A stretch of 64,000 bases of DNA from Cytidiella melzeri. Taxonomy: Eukaryota > Basidiomycota > Agaricomycetes > Polyporales > Irpicaceae. This document shows, piece after piece, positions 1 through 64,000 of this stretch; position 1 is the first letter of the stretch; each line of letters starts with the position of its first letter. Location: positions 141,600-205,599 of the forward strand of contig JABYQR010000040.1 in assembly GCA_022592445.1 (NCBI GenBank), in the 5' to 3' direction. The notes under the pieces are model-generated. The model was not told the DNA's origin and made no database searches. It saw only the letters and a list, made by a program, of their open reading frames with translations. A program made the position numbers and the translations under genes.

Positions 1-2462
1 TTCCTGCAAACTTTCACCCTGAGACTGGCGCTGGCTCGTCCGCCTCTACCATTAGTGCCCCCTCCCTTTCATCTTCTATTTCTGCTTCATCGACCGGGTC
101 GTCTCTATTTGACGACAAAGAGCTGGGTGTCTTGGGTGGTGCCCGGACACCTGAAGACAGGTTCCGGAGCTTGACCGACCTCAGGTGGGGCGAGTTTGAG
201 GCGATGGGGTTTGGAGATCATGTAGCTAACAACAAAAAGTTGCAATTCGACCTGACAGAAGGCGCAAGGGCCGTGAGTCTTTAGCTTGAATTGTCTCTTG
301 TAGGCTGCAACACTGATGGACGTGCGCCTTAAAATAGGCTCGCGCAGCAAAGCGAGCGACTCTTTCGTGGCAGGACTTCTCTTCCGCAGGATTTTCTCGT
401 AACGATGCCCCATTGAGCGCAACGTTGCAGTTCAGCCAACCTGTATCCAATACCATAAGCACGTGGCCTACGCAGTCGGCAGAGATTCATCGTAAGCTGA
501 AGAAGACACAAAAGGCATTGCCACCCTTTGGATGGGATACAGAGCCTGTGCTAGGGTCCGAAGAGGTTATTGAAGAAGCGTTCTTGGATGTTTTCTGCGA
601 TATGATCTATGGTGGTGGCTGGCTGGATGTAGAGAGGTATGAGGAGGTGGATAGGGACTGCAACTGGGCTCTAGTGCGTTCCACGTTTATTTCACTACTC
701 TCTACCTCCTCATAACTCTCTGCAGGTTGAATTCAAGTCTTTGCCTGTCACGAAAATGCATTCCACGTCAGGCATGACCGATCCAAGAACTGCAGCAACG
801 CTCATACTTTTTGAAGAATTTGTCCCATTGGAATACAGACAGCAGCTGCAAGCTAACGGTGCAAGTCGACCGCGCCTCCCATCACTTTTTGGCACGTCAT
901 CTAAACGACAGTGGAAGCCGGCTCAGACGTTAAATGGCCGACCCTATGTCGTTGGATACGTACCACATAGCCCATCATATAGAGAAGCTGAATTCGAAGG
1001 TCTTCTACGCTCTAACGACAGCGGGACGAAGATGCTGTCTCTGAAAACTGCTGACAAGTTACCGCCCGTATCGGTGAAGAGTCCATCAGTTGGGTCGCCA
1101 TTATCGACGGTCACTTCCTCCCCGTTCCACACGCAAGAGAAGCCAAGTCCATTCCTGACCCCTTCTGCCGCACTTGAGGTGCCCGTGCAACGCACTAGTA
1201 GCAGTAGCAGCGACAACCATGACTCTACACCTCTATCTACACCGAACCCCAACCGAAGATCGGGCCGTTTTCGCATCCCCGGAACACCAGTAGGGAACCG
1301 CACGGCGGGACTCCCACCGGCTGAATACGAAAATGTGGATTTTGAAGCGAGGCTGGCCAGTTTCGACGATGACGAACCAGTCAATACTTCAGGCGCGAAG
1401 CACAGGAGACAACGCTCGAGGGACGATGCTTGGGTGGACATTCTTGTGGCTAATAGCAGTCGACGCATGAATAGCCAAGATGCGATTCTACGAAACGGCC
1501 TCAAACCAGGTCGATCTGACCCTGAGCTGGCTAGTCAGGAGGTTTCTGAGGTTCTTGCAGCTGTCATGTCGCATCCGTTCTCAGACGACGAGGATGACGT
1601 TTCCGAAATTGTGGCCGTTACTGAGGACGGAGCTAGCCATGTTAGCACATTCAAAGAGGCCCGCGCGGAGCCGGACGTGTCTACGATTCCCGGTCGAGAC
1701 AGCAGCCTGTACCCGGACGATGAGGAAGAGGAAGAGCCTGTCTTCAAGCCAGCGCAAAAACGCTTAGGTTACTTTGACCTGCATCCGGAACGCCGGTCGT
1801 CGAAACCTGACGGAGATGCGTCTACATCGAGGGTTTTGCAAGTTTCCTCGGAACTAGAAAGACCTTCAATGGATAGCACTGTTGAATCAGCTTATTCGGA
1901 GCCTGAAGATGCCTACGATGCCTTCGTTCCTTCGAGTTCGCAGCACACGCTTGTCCCTCCGAAGGTAGTTGTGGAGAGCATGCCTCGTTCTGGCTCTCCC
2001 TTGCGTAACGGCCACGGCAACGGTCACGCTCTTCCAGGCGTCGCTGTCTCCCCTCCACCCGAAGAACCCATTCGCACTGCAGCCCCTCAGCCCATCCAGA
2101 GCAAAACTTCAAGTCTCATTGAATTGTACCGCGAACGGGAGCGCAACAGCACATCCCCTGCTCCACTTTCGAAATTGCCTGTGCGGACTGGCTCACTTCC
2201 ATCAGGCCCGCTTGGCGCTCGGCCTATGCCAACAACCCCTGCCGGTGCACGACCGATGCCCCCTGCGGCATCTATGCCTACCGTGAGCCTTCCAGCGCAA
2301 GCACCATCACTATCTGCTGCGCCAGTCGATATAGACGGCTCTCTGCCTGAGCCCATACCCCCTCTCGCACATGCCAACAGCGGGCTGGCGACACCGCCTC
2401 GCTACATCCACGGAGCACCGCTACATAACGTGTTAGAAGAGGAGGAAGAGGAGGTGGAGTAG
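1..2462 (+). CDS. Msb1/Mug8-family protein, C-terminal part (5' partial)
   Basis: Coding sequence enters from the left edge in frame 3. Exons are <1-272, 338-673 and 726-2462, joined by GT-AG introns whose phases agree. The first part, up to about codon 300, is folded and contains the stretches TEGARAARAAKRATLSW and FLDVFCDMIYGGGWLD and the segment FVPLEYRQQL. I associate this block from memory with agaricomycete proteins annotated as Msb1/Mug8-domain, a family tied to polarity and Rho signalling. The Msb1/Mug8 domain itself would lie upstream of the window. The last 500 or so residues are disordered, rich in Ser, Pro and acidic residues, and end in a Glu run. The 3' end converges on the EI24-like gene. 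The family name is tentative; that the exons are coding is much surer. Confidence 0.6.
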
Positions 2463-2928
2463 GCAATACAACAAGATATTTCACATAATCCTCTCCGTTT
2501 CACTCCACCCATCTATCGCCTTTAATATGCGTTGATTGCTTCTCGTCGAACTCTCCGTTGAACCATTCCCACCTGGATTTTATTCATGTTCTCTCACACG
2601 ACACGGAAGGCTTGCTCTATGAGCGTTCTCCTCGGTTGCCTTCACTCCCTAACTCCCTCATCATCTTTCCTCTCTCCTCCTCTCCCTGCTTACTTCAACT
2701 ACAAACAACGGATACCAGGGTACCGGCCCTAGCTTCCCGGGATTTTTAGCATATACATAACTTACATATTCATTCCTTTGGTCTCATGTTTTTTTCATTG
2801 ACATGTTGTCGTATCACTAACGCAAGCGTTATAAGCACTTCATCCAATAGTGTCGTCAGTGCCTGGTAGCAACCTGATATCCGTGCAAGAGCGGGACATC
2901 CAGATATATCTAGCTGAACAGCATGAGT
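2463..2928. other. Convergent 3' intergenic region
   Basis: This stretch lies between the stop codons of two converging genes. It is pyrimidine-rich in places, and I see no coding exon, RNA gene or repeat in it. It most likely holds both 3' untranslated regions. Confidence 0.5.
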
Positions 2929-4234
2929 TTACATCGTCTTGTGGGTTTTCATCTCCGAGACGTAATGTTGACGCTTTTCCAGGTCTATGCCGCCATATCG
3001 TGAGTACATGTCCAAGGCTGTACCTACGCCGTGATTAAAGCTTACCGTGTGCCCACATTGCTGCGCCTATCTGATTTGAGATGGTAAACACAAACCCGAT
3101 CAGAGGCAGGCCTTCCAATAACGCTGCTGTGAAACCGAACGCTATCGGGGATTACAGGTGAGCGACAGTATCAGGCAAAGGAAGTTTGGCTTACCGCGGT
3201 AGTCCCATTTGCGTTCCTCGATGAAGGTGGCAACCTGTTCTTCTGACATCCCCTTGGACTTGAAATACTGTCAAACTTGTCAGGAGCTATCCGGGAGCAA
3301 GTCGAATGAAGAGTTCCACCCACCGGCTTGTGTAGATAACTAGCAGTGCCGAGACCTCGCATCCACGCTGAGATGATGATACCTACGGCGGGGACGAGGT
3401 GTAGTGGTGTGAGCATCACTAAGTTACCAACATTCGTTAGCGTATTTCTGGATTGTTTCTTTTGAAATAACATGCAGACTTTTGACTGCTATGCGCCCGA
3501 TAGGGTGGCTGACAACCTGCCTCAGCGCGGACCTTTTGCCATGTCGGGGCGGGTTGTCCCATTCCTCGACGTATGGCTTCCAGAACTCTGGGCCTTTGCC
3601 GCGGGAGACGATGGTTTGCTCGTACGCTCGGCTACGGGCTATGCGGATATTCTTGGAGAGGAAAAAGTAGAGGATGCTACTTGCTTGAGTTGAGAGAAAT
3701 ACCAGTGTTGCGTCTGCGAGACATTCAAGTGGTTGAAGGACTACAAGAGTGACCGCAGCTTACAGGTAGGGAGGTCAAATGGCATACGGATGCCAAACAC
3801 TGTGTCTCGCGATAGGCCTGACACTGAAGGAGACCTTGACAAGAAAACAAGACGTCAGCACCATACACGCGTACTAGCCGATCTGATAGGGGTGTACTTG
3901 ACGAGGAACAGCTCAACAAATACACGCTGAATCTTGAAAGTGGCGACAGACTATGCACCAGCTCAGCGTCCGTAATCTTCGCGAGCGGGCTCTGACTCAC
4001 CCAAACGAGGGCAACCGATGCTCCCCGTACTGTGCCATGCTTGAGCTTTTGCCACGCGGGTACCCTCAGGGACTTGTCGGTAATGAGACGATACGCGCCT
4101 ACGACTGCGTAGGAGGGCGGAAATTGGAGTCGGGAGGTCGACGCTCTCAAGTTTGCGGGAATATTCTCAACATACGGTGAACTGAGCTCTTTCCCAAAGT
4201 CTCCCGGAACGGTTGGGATGTCTGCGGACATCAT
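2929..4234 (-). CDS. EI24-like multi-pass membrane protein
   Basis: Seven exons read on the minus strand: 4234-4001, 3932-3875, 3683-3480, 3418-3324, 3267-3195, 3141-3046 and 2984-2929. They total 816 nt (271 residues), and every phase agrees. The start chosen is the second Met of a Met-Met pair (SADIPTVPGDFG follows). A further in-frame Met lies 27 nt upstream. The order of elements matches fungal EI24/Rrt8-Lds members: a hydrophobic helix with LTPLHLVPAVGIIISAW, a YFKSKGMSEEQ linker, an IEERKWDYR segment, a helix LLEGLPLIGFVFTISNQIG, and a terminal DLEKR. EI24 proteins are endoplasmic reticulum or lipid-droplet membrane proteins. The family call rests on this layout, not on an alignment, and the substrate is unknown. 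Confidence 0.65.
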
Positions 4235-4888
4235 ACTGAAATGCGGACTCCGTAGTCGCACAACCAGGTTGTTTGCTAGCTCAAGTGCAGCATGAGTTTA
4301 GCTGCTTGACTTGCACACAATAGACAAGCACTGCAATACCTGGGCTGTGGTTGACAGTGAGCAACTTGAAAGTGCGAGTTCAAAGGGGGAACAGTATAGC
4401 GGCTGACGTCACGGTCAGTTATATCTCAGCGCTAGAGATAACAACGATATTACTAGTGGATGTAACAGATTGAGTTATCGGCCGAATACTTGCTTAAGAC
4501 TGAGGTAAGTAATTTTTATTTAAATGCTACAACAAGGACAATGCAGCGTGTCCTCCTCGCATCTCTCCCAATAACATGTCGACAATGCGAGAAACAACAG
4601 AGTGAGGACGCCTGTCTCGGTAGAGGTGAAAATGCGGATGCGAGCCGCCCTGATTGCCAAAGACGTTAATCCCGACCTCTTAGCCTCATTCGAGACTTGA
4701 AAATATTCTCTATCAACACAACCTTGCCTCAGGCCCTCATCCAACCCCTTCAATCTCGTCCTCGAGCCACCACAGCCTTCGTAGTATCAGTGCAGAGCAC
4801 TTGTCTTGCGCAGCCTAGGTGGTGCTCAACGTGCGTGGTCACCTCCTCTCACGGTACTCATAACTGACACCACACAGTTTGACAAGCG
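4235..4888. promoter_or_regulatory. Divergent intergenic region
   Basis: About 650 bases separate the start codons of the EI24-like gene and the gene at 4889. It should contain both promoters. I see no convincing exon pair in it, and the short open frame at 4520-4753 on the minus strand has no recognisable family. Confidence 0.4.
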
Positions 4889-5713
4889 ATGGCGAGCTTA
4901 ACAAAGGACCTTCCACCGCTACCCGCCGATTCCGCAGCAGACGACTCTCACAAACCTCCTACAGGCGTCTTCAGGCGTCTTACATCTAAACTACGATCCC
5001 CCTCGCAGTCGTGGGTGCACGTCCCGCCCTCGCAAACCATACCCAGCGACCTCGAGTGTTTGCAAGAGGCACCTCCATCCTCACCAAAGAAGGAGAAGGT
5101 CAAACGCAAGATCTCAGTCCCGATGCACACGCCCCCTGGTGTACATCGCAAGGCGGGCGTCGAGCTCGAGAACGCTTTCACGTCGGCAGAGCAGCGGCAG
5201 GCCGCGCTACGCGCCGTCGGTCTCGTTCCAGCAAACGCAAAGCCTGGTAGAGACGCACACGGCTACAAGGTTCCCCTGAGCGAGCAGGAAGCGCAGCTCG
5301 ACAATCACTTCGCGGTCACACCAGACAATCAGCCGAGCTCAACAACAGAACAAGAGAGCGAGGCGCAGAAGATTAAGGAGGCCTGGATGCGGAAGAACAG
5401 TGGGATAGGAGGTGCAGAGGGGACCAGCAGCGCAAGGGATGTGTCTAGGTCGCCAGAGCGAACTCGATGGTCCCCTGAACCGGTCATCGTTGAGGAGCCA
5501 AAGACGATAGAGCAGCCTCCTCTCATGACGACCGACCAGGTGCGAGCGCGCCGGAAGGACGACCCCGTGTTCGCTCCGTCGGGTCTTCTTGCAGCAATGC
5601 AAGCATACAGACCCGAGAACTATCGCCCGCCTCCGGGGAGGAAGCCGTCCGGTGCTCCTGCAGTGCAGCAGCGTCGCGGGGGCCAGGATTCAGATACAGA
5701 TTCTGACACTTGA
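4889..5713 (+). CDS. Hypothetical disordered protein
   Basis: This is a single uninterrupted frame of 274 codons starting at ATG 4889. The protein is mostly low complexity: proline-rich at the N-terminus (DLPPLPADSA), with basic patches (KKEKVKRK) and an acidic tail DSDTDSDT. A short possibly helical segment near residues 100-115 reads AALRAVGLVPANAKPGRD and is the only part that looks conserved-like. No catalytic motif, membrane segment or signal peptide is visible. It shares an upstream region with the EI24-like gene and converges on the F-box gene. I do not recognise it. Confidence 0.6.
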   Translation: MASLTKDLPPLPADSAADDSHKPPTGVFRRLTSKLRSPSQSWVHVPPSQTIPSDLECLQEAPPSSPKKEKVKRKISVPMHTPPGVHRKAGVELENAFTSAEQRQAALRAVGLVPANAKPGRDAHGYKVPLSEQEAQLDNHFAVTPDNQPSSTTEQESEAQKIKEAWMRKNSGIGGAEGTSSARDVSRSPERTRWSPEPVIVEEPKTIEQPPLMTTDQVRARRKDDPVFAPSGLLAAMQAYRPENYRPPPGRKPSGAPAVQQRRGGQDSDTDSDT

Positions 5714-6278
5714 TGATAGAGATGCATCCGTCTCTTAGATTGCAATTTGTTGCAGAGACTGGCCCTCGGCACTGAATCTCCGGTGCTGAGGACGAGTCAA
5801 TCACGATGCTTGATGTCGGACTATACTCTGTAGCCTCGGTTTTTCTACTTTTCTCCTCGCTCTCACCTGCTCTCATCTGCCCACTCTTGTAGCCTACTCT
5901 CCATAACCAGTTATGTCGTTGCTCAGATACCAGTGTATTCGCGATCCTTTACTGGAAGTTGTGATTCCAAAGGTGCATCAAGCTGGCTCGCGCCAGTTGC
6001 CATTGACAAGTCATGAAATCACACTCAACATCCCCGGGGACACTCACTCGCAAGACGTAAGGACAGCGGCTGTAGAGGTGCTTGTAGGGCGATGGGTATA
6101 CACGGGTAAGCTACGACACGATAGCGCATGGTATTTACGAAGAGCGATACGATACGAGCAGCGAAAACGAGAGTACGACGATTACAAATTAACTTAAGAT
6201 TACTTTCTGACAAGCTGGCATGGTACCAAAAACATGCCAAGTTCGAACGATGGGAAGCGTTTGCAAAACCATGATGAG
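5714..6278. other. Convergent intergenic region
   Basis: This lies between the stop of the gene ending at 5713 and the stop of the F-box gene. A 95-codon open frame at 5913-6197 (+) has no recognisable domain, and I treat it as chance. Nothing else is visible. Confidence 0.4.
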
Positions 6279-8105
6279 CTATACGAATCCAACGAATGTG
6301 AAAATAGGGCCCCCAACGTCGTCCGTGATGCGCCATCGATGTCCGGAGGGGAAGGTGACGCTGCGTAAAGCACTACACTGTCTGTGCCATTGCCCGAGCA
6401 GAGCTCTTTCCAGGGTGCGAAGAGGTATGGCTGTATTTGCACGTGTGCTCGGAGTAGATGATGTGGGAGTGATAGGGGTGGTCGGTATCGCGCACGGTGT
6501 AGCAGGAGGCGTTAGATATGCCCCGGAGGCCCGCCAGAGACGGAGAGTGTGTAGTGCGCGGTAGCGAACGAGAACTCCGTAAATTTGTTTAAAAAGGACC
6601 TGATATCAGCGTTGAGTGGGAGGGCTAAGGAAGTCAGGGAAAGGAGTTACCTCATCTTCCAGGGTGCTCTCGACCTCGACGACTTTTAGACTTGATCCCA
6701 ATTCGGCACCAGCGGCCATAAGTACCCTTTCCAAGGACCGGGCATCGACAGGATTGCGAGAGGTAGTTATGATAGCCAGATGTGATACTGGATTTGTCAC
6801 CTGGGAGATCACTGACATCAGGGCGGACGGCCGTAGCCCGTTATAAATTGTTGAGTGAATGTGCATTGTGATAGAATCGAGCGGACGTCCCGGAGCCAGG
6901 GCAGCCACAATGGATGAAGGCCCATGTAAGCGTTTGAGCCTGGGGAGTAAACGAGAGACAAAGGAAAAGGAAAGTAATGACTGGACGTAATCCGGTGCCT
7001 GTGGATCGTCGGAGGTATGTTCTGACAGAGCGTTGCCAGCGCCAGACAAGATGTCGGACGTACGCTCGTCAAGGGTGAGGTTGGGGAAGCATAATGAGGT
7101 GAGGGAGGTCTGTCCTGTGAGCCACGCGAATATTCCCTGGAGGTCTTCTGGGGTTACTGTTTCCCATAGGAGGGTTAGGCTTTGTAGTTGGAAGGTGGTG
7201 TGGAGGAAGTACGAAGGGTCAAAACGCTGCACCTTGAGCGAAACGAGATCCGTCATGTTGCTGAGTGCGATCGCGAATGAGACCGTTGATAGTGGTGAAG
7301 TGAAGCTTGCCGGATGAGCCTCAGTGATCGAGTTGCACGCGAAGCGTCGTACAAGCTTTGCCAGATCTCGTTTGGACGCTAATGTGTGAATGCAAGCAGC
7401 TACGTGTTTCTGGTTGGTAACGGGCATTAAATCCACATTGCTATAAAGAAGGACACGAGAGGGTTGCAGGAAAGATTTGCACACCCGTGCCAGCGAAGCC
7501 AGTCCCGGCGGTGAGACGTACGCAAACATAGCGTTGAGCAGCTCTGGGGGAATCTTCGTGAACATACACGGCGGCTCGTGTACGTGGTCGTCTTCAGTTG
7601 TATCCTCCGTCTCAGATAGTTCCCACCGCTCTAGCGCAGGGAACGTTGAGGGTAGGTTTGGAGTGCTGACACTCGCCTTGCGCGGTGGCCGTGAACTGGT
7701 CGCATTTGGCTCGTGCCAGTCTATCTCCTGCTCGAGTGAGTGCGCTGTTATGCTGACTCGGCGACCCAAACCACTAGGCCTACGAATCTCCTCCAAGGAC
7801 GGCGTGGGTGAAGGCGACTCACTCCTTAGCGAGTCGGCGCGAAACCGAGCGTCGAAACCGATGCCTCCTGAAGCGTCGCATCTCGACGACGAGGCCTTTG
7901 GGCGTTTGGACGTGAAGAAAGTGAGACTAGACAGTCGACGCCTGAATGTCGAGGTGGACTTGATACTCAGTGTTGAAGATGGCTTGTACGTCTGGTCGAG
8001 TGTAGGAGCCTCGGTAAGATTCGCGGAATCTGTAAAAGTACGACTTGCTTTTCGTTTAGCAAGGAAAGACATGGGGCGAGAGACGATCCGCTTGCACCAG
8101 TGCAA
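6279..8105 (-). CDS. F-box protein
   Basis: There are two exons, 8105-6651 and 6599-6279, with a 51 nt phase-0 intron. The total of 1,776 nt gives 591 residues. The N-terminal 170 residues are Ser/Thr-rich and disordered. An F-box follows at about residues 180-225, reading KIPPELLNAMFAYVSP then LASLARVCKSFLQPSRVLLYSNV. The rest resembles the leucine-rich repeat-like C-terminal half of agaricomycete F-box proteins. F-box proteins bind Skp1 and select SCF ubiquitin-ligase substrates. Reading through the intron gives an early stop at 6606, but the second exon carries clear coding sequence (ALRSVTFPSGHRW), so I prefer the spliced form. An alternative start is 33 nt downstream. Confidence 0.8.
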
Positions 8106-8612
8106 GACGACAAGAGCAACTCAGCGCATTAGCAACATGGGGGTAAGTGGGAAAACGGTGGTTAGACACTGGAAATGCCGACACCGTCCCACGAGATCTT
8201 GAATCTCTGTTCGACGACGCGTAAATGAGTCAATTGCATCCTCCACCCTACCAACGCATTATGATACGCTAACGGATGATGTACAGAATCTACTGATGCG
8301 CACGTCGCTCGTCCTCTGAGTATAAATGCCTCACTGCGGCAGTATTCAAACCGATGTCGCAAGTTTTTGGGAAACCCATGGCGTCGTAGGCGCATATCAA
8401 AGGTACTGCTGGGCATTGACTGGACTCAGGCGCGGTCTCAGATGCATCTTGGCCGCGCGGGGCAATTTTTGCCTTCTGAATGAGGCTAGCTTGACACGGA
8501 TAGAAATGACGGTGCAGCACGAAATCCGAACGGAATGAATCCAAAGGAAGTGCTTCTGAGATCCTGCATGTCAGACACGCAGAAACGAGCAAAGCTGAAA
8601 CTCACAGGCATG
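8106..8612. promoter_or_regulatory. Intergenic region upstream of the F-box gene
   Basis: About 500 bases lie between the RRP45 stop and the F-box start, both on the minus strand. Open frames in it have no recognisable family. It should hold the F-box promoter and the RRP45 3' end. Confidence 0.4.
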
Positions 8613-9672
8613 CTACCGCACTTCAACATGCCTCCCTGCCCAGTCTTCTTTGAGGCGTCGCTCGACGATACGGTCCAGCTCCTTCGCTTTACCAACTGCC
8701 TGGTCAATCATTTGCATAATCTCATCTGGCGAGAGGGGCACGCCCCCAGCTTTATGCAGGACACACAACTCCCGTTGCGCATTTAACGCCACTGACAGAA
8801 GTCCCAGACTTAACCGCTGCTCTAAGTTGGTAGGGTCGAGTATTGGCGAAGTCTCCGAGTCGGGGAAGCAAGCAAACGTGAAACAATACGGCGTATGGTG
8901 CATAGAGAGAGGCACCGGTGCGCGTTCCGATGGATGGTGCTTCATGATATTCCTCAGCTCAATAGATAATGTAGGTAGCATAGCACTCACTATCGTCACT
9001 TCATCTCCTTCCACCTCCACTTCTGGCCTCCTGAAATGCTTCAAAGCCACAATTCCTGCAAGACAGGCGCAGTCGAGCAAGTTCCCGGCATCTGCCAAAC
9101 AATGGATAGTCAACCTGATATGCCATACCTAATCAAAGATCAGACATGGACGTCAAGCTACATATATGGTCATTGACTTACCCGCTGACCAGCCAGAACG
9201 CATAGCGACTCCTTGTCAACTGCGTCGCTTCGTCGCAGTACTTTGTCCAACATTCGGGCCATGGTCACCTCCTCATCCGAAGGCCTAGTACATCATTAAG
9301 CACACAATAGAATGCGTAGTGGTATACATACCTACCGACCTGGTTCATAATCACTGGAAGCCATGGGGGATATCTCAGAATGGATTGTAATGATACCCTC
9401 CAAAGGTCGCTCCGGAGTTGGCTTTACCATTTTCCCGTCGACTTGAGCCAACACGCTGAATGCGCTAGCAGTCAAAATCTACCACAGTGTGCAAGACAGT
9501 TAACGTACCGTGTCTTGCCCATCGAGCACTCTACCCATCCTAAATCCTGCCCGAACGTCAGGATAGGATTTCTCATTTCGAGTGGAAGACGACCATCGAG
9601 ACGTAGGCCTTGCTCAAGTGAGCTATACACAAACTCTTTCTCTGGTATCGAGGGAGACGGTGGCCGGGGCAT
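8613..9672 (-). CDS. RRP45: Exosome complex component RRP45 (RNase PH fold)
   Basis: Five exons, 9672-9509, 9464-9336, 9284-9182, 9128-8991 and 8939-8613, total 861 nt and 286 residues with agreeing phases. The protein follows EXOSC9/Rrp45 throughout: LEQGLRLDGRLPLEMR at the N-terminus, ISPMASSDYEPGR in the middle, then IHCLADAGNLLDCACLAGIVAL and a segment ending PVPLSMHHTPYCFTFA. Rrp45 is a catalytically inactive RNase PH-like ring subunit of the 9-subunit RNA exosome. It acts in nuclear and cytoplasmic 3'-5' RNA decay and processing. The protein is at the compact fungal length, without the long tail of animal forms. It is divergently paired with BUD32, with 186 bp between the start codons. 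Confidence 0.92.
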
Positions 9673-9858
9673 GGTGGTTATGCAAAACTGAGCAGAAGGC
9701 CAAACGCCCACAAAAACGGGATACAGATCCCGACGCTTTCCAATTTAGGACCGCAGAGCGGAACTAATTTCATATATATGTACACCAGTGCCAACTTCTT
9801 GCCGCCACCAAGGACTCAGACACGAACAACGGGTATCGCCCTCTTTCACCAACACAAG

Positions 9859-10904
9859 ATGAGTGCATCAAAAGCCCTTCTAGCTCTTGCGACGCCGATA
9901 TCTCAGGGAGCTGAAGCAGCAAGTCAGATTGTCTTCATCTATACGAGCAGACCTTTGACATCTAAATACTTTTATCCACAAAACAGAAAGTATACCGAGC
10001 CCGTCTTCATGCTGGGCCTGAACAAGAGAACAACTCATCGGAACTCGATGACGGAGATGTGCTTTTGAAGCATCGATTTCGCAAAGGATATCGACATCCG
10101 ACGTTGGATTCGTCGTTGACAAAATCTAGAGTGGCGGGCGAGGCTCGTGCGCTACTGAAGTGTCTGCGGTGTGCCTATTTACCCAACGCTGATGTTTGAA
10201 CCGCTGATCAACTGGTGTATGACAGTGCCGATGTCAATGTACCTGAAGTGCGCATGGTCGATGCCGCCGAAGGTGTTTTAGGTATAGAATGGATAGACGG
10301 AAAGAGCGTGCGGTTTTTGCTTGGAGGAGGTGCGGAAGACGATATCATCGAGGACGCCACAGATAATGAGGATGTTGAGGAAGAAGATGTCAAGGAGGAG
10401 GACCCGTTGACGGAATACGGCGTATCTACAGGCATGTACTCTCCAAACACAAATCTACTCACATCTTTTAACAAATTCGGGGAATATAGACGCGGTTATG
10501 CATATGATCGGCACGGAGATTGCGAAGATGCATCTTGCAGATGTAATACACGGCGACCTTACAACGTCGAACATGATGTTACGTCGTCCGACATCGTCTC
10601 CTTCGAAGAAAGCCGACCTTGTATGTCCCTCGTGCTCACACCCGTTTCACCGAGTGGTTGACCCACAACTTCACAGGTTATGATAGATTTTGGCCTAGCT
10701 TACATATCGAATTTAGTGGAAGATAAGGCGGTGGACCTGTACGTCCTTCAGCGAGCCTTTTCATCCACTCATCCTGCTTCCGAACCCCTCTTTGCCGGCG
10801 TGCTTGAAGCTTATGAGAACCGGATGGGCAAGGAATGGAAAGCCATCAGCCGACGGCTCGAAGACGTGCGGCTGCGTGGAAGGAAACGGAGCATGGTCGG
10901 GTAG
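9859..10904 (+). CDS. BUD32: EKC/KEOPS complex kinase Bud32
   Basis: Five exons, 9859-9922, 9991-10168, 10226-10431, 10490-10620 and 10677-10904, total 807 nt and 268 residues. The N-terminal ISQGAEAAIYR replaces a normal glycine loop, as is typical of Bud32. VLLKHRFRKGYRHPTLD and LTKSRVAGEARALL follow. The catalytic loop is HGDLTTSNMML and the metal-binding segment is DFGLA. Bud32/PRPK is the atypical kinase/ATPase of KEOPS, which makes the t6A modification of ANN-decoding tRNAs and supports telomere maintenance. An acidic insert (about residues 105-135) is unusual. The third intron must use a GC donor (AG/GCATGT) to restore the frame. The C-terminal basic tail (RLRGRKRS) is also typical. 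Confidence 0.92.
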
Positions 10905-11049
10905 TGACGGGACGTCAACTGTAATGTACCATACGCAATGAAAGGACCGTTGTATCATAATTCGACGTGAGTAGGTATCAGTTACCGGAAAGATTTAATG
11001 GGTATCATTTGTGCTAAGATATCCAGTCCAATTGAGCTTCAAGAATGCA

Positions 11050-12663
11050 CTAGTTCTTCTCCGAAGCTGTGTGCTCCGTGGTTGCAAACCCGATACGTGA
11101 GTTCGTGACATCGAAGACGGTGTAGAACCGTTCCATGAACAAGTACCCATTGATGAAGTCGAGACCATCTCCGCTCTCTGATTTGAGCTGTAAAGCTGTT
11201 GAGCATCAGGGTCCTAGCAGAACAATTTCTACTCACGTCACCAACAACCAAGTAGATGCTATCATTGTCACCACCGAGAGCTGTGTTCATTGACCGAGGC
11301 CATATCTGGGCATTAGCATTGAGTGTGTATTCGACGCCACCGATAATAAACTTGAGCGGCTGCAAAGTGCTATATTGGTCCTTCGGGAGTTTCAACATGC
11401 CTGTGCCATCGTCTACAATAGCACCGGTTGCTTGCTTATACGCGTTGAAAGCATCTGTCGCAGACCTCATTGTCAGTTCGACAGCAGGGGTTATTTCATA
11501 TAGGCATGTACCAGTGGCAAGCAAAATCATTGTACTTCCGCTATCGACAATCCCAGCGGTCAGTTTGAGAATTGTGGAGCTTCCGTACTGTACGCTTTGG
11601 TCGACACCCCAGTAATCCTTGGCGGGGTCAGTCTGAGTTACAGGCGCGTACGACAGTTTGCCAGTATGCTTTGAGGAATCCGCGCCGCCAAAGTCGATAG
11701 ATCCAGAGGCTTTGGTGGAAAAGGGAGGAAGGAACATGCCGACGACCTTGGCACCGATGGTCTTCTGTGCGAACAAGCTGTCGATGACAGTCGGTATGGT
11801 ATCTGACGAGCCAGAAATGGTGCCTTAGATTGAACAATATCAATTTAGCAGCCATTGAATCAAAAAGAGCGCTTTTTAACCTTGCGTAAGGTCTGTTGGA
11901 CCAAGGCCAACAATACCATGGAAGGTGCCATCAAATCCGGTTGATTTTTCTACAACCGCAATAGAATGTGAGTCGATGACGAGACCATTCCCTAGGTCAA
12001 CTTTGTCGGTATCTACATGTAGTGTGTGAGTGCCAGTACAAGTAATAAGTTGCAAGACGCTTACATTCCGGCCCAGAAAAGGATCCGCTACCGTATGTGA
12101 CAGCCTGAAAAGATCGTTTCATACCCTGTGATGCTGACGCGAATTGGACCTACGATTGTTCTTCCAGTCTTATGACTTGTGCTTGTCGGGGTGTACGTCT
12201 TATTAATACCCACAAACGTGTTGGAACTTCCGCTGTCGAGGAGCAAGGTATCTGGAACTCATGAGTTTCCAAGTCATCTCAGGCATGCATACGACTCACA
12301 TTCTGTCGCAGGATTTCCAATCTTCACGGCCGCAGTGAAGTCAACCTAGGTGAATGCGGATAGGCTTTGCGTGAAGTGTGTGCAGAGTCATGGTGACGAG
12401 CTTACAGCAGTGTTGGTCGCGCTGATTGATATGCTCTGACGTTTGCTACGGTGCCTGCTGCTACGGCTCTTGGCACCGTGGCCATGACCTTTGAAGTGCG
12501 CTGCCCGCGCAAGATCGGCCGCTAAGACGTTGGATAGACGATTCACGTTGATGTTCGCGTGAATGGACAACTCTGCAATTTCGGAGTGTCGGCTATTGTG
12601 CGACGGAGTGGCGAACGTCCTGTCCGCTATAGCGAGGAGCAAAAATATAGGACAGGCAAGCAT
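11050..12663 (-). CDS. Secreted pepsin-like aspartic protease (A1 family)
   Basis: Seven exons, 12663-12406, 12345-12300, 12251-12154, 12104-12065, 12012-11881, 11823-11237 and 11187-11050, total 1,299 nt and 432 residues. An N-terminal signal peptide (ACPIFLLLAIADRTFA) and a propeptide ending in a basic stretch (SRHRSKRQS) come first. The two catalytic aspartates lie in LLLDSGSSNTFVG and IVDSGSTMILLATG. The flap motif is VTYGSGSFSG and the C-terminal lobe ends with VTNSRIGFATT. The layout matches polyporopepsin-type proteases of wood-decay and litter basidiomycetes. The enzyme should be secreted and autoactivated at acid pH. The fifth intron has a weak donor (GTTAAA), but phase and homology support it. 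Confidence 0.9.
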
Positions 12664-13691
12664 GTTGTCGCTGCACGCAATGAGAGTAAGAATGCGAAGG
12701 AGTGACCAGGTGGGCGTGGGTGAGCTCCCCGCTCTGAGACTTTATATACTCAACGGCATGTCAGATGAGGAGTAATTCGATATTTTGAATGGAAGCAAAT
12801 CAATCTTCTCCGCTTATTTCGCTTCGAGAAGGTCGTCCGAAGTTGACTTGGTGACGTACGGCTAGCAGTCTCCTGCACCGTAGGATTTTCTGAACAACCC
12901 TAAGACACTGAGGGAGAGAGATCATGAAAACCGGACAACGGAGGTTGATCCAAGTGGGCTTCGTGGCGCCATACTGGGCGCGAGACACGCATAAGCGAGT
13001 ACATATGTAACAGCACGCGGTGAAGGTTGGCAGGCATGACGACCACTCGGGTATATCTTCGATGCACCTGTAAGGAGAGCTGCCACTGGACGATATCGGG
13101 AGTCGCTTTAGCCGATCAAATTTCCTAAGCATGAGGGTAAACCCTTCACCTGCAGTGCAGAAGCTCCTGCTTTTTGCAGCTCCAAAGTTCATTTTTATAT
13201 ATACGCAAGGCGGAATGGGTACTTTGAAGTTGATTGTGCTGGAGTGAGACATCAATGGCGTTCGGTGATTTGTCGAGAGTTTAGCGCTTTGTCACGTAAT
13301 ACTTCCTAGCAGGGTTGGATGCATCGCGTATAAGTAGGCCGCAGGTACGATAATCACTCACAGCTACTTACAAGATTATAAAAGAAAGTGGTCGACGAGT
13401 GGTGTAGCATGTGAGCCGCTTGACACCTCCCTACCTCCGCCCGCGCACTATAGCCACAAGACAAAGCACAGAGGCGTTCGAGATGGTTCGACAAACAGTT
13501 GAAAGTTCGGAGCAATTGCAAGTTTGCAACTTGAAATCATAAGTAATCACGTGATCGTATTATTGCCGTTTATAGGTATGAAGCAAGCAAGGTCAAATAA
13601 CGCGAGATTTTTTCATAAATACGTATGCTTCACTGGTGGCAACCGTCAGCTCATTCCACCTACTCTAGCTTCGAACTCACGCTTGCACACA
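12664..13691. promoter_or_regulatory. Divergent intergenic region
   Basis: One kilobase separates the starts of the aspartic protease and the peroxiredoxin. A 151-codon open frame at 12800-13255 (-) has no recognisable domain, and I reject it. The stretch TATATACTCAACG near 12743-12755 could supply the protease TATA box. Confidence 0.4.
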
Positions 13692-14549
13692 ATGGTCGCT
13701 ATCGTACAAAAACCCGCACCCACCTTCAAGGCTGCTGCCGTTGTCGACGGCATCTTTACTGATGTTTCTTTGTCTGACTACCTCGGTCAATGGTGAGTAC
13801 TAGTCATCAACCATAATACCCTCTGCATGAGATACCGACATCAATCGTCTTACAGGGTTGTCCTTTTCTTCTACCCTATGTGAGTCTCTGTCACTGTGTT
13901 TGTGATGTGACCATATACGTTCACTAAACAGGCTTCTCTAGGGACTTCACTTTCGTCTGCCCCACAGAAATTTTGGCGTTCAATGACTCTCTCGACGCGT
14001 TCAAGGAGCTGAACACTACGGTCCTAAGTGAGTTTGATCTATACTTTGCTACCATCGTGTGCTCATGGTCATTTAGGCGTGTCCACCGATTCTACTTACT
14101 CCCACTTTGCTTGGGCCACTCAGCCTCGTAAGGAGGGCGGTCTTGGTCCTGACCTCAAGCTACCTTTGATCGCGGACAGGAACCAGAAGATCTCGCGCGA
14201 CTACGGCGTTCTTATTGAAGAAGAGGGTATTGCTCTGCGCGGCCTGTTCATCATCGACCCGAAGGGTATCCTCCGTCAGATCACCGTCAACGATCTCCCT
14301 GTCGGCCGCTCCGTTGATGAAACTATTCGCCTAATAAAGGCTTTCCAATTTGTGGTAAGTGTCTAACCAGACAAGAATAGCTCTCGGCACTGACCACAGT
14401 CGTAGGAGGAGCACGGCGAGGTTTGCCCTGCGAACTGGCAGGAGGGTTCGAAGTCCATGAAGGCGGATCCCAAGGGTTCGCTCGAATACTTCTCCTCGGT
14501 CAACGCTAATGGTACGGACGGTGCGAGGAAGCGCCCCCGTCTCGATTAG
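13692..14549 (+). CDS. TSA1: Typical 2-Cys peroxiredoxin
   Basis: Five exons, 13692-13792, 13856-13879, 13942-14027, 14077-14354 and 14406-14549, total 633 nt and 210 residues. The peroxidatic cysteine lies in [13 protein letters not shown] and the resolving cysteine in [17 protein letters not shown]-like helices and the signature [12 protein letters not shown] are present. The enzyme reduces hydrogen peroxide and alkyl hydroperoxides using thioredoxin, mainly in the cytosol, and can act as a redox sensor. The second exon is only 24 nt. The C-terminal end KRPRLD extends slightly past the YF region that makes these enzymes prone to overoxidation. Confidence 0.95.
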
Positions 14550-15017
14550 ATTCGACGTTCCAGCTGATTCCTGACCTTCTCCCTCCCTTCGCTTTTTCGC
14601 TTTGGCATCACAGCTCAGTAAATGATCATTTCACATCCCCGTGCTCTGGTTCCTCACGGCGGTTCTATATTATCGATAATGTTTAGAGTTTGTGCTTGCG
14701 TTAGAGCCGGTGTCGCATGTATGTTCGGCGGCATCCCGATGGTAGACATCTAGAGGTGGTGAGGCACTTAGATTCAAAGCTGGAGTTTTTTAAATACCTA
14801 TTCTGGGTCGTGGTCGATATATCTAGCTCTCATGTGTTGTTATACAGTGCTGCGGTTAGAATTTACATAGTTGGGTTTGTGCATACAGCTGCTAGTAGTA
14901 CTAGCACACGGGTGAAGCGTTTTTTACGCTGCTCATAGCATGCACTAGCTGACCCTGGTGAGTCGCTATCGTTCAAGCACTTGTTCGGTTGAACAGAGTA
15001 GTAGAGGCCTCAGACCT
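14550..15017. other. Convergent 3' intergenic region
   Basis: This lies between the peroxiredoxin and TRM112 stops. The 73-codon open frame at 14717-14938 has no family, and nothing else is visible. Confidence 0.4.
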
Positions 15018-15565
15018 TCAGCCGATCTCGTGTTCGGCTAAGAGCTAATGACCGCGAGAATGAAAAAGCGGTATCGCGAGTGTAGCAACTGCACTCACCA
15101 TGTTTGGGATGCCATTCAGTATGGGGTACTTGTGGCCACAGTTTGGGCATATCATCGCACCCTCGTCTATATGCATCTAACCGACACGTGTTGAGTCAAT
15201 ATAATGGATTGACGGAGCATTTATTTGCGCACTTCAAGCAACACATGATGTAAGTTTTTCAAGAAATCATTGTCCACCATCTCGGGCATTTCTGTTGGCA
15301 GTGAAGTATCACCTAGCTGCAAACAGAAGGTTCAAAGGTCATATGTGACAAAGCCTTACAATTGAACAAATGCTTCGCGCACCTCTCTTGCGGCGTTGAC
15401 CAAAGCGGTCCACTCTATCCTCGGCAAGAAACCTCTCAAGAATTCCGCATTGAACTCAGCTTCGCGCACCTCGACGACGATACCTTGCAGTTTGAGAGGG
15501 AAATTGTTGGTTGTACAGCCTTTGGCGTGGCATGCGAGGAGGTTGTGCGTTATTAGCCTCACCAT
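15018..15565 (-). CDS. TRM112: Multifunctional methyltransferase subunit TRM112
   Basis: Four exons, 15565-15383, 15316-15233, 15176-15099 and 15044-15018, total 372 nt and 123 residues. The start MVRLITHNLLACHAKGC, the segment FNAEFLRGFLPRIEWTAL, the joined AARELGDTSLP and HHVLLEMHIDEG, the zinc-site pair CPNCG, and the ending NMLLAEHEIG all match Trm112. Trm112 activates several methyltransferases (Trm9, Trm11, Mtq2, Bud23) that modify tRNA, eRF1 and 18S rRNA. The first intron uses a GTGCGC donor that removes nine residues found only if it is read through. The gene is divergent from CCH1 across about 770 bp. Confidence 0.94.
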
Positions 15566-16332
15566 TGTCGCGGTCGAGGATCAAATCAGCTGCCAGTAAG
15601 TTATTAGGTTTAGCAGTCATAGATAGTCTCAAGCGCCCGGAATACTTTTGTAATTTGCAAATAGCGGGTGCAGTCTTGAAAAGGAAGGTGAGTATGAATG
15701 ACAGTGACACCGTGTGGCTGGATGACAACAGTGTATCGTGCATCAGGCTCCTGAGCACGGTATGCAGTACAATGGCCACCAGCTCAAATTGAGAATTTCA
15801 TCACGGTTGTACTCAAGTATTAGCAGCGGGGCTGCAGCGAAACACGTACCTTCTTACTGCCAGCAGAAACATATTCTATTGCAGTATACACACTATTTAC
15901 AAACAATAAGGCGCAATTAAAACGATTGCTTACTATGACTCCTTTGTCACGCGTGTCATAGAATACTATTGAAATCCTGGACCCCGACTTGAACTAGAGA
16001 TAATGAAGTGCTATTTGGATGCCAACACTCAGTGATGCCAACGCTTACTTAAAGTATAGTCACAATCCACGAGTACAAAGAATTCACGGGCCGTCAGAGC
16101 CGAAAGGCTGAGCTAGCTGTTGTGGTTCTTGCTGAGACTCTTTACTTTGCAGCTGATTATATAATGTGACTTGGTGCCACGGCCAAGCATCTTTAGCGCT
16201 AACAAGGATAAGATTGAGAAAAATAATTATTTCCATAATATTCTTCGTCGTGACCATCACTAGTGGGATGTCCTCGGTGTCTCAAAGGCTACAACCATCT
16301 AGAAGGTGTCTTTCGTACTCTTGGACAGTGCT
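15566..16332. promoter_or_regulatory. TRM112/CCH1 divergent region
   Basis: This stretch separates the TRM112 and CCH1 start codons and presumably holds both promoters. The open frames in it show no family resemblance and their phases do not join to either gene. Confidence 0.4.
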
Positions 16333-19300
16333 ATGAACCACGTCGACCATCATTCGCTCACTGGGGGATCATCATCATCTGCTATAGACTTGACTGGAAC
16401 TCCTGCTGGCCTTGGCAGTTCCGTACCAACCTCCCCAGCCTTGGCACCCATAGACGGTAGGGGAAGCTTCGCGCGTCGCAGACTTAGCTGGGGTCGCATG
16501 GAGGCTACCGAAGATCCACTACGTTTTGGCTCACCAGACGAGCCGCCTAATACGAGCACACCACAACGCACGGCTACACAGCCGGGCTGGTCTATGCATG
16601 AAGACCCATTCTTTTCACCTACGGAAGAAGACGGTCCTTCCTTCACACACAACTACGGCTATCGAAGTGCAAATGGAGGGACGTATACAACCTCCCAGCC
16701 AGGTCCCTCTTCCGCGTCTTTGATCTCGTCTTCCTACCGTACTTCCGACCCTGACCTGCAGCGCGAAGATGACGAAGCACATTTGACCAGCAACATGTCA
16801 CGGCTTGGGACCCATGACGAATGGGAGCAGAATATGAACGCTGACCCAGAACGCTCCGCTGCGACTGCTCGCAGTAGGCGTACACTCCGGTATAGTGGGA
16901 CACCTTCGCCGTTGCGCAAGACTGGGAACAGATTGATGACCATCTCACGAAACCTTCGACGCGTCTCATTACGTGTGGTGAACATGGCTGGAGCAGGTAT
17001 GGATGAGCACGTCCGTCTTGCAGATGTTGAGGACGAGAAGGACGTGGGCGACGAAGATGTGAATGAGGAGGAGAAGGACTATGATGTCTTGGAGCTTGAG
17101 GACCTCTCAAAGGTCATGCCGATACGTGGGAGGACATTGGGCTTCATGGGCCCTACGAACAAACTGCGGCTTGCTCTCTTTCGCTTTCTTGTACACAGGT
17201 GAGTCACATCGTTACGCCTTGATCAACGCGTGGTACGTTGGCCAGCTACTTCGGCTCTCGAAACTACACGCATTGACCAGGTCTCATCAGCCCTGCCTAC
17301 TGACACATTTATGCTGCAGATGGACCGAGCCGATCATCCTGCTACTTATTTTGTTCAACTCTGTCGTCCTCACCGTACAAGCTGCCCGGAATATCGCACC
17401 GCCTAACGATGGCCCACCTGTGCAATATTCAGGGTTTTTTCATGGCTGGGAAGACTATGCGCTATTGAGCCTGTTCATCATCTTCACGTGGGTGACGTTG
17501 TACAGTCAACGGTAACTGTCCTGATCTTGATCCTCAGATTGGAGATGTTCGCGCGAATAGCGGTGTGTGGTTTACTGCTGGACCCAGATGTCCCTGTGTC
17601 TTCCTTATTCAACTTTGCATTCGTGCCGCCGACGGAAAGTAAAATGCCAGCGTCGACATCAGTGCCTGGTGTGTCTCGTCAGACGTCGATGGTCCACTCG
17701 ACGTCCCAGGCTGCTGGCGTATCGCGAGGACTAACACTGACCGCCAGGTTGCGACGACTGCGGAATAACATTGCGCGACCGTTCACGCTTGCACATCATT
17801 CTCTTCCGGTGACAAGCAGCTCCACGGACGAATCCAGTACCAAGAAAGTTTCTCGTGCTCGCTCAGACACAGTACAGTCAAAGACACCCATGATGGAAAA
17901 GGCAGAAAAGATCCATTCGCATCTCCGAAATCCTTCTCAGCCGACATTCTTTTCCAGAGCACTCCGCTCAGAAAACCAAGATGTCCTATCACTCCCCTTT
18001 CGGCTGAGCGTACAAACGGCGCACACTGCTATGCAGCGAAACCTCCCGTACTTGCGCCACAGTTGGACTCGAATCGATTTCATTGCTGTCATTAGCTTTT
18101 GGATTTGTATCGCACTGGCTGTCACCGGCGTTGAACATGGCAAGTATCACATCGGGATTTTTCGTGCTCTAAGCGTCCTTCGTATAACTCGGCTACTGGC
18201 AATTACTTCCGGTACCACGGTATGTCATAATGTTGTATGCATGTTCAGCGTTCTGGCTGACCACAGTTCATCTCTTCAGACAATCATGCGTTCGCTGAAG
18301 ACAGCACGGCCTCTCCTGGCTAGCGTTGCTTATTTTGTTTTATTCGCGATGATAATGTTTTCGTATGTTTTCACAGTGACCGTATAACGCCTTGAGGCTG
18401 AACCATCTGGTAGGATCATTGGCATTCAATCCTTCAAAGGTTCCTTCCGGCGTAATTGCTACCTATTACCCGTTAATGGAGAAGATGAAATAGCACTTGG
18501 ACAAAGCTGCGGAGCGTATATCGATAATGCAACACAGGTCGTCACGGGGTTTATCAATCGCTTCAATGAAACAACCAACTCCACGAAAGGGTTCGTTTGC
18601 CCTTTGGGACAGATCTGCAGGGTAAGTCATGGAACGTAAGCTATTCGAAGATATCGCTCATATGTCGTAGGAAGGATCCAGCAACCCGTTCGAAAACGTG
18701 GAAAGCTTCGATACCATCTACTACTCGGCCCTACAGGTTTTCATTGTCTCCTCAGCAAATGGAGTAAGCTACACGTTTATATATTCCAGACTCGCACTCA
18801 CCTCAGGTTCCTATAGTGGTCTCCTCTCATGTATTCGATGATGGATGCCGAGTTCTTCATTTCCTGCTTCTTCTTTATAGTCTGTGTTATCGTGCTCAAC
18901 TTTTGGCTCATCAATCTGTTCGTCGCGGTCATCACGAATACGTTCTCTGCTATTCGCAAGGACACTCACAAGAGCGCTTTCGGTGCCGCTCCGTAAGTCA
19001 AATTTTCAATTTCATTCCAACTCGCGTTTCATCGTTGCCTGTAGCATCGCACCTACTATTCAAGATGGAGAAGAAGGCTGGAAAGCTCTGGACGGCAGAC
19101 GAGTCGTAAAACGTAGTAAAGTCAAGGATTTCTACGAGAGCATCCGCTGGTGTTGGGTTGCCCTTGCGTTGGCCTCGTTGGTTCTTCAAGGTACAGGGAG
19201 CGTCGACGCAAGTGACACCCAACTGGAGATCATTGACAAAGGTGAAATGATCTTGACGGTAGTCTTCGACATTGAGATCATAATCAGGCTGGTAGCCTAT

Positions 19301-22300
19301 CTACCCGATTGGCGTGCGTTCGCTGCTCGAGGCCAGAACTGGCTCGACTTCATACTCGCCGTGGGGTCGACCGTCATACAGATTCCTGCCGTGCACAACT
19401 CCAGTGTGTATCCTTGGCTGACGATCTTCCAATTGACGAGGTTCTACCGGGTCATCTTGGAGATTCCCCGCATGAAGCCGTTACTCGTAAGTGGCACTCT
19501 GCTTCCTGCTTTACGACAGCTGATATCATGTCAGCTTGCAGTTTTCGGTAACATGTACGGTCTCGCCAATATGTCGCTGTTTCTATTCTTGATCAACTAT
19601 ATCACCGCTCTCGTGGGAGTTCAATTATTGCGAGGCGATGTAGGCCAAGATTCGACAAGGTTTATCGACTGGGGGGAAATCTTCAACGCCTTTCTAGGAA
19701 TTTATCAGATTTTCTCCTCGGAGAACTGGACAAATGTTCTTTACGACGCCGCAACGTCTGAGGTCGCGTTGAGACAAACCGCCATTGTGATCTTGTTTAT
19801 AGTCGGGTGGTTCTTTTTCGCCAACTGTATGTGTTTCGGGTTTGGGTTGACTTGTGGTGATGATGCTGATTCTTAGGCAGACATCGTACTACAGATGTTC
19901 ATCGCCGTGATCAACGAGAATTTTGATGTAGCAGAGGAGCACAAACGAAGCCGCCAGGCATCGCACTTCTGGGCCGCACAGCGCCCTGAAAAGGCCAGGG
20001 CAGCATGGGTACGGCGTCTCAACCCGTATCGATGGTTTGAAGCGAAGCCAAAGGCATTAGCGGTGGATCAGTTGCCTTCCAACCTAGTGTTACCTATGCA
20101 GAAGAGTTTGGTTCAGGACTACACCTTCAGGAAAGAAGTGCTTCGCAATATTCAGGTACGTCCAATCTTCGTGCGAATTGTTTAGTGATTATTCACTGGT
20201 AACAGGATCCCTCACGAAGAGGTAACGGCGCGCAGCATGTGTCTAAGAAGTCTATCTCTGTGCTTCAGACCTTGTTCACCGGGAAGAAAATGTCTCTCGA
20301 CGTTCCTTTAGCCACCATCAGGGGTGGCAAACGCGAATCTACTATTGTACAAGAGGGTATTGATGAAGAAACCGAACGCCACCTGTGAGTCCACTATATT
20401 CCGATTCCTCCCGGTTGCTGAATATGTAGTAGCGAGGTTCTCGCGGCATTGAATAACGAGACTGCCAATGTTGAAGACGTCAACGACATCCTTTACGAGC
20501 GCCGTGCTCAGAAGGCTGATTTCATCAGGGATCATCCGACGTACGATAGAACGTTCTGGACCTTCTCCCAGAAGAATCCATTGCGGCGCATCTGTCAGAA
20601 ACTGGTCGCACCAGCGAACGGCGAGCGGATATTTGGCGCCCCTCCTTCCCCTATTGCTCATCCAGTCTTTCAACTGGTCTTACTTGTCACCGTCATCAGT
20701 GGCATTGTTGTTGAATGGATCGCTACGCCTCTCTATCGCCGTAATTACTATCAAGCTCATGGACACATTCGGGGTTCATGGTTTGACATCGCGGAGGCTG
20801 TATTCGGTAGTATGCTTTTCTTGGAGTTTCTCATCAAGATAATTGCGGACGGATTTCTGTTCACCCCAAACGCCTACGTCCGTGGCATCTGGAATATCTT
20901 GGACTTCATGATCATGATCGGCGTTGTGGTCAATCTGACCACCGGACTCATCTTCATCGGTGGCCTCAGCCGGTTAACTCGCTCCTTGAAGGCATTGCGT
21001 GCACTCCGACTAATCACTCTCATCGACAACATGCGCTCTACCTTTGAATCATTGATCATCTTTGGAGCTGCACGAATTTTCGATGCCGCATTGTTGGCTA
21101 TCCTCTACATGATCCCCTACGCAATTTGGGGTAGAAACATCTTCTCCGGCTTGATGAACGAATGCAACGATAGCTCGGTGTCAGGTCTCAACACTTGCGT
21201 CAACGAGTACAGCAATAACGTCGTCGGGAATTCATTCTCCTATCTCGTCCCACGGGTTTGGAATAACCCATCACCGTCTACGACATTCTCCTTCGACTCA
21301 TTTCGTGCCTCACTTCTCATCCTGTTTGAGATCGTGTCCCTAGAAGGTTGGATCGACGTCATGTCTGTGGCGGTCAGCATTACCGGTCGAGACCAACAGC
21401 CACAACAGAACGTTTCGCAGGCGAACGCAATATTCTTCGTTATTTATAATTTGCTCGGCGGTGTAGTCATCTTAACGCTTTTTATCAGGTATCGTGCACT
21501 TCGCTATTGTATGTCCACCTGATTCCAACTAAGTCGTCGTCCAGTATTATCATAGGCAATTTCACATCAAGAACAGGCAGCGCACTACTGACACAGCCTC
21601 AACGCGAGTGGATTGACCTCCAGAAATTAATCATGAGGCAGCGTCCTTCGAAGCGGCCCAAAACTAGACCAGTGTGGCCGTTCCGAGCTTGGTGCTATGA
21701 CCGCGCTGTCCATAAACATGGTTGGTGGCATAGAACGATGACTGCCTTGTTCATCCTGCATGTCGTTGCTCTCATGTAAGCATCGTCACTAGCACAACAC
21801 GTGGGCTGATACTCACGTTTTCATAGGACTCAGACCTTCGCGCCGCAGGATTTCCTTGATGAACTGCGTGGTATGCAGCTTTCACTCCCTGCAGAATCAT
21901 CAGCTAATACCATCCTTTAGACGACTTCTTCCTCGGCCTTATCGTTATCTATATCGTCGACATTCTCGTCCGTCTATACGGACTGGGCTGGGGCAGCTAC
22001 AGTGCTAACGGCTGGAACCTTTTCGACATCGTTGTCGCCGGTGGCAGTCTGATCACGAATATTGTTGTACGAGTCGACGAGAGTGGCTTTGTCGTACAAC
22101 AACTCCAAAAGCTCTTCATCACCTGCATTGCATTCAAGCTGGTTCAGCGTACGAACAGCCTGAACAAGCTCTTCAAGACAGCAGTGTAAGCCCTTCTGCT
22201 CTTTTGTCACCTTCAGAGACGTTCCTCATTATTGCCATAGTGCTAGCTTACCCTCCATTTTGAGTCTCTTGAGCTTGTGGCTGGTCATGTTCCTGTTCTT

Positions 22301-24041
22301 CAGCATCCTCTTCGTAGAGGTTTTTAGCATGACGAAATGGTACTCAGCGGAGAGTCATAATCAGAACTACTCAAGCATGCCAAAAGCTCTGGTTATGCTG
22401 GCCTTCATGACAACTGGGTATGACTTATACTACATATAGCGGCTTACGTACTGATATTGGAATCGTAGAGAAGGATGGAATCAATACATGCATGACTTGC
22501 AAGTCTTGAATTATAGCTCATCTCTGTTCTTGTGGCGCTAACTTTTTCTCGTACGCAGTGCTATCGAGTATCCTCGTTGTACCAACTCTGTCGATCCCCT
22601 GTTTGAGTCAGATTGTGGTAGCGTTGGCTGGTCCTTCACTCTGTTCATCGCTTGGAATCTACTCAGCATGGTAAGCTCACGAAACTTTGAACAACACCAC
22701 GATGACTGACAAAGCACCTGTAGTATATCTTCGCAAACCTCTTCATTGGTATGTGTCACTCTTCTGTGTTGGTGTTGCGGATAAAACTCATCCCATCAAG
22801 GTGTCGTGGTCGAGAGTTTCTACTACGTTTTCCAAATGACCGGCGGTGCCAAGGAGATTACCCGAGAGGAGATGCGCGCATTCAAGAAAGTGTGGGCTGA
22901 GTTTGCCAATTCCAAAACGGGATATCTTGAGCGCACCAAATTTGTGCCGTTTTTCGGAGTGCGTGTTGCTGCAGTTTTTTCAGCCAAAGCTAACGGTTGC
23001 TGTCCTCTGAATTAGCGACTGTCGGGCATCTTTGAGGTGAGGATATATCCCATGGACTTCAGCATACCTCAGATCATGGCGAGATCCGCCGGCGATGGTA
23101 GTCCGGCCTCTTTCGCAAGCGCCAGACATCCAAGTGGACTGGATATCTACGCTCTACAAGCCAACGTCAACAGTGTGGATCGAACAGTTATGAAACGACG
23201 CAAAAATCTATACAACCGCTTGTATCATGAAGCTCGTATCTCCTATGAGCCTGGCAAGGGCATCTCATTCACTAATATGCTCCTTCTCTTGGCGCACCAC
23301 AAGATCATCATTGACAACGAAGCCCTCGTGTGAGTTCTTGGAATAAGTTTTTGACAATTTGCATACTTAACCCTTGCATTCAGTTTGCAGGATCTTGTCG
23401 TCAGAACGGAAACAAATAAACTAGTCACGGACCTAGTGGACTTTGATAAGGTTCAATCTCTCCTGTTAATGATTTCGCAACGACGTCGGTATTTAGCAAT
23501 GCGCGAGAAAGCACGGGTGCAAAGGCAAATGGAGGACGGCACGTATAAACATATACCTTTTCATACGGTGTAAACTTATATGTTACCTCTAGGCGTCCCA
23601 GACATTGTCGTGAGCCCGGGCGAGCCTGTGACTCCGCCTACAAGCACAAGGGACATCACTTCGCCGCTCACAGGTTACCTCGATACGCCGCGTGGACAGG
23701 GCTCCGTGCTATCTCCTGATGCAACCTTCGTGGTGGATACGCCATCTCGGTCGGGTCTTCAGCGAAGCAAGAGGATTAGTGAATTTAGCATGCTGTCGCC
23801 TCAGGAGAGTGGCATGCGTACATCGTAAGGGGGTCCAATCCTCACCCTATGAAGTACTAATACTCTTATCAGCTTCGATGTATCACAGTCACGAGAGTTC
23901 AGGGACGAAGATACCGGCGACGTGCTGTCGTCGTTGGAAAATTCTGTATGGGGAGGTAAGCACTTCGCTTTGTGAGGTCAACATGTGTATACCAATGTCA
24001 CAATAGAAATGCTTCTCGAGGCCGCGGAAGAGGAACACTAG
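16333..24041 (+). CDS. CCH1: Voltage-gated calcium channel alpha subunit Cch1
   Basis: This multi-exon gene of about 2,000 codons starts at the first in-frame ATG ([12 protein letters not shown]) and ends TAG 24039-24041. After a disordered N-terminus of about 290 residues come four homologous ion-transport repeats. Pore segments read SSANGWSP (18750-18825), FSSENWTN (about 19715), VSLEGWID (about 21340) and TTGEGWNQ (22415-22480), giving selectivity residues N-E-E-E. The S4 of repeat III is [15 protein letters not shown]. After repeat IV a C-terminal region ([19 protein letters not shown]) resembles the EF-hand-like tail of calcium channels. Cch1 with Mid1 forms the high-affinity plasma-membrane calcium influx system of fungi. 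I could not settle every splice, notably near 23570. A partner MID1 lies at 47123-48653. Confidence 0.92.
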
Positions 24042-24241
24042 TTCCCAGGACGCTTGTAGTCTCATTTGATGGACTTCTGTCACTCACTCGTTGTAAAGCT
24101 TACGCTCGTATATATCTAGCATTCATAGGACTGTAGAGTACCAGTTCTTATCACCATAATTTATGCAAAAGGGACAATAGCATGGGTCATAGCTGCATGT
24201 ACTACACAGTCATGAGGTTATACATACAATGATCTGGTCAA

Positions 24242-27200
24242 TCAAGGTCTACCCCCGCGTTTCGGCTTCCAAACACCCTTGGGCACTACCTTTTGGAAGC
24301 CATCGTCGTTCGCTGGTGTCTCCTCTTTCAGGGGAGCTCTAACTGCAGGGGAAGCCGGACGGGAAATCTGGGCTGCCGGTGCTTCAGCTTCCTTTTTCGC
24401 TGCTTCCCTGGCCCTCCAGCCTCCTGCGGCGGCGGCACCAAGGCGGTACTTTGGTACAGCGGGAACAGGGTCGCTTGGAAGCGATGCTGGCGCGCGAGGG
24501 GGGGTAGCCGGAGCTGCAGCACCAGAACGCCTCCATGCGTCTTCCTTGACAACAGTCCGAGCAGCAGGCGCAGGTACGGCTGATCGAGCGGCCGCTTGGC
24601 GTTCAATAGCGCGCTGTCTAGCATGTTCTTCAGCTTCCTCTTCACGCTGTCGTCGTAAGCGTACTTCTTCCGCGACAGCTGCACGCTCTGCCTCGCGAAG
24701 ACGACGCTCTTCCGCAATCTTCTCCTCCGCCTCGCGCTTCTTGGCCTCCTCTTCCAATCTAGCGGCCTCTGCTGCTGCTTCTTCTTCTGCGAGGCGACGT
24801 TGCTCCGCTAAACGACATAGCCGTGAATTAAGTATATGCGAAATGAGGTACAGCACTAACCTTCGAGCGCCCTGCGCTCTTCCTCCTCCTTCTCGCGTGC
24901 GATACGTTCTTCTTCTTCTCGACGCAGTCTCTCCTCTTCACGTTCTTTTAGCACAGCGGCCCTCCTCTTGGCCTTCTCTTCCGCGATCTTTCTCTGCGAA
25001 GCCTCCTTGCGTTCAGCGAACTCGTCGCCACGTTTATTGATGACAGACTCGCGATACGCCTTCCAGTCGTCCATAATCCGTAACAACCGTTTCTTCGTGG
25101 CAAGATCCTGCTGATGCGCCAACCTCGCGGTCTCAATGCGAGATTTCTGTGCGATTTCGTGGGCGGCCTTGTCATTGGCTTGTTGAATCTCATAATCCTT
25201 GACGAGGAGCGGCCGTTCCTCCTTGCGGTAAGCACGCTCAATGTGATCGAGGCGCTTAGTGGCCACACGAACGCGCTCAGCAAGCTCCTTCTTCTCCTTT
25301 TCGAGCTGCTCGACTTGCAGTCGCATAAGGCTGTCGGTATTGAGGTTTTCCATATCCTGCGCTATTTTGAGCAAATGGCAAACGAGAAGGTTGAGATGCT
25401 TACGTTGATGTCTACCTTCAAGCTACCCTTCTCTTTCAAGCTTTGGGCGAGCTTCTTGGCTTCCTCGATACGAATAGTCTCCATCTCCTTCTTGTGCCGC
25501 TCGAGCTCCTTCTTGCGCACTTCCTCGAGGGCTCTACGAGCCTCCTCGTCACGCTCCTTGCGAGACGCCTCGGCACGACGACTTGCTTCCTCTTTCTCCT
25601 TTCGAGCGGACAGTTCAGCTAGCAACTCGCGACGTCTGGCCACGATAGCTCGACGAAGCTGCAACGCCTTGCGCTCAGCCTGTGCAGCAGATACTAACGC
25701 CGTGAATTTGGTCTGTTGCTCTTCTTCGGATAGAGCGGGAGTAGGGTACAGCGTGGCGATGGAATTGTGCAAGCACGACGCGAGCTCGCTGAGACGGGTT
25801 CGAACGACCTCCGACGTAGAGGGTTGTATAGCACTGACATTTGCCATGGTCGATGAGCTGGGGTCCTCAACTGCGCCAAAGGAGCTGTCGACGAACGCAA
25901 TGCTTCCAGCGGCATGGTCGACGAGGATGTTGAGCTCCCCGCGTCGTGCACATCCCATCACGTACGCTTCGACTTGCTCCGGATCGAAGACACTCGGCTT
26001 GTCTTCAGACTCTGACCGTAGTGGAGTAACTAGTTCCAGTAGATTGGAGATCTGTATTGAGGAGTAGACTTGCGCGAGTTGCGAAAGAAGTCGAGAAAGG
26101 ACCGCATGGTGCAAGAGCGGAAGATAAGGGGCGTAACTAGCATCAGATGCGAGTTCTGAAAAAAGGGGGGCCGTGGATGCACAGAGGGAAAGAGGATCAA
26201 ACGTGACCTCCAGAACGTTGTAAAGAGATCGGATCGAATCAGGGGAGAGCTTCAAAACGTTTCTAGACAGCTGTAAATGATAAAAACAGCAATGAGATCC
26301 TGTTTCACAGGCTATGTTTCAACTTACAGCGTCCTTCAGTAACCCGCGGCGCGTAGGCGTCTTCGAGAGCCCGAGGAGGGCCGTAAGGCGCGAGTTCTTG
26401 TTCTTGCCGTCCTCGACGCCGTCAAGGCCCTTCGACCCTACCGGAACAGCGAGGGCGCTGACGAGGACTTGGCCAGCCAAGCGTCGGAGCTCTTCATCAG
26501 ATTTGCCGCCGATAGCAGTGACGATGGTGTAGTATCGTCCCCAGGCGGCTGCATGGTATAACGCGTTACCACTCATAAGGAAAATCTTCGTCAGCTTCTC
26601 ATAGTAATTAGCCATCATGGCCGGTCTAGGGGCTTTCTTCGCCATTGTGAGAAGGTTGTGGACATCCTCAACAGACCTAAAGGCTTCTTGCCACAGCTCA
26701 AGCTCAACGGAGGTATTCAACTGCGCGAATCGAGTATCGAGATGGCGCTGCAGGGTTTCAGCGTCCGAGAGGTTGATAGCATGAGGTTGGTGTGCATATT
26801 TAGCCACATTTGCGAGGTGAAGACGGAGGGTTTCACACAGACGGCGGAATTCGACTTTTCGCTGGTGCTTCAGGCAAAATTTGAAAGCTTGTTGTGCGAT
26901 TTGCTGCAGAACCGTAAGAAACTTGAGTTGGATGGTTCAGTTCTGACTCACCTGGTACACGCCCTCCAGACGAGCATTGTTTTTGAGCGTCTCTAATGCT
27001 GTGCGATAGCTTTCCCATAGGAACTTGAGCCAAGGAGTGACGAGAGCCCTGTCGGTCCTATCCTTATTTTGGTCGCCACTCACCGCACCTAGCAGAATAC
27101 TCTCGGGTGTTTCACTCGCTTCCAAGTCGTCGACATCTACGGCCACCGCTTTATCCGCCTTTTCCTGGGCTTCCTGTACCTTGGCATCCGCGAGCTGGAT

Positions 27201-27479
27201 GAACTTGCTGATCACGACTTCTATCGAGTTTACGCTAGTATTCTGCGCGATATTCTTGTATTGCATAAGACCCTCCTTTGCGGTACGGCCTTTGCGCATG
27301 TCGACGCAAAGCTCGATAAAGCGCAGCATGATCGGTTCGAGCGATGTAAGAGGAGTTGAGCGGAATCGCTTTGAGGAGAACATCTCTGTTAATGCCTGAA
27401 GAGCGGCATGCATTTGTCCAACGGAAACTAGACCTTCGGCCTGCTTGAGGACCGCCTCAGGTTTTGAGAACGGCGCCAT
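24242..27479 (-). CDS. TIF32: Translation initiation factor eIF3 subunit a
   Basis: Five exons, 27479-26952, 26903-26328, 26270-25404, 25356-24861 and 24807-24242, total 3,033 nt and 1,010 residues. The start [18 protein letters not shown] is typical of eIF3a. A helical repeat and PCI region follows ([35 protein letters not shown]). A very long charged coiled coil covers about residues 590-890, and an Ala/Pro-rich tail ends [12 protein letters not shown]. eIF3a scaffolds the eIF3 complex, binds eIF3b and the 40S subunit, and supports scanning. The gene converges on CCH1 with 200 bp between stops. Confidence 0.95.
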
Positions 27480-27542
27480 CGTGAGTTCTGAACGGTGTGC
27501 TCGTTAGCGCAAGGGTTGCGTAGTAAGCTTCTCATAATCACA

Positions 27543-27698
27543 TTAAATTTCAAGCTGGTGACCACTGGCGACGGCAATAAGGGCGCGTAGATCTTGGACA
27601 CCGTCTTTAGTCTTTTGTGCACTGTCGGCGACGATGAGCAAGGTGAGTAAAGTTTCTGGCTCGGATAGTCCCGAGATACCGGCATGAGCTCCGCTCAT
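27543..27698 (-). other. Short open frame upstream of eIF3a (possible uORF)
   Basis: This 51-residue frame starts MSGAHAGISGLSEPETLLTL and ends 63 bases upstream of the eIF3a start codon on the same strand. Its composition looks protein-like, with a leucine-rich helix then KTKDGVQDLRALIAV. I could not splice it in phase to the exons upstream. It may be a regulatory upstream frame, an exon of the neighbouring gene, or chance. Confidence 0.25.
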
Positions 27699-27700
27699 GA

Positions 27701-28098
27701 TCAGGACCACGATTTGATCTCCGATTTAAGTCTAATCCTCAGTGTCGCTCGTAAGTTACATACTCAACGTCGATAAAATGGACGCAGTCAACATGCATCT
27801 TAGTCAAAAAGCGACCCACAAGGTCGAGGTTGCCAACACTACACTTCCGACACTTAGAACACTTACCCATAAGCAGAAATAGCTGCGCGCGGATAAGCTA
27901 CAGCTCGCGTTCCCTGTCCGTTCTCGTCTGGCTCATGCAAGTATGCGAGCCTTTCTCTGTTCTCGGGATCACGTGGAGGTAAGTACTCCTGCGATTGAAC
28001 TGCGAGCCAACTGGGTATTTGCAACTATTGCAATCTCAGTCGGCAATTGACACCAAGTTGAAGCGTCATAAAGGCACCGAGAAGCTCACCTTAAACAT
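27701..28098 (-). CDS. Unidentified small protein (tentative model)
   Basis: A minimal model uses exons 28098-28090, 27988-27867, 27838-27764 and 27731-27701, joined by GT-AG introns with matching phases, giving 78 residues. The body reads as genuine protein: YLPPRDPENRERLAYL, then AVAYPRAAISAYGVGNLDLV and GRFLTKMHVDCVHFIDVE. The 5' end is uncertain. Exonic-looking sequence (QHITDQTSG) continues upstream of the chosen Met to about 28250, but joining it requires a 39 nt intron. I do not recognise the family. It lies head-to-tail upstream of eIF3a. Confidence 0.35.
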
Positions 28099-28990
28099 GA
28101 GGCCTGAGGTTTGGTCCGTAATGTGCTGGACTTAGTTCTGATCTGCTACATGTACATGCAAGGTCTGACCGGTGAGTAGTTCGTCTGCATCTACCGCATC
28201 TTCCAGGCTTCCTCATTTCAGCAGCTGTTCTTACCCGAGTTCACGACGGCGGTCCGTGTGCGCTTGGCGTTTGTCGCATATAAGCTCTTTCTAGTGCTAC
28301 TGGCAGCTGGTGATTGACAGCTACTGTGTAGTGGCGCATAGCTTATTGCAAGCAACTACTTCCGCCATAATCAGACCACATCTTCAGCCTTGCACCAACT
28401 CCTTCGTCGTCAGACTCCGATGTGGTGCCAGGACCTTGATCAGAGTTAAATTCAACGGTCCGGTCGAGAAACATGCCCCGGCGTTTTTGTCCTCACCTCG
28501 CTCTCCAGTCTACTATGAAGTCATATCGAGTTCAAAGGAAGGAAGGATCAACAGGCTCTACTCAACCAACGAGTCAGGCCAGTCTTCGGGCATACTCAGA
28601 GCCGGAGCTTCGCTCACCAATGACCCCACCTTCGCTCAGTACCCGTATGGTATGATGCTGTTGCCACCATACGTGATGTAAGCGTTCCATTTCTCTTAAG
28701 CTATATTCTCCTGATGACTGTCTCCCTATGCTCAGCACATCTACACCCGTGACCGCCCGCGTAGATCAGCAACCTCCGGGAAGACATGATCAGACTGATT
28801 CTTTGTGTGGTCTCAGAGGCCAAGGCCTGAAGCTATGAGCAATAGGCTTTCTCCGAACGAAAGGTGGCGTAGCTGTATGTTCAACTGAAGCTCTGTCGTA
28901 CCACCTACTATTTCAGCGCAAGTTCGTAAATCCGCTGTTGAGCGTACATATAGGTGAGTGAATTCTTCCAGTAACCTAACATACCCCGAA
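28099..28990. other. Intergenic region with possible minor exons
   Basis: This lies between the small minus-strand gene and the FAD enzyme. A 60-codon frame at 28473-28655 (+) containing KSYRVQRKEGSTGS could be part of a small gene, but I found no splice that joins it in phase to the following open stretch near 28740-28835. No RNA gene or repeat is visible. Confidence 0.3.
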
Positions 28991-31162
28991 ATGACCACTG
29001 CCTCCGTCTTTTTCTGCTCCTATACGTGGCTTCTGCTTGTGCCTTGTGCACTTTACCTTCTCTACCCAGTGTGCAGCAGGATGATACGGGCATACCTTCT
29101 CAAGCGGTTCACGTCGGTTAGTGATCTACCTCTTCTTGGGCAGAGCCGCTCCAAGAAGATTGAAGGCACAGCGGTGATTTGTGGCGGAAGGTGATTGCGA
29201 CACAACCTTTCAGCTGCTGCTTAGCTGAATACTTCTCTAGTATTTCCGGTTTACTGGCTGCCCGCGTATGCTCAGACCACTTTACTCACGTTGTCCTCAT
29301 CGACCCTGAGCTATCTGAGGTGGAGCGTACAAAGCCAAGCACGCGTATTGCCCAGTATGATTCATTGCATGGTGAGCACCAAGCTGTGTCTACCTGACCT
29401 GTATCTAAACGATGTACCCAGGCTATTTGACCTTTGTTCTTGACGGTTTGCGCCGCTTGTGGCCAGAATTCGACGTTGAACTAAGGAAGATCGGCGGATA
29501 GTAAGGTGTTGATCCTGCCGATTTTCTTCTCCGAGACTGACTCTTGTTGTGTTGAACAGCGTAGCCTCAGGAGACGTCAAGCCATTCTTTGGCGGTACTC
29601 TTCTTCCAGCCCCTTTCGAAGAGTACGAAGCAAAGGCTCAGAAGCTACCTGAAACCATGTTTGTCCGCCGCCCCAAGCTCGAGAACCTCCTGCGAAAGCT
29701 GCTCCTCGGAACGCCGTCTAACGTTCGTACTTTGGTTGGCTCAGTACGAGGGGTGCATGTCCAAGAAAACTTTGGAGCGCGGGTTGACACAGTGATTCTC
29801 CGTGGTCACAATGGCGAGGAGCTTACCATCAACGATCCCACTCTCGTGGTCGGTGCGTGCGACTCTCACCCAGATCATATCTATTTCTTGAGCCGCTTTG
29901 CTGTACGTGTAGATTGCTCTGGGGATAGTCAGGCAGGCTTCAGGTGGCTGAAGAAATCCGGCTACACGATGCCACAGGACGTCCGACGCGAATACGATCA
30001 GAAGCTATACTATGTCACCGTCACTTTTACTGTTGACAAGCAACTAGCCGAGACGCTTCCGATCCCAGGTGGCTATGAAAACGCTGGGTGGATCTATACG
30101 TTTGTTCCAGACTACAATCTCGGCAACGCCGGCTTCGTTCTGGGCAAGATGGACAACGACACAAGTAAGTCTCGCTTGGATACTCTTGATTTCCACAGGT
30201 TCACAATGCTTCTAGTGCAATTGTGTTGCGGCGGATGGGGTGATGTCGCACTCCCACTTGAAGCCGACGAGATCGAAACCTATGTACGATCATGCAGGGG
30301 ACGGGAACCTGCGCCGGAGTGGATAGTTGATATTCTCAACAGGCTCATCAAGGATGGATCGCCTACCTTCAAACCCCTCAAGATTCGTGAGTAGCTCAAT
30401 TCCCACCTGCGTCAACCCCCCACTGACACTACCAAAGGTCCTTGCTCGTACATACGCTATCAGGATGTCCCCAATATGCCATCCAACTTCATCGCTCTTG
30501 GCGACTCATTCTTACAGCTTAATCCTATCTATGCGTAAGAAGGCCTCTCCATGACTTACCACACTCTCGATGCTGAACCGTGTTTTCATATGTAGACAAG
30601 GGTGCAGCAAGGCAATGATGGGCGCCATCACATTGAATGCGCTCCTCACACAAGTCACACCAGTAGTGTCTTGTGGAAAGGATGCTCTTCCCGATGACTT
30701 CTCTCACAAGTATTTCAGTCACGTCGGTGATCACGGAGATGCACTGTGGTACGTGTGTATGCAATCTCCTCTGATCGCTTACTCAAACTCTTTCATTCAG
30801 GGAGTCTACAAAGACGTTTGGTGAGTCATTCCATGTCAAGGTTCGTAGAGCGACAACTCAAGGTAGCGTAGACTACGGATTCTCTAGCACACGCCCAGTG
30901 GCAGGCGAGACCCTGCAAACAGGTTCGTTTGCGCGATGGTATCTGGACATGTTCATCGAAGCGGCTCTCAAGGTAAGCCCGCTCACTCTTCGTCCAGCAA
31001 AATTTATTGATATTGAGATACATCTAGGACAGGAAATGTGCCTCCGCGATGTGGCACGTTCGTATGTTGCTAGCACCGCCGACGGACATGTTCGCTCCTT
31101 CGATACTGTGGAAGGTGGCGAGCAATGCGTTGTGGTCGAAGATCTCTCGTGTTCAATACTGA
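28991..31162 (+). CDS. FAD-dependent monooxygenase-like membrane enzyme
   Basis: Ten exons, 28991-29190, 29241-29371, 29422-29500, 29560-30164, 30216-30386, 30438-30534, 30596-30748, 30801-30820, 30872-30972 and 31028-31162, total 1,692 nt and 563 residues. A membrane anchor (YTWLLLVPCALYLLYPV) precedes a Rossmann segment AVICGGSISGLLAARV, a variant of GxGxxG. The FAD-ribityl motif near residue 415 reads ALGDSFLQLNPIYAQGCSKA, as in class A flavoprotein monooxygenases. The C-terminal part (MLLAPPTDMFAPSILWKV) recurs in my memory in fungal proteins of this group. The substrate is unknown, and nothing nearby suggests a secondary-metabolite cluster. The last intron must be removed, because reading through gives a different, unconserved tail. 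Confidence 0.85.
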
Positions 31163-31301
31163 AAGCTTCGAACCGTTGAAAGTGCAATTTCGAAAGTAGA
31201 AAATCTGGACCTTATCTTTGTTACACCTTCGTCCAGATATTTGTATTTTATGAGAGAAAATCATGCCAAACAATAATTGTCAAGTACAAGTAGTGTAGGG
31301 A

Positions 31302-33221
31302 CTAGCGTTCAATCCCATGTTCAATGGGAATCCGTAATTTTTCTAACGCTTTCTTCCCCCTGTCAACCCATAACCGCATGGTGGGCGGGTGCTCGAACCA
31401 CATCGAAGCGAAAGGATCGGCAGGCCCGGAACCAACACCGCCCTCCGCCGTCCTCTGAGTGTCACTCGTAAAAACCGCATCGTTTCCGGCTGGTGGTGAG
31501 TAGGCACGGTTTTCTTCCACGTTGTCCGCTCCTGCCTGACTTTGGCGTCGAAGGCTTTTTCTCTCCTTCCGGGGAGCCTGTCTGCTGCCTCTATCCATCG
31601 AACCCTTCGTCATCTGATCTGCATTGACTTCAGCTGAGCCAGTTTCACGGTCAGAGGAACGAAAGCGAGACGCTGGAGATGAGGAATGGGAGATAATGGA
31701 TGATGCAGGTGTCAAGCAAGGCTGCTCCAATCCAGCTTGTACGGAAACGCTGGTATCGCTCTCAGGACAGATACCGTTTCCCCACAGTCCACCAGCGCGA
31801 ATCCAAGCAGCAACGTTTCGCTGTGGCTTGATCTCGCTGAGGACACCAATGACAGCGAGGAGAGTCTCGTCGTACGCTTTGTCCTGGAGTTCGGAAGCGG
31901 CTGAGACTGCTTTGATTCTCCTTGCCTCCTTCTTCTCCTTACGCCTGCGCTCGCGTGTGGTGTCTGCATCTGCGTCATCCTTGACATCGACTTTCCAGTC
32001 AAGCTTCTTAGGGTCGTGAGACATGTCGAACTGATCGTTGACTTCATGGCCGTTGTCTGCCATCGATCTTTCCAGTTTCAAGATTTCTAGGTCTTTCGCG
32101 CGCATCTCGGCAGAATATTCCGGGACACAGAAATGATTGTACGGTTGCAGCTCAGCTTTCCGAGGCGAATCGTCGAGAAGTAGAGTCGTAAGAGCAGAGT
32201 GCCTGGCGCTAGGCGACGCATAACTGGGGCCGCCACCATCGAGTGTTGACGTCAGACGAGATTGTGCCATCGAAGATAGCTTTGACCACGGGGTGTTCAA
32301 GTCTTTTACGGTTTGTACCTTGCGGTCTTGTGAAAAAGTCGGAGAATTCTAAGCTTCAGACAGTTGATTGAAGATAAAAAGCTGCTTACGGTAATGGTCC
32401 TGTGTTAGGCCTAGAGTATCTCTTGCCCAAACTGCCAGTAATCTCTCCTTGTCCAACGCAAAGCATTTTGCCACCATGTCTTCCACGCTATGAGGTTGCG
32501 CCGAAGACCAGACCATGACATCCAGCCACGCTCTTGTCTCGGGTGCAAACAGGTAGGATCGAAATGTAGTCATGTACGGTCTTGGATGAACAGGTCGCAG
32601 GCGGGGCAGAGGACGGCCTTTATCGTCCAATGCTGCTGGTGCGGCTCGGTTCTTTGGGCGCATCGCCGTAGCGCGATGAACAAGTGTACCATTTAAGTCC
32701 AAGATCAAGAGCTTGCGCTCTGTATCTGGTGAAGAAAGACGTCGAGGAGTTTCATCTGCGAGTTTGAGGTAGGTTGGCGAGGGAGATCGTGGCGGAGGAG
32801 GGGTAACAGGACGATCGTCTCGTGCATGGTTGTACGGTACTGGACCGGGATCAATATGTTCTGTCATACCACTGCGAGTGTAGCTGTCCCAGTTTCCTCT
32901 CGATGTTGAAGGGCCCTGGTCGCCACGGTAGGAATCATAGTCATTGTACCTCGCGTACTTATGTACTTGACGCTCATCCTCCGGAGCCGCAGGGTATGAA
33001 TATTGGTACCGAGCATGACTGGTATCTTCGTAGGTGTTTCGCACATAATAGTCGTCGCTTTGAGATGAATAGGGTGCGTGATACTGCCTAGTATCGTAGC
33101 CGTATCCGTAGCCGTAGGTTGTCTCGTCGGAGGACTGGTTATAGTTGTACCTCGCATCGTTCTGGTAATAGTAACGATCTCTCCAAGGCCCCTGCGCACG
33201 TTTGCGGTGGTTGTAAGACAT
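31302..33221 (-). CDS. FCP1/SCP-like (NLI-interacting factor) phosphatase-domain protein
   Basis: Two exons, 33221-32390 and 32326-31302, total 1,857 nt and 618 residues. The N-terminus is a Tyr/Asn/Arg-rich disordered stretch. At about residues 165-260 is an FCP1 homology domain: LLILDLNGTLVHR, then RPYMTTFRSYLFA, LDVMVWSSAQPHSVEDMV and VWARDTLGLTQDHY. LLLDDSPRKAELQPYNH follows in the second exon and supplies the C-terminal acidic loop. The rest is basic and disordered. FCP/SCP enzymes remove phosphates from Ser/Thr residues, classically in the RNA polymerase II tail, using DxDx(T/V). Here the second aspartate is replaced by asparagine (DLNGT), so activity is uncertain. It faces the oxoprolinase gene divergently. 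Confidence 0.85.
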
Positions 33222-33464
33222 TTTATGGATATATGCGCACAGACATGAAGTTTGTCGGCTCGATGCGAAGGACTTCAGCGTGGCGAGAGAGAGAGAGAGA
33301 GTAGAGGACACAGATTCGAAAGCAACTTTGAAGATCTGGCCGGTAGTAGCAACCGGCGCATCAGAATAGCGCATCACTACCGGATGTAGGTATGCGGGCC
33401 GGATGCTCCGTCCATCCAGGACGAGTACGAGTCAGACCCACGGCCTTAGTAGCCTTCGACCACG

Positions 33465-36269
33465 ATGCCTACTGTGCCAGATAGATCTATTCGCATTTGT
33501 GCAGACAGAGGCGGAACATTTTGCGATGTGCATGCATCGTATCCAGATCCTGACAAGCCTGGAGAACGCAAGGATATTGTTGTGAAACTCTGTGAGTGCC
33601 AGAAGCTAATGTATATTCTGAGTAGAGTCTAGAGATATACGACGGGGACAGTGTCACAGGATAGAGCAAATTATGAGGATGCACCAACGGAAGGCATTCG
33701 CAGGGTGCTCGAGGCTGTTCAAGGCAGCACGATCCCTCGAGGGTCTGTGCTACAGACGGACAAAATTGGTGAGCCGTCTGAACCTGGACAATACAGCACC
33801 ATCATGAATAAACCCTGTAGATTATATACGTCTTTCGACGACGGTTGCTACAAATGCCCTTCTTGAGAGAAAAGGAGAGAAACACGCACTCTTAATCACG
33901 AAAGGTTTCCGAGATCTACTGCTCATCGGCAATCAATCCCGTCCAAAAATATTCGACCTGAATATCCGCCGTCCACCACCTCTGTACTCTACAGTTGTAG
34001 AGGTTGACGAGCGTGTGACTTTAGTAGGATACACGTCAGATCCGAAAGCAGAAGACCATGCTGTTCAATTTGACGAGCACGGCAAGGTTATTAGAGGATA
34101 CAGAGGAAAAGGGTGGGATAGCCAAGGTTTGGCTGAAGGACCCGGAGACGTCGTGCAGGGAATCTCTGGTGAAGCTGTCAGGATTATGAAGAAGCCAGGT
34201 AGGTTCTTGCACACTCTTAGACAACAACGCGCAACAAACTCATTCTTTATCGATAGACCTTCCGTCGGTAAAGCATGACTTGCAAAAGCTTTACGACAAT
34301 GGCTATCGGTCCATTGCTATCGTTCTCTGCCACTCGTACACATATCCAGAACACGAGCTACAAGTCGGAAGAGTTGCCCGCGATATCGGATTTGAACAAG
34401 TATCAGAATCATCGCAATTATTGCCCATGATCAAGATGGTCCCCCGAGGAGTCTCATCCACTGCCGACGCCTACTTGACACCGATCTTGCGAAAGTATTT
34501 GGACGGCTTCTTCAGTGGTTTTGACGAGAAATTGAAAGACGGAAGATTGCGTAGCCCGCGAGTGGAGTTCATGGGAAGCGACGGCGGTCTTCTCGATTTG
34601 AACAACTTTTCCGGGCTGAAGAGCATTCTCAGCGGTCCAGCCGGTGGCGTCGTAGGCTATGCTCTGACAAGCTGGGACGCCGATAGGAAACATCCTGTGA
34701 TAGGGTTGGTTTTATAATTTACCATTTCTCACGCATTGCTTCTGCTAAAGTCCCATTATTAACAGCTTGGATGTAGGCGGAACCTCCACCGACGTTTCTC
34801 GCTTCGACGGCCGCTATGAGGTTGTGTATGAAACCACCACGGCTGGAGTTACAATTCAATCGCCTCAATTGGACATCAATACCGTAGCAGCGGGTGGTGG
34901 CTCCTGCTTGACATTCCGCAACGGCCTTTTCCTCGCGGGTCCACACAGTGCAGGTGCTGAGCCTGGCCCTGCGTGTTACCGGTTTGTGTGATTACTTATT
35001 CCTCATGTACATGATTTTTGACCCCTGCCATGCGTATGCAGCAAAGATGGTCCCCTCGCAGTCACCGACGCCAATTTGATCCTTGGACGTCTCATTCCGG
35101 ACTTCTTCCCAAAGATTTTCGGCAAGTCTGCAAAAGAACCTCTAGACGCAGAAGCGTCGCGATCGAAGTTTGAGGACCTGCTACAGGAAGTGAATTCAAC
35201 CTACGAGAAGAAGCTTGATATCGATGAGATGGTCTATGGGTGCGTTATTCAAGGTACACTCCTACAGATGTAACGGTGTGCGAATTATCTCCCACAGGTT
35301 TATAAAGGTTGCGAATGAGACGATGTGTAGACCCATACGCGCACTAACCGAGGCCAGAGGCTATGCGTTGCAAAAGCACATGTAAGGCTTGATCATATCC
35401 TAAAGACGAAAGTTACTGAACATCGTTCAGCTTGGCAAGCTTCGGTGGCGCAGGCGGTCAGCATGCTTGCGAAATTGCGAAGCTGCTTGGGATGAAGACG
35501 ATCCTCATACATCGCTACAGTTCCATACTTTCTGCATACGGGCTCGCACTCGCAGACAGGTGAGACACAAATACCTGCATATGAGCACGTCCTCGTTCTA
35601 ATATGACACAGAGCGTTCGAGTTGCAAGAACCATCCTCAACCTTTTGCTCTGCTGAGAACCGCAAAGTACTCAAGACGCGCCTGGATAAACTGGATGGTG
35701 AAGTTCGCGCTGAGCTGAAGCGGCAAGGATTTGAGGGGGACCATGTCAAAACCGAGCGCATGTTGAATATGCGATTTGAGGGTACTGATACTGCGTTGAT
35801 GGTGCTTCCGTCTCCGGCAGACGGAGATGGGCAGGAAGACTTTGAGGCTGCGTTTAAGAGGGTGTACAAGACGGAGTTTGGCTTCTTACTCGAGACGAAG
35901 ACCATCATCGTCGATGACGTGAAAGTGAGTGAGCATGTCTGTGGTCGAGGGCGCTAACACTAAAGGCTTTCGTGCTAGGTTCGGGGGATCGGAAAGACCT
36001 TTGACTCTTTGGGGGAATCCGTGTTTGAAGAAGTTGAAAAGCTGACCGCGAAAGCCGTTGACCCAAAGAAAGCTGAAGCAAGTCACAGCGTGTATTTCGA
36101 TGGAGTGGGGCGCGTCGATGACACTCCTGTCTTCTTGCTTCCATCTCTGGAAACAGGGGACAGGTTGGAAGGACCTGCGATGATTATTGACGATACACAG
36201 ACCATCGTTCTCATACCTGGAGCAACAGCCACTTTGACGAGTAAACATTTCTACATCACCTTACACTAG
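33465..36269 (+). CDS. 5-oxoprolinase/hydantoinase, HyuA half only
   Basis: Ten exons, 33465-33591, 33652-33768, 33821-34198, 34257-34704, 34766-34981, 35042-35239, 35298-35381, 35431-35559, 35612-35924 and 35979-36269, total 2,301 nt and 766 residues. The N-terminal ASKHA-like motif is [60 protein letters not shown] and [16 protein letters not shown] follow. These define the hydantoinase A half of ATP-dependent 5-oxoprolinase of the glutathione cycle. Eukaryotic oxoprolinases are normally about 1,280 residues with a fused HyuB half. This one stops 20 residues after [12 protein letters not shown], just where HyuB should begin, and no HyuB sequence follows. It is either truncated or a separate HyuA-type enzyme. 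Confidence 0.88.
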
Positions 36270-36469
36270 TCCCATTGCAGATCCTAAGGGCAGCCATAAC
36301 GCCAATGTAGCGATAAATTTCAATGTACCAATTTTACTCGATGTATTCCAATCAGTCGACCTGTGGGTGTCATCATAATGCGCGGCTCTGGGAGCTGGCT
36401 CAAACGTCTGCATTGGGAATGTGATATTTATGTGACCTCGATTTTGCACGTTACATGGTTGCGCGCATA

Positions 36470-36814
36470 TCACTCCGAGTCGTCCTCGTATCCCGATACG
36501 GGTACCCGAGCCCTCTTTGGTACTGCGAAGGGATTAGGCTTTTTCACAATCGAAGAGAAAAGCTTGTGGCATACAAGGATACGAATTAGGAGGCCTCTCT
36601 GCAGGAGTCCATCCCAAGCTCTGGCGTATTGGAGGTACAGTTATGACCAGTATTGGGCCAATGAAGCCAAGGATGACGGAATAGTAAATTACGGGTTGTT
36701 CATGTGCTTGCCTTTGCTACACCAGCGTAAGTCGCATCGTAACAAGGCGTATGGAGATGTGTCACTCACCAGGTAGCGATATGTCTGGCGGAATGGCGAG
36801 AACAATGCTGCCAT
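36470..36814 (-). CDS. NADH dehydrogenase (complex I) 9.5 kDa subunit
   Basis: Three small exons, 36814-36770, 36716-36575 and 36522-36470, total 240 nt and 79 residues. The protein starts MAALFSPFRQTYRYLQRQAH, carries one membrane helix (YYSVILGFIGPILVITVPP), then SLGWTPAERPPNSYPLPKR, and ends PVSGYEDDSE. This matches the fungal NUO-9.5 accessory subunit of mitochondrial complex I. No single exon is long enough to stand out, but splice sites and phases agree perfectly. The last intron uses the downstream of two possible acceptors, because the upstream one leads to a stop. It is divergent from the pfkB kinase gene, with 138 bp between start codons. Confidence 0.88.
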
Positions 36815-36952
36815 CGTTGTGGGTGGTAATGAACAGAGGCGACTTATCCCGACACGCAAGTAACAAAACGATTATTTCTCACGGTTAGCTACATCAGTAA
36901 GTTCAAGCCTTGAGGCTCACCCATCCCAGTCTTGAACATCCCTGTTCACTGC

Positions 36953-38806
36953 ATGGCACGGCTACGTCGAGATACTCAAGATACTGTCCCTGTCAATTCA
37001 TACACACGGCCACTACGCGTAGCATCATGCGGGACTTTGTTCTTAACCCACACATTGGATATCCCTAGCCATCCTGAACCAGCCGCGGTGATACGAGCAC
37101 ACTCGGTTACGCGTACCAGAGGCGGCTCAGCAGCAACATGTTCGTCAATACTCGCGCAATTTCCGTATGTCGATGCCATGCTTGTCGCTCCCTTGGGAGG
37201 AAACGAGGAAGGCAAGATGATCATACGCGACCTGGAAACTGAGAGAGTGAGTACGCGGTACTGCAAGATTTGGGACCAAGCCGGGGTACCTAGTGCGTGG
37301 GTCTTACATGCAGGTGCGATTTTTGTGCTATCCCCTACCTTTCTGTGCATCCCCACGCGTAAACCATTTTCAAGACCAAATTCTGATTATGTTGTCACCG
37401 CAGCGGATAGTTGACGCCCCACCTTGTAGATGACACGGACACTCGTACAGTCATCAATAACAACCCATTACCAGACATCACTCATGAAGAGTTTATTGTA
37501 CTCCTCGGACCTATCCTTGCACCCGAGAACTACGCTTATCTTGGCATGGGTCAAGGCCCGCCCCCGCCCTCAAGCACCGTGCCACCAGGCGTGAGCCAGG
37601 GTGTCCCTCGACCATCCCTGTCAGTCCCAGTCCTCAACAATAGCCCTGCCCCCTTAGACTGGATTCATTTCGAGGGGCGCTCTGTCAAAACGACGCTCAG
37701 TAACATTGTTGGGCTTGACGGACTCGCGCGAGAGAGAAAGTGGAGAAGTCATTGTGTGTTCAGCGTAGACGTAGGAAGGCGCGCTCGCCAGGGAATTGAA
37801 GCAGTAAGCACCCGTCCAACGAGCATATGGATTACTTGCTGATATCACAGCCAATTACAGCTCATACCACATATGGACGTCATTTTCTTAAACAAGCACT
37901 ATGCCCGAGCGCACTCGCCTCATTACGCGGCGTCCCCTCGGTCATTCCTGCTATCGCTCACATCTATAGCGCCCCCACATGCTTTGCTCGTGGCGCATTG
38001 GGGATCGGAGGGTGCTGCAGTGCTCTCGATTCCTAGTAAGGAATATTTCCAGAGCTCGGGTTGGGTTGACCCAAACGTACCTCCGCCATCGCCGGCTTCA
38101 GCTCCTACTGCAACGCTTGGACCACCTGGCACCAGGTCCACCTCGGATGGCAGACTTGGCGAAGTACAGAGTGTACGCACAGGGAGCGATTTTTGGGCAA
38201 TGGGGCATCACACCGAGTCTTCGAGTGAATTCACGGCGATGCTACCCTCGTCCCCCGATCCCCAGTCTCCCGTAGGTTTTAGTCTGGAGAACAGAAATCA
38301 ACACCGTCGTCGCCCGCGTCAGTCTGCTCAAGCGGATTCGGATTCGTCTGACTCGGATGGTACGCAGATCGCGGGAGCAAGACGAGCAGGTCCGGCTGGT
38401 GCTGGTGATAGTTCAGGCCATGCTAGCAGCAGTTCAACAAACCGCTCGCAGAGACAGCAAGGTGTCGTCGACGAGATTGGAGCTCAGGACGCTTTTGTTG
38501 CTGGGATGATATATGCCTTGAGCCGCAAGCTGGTCCCTGGTGAACCATACACGCCTTCTGCGGTGACCAAGGAAGGCGACACGGTGGTTATCCGTGGTGC
38601 AGAGTCTGACAGAGAACGAGACAGGGGGAAATGGCGCCTGGAAGAGTGCTTGCGGTGGGTGTCTCATCCAAGTCTGATGTATCGCTGACACTGACGGTAT
38701 TATGTGCATCAGGTTCGCTACTGAGTTGGCTGGTAGAAAAGCGAGGCGCAAAACCTGGGATGGTCTTGCGGAAGAGATGAATAAAGCAGGCTGGTTTGAC
38801 AGCTGA
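36953..38806 (+). CDS. pfkB-family carbohydrate kinase (ketohexokinase-like)
   Basis: Four exons, 36953-37313, 37430-37803, 37861-38654 and 38713-38806, total 1,623 nt and 540 residues. The N-terminal pfkB signature is VTRTRGGSAATCSSILAQF, preceded by VASCGTLFLTHTLDIP. The product-side motif is DEIGAQDAFVAGMIYAL, corresponding to the usual GAGDxF. LDWIHFEGR and DVIFLNKHYA match the ketohexokinase-type core. A disordered insert of about 140 residues (around residues 310-440) interrupts the C-terminal half. These kinases phosphorylate sugars or related small molecules with ATP. The Gly-to-Gln change in the anion-hole motif and the big insert leave activity open. The start used is the first ATG in frame. 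Confidence 0.85.
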
Positions 38807-39387
38807 TTTCCCTTTCCAAGAGGCCTCGTTATCAATAAGATTACTTTCCTACACTGTTATGTCGCTAGTGCTGACAACCCGGTGGGACATTATGCATTAA
38901 CGTTTGAACCCCCCAAGTCCAAAAAAACACACAGTCCCGGGTGTATGATTCAGCGTACTCACATAGCACTCAGACTTCATCAACCTCAATGGAAGTGTTA
39001 CGCAGCGCAGAAGGCTACAATCGAGTTCGAGTTCGCCGCCGTTTTCGCGTTTGCCATTCGTAACATGTGATTGTGGGCTATGCGCCCAACGCGTCGTAGA
39101 ATCGTATCGCGTTCAAGGTCTTGCATTTCTACGTCTGTACCGTCGCCATATAAAACATCCTACAAGTAATTGGGATCTACTCGATCGTCATTGAATTTCG
39201 TCTGCTTTCAATCTTATGCGGCGGAAACTTACACAAAACAAGCGGGCGGATCAATATGTCTACGTGATCTGTCGAGGTCGACATGAACGCCACCCAGTGA
39301 CCCTGCTGGCCTTTGGTCCGAAAGCCAGAGGCGGCTCTTGGCTGCGAAACGCGCATATCCTGCATCTGGCCTCACTCCGCTACTACC
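38807..39387. other. Intergenic region
   Basis: About 580 bases lie between the pfkB kinase stop and the next start. There is no supported exon, repeat or RNA gene. It should contain the promoter of the lysine-degradation gene. Confidence 0.4.
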
Positions 39388-42300
39388 ATGAGAGTGCTCG
39401 CGCGCAGGACACTTACGATTCGTCGACTTTATTCGACTCAGACTCGGCACAAGTTGACAATAGGTATAAGGCGAGAGGACCCAGAACGTATATGGGAGCG
39501 ACGGTGTCCAGTAACCCCAGAGGCCATCAGCGAACTCGTAGAGAAAGACGGAGTGCGAGTACTTGTGCAACCATGCGAGCGAAGGGTATGGACAGGCGGC
39601 GAGCTGCTGCAGGTGAGCGCACAAAACTTGAAGCATTCGGCCCAGAGCATAATACTTACGCTGTCCGAGTACAGGCTGGCGCGAACCTCCATCCAACTCT
39701 CTCGCCTGCGCATATAGTCATCGGAATCAAGGAGCCTCCGCTGCATGAAGTGCTCACAGGCTCGTTGCCGTTGCCACCAGGCTCGACGGTTGCCCGTACG
39801 CACCTCATGTTCTCTCATACACACAAAGGGCAACACTATAATATGGAGCTTCTGTCCAAATTCTTGAGCCCTAGGAAGAAGTCCCCTCGTCTTATTGACT
39901 ATGAACTGCTTACCGATGGGGAAGGGAGGCGCACGGTAGGATTCGGATGGTTTGCAGGAGGTGTGTGACACATGACTCATATGTCCTGCGATGCTGAATT
40001 GTGATTTCAGTCGCTGGAGCGTTGGAATCATTGTCAGCACTTGCTCATGCACTTCTTGAAATTGGTGTTGCTTCTCCGTTCCTGGTGCGCTTCATACTGA
40101 CACGCAACAAACACTCACTCATTGTATTATTCAGTCCACTCCGCGTCCACATACGCACCCTTCCCTTCCATCATTACTTGCGTCTCTTCGCACTCTCGTC
40201 GGTGATCGCATTGCGGACGACGGAACACCTTCCGTATTGGGCCCAATTGTGATTGGAGTTACTGGGTAACGTCTTTCGTTCTCAACTGAATACCGTTTTT
40301 ATGTATGCACAGGACTGGGAAAGTTTCTCAAGGTTGTCTAGACCTTCTGGCAAAGCTTCCGACTCAAAATGTCCGCGTCGAGGATCTGCCTAAACTAGTT
40401 AGTGACCCAGGTGAGCGAACTATATCTCGCACTCATAAGGATACGTGTTAATGCCCTTCTCAAGAAACGAATCTGCACAAAGTGAGTACCAATGCTATTT
40501 CTTGCATAGTCGTGAATAACTTTGCTTCAGATCTATGTCGTTCATGCGACTCCAGCAGAATACCTCCTGCGCACAGATGGAGAGCCATATCAACGAGACC
40601 ACTATTATGCAAATCCTCACATATATAAGTCTGTCTTTCATGAGCGTGTACGTTCATCTCTTTTCGCATGCTTGCCGCTCTCATAGTGAAGCTATACAGA
40701 TCGCACCCTATCTAACATTACTCATGAATGGCGTGGGTTGGGCACAAGGATTTCCGAGACTTATGAGTAACGCACAGCTCGCAACAACTCTTGAGGCCGC
40801 TCAGAATATAGGAAAAGGCAGATTTGTATGTGTCGGTGATATTAGCTGTGACATTGAGGTAAGAGTCTTTCCAGCTGACCAACACCCTGCTCATGCCGTA
40901 TTTCGTACTCGTACAGGGTGGTCTTGAGTACTTGCCACACGCATCAACGCTCTCGAAACCATTTTTCCGTACACGTCCAAACGATCTTCCAGCTCATCTA
41001 CCATCTGTTACTATGATGGCAGTGGACATCCTACCCACTGCACTCTCCCGCGAGTCTTCGATGCATTTCTCGAGGGTTTTGCTACCATACTTGCGCACGC
41101 TTGTTAAAAAGTACAGGTTTGGTCGCAAGCACGCGTGTCTGCGACATGAGGAAGACAACGAGCGACTGCGCGCTCTGGATCGAGCTACTGTGGCTGACTG
41201 TGGGCACCTGAAAGAAGACCATAAATGGTTGGAGAACCCCTTGAGTGTGTGGCGAGCCCAATGCCAGATTATGCAACAAGAAGTGTCGAAGGCCGCCGAG
41301 CCTGCTGTTGTGCATAGAAAGAAGGTTCTCATGTTAGGAAGCGGGATGGTTGCAGGTCCCGCCATTGACGAGATTGCAAGTCACAGCGACACTGAGCTGT
41401 TGGTGGGTAAGCACGAGGCGAAATGAAGAATGATGATGCGTTTTACTGATTGCGAATAAGGACAGCGAGTAACTCACTTGCAGAAGCGCAGCGTCTGACG
41501 TCGGCCCACAATAATGCGTCTGCGCGAAGGATAGACATGGACGATAGAGCGAATGTCGCACAGCTTATCGAAGCAGCGGATGTGGTGGTCAGGTGCGTCG
41601 CTACCGCAATTCGCATCTTTCTGTGCTCACTCGTGAACTTTAGTTTGCTCCCAGTCCCCTTCCATCCCACTGTAGCGGAGCTGTGCGTCAAGCACGGCAA
41701 GCATCTAGTCACAGCATCTTACATTTCTCCCGACATGCGGGCTCTTCATGAGCGGTACGCATAAACACTTTACCTACACTTCATTCGGGACATTGAGAAG
41801 TACAACAGTGCACAAGCAGCAGACGTATTGCTTCTTAACGAGATTGGCCTGGACCCGGGAATTGACCACTGCTCTGCCATTTCGCTGCTGTCTCAGCTTT
41901 CCACTGAGAACAAGCAAGTTGTATCCTTCACTTCCTTCTGTGGTGGCCTCCCAGCACCCGAGCATGCCGAAGGTGTTCCCTTGAAGTACAAGTTCAGTTG
42001 GAGCCCACGTGGTGTACTCAGTGCTGCTTTGAACGGTGCACGATTCAAACTGGGTGGCAAAGTATGGTTTCCTTTCTGCGTTTGTTCCAGTTTCATTAAT
42101 GTCAAGCAATCATAGGTGCAGGAAATTGAAGGAAAGGATATTCTGAAAGAGAGCTTTGCTGACCTCCCGATCTCGCATGCGTTGAAGCTTGAAGGTATAG
42201 CAAACAGAGATAGTCTACCTTATGCGGGGACGTATTCTCTCGGAGAACTCGACTCACTTCGCACCATTGTTAGGGGTACATTACGGTACGCATTGTAGCT

Positions 42301-43021
42301 GGGATCATGTTGAGTTTGTGCTCACGATACCGGGCATAGGTATCCTGGGTTTTCTTCTCTCATGCATGCTTTCAAGGGTATCGGTTTACTTGAACCGACA
42401 ACGACGATCAGTCCCCTCAGCTGGGATGATCTTGCTCGGTCAGCGGTGGAAGCCAAGCTTCAGGTGCAAGTACCGAAAGACTCCGTATCACTTCGCTCAG
42501 CTATCGGAGACTTGATTGACGGAGCAATGAAGGACGAAGCTTTGGATGCCCTTCAAACCTTTGGAATCTTGCCGGACGCTTCTTCAGGCATCAGGCCACC
42601 TTCAATAGCTCTCCCAGGTATACCGACGGCGCCACTGGATCTGTTCGCCGCAGTTCTCTCAGACAAATTGCGTTACTTGCCTGGGGAGCGCGACCTGGTA
42701 CTTCTCTACCACGAGATTGTGGCTAGATCCCCGATTAGCGGAGAAGAAGAACTGCACACTTCGTCATTGGTGGCTTACGGTGACTCTCGTGCCTCTGCCA
42801 TGGCACGCACGGTTGGACTTCCCCTGGCGTTTACTGTTAGGTCGGTTCTCGATGGCTCAGTCAATGCGAGAGGCGTTTGCGGACCAGGGGTAGACAAGGC
42901 TGTATGGGGAAGCGTGCTGCAAGGACTTGAGCGCGTGGGTCTTGGAATGCAGGAGAAGGTTCTACATCGCAGACGGAAGCAGCTATCTCTGGAAGAAAGC
43001 TTGATTCGCTCGCGGGCTTGA
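39388..43021 (+). CDS. Bifunctional lysine-ketoglutarate reductase / saccharopine dehydrogenase (AASS-like), mitochondrial
   Basis: Fourteen exons from 39388-39612 to 42340-43021 total 2,940 nt and 979 residues with agreeing phases. One exon is only 17 nt (40465-40481). An arginine-rich mitochondrial presequence ([16 protein letters not shown]) leads into an AlaDH/PNT-like LKR half ([62 protein letters not shown]). A linker and then a Rossmann SDH half follow: [44 protein letters not shown] and [15 protein letters not shown]. This is the single-chain enzyme known from animals and plants that breaks down lysine through saccharopine to aminoadipate semialdehyde. Fungal lysine synthesis instead uses separate LYS1 and LYS9. 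Length fits AASS (about 930-1,060). Confidence 0.9.
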
Positions 43022-43339
43022 TGTGTGGTCTATGGAGGAGTGTCTCATGATTATAGCTGCTCAGGCTATACTTGTATCACCACCTTAACTAGTAAATTAG
43101 GACAATTCAGGAATACTGTCTGATGGTACAGTAATAACTGTTAGAAAGGTGTGCCCACTACTATAAGTTTTAGGCTGCACTAGCCGAACCTGAAATAGCG
43201 CCCATGGTCACCACGTAATGTTGAATTCACGTGATCGCGATTTCTCACGAAATGGCGAAGGCCACACGGCGCTTCGGTTTTCAACTTGGACTACTACTAC
43301 CACCGCCACCACAGCCGTCAAGACATCGCATAGCCACTG
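43022..43339. promoter_or_regulatory. Intergenic region upstream of the SRA gene
   Basis: About 320 bases contain no supported exon. The open frame beginning near 43231 does not splice in phase to the SRA exons. Confidence 0.35.
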
Positions 43340-44878
43340 ATGGTGAAAGCAGATCAGTGAGTAAGACTTCTCGACCGCCATGCCCCTATTACGTACCTAA
43401 CGCATTTATGCAGTCCTGCCGCTAAATTCGGTCATATTCCTGGAATCAATGTCGGCCACTGGTGGCCCTCTCGGTGAGTTGAGAGTTAAGAGTGACATCC
43501 TCAAACGCGATCCTCATTGCCTGCGCAGGAAGGAATGCAGCGCCGATTACGTACATCCTGGGTTCTTAGCTGGAATATATGGACGCAAAGATGACGGGGC
43601 TCGGAGTGTAGTTTTGTCAAAGTCTGAATTTGCTGACAAGGATTATGGTGAAACATTGTGAGTATTCATCAGGTTTGATCTGCTGATCTGGGCGTTACCG
43701 TTCTGTCGCAGTATTTATGTTGGGAGTGGTGGCCGCGCTCCGGGTGTGAGTTCTGCTTTATAGTTTCCTATCGAACAGCGATGATGACACCTTCTGCATA
43801 CCTTAGCAACGCGTCGGTCCTCAAACAGAGGACCAGTCGTTCAAGAATAACCTTAATCAAGCATTGGCGGTCAGCTCTTTCTGTCTTATGACTCGTTTGG
43901 TTTTGCAAGTTGACTCCGACTAATTCTATGTTCAGAGATCGGCCTTTTTGAAAAAGCCAGTTCGCGTGATTCGAGGACCGGGCGGTTCAAAATATGCTCC
44001 ATATGACGGGTAGGTCTTGTGCATATTTGTCGTTGCGAGCCACACTCATGCCGAGAAGATTCCGATACGATGGTTTATACCAAGTATCCAATGTACGTAT
44101 ATCCATAACAGCTTTGGCTTTAGCTACATCGCTTATGTTGGCCACTAGCCCCGGATAGAAAAGGGAGAAGCAGGCTTCAACATTTGCTTGTTCGACTTCA
44201 AAGTAGGTCTCTTAGTTGCTCAATATAGCGCCCATATAATGATCCAGCTTGAAGCGCGAGCCAAACCAACCTCCACTACCAACTGATCGCGGACCCAGAG
44301 ATAAAAGCGATATAGCAGCGCGACGTCGTCAGTACCGGCAATTATTGGGGACTTCAAAACCGGGGCCCTCAAAGAGTAAACGTCCCACGCATCGCGCTGC
44401 TTCAAGCAGTGCCGATGAAGAAGAAAATCTAGAGTCGCTCTTGTAAGTCGACACGCGTCAACGCTACAACATAGGCTGATTCCATAAATTTGTGCATAGC
44501 ACGTCCCCGGAGGAAGTAGAAGAAGAGCTGGAACCTGTTCTATCCCAACTGGTAAAGTTCATCTAAATTGTAGTGCATCTGGTGCTGACATTTTCGCTGC
44601 AGGCTCGGTTCACTCGGAGCGGCGGAAGCTCGGCTGAGAAGAAAGCTAGAAGAGGTCTTCTGGTCGAAGTTGGCAGGCACATCAAAGCTGTTGTCAAGGA
44701 GAAGGAAGAGGAGGGGCAAGATGCTGCCTGGTGGAGGCACGAGCTCTGGAGCTACGTTGTAAAGGCCACGCCGGGTGGAAAGCGCGACTATACCGTCCAA
44801 CAATATGAAGAACTCTACGAAAAGTACGAAGGTCTGCAAGCACTACAGGAGAACTTTTCTACTCAAGAGGCTGGGTGA
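43340..44878 (+). CDS. SRA/YDG-domain protein (methylated-DNA reader type)
   Basis: A 17 nt first exon (43340-43356) joins in phase to 43414-43473, 43529-43657, 43712-43745, 43807-43869, 43936-44009, 44059-44092 and 44149-44202, followed by exons to 44878. The SRA domain reads FGHIPGINVGHWW, CSADYVHPGFLAGIYG, IYVGSGGR, KKPVRVIRG, YAPYDGFRYDGLYQV and AGFNICLFDFK. A disordered linker (REPNQPPLPTDRG) and a lysine-rich helical C-terminus follow. SRA domains of UHRF1 and SUVH proteins flip and bind 5-methylcytosine in hemimethylated DNA. There is no RING, PHD or SET domain here, so this is a stand-alone reader. The junction between 44202 and the exon beginning near 44248 does not resolve in phase with standard sites. 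Confidence 0.82.
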
Positions 44879-45244
44879 AGCAATGTAGGCTGATTGAGAT
44901 ATAAGCTTTGCAAGACTGAAGCCGTATCATATCAGCCCACATGAATTCATTTAGCGGAAGAGGGCTTCAGCTCTAATGATCGTATACTTTGTATACGTAG
45001 ATTATAGGCTATAACGACTTTTAATGAAGGCTCTGACGTTACAAGCCGTGTGATCACTGCGTAGAACCCGGGATGCAGTAGGTTCATGGTATTTCACCGC
45101 GAGTGCACCATTGGCAACTATCCCAAGCGTATGAGCTTGTCAAACAGCGTATCATCCATTGAAGCTACACACACAACAAATTACTCTATACAGTCATATT
45201 GATATGCGATGACGATACTCAAGCGCTAAACCCAGAAACTCCCT
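44879..45244. other. Convergent 3' intergenic region
   Basis: This lies between the SRA-protein stop and the MYND-protein stop. It is AT-rich with no supported coding sequence. Confidence 0.4.
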
Positions 45245-46661
45245 TTATATCCCAGGCATCCCTCTACCGCCACCAAGGCCCTGCAACATCATACCCATCA
45301 TCATCTTCAAATGCTGTCCCATGACTTCCATGCCCTTGCCTATCATATTCGCTCTAGCCTCTCCGTGGTGGCTCACGATATGTGCGTACTCGCCCTCCGC
45401 GACATAATCTCCATACCAATAATCTACCACCCGTTGGTACACAGTCGCCCGAATCTTGCTAACGCCATCGGGAGAATACAAATCATGGTAGGTCGCGCCG
45501 ATGTTTGGGTCGTGCTTGATGGATGGGACGACGAAGTGGTCTAACAGGCCCCACGCCTTGAAGTCCTTGTCGATTGTAGGGCCGCCAAGTCGGTATTGGA
45601 GGTCCAAAATGACATACTCGGCGGGCTGCAACACGAGCGAGTAGGACTTGGCGTCTTGCATCGCTGTGCTCAGGACGGCGGGCAGTAGTCCTTTGTGCTC
45701 CACCTACAATCTTAGTGAGTATCGTCCCACGTATCGACTGATCGACGTAGTTACCTCTTTCCCATTGAAATTAGAGGCGCGCACGTAAGAAGGGTACAGC
45801 CCGACAGAAGAGGCGCTAGGTGTTCATGGCATCAGCACGACGGCAGGGGCATACGGCTCCCTGCTTACCCCGAGATGACGGCAGTTGGAACATGCTTCTC
45901 GCCAGGCTTTCTCCCCTCCAAGAATAAGGCCTGCTTATCCTCACTCACCACTGCGATGATCTCCTTCCCGACAACGAGCTTGGCTGCCTTGGTCCGGTTT
46001 TGAATCATCATGCGAAGATCCAAGTAAAATCCTGGTACGCCAGGAAGCATGGACATAAGGTCTTCTGGAGTCGTGGAGTTGCTGGGAAGGTTGTCCAACG
46101 CTCCTCCGGGCTTAACAGAAAGACTTGCCAGAATGAAATTTCATGGGCAGCTCGACTCTAAGAAGAAGAAAAATATAACATACTCGCAGGTTATCTGACC
46201 GTTGGGGGCACACCAACAGCCCACTCCGTCTTTGTCACCTCTGGAGAAGATGGGCGTGGCAGGGTATTTGCAACCAGTCGGAATATGCTTTGGGTTGAAG
46301 GTACGACAGAGAGGAGGGTCGACGAATGACTGACAAGATTGTTTGTGCTCTGGCCAGTGATCGCGCTGACATTTTGTCGAACAATAGCGTACTGAGCTTG
46401 TTTGCAGAGCAGAAGTTGGCGGACGAAGTAATTTGTACGACTGGCTGTGAAAACGACGTACTGGCAACGAGAGCATGCTCGCAAGCTGGTTTTTCCGCCC
46501 TCTTCCTTATCGCAAGCAGAATTGCCACACCGCGCCTTTTCTTCGCGCATCTCTTTGCGTTGCTTCGCGAGCTGCCCGCGTATGGCTGCGATGCCGCTGC
46601 TGGAGGTCTCCATCATGCCATTCACATCGACGGAAAAACATGGGGGAGCTTGACTAGACAT
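45245..46661 (-). CDS. MYND zinc-finger protein
   Basis: Five exons, 46661-46462, 46396-46184, 46123-45869, 45815-45755 and 45703-45245, total 1,188 nt and 395 residues. After a coiled N-terminus (IRGQLAKQRKEMREEK) comes a MYND finger at about residues 45-90: CGNSACDKEEGG, SLRACSRCHSVRYCSTKCQ and RDHWPEHKQSC. The pattern of cysteines and the closing H-x3-C fit the family. The C-terminal half (YLDLRMMIQNRTKAAKLVVG; SLVLQPAEYVILDLQYRLGG) has no domain I can name and ends in a Met/Gly-rich tail. MYND fingers bind proline-rich peptides in partner proteins. The function is unknown. Confidence 0.82.
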
Positions 46662-47122
46662 GGAGCTGAATGCTGTCCCTCAAGTCGCCGTTCAGCTAGA
46701 GCATAAGTATCGTGGATTTATGATTGCCCACCTTATAGTCAGGGAAAAACGCGTAAATGAGAGAGCAAGCTGTACACGCGTACGGAGCGAGACGCGACGT
46801 CGAGGGGGTGCTAATGAGGGTGTGACATCGTGACAACACGTTACTGTTCGCACTCGTGACTTCAACAGCCTCACTCCGGGAAACTGACCGCTGCAGCTTG
46901 GAACGAGAGGTCCTCGGCGGTGCGCTCGGAGATGATGCCCACGGTGAATAGCAATGATGCAGTCTTTGCCTACAGATGCAAAAGACTGGTGTCATTGAAT
47001 GAAGCAACACTAATCCCGAACGACAACTTCGTGCATACTGATGACGATCATTATCTTCAGCTCGACCTGCAAGTGGCTCATTAAGTAGCGGATGATAAGT
47101 TATATCTACCAGAGCCTGATGG
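46662..47122. other. Intergenic region, MID1 3' side
   Basis: This separates the MID1 stop from the MYND gene start on the same strand. One 32-codon minus-strand stretch (near 46880-46975, containing AKTASLLFTVGIISERTAED) follows a good acceptor and looks protein-like, but I found no start or upstream exon in phase, so I do not call a gene. Confidence 0.3.
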
Positions 47123-48653
47123 CTATAGGCCATTGCACCACACATTACCCCATCGGTCTTGTGTAACACCGGTTACACCATCTCCCTGGTATCCTTCTTC
47201 ACCGCTATCCACAAAGCCGACACCATAGCTCATCTGTGCCGTGAACCGCGGGAGTGGACACGAGAAACCCAAGAAATAAGGACACGCCCTGTCAGCGGCG
47301 GTGCATGTCTCCAGACAAGGCAGCAGGGCCATATAGTCGGAAGGGAATGGTTGTAGCCCGGGGCTGCGTGGGGGTACTGAAGTTGGTTGGGCTTGCAGCG
47401 CAGACGAAGGGTTCGATGCATCGTTTACTTGACTGGGAGAGGGTTCACCGCATCGCGTGAACCATATTGAACAGAGCCACGCCCTATACGCGCGCTGACA
47501 GTCTGCGCAGGTTACCAGTGGGCTGTAGTAGTCTCGTCCACAAGGGTGTGTCGAGAGGGAGATCGTGAAGTTAGCCAGCGTTTCCAGCATAGGGTTTGTG
47601 ACCGTTTCTGGGAGGTTTGCGCTTGTATATGCCAAGTCAGGCAAGGGCGGTGCGCTAATTGGCACAGCGTAGTTCACCGTGGGGCAATACGGCAGCGAGT
47701 GCACAATAGGGCAAGAAAAAGAAGCTGTGGCCGGATTGTGAGGAGCTCAGGTCAAGTGAGAAACACTGAAAGTACCTGATTTGGTGACAAAGTTAATAGG
47801 CCCGCTGACCTTCGTTCCATTCTCAATCACATACGTCGTGTAGTTTGTGAGTGGTGTCAAACCATTTAGCAACCATTGCCATCGCCACCCGCCAGTATCT
47901 CTTAGCCATAGTCCATTATCCGCCGTCTCCCCCGCATTCAAGACATGACTGTCTTCTATTGTCGCCGCGCGTATAGCGCAGCCAGTACGTGGGAGTGACA
48001 CCAACTCAGACGCGGCAGTTGGGGCAATGAATATCGAGACATTAATGGGAAGAGCAGGGGCTCCATCTGGCAGAGAAATGTTGGCTGGTGGCAGAATGTA
48101 TTTCGGATATGTCGGGTCCACTATATGTGTCGTATTGCTGTACGAGAGCGGACTGGAAAATACGAGTGCTTGATTCGACGTTGTGTCGCCCAGTAGAGGT
48201 AGACCGTCGAGGATATCATGAAACGGGCCTACAACAGGCTCAGCTTCAATACTCATCATTGGTATGGCATTACTGACCGTTTTGAGATATGCCCAATTCA
48301 ATCGGCACCTCTACTGAACCTGATACTGCCAAGAATCCTCCGTCGTTGACTATACCACTCCACACGCCGAAGCCATTTTGAAGGTTGATTTCGAATGCTC
48401 GACCATCTTCCACGTCTCCCAGCCCTGGATTTGTAATAGCCGTGTCGTTTGATAGGAAGAATCTTGGTGGGGATGCTATACTTGCGCACAAAGCAACAGA
48501 TACCGAGAGGTTGACATGGGCCGCCGGCAGTGAGAATACGGGAGGATTCGGAAGGGAGTTGGTGGTGAAGTTGTAGAGTTTGTCGACTGACAATGGTTGT
48601 TGAGCATGTATGAGCTGTGTTTGAAGAAGAAGGAGAAGGGACAGTGGTAGCAT
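47123..48653 (-). CDS. MID1: Stretch-activated calcium channel regulatory subunit Mid1
   Basis: Three exons, 48653-48278, 48228-47776 and 47724-47123, total 1,431 nt and 476 residues. A signal peptide (LPLSLLLLLQTQLIHAQ) is followed by an N-glycosylation-rich lumenal domain (NLSVSVALCASIASPPRFF; LLGDTTSNQALVFSSPL). The hallmark cysteine-rich C-terminus comprises CGRDYYSPLVTCADCQRAYR, WLCSIWFTRC and CLETCTAADRACPYFLGFSC, ending DRWGNVWCNG. Mid1 is the glycosylated partner that traffics and regulates Cch1 in the high-affinity calcium influx system, used in pheromone, cell-wall and ER stress responses. It lies 23 kb from CCH1 in this window. Confidence 0.92.
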
Positions 48654-48801
48654 CCTGCGATGGTGGTCTCCCTTGTTAATGCACAGGTCGTTTAGAGGTG
48701 AAATCTAGATCAAGATCGTCTAGCCGAGAAGCCGGAACGCACTGCAAGTTTATAATAACTCTATAACGTTGAGGTCAACAATTCTCCTTTTTTTGTAACC
48801 C

Positions 48802-49837
48802 TACAGTGCCCCGCGCCAAAAATCGACATGCGTCGGGAGCGCTCAAAAATTGTCAGATTAGCTTAGATTTTTCGGATTTGGAAGGAAACTGGCCAGGCTA
48901 AGCGTAAATCTGCATTCTTTTATTTTTGGGCGTCTATTCTCAATTTTGCGTCCCAAAAAGATTAATTGGGGTCTGCAGCGACCCGCTCCCTCACACAAGT
49001 GTCCATGCCTCTTGCGCGGAAAAGAATTCGACAATTCTGATTGAGTCGCGCACAATTGCTGTAATACTGTGGCTAATGTGGAGAGTCAGGTTTCCGGTGC
49101 CTCGCTGATGGCACTTTTCAAACCGGCAAGGACTTACTCCCGGAGCTGCTCAACTCGTTTACGACAAAGACTATCCGTGCCTTTTTTCGGAAGTCGTGGC
49201 GCTAGATGGATGCATACAGGTGCGTCGGTTGCACCAGCTCACTTTTCTCTCGTTGTTGAGGCATTGTTTCCTTTGTTTCCAGCAAAGGCCTGAACAACAG
49301 ACAGGTTGAGTTTGCAGTCAAGAAGTATACTTCACACAGACGTATTCCGAACGGTATAATGATGAATCTGAGTATGCTCGACAATCCCGCCTGAGGCGGG
49401 CACGGTGAGCGGTCCACGGGGTCGTGTGCAGTGTTCGGGGGCTGTATTACTCGATTTAGTAATTAGACGCCTTCCAAATCAGGCAAATCTCAATTTGCGC
49501 GCTGTGAAATTTTTTAAGGGCCTGATCGGCGCCGCATTATGTAGTCGACTTATAAATAATCCCCCGCCAATAAGGAAATAAGTCGCTGTGGAAATAAGTC
49601 GAATTAAGCGCTGGATTATTTTGTTTGGCGGGGGATTATTCCATAATGCGACTACATAATGCGCAGCCGATCAGGCCCTAACGTCGAACGGGGGGAAAGT
49701 AATGAGTGAGCTCGACAGCTATACACCATCGTTATGCATTGCAAATGTTTTTGGTAAGTCTGGAAAGCTCATGTTGTAGTAGATACAAAAGTTAAAATGG
49801 GGCGCCAAGAGGTCGGTTTTGAGCGCGGGGCACTGTA
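48802..49837. mobile_element. Non-autonomous Tc1/mariner-like (Pogo/Fot1-type) element with TA target duplication
   Basis: The element runs 48804-49835 (1,032 bp) and is flanked on both sides by TA (48802-48803 and 49836-49837). Its ends are inverted repeats: CAGTGCCCCGCGCC on the left, matched by GCGCGGGGCACTG at the right. The similarity continues imperfectly for about 25 bases. CAGT...ACTG termini with TA duplication are the signature of Pogo/Fot1 members of the Tc1/mariner superfamily. I see no long transposase frame inside, so it is either non-autonomous or decayed. A smaller transposon is nested within it. Confidence 0.75.
49518..49678. mobile_element. Harbinger-type MITE, nested
   Basis: This 161 bp foldback element has ends GGGCCTGATCGGC and GCCGATCAGGCCC, with similarity continuing for about 55 bases on each arm (GCATTATGTAGTCG is shared). 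The arms also share AATAATCCCCCGCC and its complement next to the loop. A TAA trinucleotide flanks both sides (49515-49517 and 49679-49681). A 3 bp TAA/TTA duplication with GGGCC ends is typical of PIF/Harbinger MITEs. The loop holds two copies of GAAATAAGTCG. It sits inside the Tc1/mariner-like element and so inserted later. Confidence 0.8.
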
Positions 49838-50459
49838 CTAGGCGTACGAGAAGACAGTACGAGGGTCAGCTCCGATACAGAATACCACTAACTTCGTCAA
49901 CCGCAGGTCAGTACTTACTATGTGTACGCGAGTTCTGATTTACACGGAAAGGACCTGGCACAGTCTGTACATCGCGCTGGAACTGCCTACACTTGAAGCC
50001 TCTACGCGAGCCCGTCACACACATGCTGAGGAAGCTGCTACAAACCACGGGAACTATCGGCGCTAGCTCTAGTCAACTAGTGTGTATCTTGGCACGCCGC
50101 GGACAGGCTTGCACCTACTTAATATGCTCCTGGTTGAGTTATTCGTCGTGTCCTGGGCAGGGAAACGGACCAGGAACATATGAAAACTTTTGCGAAGGCA
50201 GCCAGAAGCGAAGGTACGTATGGACTGAATATCACACGGCTCACGCTGATACAACGTTGACACGATCTTGGAGGCCACTCGACAATAGATACAATTCTTT
50301 AGAACGGCAGCAATGATACGCAATAACACGAGAGCCTCCGGCTCATGTCTATTGACATATCTTTCTGTTTCGAAATGCTGCTGTTTCAACCATCAGATGC
50401 TCGCTGGGATACTAGCATACCCACTATTCGAGCATCTACGGGGGATCACCACCTAGCGA
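49838..50459. other. Intergenic region between the transposon and the precursor gene
   Basis: Open frames on both strands (for example 49993-50316) have no recognisable family or signal. I see no repeat or RNA gene. The 3' end of the peptide precursor transcript should lie here. Confidence 0.35.
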
Positions 50460-50951
50460 TCACGTAGTTTTCCAGAAGTCGGCAACTGGCCCGCCACGCT
50501 TTTGCAACTCGTCACCTCGCTCGACGGGCCAGAAATCAGCCACCTCACCGCCGCGCTCTTGCAACCCGTCACCTCGCTTGATGGGCCAGAAGTCGGCGAC
50601 CTCACCACCGCGCTTAACGGGCCAGAAGTCGGCGACCTTAACTGGCGCAGCTTTGGTTCCTGGCACGAGGGAGAGTGCCGTCAAGAACACTAGCGCGGGC
50701 TGGACGTAGGGAAGTTAGCTCATCGTGCGTTATGTGTTTATATGGGTTAATACTAACAGCGCCAAGTCCGTACCTGCAGAGCAAAAAAAATCAGTCGGTG
50801 ATTCGGATATGTTTACGAGCGGAATAGAAACGCGGACTTACAGGCTCATGAATGAGGAGGCTGCGCCAAGAGACTCTGCGCTGACAGCAGAGACTGCAGT
50901 GAGGGCAGCGGTGAGGCCGCAAAGGACGCGAAGAGATGTAGATGGAGACAT
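50460..50951 (-). CDS. Kex2-processed repeat peptide precursor (putative dikaritin-type RiPP precursor)
   Basis: Three exons, 50951-50842, 50773-50758 and 50699-50460, total 366 nt and 121 residues. The second intron has a CTAAC branch-type motif and the first a long pyrimidine tract. The N-terminus is a clear signal peptide (SLRVLCGLTAALTAVSAVSA). The C-terminal 58 residues hold four imperfect repeats of the core VADFW, at about residues 64-70 (VADFWPV), 76-82 (VADFWPI), 95-101 (VADFWPV) and 114-118 (VADFW). KR follows repeats 1 and 2 and precedes the short spacer of repeat 4, and ER stands at weaker sites. This is the layout of Kex2-processed secreted peptides, including ustiloxin, phomopsin and victorin precursors. 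A UstYa homologue lies 1.5 kb upstream. The mature product is inferred. Confidence 0.75.
50463..50636 (-). repeat. Four-copy VADFW core repeat in the precursor
   Basis: Within the last exon, four repeat units encode the same five-residue core, with Pro following in the first three. Spacers GGE, GDGLQERGGE and GDELQKRGGP differ in length. Codons differ between copies (GTC GCC against GTG GCT for Val-Ala), so the copies have diverged silently while the peptide stayed constant. That pattern suggests selection on the peptide. Confidence 0.8.
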
Positions 50952-51083
50952 TTTAAGTGGTGAGGTCTCGTTAATTTGTTGGAAGAATGCTTGTGAAGTT
51001 GCTGATTGGCAAGAGAAGAGTTGCGAGTGTGCTTTGACTTGGATGGTGAAAGCGCAATGACATTCAGCACCAGTCGTCGCGGG

Positions 51084-51091
51084 TTTTTATA
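51084..51091 (-). promoter_or_regulatory. Probable TATA box of the precursor gene
   Basis: The minus strand reads TATAAAAA 133 bases upstream of the precursor start codon. No other TATA-like sequence lies closer. A strong TATA element would suit an inducible gene. Confidence 0.4.
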
Positions 51092-52482
51092 CAGATTCCT
51101 CGTCCGCTGAGACTGTTTTTGGTCAGCTATGCCACATTGACCTGACGCTGACTTTTTGGCCTAGGCTACTATAATGAAGAGCGATATGGGCAGCGCCCAC
51201 AAAGTACGGGATGGTGACACCTGTCGCCAGTTCATTCACTCTTGGCTCCTACCTCTGCAACCCTCTTCCTATCCTACTTAGGACACCCCTATAGATTTCG
51301 AGACATGATCGAAGATATCCATGTCGAAGTCACCTACTGGAACGATACCGCCTTACAACCGAAGAGAGTCTCTTTGTTCTCTCCTTGGGCCAATGTGGAG
51401 CCGCTCCTCCCACTCTTCATTCTTGCTTTATTCAGTGACTCTCCACTTGTCTCACTTTACGCCACGCATCAATTTCGCGACAATCCTGGTATGAATTGCC
51501 TTTTTGAACGTGTCTTACCTGAATGACTGCGCCCCTTAGGTTTGTGTCAAGCCCTGTGCCTGGCTGGCGATGCGAATGGGACAGTTCAATGTCAATTGTA
51601 TACGGCCGCCCTGGAATGATCGTATCCTTTACTGACAATGTCTTAGGATCAACAGCGATCTCTATCTCCCTTAGAGCGTCGCGGGTGAAATCTCCTCAAG
51701 ATGGATTATGCGGATGCTCAGAAACGTTCTACCCGGTATTGTTGATCAAGGAGCTACAGAGCCAGTTTCTGTATCTGATTCACAGTCATACATAGAAGCG
51801 AATGATACAATTTGAACATCGCTAGCGAAACAGCCAGACTAGACTTACAACCTATGTGAGTCGTTGCCTTCAAACACCGACAATGTGGTAGCAAGGGTTA
51901 GGCCGCGGGAGACGACATGAAGCGGCGTTCCAAACACCGAGACGGCCGTAAATCACGCATGAGTCAAGGGGCGAGTTTCGTACAGAGATATCGCGGCCCC
52001 AAAGAGCCGTGTTCTTCACCAGTCGACAGAGGTCGTATTGGACTAGAGCTTTGCTCTGGGTCTCAAAGCAGGCACGTCGTGTTGTAGGGTCGCCTCCTCC
52101 TATTGCGAGCGTTCAGCCGTTTCAAAGCCACGACGTGCCTGATTTTGTCGCCAATCCTCTGCATATCATGGCACGAGAGCCTGTGAGTATGCACAGAGAG
52201 TGTGTAATGATGAATTCGAACGCGTAGTTTCGGCCAGTGCGGGCTTCCCATTCATTAACAGAGACTGTAAGTCGTGATTTGAAAATACCAGGCTCGCAGC
52301 AGTCTTGATCCTATCGATCGCCGTTCGTCAGCACTAGGTTCTCTTGGGGCCTTGCTTAGCCGATTTTCATCTCATGTTTGACAGTCTGCGCCAACAGCTG
52401 CAGATGTTCTTGCTACTCGACAAATGCATTGAGCGCATACATGATAGTGGCGGTCCATGTTGTAGGTCTGAGTACATCTATT
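51092..52482. other. Region between precursor and UstYa genes, with a possible gene remnant
   Basis: About 1.4 kb holds no complete gene I can support. On the minus strand a frame near 51432-51690 reads like protein (TIIPGRPYTIDIELSHSHRQ). It follows an acceptor-like TTGAG and precedes GTCATTCAGG, but no start, partner exon or family is recognisable. It could be a decayed tailoring gene of the adjacent cluster. The rest contains short frames only. Confidence 0.35.
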
Positions 52483-53231
52483 CTACCCTAACGCTCGGGG
52501 GCGCAGTTCCCTGTTCTTCTCGACGAATCTCCGCACCTGCGTCCAATCCCGGCACCTATGCATAGTCCCGAGGCTTTGGGCCTCGTACCTAGTAACGCCG
52601 CCCATCGACTCGGATTTGATCTCCGCGGTGTGTATGAGCGTGGTGTCCGCCGAGCACAACACCATCTGTCGCATGTAGTTCAAGCAATGGTTGACATGGT
52701 GGTCAAACATGGTCCAATTCGCAGTGAAGGAGAGCGTACGATCCTTGGCCCCAACGTACGAGGTGCGAAGTGCGTCGAGGCAGTGCAGCTGATGGTACAT
52801 GCCAATGGCAAAGACGTTCTGGTTCCACTCCGAGGTGAAGCTCTCTTTCTCGGACTCCGTGGGGAGTGTACCGAGAGTCAAGAAACTAGTACCATCGCCA
52901 CCAGGGAAGAGGGACTTCCAGTCTTCATCGGCATACAGTCCGTAGACTTCGTGATCCAACCACTGAACTTCCATCGCAGTCTCTTTAACGTGAATGGGAA
53001 GTGTGTTCGGGTGGTCGTCGTTCCTGTAGACTACAATGGTGTCGCAGTGAGAGAGGTTGGTAATCCTAATGCTCGGGAAAACTTACTGTGAACTGTCAAG
53101 TCCGGTCGGAGGATGTGCTGCATGTCTTGCAGCATCCGCAACTTTAGCTTGAGTTCGTATACTTGAACACATGAGAAGATGAAGAGCATGATGGCCCCCC
53201 ACCGGAGGGCATGGACAGAGGTGAAGTCCAT
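52483..53231 (-). CDS. UstYa-like oxidase (DUF3328 family)
   Basis: Two exons, 53231-53087 and 53030-52483, total 693 nt and 230 residues. A short N-terminus leads into one membrane helix (ALRWGAIMLFIFSCVQVYEL). A lumenal domain follows with WLDHEVYGLYADEDW, then the two defining motifs: MYHQLHCLDALR and HHVNHCLNYMRQMVLCSADT. UstYa/UstYb-type proteins are copper-type or related oxidases that cyclise or hydroxylate side chains of Kex2-released core peptides in ustiloxin, asperipin, phomopsin and victorin pathways. The length (230) is typical. The gene is on the same strand as the repeat precursor and upstream of it, and is divergent from a second UstYa-like frame. Confidence 0.9.
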
Positions 53232-53498
53232 GATGCAGACAATGCGCGATAGCAGAGCTCTCACCTCGCAGTCAGACGACTCGACATATAATGTCAAGTC
53301 TGCTCCACGGTTTTCATTTATTTGCCCATATGAAGTTTGATACTTGCACTATCCCCGCCGCTTAATACGGATAAATCTTAGATCTGCTAATACTCACCAC
53401 CGTGGAGTCTCGCTATGAGAAAGGTTGGCCCTATATCAAGCTCGAGCCAACCCGGCTCTGCAAGCTACGCCACTTGTTCTATCTTCAAGCTCACCATC

Positions 53499-53974
53499 AT
53501 GGACACCTACCAGCCTCTCATTTTGAATCCTGAGGACATGTCGCATTACCTCGATGAGGAGGCGAAGGATTCCGTCTCTGGTGGTCTTCAGCCATCTCTC
53601 CCATGCCAGGAACAGGCCTCAACTCCACTCAGTATTGTATTCGCGTTATGCCTCGTCCTGAGTGTCGCCCTCGTCTGCGCCAATGTCTGGGCGGGCCTTG
53701 AGCTTTCAGCCTCTCTCTCAAGCGTCTTGCCCGCTCCCGATCTCATGCAACTTGGGAGAGGGGATCAATACGACGGGCTGAGTGATCAGTCTCGCCAGAG
53801 ACGTATGTGAGAATCTTCATGTCCCAATTCGCCTGTTACTAACGTACCATGTCATCTGCCAACCCGCTAGTGTACCACCATGGAAAAAGCGGGGCAACTG
53901 CGGCTTTGGATCATATTTTATTTTGAGAAGCGTCGTTGGTGGTCGAGCCTGGTATGGCAAAAGCGGCGGTTGAA
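53499..53974 (+). pseudogene. UstYa-like gene, N-terminal part only
   Basis: The ATG at 53499 opens a frame reading MDTYQPLILNPEDMSHYLD. A membrane helix (SIVFALCLVLSVALVCANVWAG) and a juxtamembrane stretch LMQLGRGDQYDGL follow, which parallel the N-terminal segment of UstYa proteins (a PxPYxGL-like motif after the helix). After a possible 5' splice site near 53808 and an acceptor at about 53871, only 33 residues continue to a stop near 53974. Neither HxxHC motif is found downstream. I read it as a truncated paralogue sharing a 267 bp promoter region with the intact UstYa gene. It could instead be an unrelated single-pass protein. Confidence 0.45.
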
Positions 53975-54333
53975 ACCTGAGACTGGGAGGCAGAGAGTGC
54001 TGTAGTTTCCTGTACGGTATAGTAGGGGTGGTATTGTGCAATGATAGTAGTCACCTTGCTGTACATCGGTAGTGAAAAGTGCCCGCTCACAGCTTTGGAA
54101 TTGCATCAAGCTGTTGGTGGCCATGGACGGTCTCGGAGCGTGCTTTGGACTTGAGAAGTTCGAGTTTTGTTCGTGCAAAACAAACGGCCCGCGGCGGTTT
54201 TGTCAAGCCTTCGTGGCGTTACATACCTTACTCATAAGGGTGCGGAGAATCAAAAAAGGAGCGCAACGCCGAATTTGAGGGCAGACGTGCATTGCGCAGC
54301 AACGACACTCGGACAAACATCCGAGTCATGATT
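53975..54333. other. Intergenic region at the edge of the repeat-rich zone
   Basis: No supported exon. Short frames on both strands lack family resemblance. Confidence 0.3.
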
Positions 54334-54407
54334 GACAACTATTCCTTGCCGATTTACTAGTCTTACACCAGACAATTATTCCTTGCCAGTTCACTAGTCT
54401 TACACCA
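54334..54407. repeat. Two-copy 37 bp tandem repeat
   Basis: Two adjacent 37-base units share ATTCCTTGCC and ACTAGTCTTACACCA and differ at a few positions. It marks the left edge of the repeat-rich region. Confidence 0.8.
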
Positions 54408-56250
54408 ACCCTGTGGCCCGAGGCTCAGGCTTGATCATCAAGAATTGTTACGAACAGTCTTCACACTTTACTATTTCTCTTTACTTCTTTGACTATCCCA
54501 GTATCTACTTGTTTTCTTTGTCTTTGCCTTGGAAATCCAACTCTTCTCTCCTCCCTCATTCCTTGATCATTATTGCCTCCATTCAACATGGACTATTACA
54601 TCATCAGCTTCCTTTTTGTTTTCATTCAAACCTCAGACCAAGCTCCGATTGGTTACTGTTGCCTTGGTTCCACCCTTGGCCTTTCCATACTTCTGTTACC
54701 GTTCCATTGGGTCCAACCCTGTTTATCCCCTGTTCCGGGCTCAACCCCGTCTATCTCCTGTTCTGGGTTCAACCTCTTTTCCATTGTTCACTGGCTCATG
54801 CTTTACCTTTCTGTTGTACCTAGTTCCTGCGCTGATATGTTAAAACTATATAATATAATATAATATGATATGTAGTTTCCCACGCCTTATTATAAGGACA
54901 CTTTAAGGTAGCAGAGTTCCCACAGTCTTGATATGGGAATTATGCAGCCGTATATGGAAACTCAAGTAGTAACCATCACATTAGCTGAGACGTACAGATA
55001 TGGATTGTAGTAGTACTATACATATATGTACACCTGTGTTCTAGTAGCATAGGAAATGACATGGAAAGCACGTATGACTCCAGAGGATGCCTAAAGCATA
55101 CATCTGAGGACAAGTACTAGCATGAGTCATTTACTCATTATGTACGCCTCTGGTACAAGTGCTGAACCTAGTCATACAATGAGTCATGCACTCATAGCAT
55201 GAGTCATGCATGAGTCATGCACTTAGTAATACAGTAGAATAGCTGAAGTAGACATGTATAGTAGCCGCTTACATAAGTAGATACAGACATGTATATAAGC
55301 AGAGCTGCTGAAGCAGCAAGAATAATAAGACTCATCTTCGAAGCTTAACAGCCTCTGCCCCTCGCACACATATTCCACTTTGTTATGATATGCCCGGAAA
55401 CTGCTGGACATGCAACAAGCTCAAACAAGGACCCCTTCTCACAAACAAGCAGAGCTCCTTGTCACTCGAGAGCCCTTGCAAGACGTCTTGAGGATTGTGC
55501 AAGAGCTGGTTCTACAGCTTGCATCTTGAGCTTGTTATACAGCTCGCGTCTCGAGCTTGTCTATGGCTCAGCCCTTGTGCATTGTTTGGGCACTCAAGCT
55601 TGTGCTCCCTCGAGTTATGGTTTGAGTTCTCGCACGAGTTCTTGTCCATGTTCTCTCACAAGTTTTGGGCAGCCTCAAGCACATTGGCACTTCCCCTTGC
55701 GCCCTTGGTTTCCTTGCAGCCCCCTTGCTCACTCGCTCCCTTGTATCCCGCGGCTCTTCTCATGGACAGGGGAATCTTGAGCAGCCTCTCTCTCTCTTTT
55801 CATCAATCCCCTCAATCTCGTGACTACAAGGGTTTGTTTCCATTGCACTGCCTCCTGCTCTCCTGTGTGGCCTCGAGTCACCAAGCCTTTTTTTGATTAA
55901 ATGCTTGTGGTTCAGCTGCACAGGAAGCAGTGTGCTCCTTGGTCTTGTGACAGGTTTCATGTTTGCCCCTTGTTTCATCTCTCACTGCCTTGTTCTCATG
56001 CAGGTCTTTGATTTGATATGAACTTTTTGCAATAGTATTTATACACAGCGTGTTTGTACCTTGAGTAGCTCAGAATACAACACCCCCCAGGTTTTCCCCT
56101 GCGAGTTTGCGAGCCTTGCATCTTACATCTCCAGCCTCCTTGCTCCTTGCATCTCGCGTCTCGAGCCTACTTGCGGTGTGCATATCTCATTTGCGTTGCG
56201 TTCTCGAGCCCTCTTGTGTTCCTCACTGCGTCTGTTATACTGCGTTATTT
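54408..56250. other. Repeat-derived, probably LTR-rich non-coding region
   Basis: The sequence is pyrimidine-rich with many short internal repeats, for example CATGAGTCATGCA near 55195-55220 and variants of CTTGTGC/CTCGAGC words at 55440-55760. A TATATAAG box near 55291 followed by polyadenylation-like signals suggests a decayed long terminal repeat. Long open frames here come from low-complexity composition, and I do not call them genes. Confidence 0.4.
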
Positions 56251-56310
56251 CACTGCATTGCGTTTCACTGCATTGCGTTTCACTGCATTGCGTTTCACTG
56301 CATTGCGTTC
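56251..56310. repeat. Four-copy 15 bp tandem repeat
   Basis: The unit CACTGCATTGCGTTT repeats four times head to tail, the last copy ending in C. Partial copies flank it on the left. It lies in decayed transposon sequence. Confidence 0.85.
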
Positions 56311-56639
56311 CTCTTCTACTGCGTTCTCCTTTCAAGCCATTGCTTACCTTCTCTTGGCAACTGCATTTATACTGCGTTGCTTTCACTGCCTCATGTTTTA
56401 AAGCTACATTTCTCTTTCACTTGGCAACTGCGATTTCCTGTGTTCACTCCTTTCCTCTCATCCCTCGCAACCTTTTGCTATTGTTCCACTCAACCTTTGA
56501 GCTTCTCCTACCATTACCCTCTTAAGTTCTTTACCTCACACTTTGTAACACCCTTGGTATGTATATCTGTCATTTCTTGCACTTCCCTACATACTCAATC
56601 TACTCCTCTTGCCCTGTCTTGTTGTGCACTGTTAGACCC

Positions 56640-57570
56640 AGTGGTGCATCAGCAGCTGTTTGCATTGTTGGTAGGGGACTATCTCTCATTGCCAATAGAA
56701 ACGGGTGGGTACAAAACAGCAGGTGGCTACGTTGACGTGTTTGTGCAACACATGTGGGGAGACATGTTGAAGACAGCAGAGACAGGCTACTCAACCGTGA
56801 AAACATTGCATTGGATCTGGACTGATTTCACTCCTCACGAGATGTTTATGGCAGATTGTGGGTCACACTTCAACTGCACAGAGGTCAAGGACTTCTGTGC
56901 TAGCTTCAAGGTCAAACCTGTCGCAGATTTTCAATGTTTCTACAAGACTTGCCTTAACAGGCAACAGTATTATTGGGATTATTTAGGTGCTTATCCAGCG
57001 CTTATCTGGCGTCTATTTATGTGCTTATCCAGCGATTATCTGGTGCTTATTCCAGTGCTTATTTCAGCGCCTATCAATTGATGCGCTGATGCGCTCTCTG
57101 TCTCTGATGCGCTGATGCGCTCCTTTCCTTATCTGTGTATCACATGATATAACTCTCTGGAACCTTGTGGAACATGCTGGAACTATGATCTCATAGTGTA
57201 GAGCATTCTAGTAGATGATGTCATAGTTCTTGGAACTGACACGGAGACAGGGCTTAAGCTGTCAGCCAAGTAATATGGCCCATTCAAGATTGCTGAAAAG
57301 CTTTTGCCAGTCACATTCAACCTGGAATGGCTCAATCGTTCACCAAGGATACATCCTGTATTCCATGAAAGCAAGTTGGTACCATACAACAAACCTGAAT
57401 TTGAAGGCCAAAAGCTGGAGATGCCTCTGCAAGACATCATCAACGGAGAAGAAGAATACAAAGTTGAGAAAATTCTCAAGTCAATACGTACAAGTTGTGC
57501 CAAAAAGCTTCAGTATTACATACGCTGGAAAGACTACAGACCAAACAATGACACGTGGGAACCTGTATAA
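56640..57570 (+). mobile_element. Decayed Gypsy retroelement with integrase and chromodomain remnants
   Basis: Fragments on the plus strand match the 3' part of a Ty3/Gypsy pol. Near 56810-56940 an integrase-core remnant reads MFMADCGSHFNCTEVKDFC. At 57304-57570 the integrase C-terminus and chromodomain read FNLEWLNRSPRIHPVFHESK, then EEYKVEKILKSI and YYIRWKDYRPNNDTWEPV. The parts are separated by stops, frame changes and short repeats (GATGCGCTGATGCGCTC near 57080-57120), so the copy is dead. It belongs to a different lineage from the minus-strand element to its right. Confidence 0.75.
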
Positions 57571-59000
57571 AACATCATGCACGCTCAAGCAGCAATCAAG
57601 AAATTCTATGACAATCATCCCCGAGCTATCCGCTCAGCTACAATCTACTGTGTATAAGTTACGAACAACACACCGAGGATCATCCACGATACAATGACAC
57701 AACCAAGGAGGGTACAGACTACACTACCATCAGCCAAGTGCTGCTTGGCTTAAAGCGAGGAATGATGAGACACTGAGTCACGCTCCAAAACTAAGTACAA
57801 CCTTAAAGACAACACAACCAACCACGAAGTGGCAATAGAAGTGTAAAGGTGTGGGAGCGCGGAAGTGTGAAAGTGTGCGAGGTGGTCTTAGAGTCCTAGT
57901 TTTACCTGTGCTGTAAAGAGCAACAAGGTTTGTGATATTGGTTTTTATGTGAAGGGAGCTAGACGGGCAAACTACCACGCATATCGCAGGTAAAAGGGGC
58001 TAGTCGGCGCGGTGAAAGCGAAAGAGTTTTAGCGCGGCTCAAAGAGAACGCGCGGGAGACATCGTGACTTGTAGTAAAACGGCGCGCGGAGAGACGCGGA
58101 TGGTAAAAGCAGGCGCAGTATGAATCTCGAACACAAAACACGGTTGCTGGTGAAGATGAAAGTAGTTGCTGTAAAACGCGGGCGCAGTGAAAGTGAACAC
58201 AGTAAACTCAACGCAGTGAAGGTGAAACGCAGACGCAATAATGCAGTAAAATAACGCAGTTAAGAAGCAAACGCAGTATAACGAAACCAAAAGGAACCGT
58301 AAGGGAAAGACAAGCTAATGGGGCGCGAGTCGCAGCGTAAGGCTATATAAGGCCGCAGTCAATATGACTCGATAGACTGCGCGCGGGGGCGGTAGTGTAG
58401 AACAACACCTCCCGAGCGGCGATGCGTATTGCAAGCAAATGCGTGGCCAACAACAACGTTGGTAGAGCTTGTAAGATTGAACTGTACTAGTTCGCACTCG
58501 TGGTCCTCGCCTTCAAAGTCTGGTGACAGCCAACAATCTGGATGCGGCGCGCGCAGGCGATCACAGTCGAGCGGAACGAAAGGTCCTGAGCGCAGGGGAA
58601 TTGGGTGGTCGCTCTGAGTGTTGCAATAGGAGCAGTTATCAAGTGAGTCTGCGACAGAGGCAACGGACGGCGCTGGCGAGGGTGATTTAGGGGCAGATCT
58701 CTCAGGGGAGACCGTAGGCGCTACTGGGGGTTCTAGCGGCGGTGTGGGCGCGGGAATGATGGGGTAGCAACGAAGAACCTCGCGCGGGCGCGGGCGGTAT
58801 GGGCAGCAACCATCTGGTAGATGGGGAACTGTGGGACAATAACGGCAAACACGAGTGTCGCGGAGCGACTGCTGTTATGCTGATAACCCTACAAAGGGAG
58901 TGAAGTAGAGAGGGAGGGGTGGATCTCCAACGACGACAACGAGGTCAAAGTCGATGATGAGCAAGCAAGCAGGCACTGGGGCCGGATACTGGCAGTGCAA
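57571..59000. other. Repeat-derived non-coding region
   Basis: The sequence is GC-rich with many GCGC words and a TATATAAGG box near 58345, resembling a decayed long terminal repeat or promoter. No coding frame is supported. Confidence 0.35.
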
Positions 59001-59070
59001 ATGACGAAGTTAATATTATGTTTATACTAGGTTACATTGAGTAACTCACCTGGCAGTGCAAATGACGAAG
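58986..59070. repeat. Spaced direct repeat near the Gypsy LTR
   Basis: The 20-base string CTGGCAGTGCAAATGACGAA occurs twice, about 60 bases apart, with AT-rich sequence between. It lies near where the left edge of the adjacent 3' LTR is expected. Confidence 0.6.
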
Positions 59071-59593
59071 AGGTCAAGATGCAGAACCAGGGAGGGTAAG
59101 GGGTACTATATATACTGTGTCTGGATGGTCTGTGCACCAGTTCCCACACTAGGGACTGGAGTAACTGTGGGACTGGAGTAACAATAGAACAATAATGAAC
59201 CCGGGTAACTGTCAAGAACCGGAGTAACTGTCAAGGACCTGAGTAACTGTCAAGGACCAGGGTACGTAGAACAATAGAGCTAGAACAATACAACAATAGA
59301 ACAATAGGATAAGAACAATAGAACAATAAGACCTGGGGGAATCCCTGGGGAATCCCCATCAATGGAAGAGGAACAATAGAACAATAGCCTAGGTTGATCT
59401 GGAACCGCTCCAGACTGAGTCTAGGGTTTGGGTCTGGACTATTGATAAATAAGGCAGGATGTCACGTGACCCAGGTTAGGGTTAGGGCCGGTAACACTCC
59501 TAGCCGGAAAATAAGCGCTCTAGATAGGCGCCTAAGGCTATAAAATTGTGACAATATTGGAAAAATCCGGTCTCTGTTGGACTATCCATGTCA
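59071..59593 (-). mobile_element. Probable 3' LTR of the minus-strand Gypsy element
   Basis: On the minus strand the pol stop is followed by a polypurine tract (AGGAGGGGGG, 59597-59606) and then TGACATGG, a plausible TG start of the 3' LTR (edge at 59593). The region holds repeated GAACAATA words, repeated GTAACTGTCAAG words and a CTATAAAATT box near 59540. The far edge is not determined because the 5' LTR lies outside the window. Confidence 0.5.
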
Positions 59594-59611
59594 TTACCCC
59601 CCTCCTAAAAT

Positions 59612-62600
59612 TCATCGCCTCGATGAACTAAGACCAGGGACTCTACCATCTGCCCACTCGAGGTCAGATGCAATAGCTTCTGTGATGTTCTCCAACGGTT
59701 TCCAAGGAATGGAGTCGAAGAGTGCTTTGGGCAATTTCTGGGGTGCATTGGTATGTCTGGCGTGGAACTCTGCAATGCTCTCTTTCGCATTGGTCAGATT
59801 TACTGCAGGTTCCCACGTTACGTCGCCTTCTCCATAGCCTTTCCATTTGACTAAGTACTGCATTTGCTTCCGATAGATCCGACTGTCTAGGATCTTCTCA
59901 ACTTCATAGACTTGTTGATCATCTACTATGATTGGTGCTGGTGGTTCCGGTATGAGGCCGTTTACTTCGTTTCCTCTGTATGGAGATAGCCGTTCAACAT
60001 TGATGTTGTCATGAATACGATATCCGGATTTGAGTTTGATCCGATACGTATGTTCACCGGTTTTCTGAAGAACTGTGAATGGACCAAGCTGTCTAGGCCC
60101 TAGCTTGTCAGACTGCTGATGTACTTTGACGTTCTTGGAAGACAACCACACGAGGTCCCCTTCCTTGAAGACTGGAGTAGCTCTGCGGGTGTATCCGGAA
60201 GCTTCGGCCATCTTTTCCTTAGATAAGCGTGAGGCAGCTTCGGCTTCTGTCCGAACCTGTCTGAGCTTTTCTAGACGTGCATCTAGATTCGGCATTCGGC
60301 TGTGACGTCCGACTGGTATGGTAAAATCTGGTAGGTACCCGTACATGACTTCAAACGGAGAGTGTTGTGTAGATGAGTTGACACGAGAGTTGATGGCGAA
60401 TTCAGCCACTGGGATGTATTCTGCCCAATCATCTTGTCGTTGATCAACAAATAGTCGTAGAATCTTTTCTACTTCTTGGTTGACTCTCTCCGTTTGACCA
60501 TTAGCCTGAGGATGATAGGCTGTAGTCATAGCGCCAGTGATGCCTAGTCGTTTATACAACGCTTGCATCACTCGGGCCGCGAACTGAGGTCCTCTATCAG
60601 ATATGAACTGTCGGGGAATACCATGGAGCCTAAAGACTTCTTTGATGTGGAGGTCGGCTATGCCGTCAGCTGTAACAGTAGACTGGGTTGGGATAACATG
60701 TGTTTGTTTGCTGTACAAGTCTGTGTACACAGCAATCATGTCAAAACCGTTACTGCGTGGGAGTGGCCCGACTAAGTCTACACCAACCACCTGCCAAGGT
60801 CCATCTGGTACTTCGATGGGCTGTATTGGGACAACCGGGTGCTGTGCCGGTTTGGTTCGCTGACATTTGTCACATCCGAGGACGTATTGTTCTACAAATG
60901 ATGCCATGCGAGGCCACCAATAGTGTCGTGTAACCAGTTCTAGAGTTGCATGTTTGCCGGGATGTCCTGCCGGTAACGCATCATGGCATCGTCGTACAAT
61001 CTCCCTGCGGACTTCCCGATCCTTTGGAATGTACAGCTTCCCTTTGTAGTACACCAGCCCATTGTCTTCTTCCCACTCAAGTCCACCATCAGTCAACTTT
61101 CGGGGTCCATCCTTTCTAAGTTTGGCTAGTCCCTGGACTACCTCTGCTTCTCGAATACTGATGTCCTTAATTCGTGACTCTAGCGGATCTGACTCCGGAG
61201 TACTTGAGGCGGCTATTGTCTGGAAGTATTCGGGTTTCAGTACAACTTGTTCCTTGTTGTCTGATGCATCTAGAACTTCCAAGGTTCTGACTCGGGATAA
61301 TGGGTCCCCTTGAGTAAGGGTCTTTCCGGGCTTGTGTGTTAACACAAAGTCAAACCGACTGAGGTACAAAGACCACCGAGCTTGTCGTCTAGACAGGTCC
61401 TGGGCGGTTCTCCAATACTGCAGATTCTGATGATCTGTGATGATCTCAAAGGGCTCGGGTAATCCTTCTAGATAGTGACGCCAATCTTCGAGAGCTCTGA
61501 TGATAGCGAGCATTTCTCGATCATAGATCTCGTAGTTCCGTTCAGCTTCGGCCATAGACTGAGACCGAAATGCTACAGGGTGCCATTGTCCATCCTCTAG
61601 TTTCTGCAGTAGAACTCCTCCAGTTGCAAAGCCAGACGCATCAACTTCAATACGTGTGGGACGATCAGGTTCCCATGTTACTAGAATAGGTTCCTGAGTG
61701 AACACATCTTTGAGCATCTGAAAGGCGTTCTGCTGTGCTTCTCCCCATTTCCAAGGTTGGTCTTTCTTGGTGAGATCATGTAGGGGACGGGTATGCCGTG
61801 CAAAGTCCTTGATGAAACGTCGGTAGAAGTTGGCAAATCCAATGAAGCCGCGCACATCACGGAGGTTCTGTGGTACCGGCCAGTTGGTGATAGCTTCTAT
61901 TTTACCCGAGTCCATACGGATCTTTCCGTTACCGATGATTAGACCTAAGTACTCGACTTGTGACTGTTCAAATTCGCATTTCTCGGGGCGAAGGTACAGG
62001 TCATTGGCTTCAAGTCTTGCTAGTACTTCATGGACAAGTTTACGATGTTCCGTGATGTCTGAGCTGAAGATGAGGATGTCATCCAGGTACACAGAGACCT
62101 TTCCTTCCGCGATGAGATCAGCAAAGATGGAGTTCATCATTGCTTGAAACGTGGCTGGAGAATTGGTCATGCCAAACAACATCACCTTAGGCTCGAACAG
62201 CCCTCGGTTTGTCACAAATGCACCCTTCCATTCGTCATTTTCTTTGATCCGAATGTTATGGTAACCCCATCGTACGTCAAACTTAGTGAAGATTTTGGCT
62301 TGGCGAAGTCGATTGGTAATGTCTGATACCAAGGGGAGTGGGTAGCGGTTTTTGATTGTGATGTCATTCAACCGTCGATAATCCTGAACAAGCCGAAGCT
62401 TGCCATCCTTCTTCTTGACGAAGAATACCGGTGAGGCCATGGGCGACTTGGATGGGACAATATATCCTTTCGCTAGGTTTTCCTCAATAAACTTGTCTAA
62501 CTCCGCTTGTTCATTCGGAGACATGGGGTAGACCTTGGATCTGAACATCTTTGGGTTCTCTGTTAGATCAATCGTGTGATCCCAGGGTTGGTGCTCTGGG

Positions 62601-63367
62601 AGGCGCTGTGATGCTTCTTCGGAAAAGACTTTCTGGTGTCTGCGGTATTCTTCTGGAACCATCTGTTCGAATGTCTGTTGCTCTTTGGATTGATGGGCCT
62701 TAGCCGCAATATCTGTAGAGTACGTATAGCTAGCACAGGACCAAAGCTCTTCTTTGGTGTCCTGAATGATACCGGTTCTGAGCCAGGCTCGTCTCTGCTT
62801 CCGATTGGCTGTGATAGACTGGAAGGGTTCGAAGTCTTCTTCGGCTTCCAGCTCCATTTCTCCGGTAGCCCAATTGATCTTGGGGTTTGCTTTGCGAAGC
62901 CAGGGTAGGCCTAGAATGCAATCTTCTGGTCCGATGTCTGTGACCAAAAATGTTGCGTTTTCTTTGATAGCCCCAACTTGTAGTTCGAGCTCTGCTCTGT
63001 GTGTGATACGTCCTCCTTGATTTAGAGTCCCATCGATGTTGTGGAGTGGGATCTGTCTTTCTAAGGGGACCGTACGTACTCGGTGCCGGTTGACAAAGTC
63101 TTGACTTAGGAACAATGCGGTGGCTCCTGAGTCAATCATAGCTTTGATGCCCTTTTCTCTGAACACTCCTTTGAGCGTAATTGGAACTCGGAAATGCATG
63201 CTAAGCGGATCTATTTCAGGCACTATGCAAGACGACAAAGTTTCGTAGTAGTTATACATGTCGTTAAATAAAGCTGAAGGCGGCGAATCAGGTTGCTGAG
63301 CGGGGCGGGTAATTACTACAGGGGGACTAAAAACTGTGTCCGTGGGGGAATCATCATTGTCCTCCAC
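59612..63367 (-). CDS. Ty3/Gypsy chromovirus Pol polyprotein, intact frame
   Basis: One frame of 1,251 residues covers a complete pol. A retropepsin-like protease has the motif IDSGATALFL (about residue 78). The reverse transcriptase has YLDDILIFSSD (about 425), and RNase H starts at IEVDASGFATGG. The integrase has an HHCC zinc finger (HDALPAGHPGKHATLELVTRH, then CDKCQRT) and a catalytic core with VGVDLVGPLP, FISDRGPQFA and YHPQANGQTERVNQEVEK. A C-terminal chromodomain reads YEVEKILDSR and YLVKWKGYGEGDVTWEPA. Chromodomains target insertion to marked chromatin. No stops interrupt it, so the insertion is young. The gene is from a mobile element, not the host. Confidence 0.95.
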   Translation of the reverse strand: MEDNDDSPTDTVFSPPVVITRPAQQPDSPPSALFNDMYNYYETLSSCIVPEIDPLSMHFRVPITLKGVFREKGIKAMIDSGATALFLSQDFVNRHRVRTVPLERQIPLHNIDGTLNQGGRITHRAELELQVGAIKENATFLVTDIGPEDCILGLPWLRKANPKINWATGEMELEAEEDFEPFQSITANRKQRRAWLRTGIIQDTKEELWSCASYTYSTDIAAKAHQSKEQQTFEQMVPEEYRRHQKVFSEEASQRLPEHQPWDHTIDLTENPKMFRSKVYPMSPNEQAELDKFIEENLAKGYIVPSKSPMASPVFFVKKKDGKLRLVQDYRRLNDITIKNRYPLPLVSDITNRLRQAKIFTKFDVRWGYHNIRIKENDEWKGAFVTNRGLFEPKVMLFGMTNSPATFQAMMNSIFADLIAEGKVSVYLDDILIFSSDITEHRKLVHEVLARLEANDLYLRPEKCEFEQSQVEYLGLIIGNGKIRMDSGKIEAITNWPVPQNLRDVRGFIGFANFYRRFIKDFARHTRPLHDLTKKDQPWKWGEAQQNAFQMLKDVFTQEPILVTWEPDRPTRIEVDASGFATGGVLLQKLEDGQWHPVAFRSQSMAEAERNYEIYDREMLAIIRALEDWRHYLEGLPEPFEIITDHQNLQYWRTAQDLSRRQARWSLYLSRFDFVLTHKPGKTLTQGDPLSRVRTLEVLDASDNKEQVVLKPEYFQTIAASSTPESDPLESRIKDISIREAEVVQGLAKLRKDGPRKLTDGGLEWEEDNGLVYYKGKLYIPKDREVRREIVRRCHDALPAGHPGKHATLELVTRHYWWPRMASFVEQYVLGCDKCQRTKPAQHPVVPIQPIEVPDGPWQVVGVDLVGPLPRSNGFDMIAVYTDLYSKQTHVIPTQSTVTADGIADLHIKEVFRLHGIPRQFISDRGPQFAARVMQALYKRLGITGAMTTAYHPQANGQTERVNQEVEKILRLFVDQRQDDWAEYIPVAEFAINSRVNSSTQHSPFEVMYGYLPDFTIPVGRHSRMPNLDARLEKLRQVRTEAEAASRLSKEKMAEASGYTRRATPVFKEGDLVWLSSKNVKVHQQSDKLGPRQLGPFTVLQKTGEHTYRIKLKSGYRIHDNINVERLSPYRGNEVNGLIPEPPAPIIVDDQQVYEVEKILDSRIYRKQMQYLVKWKGYGEGDVTWEPAVNLTNAKESIAEFHARHTNAPQKLPKALFDSIPWKPLENITEAIASDLEWADGRVPGLSSSRR

Positions 63368-63423
63368 TTCTTCTATGTAGGTTTTCCAGAGGGACTCGAG
63401 GGTGCGGTTTCACCTGGAGTCCT

Positions 63424-64000
63424 CTCTAAAAATCCCGTTGATTGCCGAGCTGCTTGACTTGGTCCGTGAGGGATGACATCTGCTTCATAATGGCATCGTA
63501 GTCAAACGGAGTTGAAGACGAAGAGCTGGCGACGGTTGCGGCGGGTGGGGTGGTAAGGGCCTCGCAGACGAGGACGACGAGGTGGCCGAAGTGGACGGAT
63601 CGAAGAGAGTGTTGGCAGCCACCTTCTGTTGCCTGGGTGGGTACCCAAGGAACCGGCTTTGGCACACTTGTGTCTGATGGTTGCCTCCACAATGTCCACA
63701 CAACTCGCGATCATGTTTGCCGTCTTTCTTTTGATGCTCCTTAGATCCACATCCGTAGCACCTTCCATTCATTGCCTTCATGAAATCAGCACGTGTTTTT
63801 CCATTGGGACCAACTTTGGTTGCGTCAATTTCCATAGCGTTGGAATCGCGAGATGGTTGGACGAAAGGAGCTGGGGACGAGGTGGAGACCGGGGTGGATT
63901 TGAACACGTTGGGGACTGTCCGACCTTGTTCACGAGCCTTTTCCTGAGCTCGGACCCGAAGACGGTTGTCAATGTCAGTGGCCACATTTATTAGATCGAC
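63424..64000 (-). CDS. Gypsy Gag, partial (runs off the window)
   Basis: Gag sequence enters from the right edge on the minus strand. Two CCHC-like zinc knuckles are visible, CYGCGSKEHQKKDG with a following cysteine, and CGHCGGNHQTQVC. The main frame ends at 63485, whereas the coiled tail characteristic of the end of Gag (YDAIMKQMSSLTDQVKQLG) lies in another frame ending near 63426. So there is a frame change in or near 63540-63610. Pol then starts in its own frame at 63367. The N-terminal part and the 5' LTR are outside the window. Confidence 0.8.

Follow-up and report, generated by a model that had tools for sequence, protein, structure and literature searches.

A Kex2-type repeat precursor gene beside a UstYa/DUF3328 gene in the agaricomycete Cytidiella melzeri

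Introduction

Proteins of the DUF3328 (UstYa) family are class-defining for the dikaritins, and a double HxxHC motif is regarded as their marker (PMC12048977; this and the following papers are cited from excerpts). The links in ustiloxin and phomopsin are Tyr-based, and victorin carries a Phe link (PMC9233826). Kex2-processed repeat proteins (KEPs) have been surveyed by Le Marquer 2019 (PMC6339444) and by Umemura 2020 (PMC7329392). The latter study counted 7878 KEPs, 22% of them with a DUF3328 gene no more than 15 genes away, and found DUF3328 genes to be enriched adjoining KEP genes across fungi; in Basidiomycota such a neighbour was present for 103 of 1680 KEPs (6.1%). In its type P-3 the repeat contains W accompanied by P; four of the seven members have a DUF3328 gene within 15 genes, and the genera represented are Fonsecaea, Cladophialophora, Galerina, Psilocybe and Coprinellus. 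Moreover, 16 UstYa-like genes, probably for dikaritins, have been described in Pleurotus (PMC8893723), and in four agaricomycetes the KEP peptides that were detected proved linear, with minimal modification (Vogt 2022, PMC9769878). In the PMC literature searched there was no match for DUF3328 together with Agaricomycetes, nor for Cytidiella melzeri.

Here we analyse a 64-kb stretch of DNA (hereafter the window; positions 141600-205599) that forms the end of contig C335 in the 49.7-Mb assembly of C. melzeri, which has 731 contigs. An earlier note on this DNA had proposed a dikaritin-type RiPP cluster and had held that a repeat precursor paired with a UstYa gene would be new for an agaricomycete. 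The general arrangement is already known and not new, and the claim of novelty was too strong, given the 103 basidiomycete cases counted by Umemura 2020 and the Pleurotus genes of PMC8893723.

As in the loci for ustiloxin, phomopsin, asperipin-2a and victorin, a KEP-like precursor gene adjoins a gene for a DUF3328/UstYa protein with two HxxHC motifs. Whereas the aromatic core residue of dikaritins is Tyr in ustiloxin, phomopsin and asperipin and Phe in victorin, all the cores here are free of Tyr and have Phe and Trp; two unit boundaries are ER, and no other tailoring gene was noticed nearby. Judged from its sequence, the layout appears to work like that of a dikaritin locus. We do not file it as one, because the product is so far only predicted and a Tyr-free core with irregular dibasic sites is unusual. 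Compared with the KEPs of other agaricomycetes in the excerpts of PMC9769878, PMC6339444 and PMC7329392, the precursor is alike in being putatively secreted, in its repeated short cores with KR sites and in cores mostly confined to few species, but its VADFW core was found in no other species by the searches made and a UstYa gene lies next door. It also resembles type P-3 of Umemura, likened by description only, in having W with P in the repeat and a DUF3328 gene often near.

Results and Discussion

The precursor gene and its repeats

The features of the precursor gene are given below (positions in the window).

50460..50951, minus strand: KEP-type precursor gene, 121 aa, three exons, identical to NCBI BC835DRAFT_1413363
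50951-50842, 50773-50758, 50699-50460, minus strand: precursor exons, from open frames and splice sites
50842..50951, minus strand: exon 1, with the putative signal-peptide leader MSPSTSLRVLCGLTAALTAVSAVSA and the next residues, from hydropathy and 86% identity to the paralogue on contig C727
50460..50636, minus strand: core region with four VADFW units (50622-50636, 50586-50600, 50529-50543, 50472-50486)
50952..51240, minus strand: promoter side, with a partial match upstream of the paralogue

The two introns measure 68 bp (GTAAGT..CTGCAG) and 58 bp (GTTAGT..GTCCAG). By a simple custom site score, the three-exon model ranked first among 71 enumerated splice choices that keep the repeat frame. 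All 121 residues of the predicted precursor are the same in the C. melzeri protein BC835DRAFT_1413363 (P0001) of NCBI, and this identity supports the three-exon splicing put forward in the earlier note, as far as an annotation can. The N-terminus fits a signal peptide, judged by eye and by hydropathy. A second hydrophobic stretch is found at residues ~37-56; in the window copy it is as strong as the putative signal peptide, and in the paralogue somewhat weaker.

The four VADFW units start at residues 64, 76, 95 and 114. Dibasic KR is present at residues 71, 83 and 109 only, and two of the five unit boundaries, at 90 and 102, have ER in place of a dibasic site. Thus, strict Kex2 cutting would not part all four copies, and the predicted products would be GGEVADFWPI, a piece of 24 residues that contains the third copy, and GGPVADFWKTT from the C-terminus. 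The calculated [M+H]+ values are 1090.5204 for GGEVADFWPI, 1076.5047 for GGEVADFWPV, 1178.5840 for GGPVADFWKTT and 1136.5258 for GDEVADFWVV of the paralogue. The genome encodes a Kex2-type P domain. The description of a signal-peptide protein with four core repeats and dibasic spacers was therefore right as to the four cores, and the spacers are dibasic only in part.

The self-repeat score of the precursor after the signal peptide is 137. None of 1000 shuffles reached this value (mean 22, highest 53), and it is the top score of the 23 frames that pass the repeat-scan filters in the window and the fetched stretches. The units differ mostly by synonymous changes, with pairwise dN/dS of 0.02-0.15 among three 10-codon units (few sites). 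The cores are thus repeated and flanked by Kex2 sites, though only partly regularly, and we conclude with high confidence that the precursor is a KEP, its paralogue being marginal. The protein might instead be a secreted protein of other use in which the KR sites are incidental, as the presence of only three of them, the second hydrophobic stretch and the paralogue would suggest; the latter has two VA[DE]FW units only, and its self-repeat score of 31, which 9 of 1000 shuffles attained, marks a weak repeat, marginal alone. However, the unit spacing, the KR at unit ends and the conservation of VA[DE]FW all fit a KEP, and we consider another use highly improbable.

Relatives of the precursor were sought among 5.8 billion protein sequences, in a search that needs shared 5-residue words, and in the C. 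melzeri genome, where only the best candidates are scored. Among 388 candidates, two C. melzeri proteins were obtained at E<=10, one being the precursor and the other a paralogue of 103 aa. The core exon, exon 1 and the promoter each found two places in the genome; about 146 bp of the 181-bp promoter query (51060-51240) match the other place, upstream of the paralogue, at 77%. The degenerate pattern VA[DE]FW occurs at 16 genome places, six in the two KEP genes and ten as scattered singles, as compared with six for the reversed-pattern control. No further KEP paralogue was found by protein, motif or promoter search. For the window precursor against the paralogue, exon 1 has a dN/dS of ~0.25 and the core block one of 0.24, both from few sites. 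The word-limited protein search found the VADFW core in no protein of another species, and in the excerpts of PMC literature searched the only match was to work on Toxoplasma biomarkers, so that the claim of a new core agrees with the searches made.

The UstYa protein

Two further genes lie to the right of the precursor.

52483..53231, minus strand: UstYa/DUF3328 gene, 230 aa, exons 53231-53087 and 53030-52483, identical to NCBI BC835DRAFT_1269619 (P0003)
53499..53926, plus strand: small membrane protein gene, 119 aa, exons 53499-53802 and 53871-53926, from likeness to its paralogues (other copies L020, L017, L022)

The UstYa gene is on the same strand as the precursor at a distance of ~1.53 kb, and the contig stops 10.8 kb to its right. 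The predicted protein matches PF11807 (E 1.2e-21) and has a long N-terminal helix and two HxxHC motifs; the earlier description of a complete UstYa with these features, 1.5 kb off on the same strand, was accurate throughout, the 230 residues being equal to the NCBI record. Its AlphaFold model (m4ff06392353e) has a pLDDT of 83.3 and a pTM of 0.68. Foldseek gave 29 matches to this model in the PDB at E<=10, none of them at E<=0.001, and a sequence search gave no relative of solved structure at E<=1.

At E<=0.001 the protein search yielded 44 proteins, among them the record of the query itself and another two from C. melzeri, and those relatives that carry an organism name are presumably all from Agaricomycete genera. 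The alignment holds 42 of the 44 rows, the short P0038 and P0041 being left out. Of the 42, 41 show two HxxHC motifs; P0045 has none. In the tree, four close C. melzeri copies and five further rows (JGI/other sources) are separated from Dentipellis, Artomyces, Peniophora and Pholiota with a support of 100/99, and the inner branching order is resolved only for C216 with C727. We hold with high confidence that the window copy is intact and belongs to the UstYa family.

The small membrane protein

The small membrane protein has a single span (judged by eye), carries the motif R.D.YDGLSD.SR and has no Pfam match above cut-off; the NCBI model P0050 has other ends. Its gene is divergently upstream of UstYa at all four related loci, and the own-genome search found no fifth copy. 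In the window copy the final 12 residues are unlike those of the paralogues. A truncated UstYa gene was considered and rejected, since the small gene has the same short length in each of the four paralogues and gives no Pfam match above cut-off.

Seven of 2182 candidates in the protein search were relatives, namely four from C. melzeri, one from Irpex lacteus, one labelled ena, and P0052 (lgn). P0052 and the UstYa relative P0005 each lie on a contig of 10,931 bases from the same source, and this equality of size and source indicates that the two are very probably neighbours there too. The Irpex lacteus relative is on a contig of 449,310 bases, from which no UstYa was present among the listed UstYa relatives. 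As far as the protein, Pfam and literature searches tell, both the core sequence and this membrane partner appear to be new.

Related loci in the genome

PF11807 matches at least eight places in the genome. The close relatives, at the window and on contigs C727, C271 and C216, have 60-72% identity to the window protein (main matches), and the other four places have at most 34%. Three of the close loci share two further genes, the second with no Pfam match, in common with the UstYa/small-membrane pair.

C727, 63.8-66.7 kb: alpha/beta-hydrolase (PF00561) and multi-span membrane gene
C271, 32.8-38.2 kb: alpha/beta-hydrolase (PF00561) and multi-span membrane gene
C216, 43.0-43.8 and 54.3-55.7 kb: alpha/beta-hydrolase (PF00561) and multi-span membrane gene

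A search of the 64-kb window at E<=1 gave no match to the hydrolase or to the multi-span protein. It could be that a larger cluster of UstYa, small membrane protein, hydrolase and multi-span membrane protein is decaying in the window, at a contig end rich in transposons, where the UstYa may no longer serve a pathway; the missing pair of genes, the divergent end of the small membrane protein and a Ty3/gypsy-type element at the end of the contig would agree with this. Both UstYa exons are open, however, both HxxHC motifs are intact, and dN between the window and C727 copies (0.17) is well below dS (0.82), which makes decay improbable.

Two mobile elements were noted in the window.

59615-63409, minus strand: chromodomain-bearing Ty3/gypsy-type element close to the end of the contig
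49517-49679: short MITE-like element whose ends are inverted, lying between the Mid1 gene and the precursor gene

Pieces of the window at 58.9-64 kb recur on C727 and C271. The MITE-like element has 37-nt arms (89% complementary) with 89 nt between them, and a second, inner 16-nt pair. At 46700-48700 the window carries a Mid1 gene (PF12929), about 25 kb from a multi-domain ion-channel-like gene at 16300-22000, which by eye resembles Cch1. Cch1 and Mid1 are the two subunits of one calcium channel.

Does the UstYa act on the precursor?

A repeat precursor lies beside the UstYa at the window (~1.53 kb); at the three paralogous loci, it lies 18 kb from the UstYa at one and was found at neither of the other two. 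On C727, frames for an MFS protein, a ubiquitin hydrolase, a GNAT protein and a pro-kumamolisin stand between the KEP paralogue and the UstYa. No precursor relative was found in the stretches read of C271 (15001-46339) and C216 (43001-58091), where contig ends limit the scope, or of C35 and C401. The repeat scan covered the window and 18 stretches with a score of at least 32, at least two dibasic sites and a frame of at least 30 aa; it misses intron-split repeats, and at this threshold it omits the known C727 paralogue (score 31). It brought up no other KEP-like frame next to a UstYa. In a rescan of the C727, C271 and C216 stretches at a score of at least 27, 61 of 985 frames passed, with the C727 paralogue included but within noise. 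On C271 and C216 no row looks KEP-like by eye, in a scan too blunt for a two-copy KEP with another core. Since the scan ranks the known paralogue within noise, its evidence against a link between precursor and UstYa is weakened. A family scan of six window and four C727 frames showed no tyrosinase, S41 peptidase or methyltransferase beside the pair.

The two detected KEP copies are both near a UstYa of the close group, although by a post hoc analytic estimate only ~0.6% of the genome is within 20 kb of one of the eight PF11807 matches. When the window is compared with C727 44001-94000, leaving aside the repeats of 54.4-54.9 kb and the transposon pieces of 58.9-64 kb, the two have only three genes in common: those for the precursor, the UstYa and the small membrane protein. 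The synonymous divergence (pS) between the two loci is 0.352 for the KEP, 0.498 for the UstYa and 0.557 for the small membrane gene; the KEP value is below those of the UstYa (z -2.1) and the small membrane gene (z -2.5), which are weak statistics. Moreover, the UstYa/small-membrane pair has the precursor on its opposite flank at C727. Thus, the link is not plainly the result of one joint duplication, and we do not favour as its simple cause that precursor and UstYa were recently duplicated together, as far as such weak statistics go. To judge from the sequences, the precursor may have been copied later, on its own, which cuts both ways for the link. The two KEP promoters and the UstYa/small-membrane intergenic regions have no 9-base word in common, and one 8-base word is shared at C216.

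These data also bear on the possibility that the KEP yields linear secreted peptides, that the UstYa and its small membrane partner act elsewhere, and that the genes became neighbours by an accident of genome rearrangement. The unit kept at four loci is the UstYa with the small membrane gene and not the KEP, the hydrolase and multi-span genes accompany that pair at three of the four, and the lower synonymous divergence of the KEP at the same loci looks as if it had moved separately. Moreover, the KEP peptides detected in agaricomycetes were linear (excerpts of PMC9769878). The closeness of both KEP copies to a UstYa of the close group, in places rare in the genome, goes against an accident. 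Linear peptides beside a UstYa that acts elsewhere are a substantial possibility, to which we give somewhat better than one chance in three.

As for the dikaritin-type cluster of the earlier note, what stands is that a precursor of the KEP kind adjoins a UstYa in an agaricomycete; the action of UstYa on this precursor can only be inferred, and the C271 and C216 loci with no relative found in the stretches read, the unrelated genes that part the two on C727, the ER boundaries, the Tyr-free cores, the linear peptides of other agaricomycetes and the promoters with no common 9-mer speak against it. On the evidence of the sequences, it is plausible, at about an even chance, that the UstYa modifies the VADFW peptide.

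A possible pathway

The gene structures, the repeats, the KR sites, the intact HxxHC motifs, the adjacency of the two genes and a Kex2-type P-domain in the genome are directly established. From these we would propose, at just under an even chance, a small peptide locus in which a Kex2-cut precursor gives cores that are oxidised by the adjoining UstYa. The precursor would enter the secretory pathway through its putative signal peptide; Golgi Kex2 would then cut after the three KR, and once the basic residues had been trimmed off, the three products predicted above would be left. The membrane-anchored UstYa would oxidise the cores, either released or still joined, possibly together with the small membrane protein. 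The likeliest site of oxidation would be the conserved Phe-Trp pair, through a cross-link, a hydroxylation or a desaturation. The function of the signal peptide, the cleavage and above all the action of UstYa on the peptide are the inferred parts of this scheme.

A further reading, which we regard as unlikely, is that the UstYa and its Pfam-less single-span partner form a two-part membrane enzyme, encoded by a fixed divergent pair and recruited in C. melzeri to a Tyr-free Phe-Trp peptide. If true, its chemistry would be unlike the Tyr-based links of ustiloxin, phomopsin and asperipin.

Conclusions

Should the UstYa not modify the VADFW core, C. melzeri would provide one more lineage-restricted linear KEP. 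If it does, this locus would offer a UstYa/KEP pathway of a basidiomycete that has a Tyr-free core and is open to test. The recurrent small membrane protein is a concrete candidate for an accessory subunit of UstYa enzymes.
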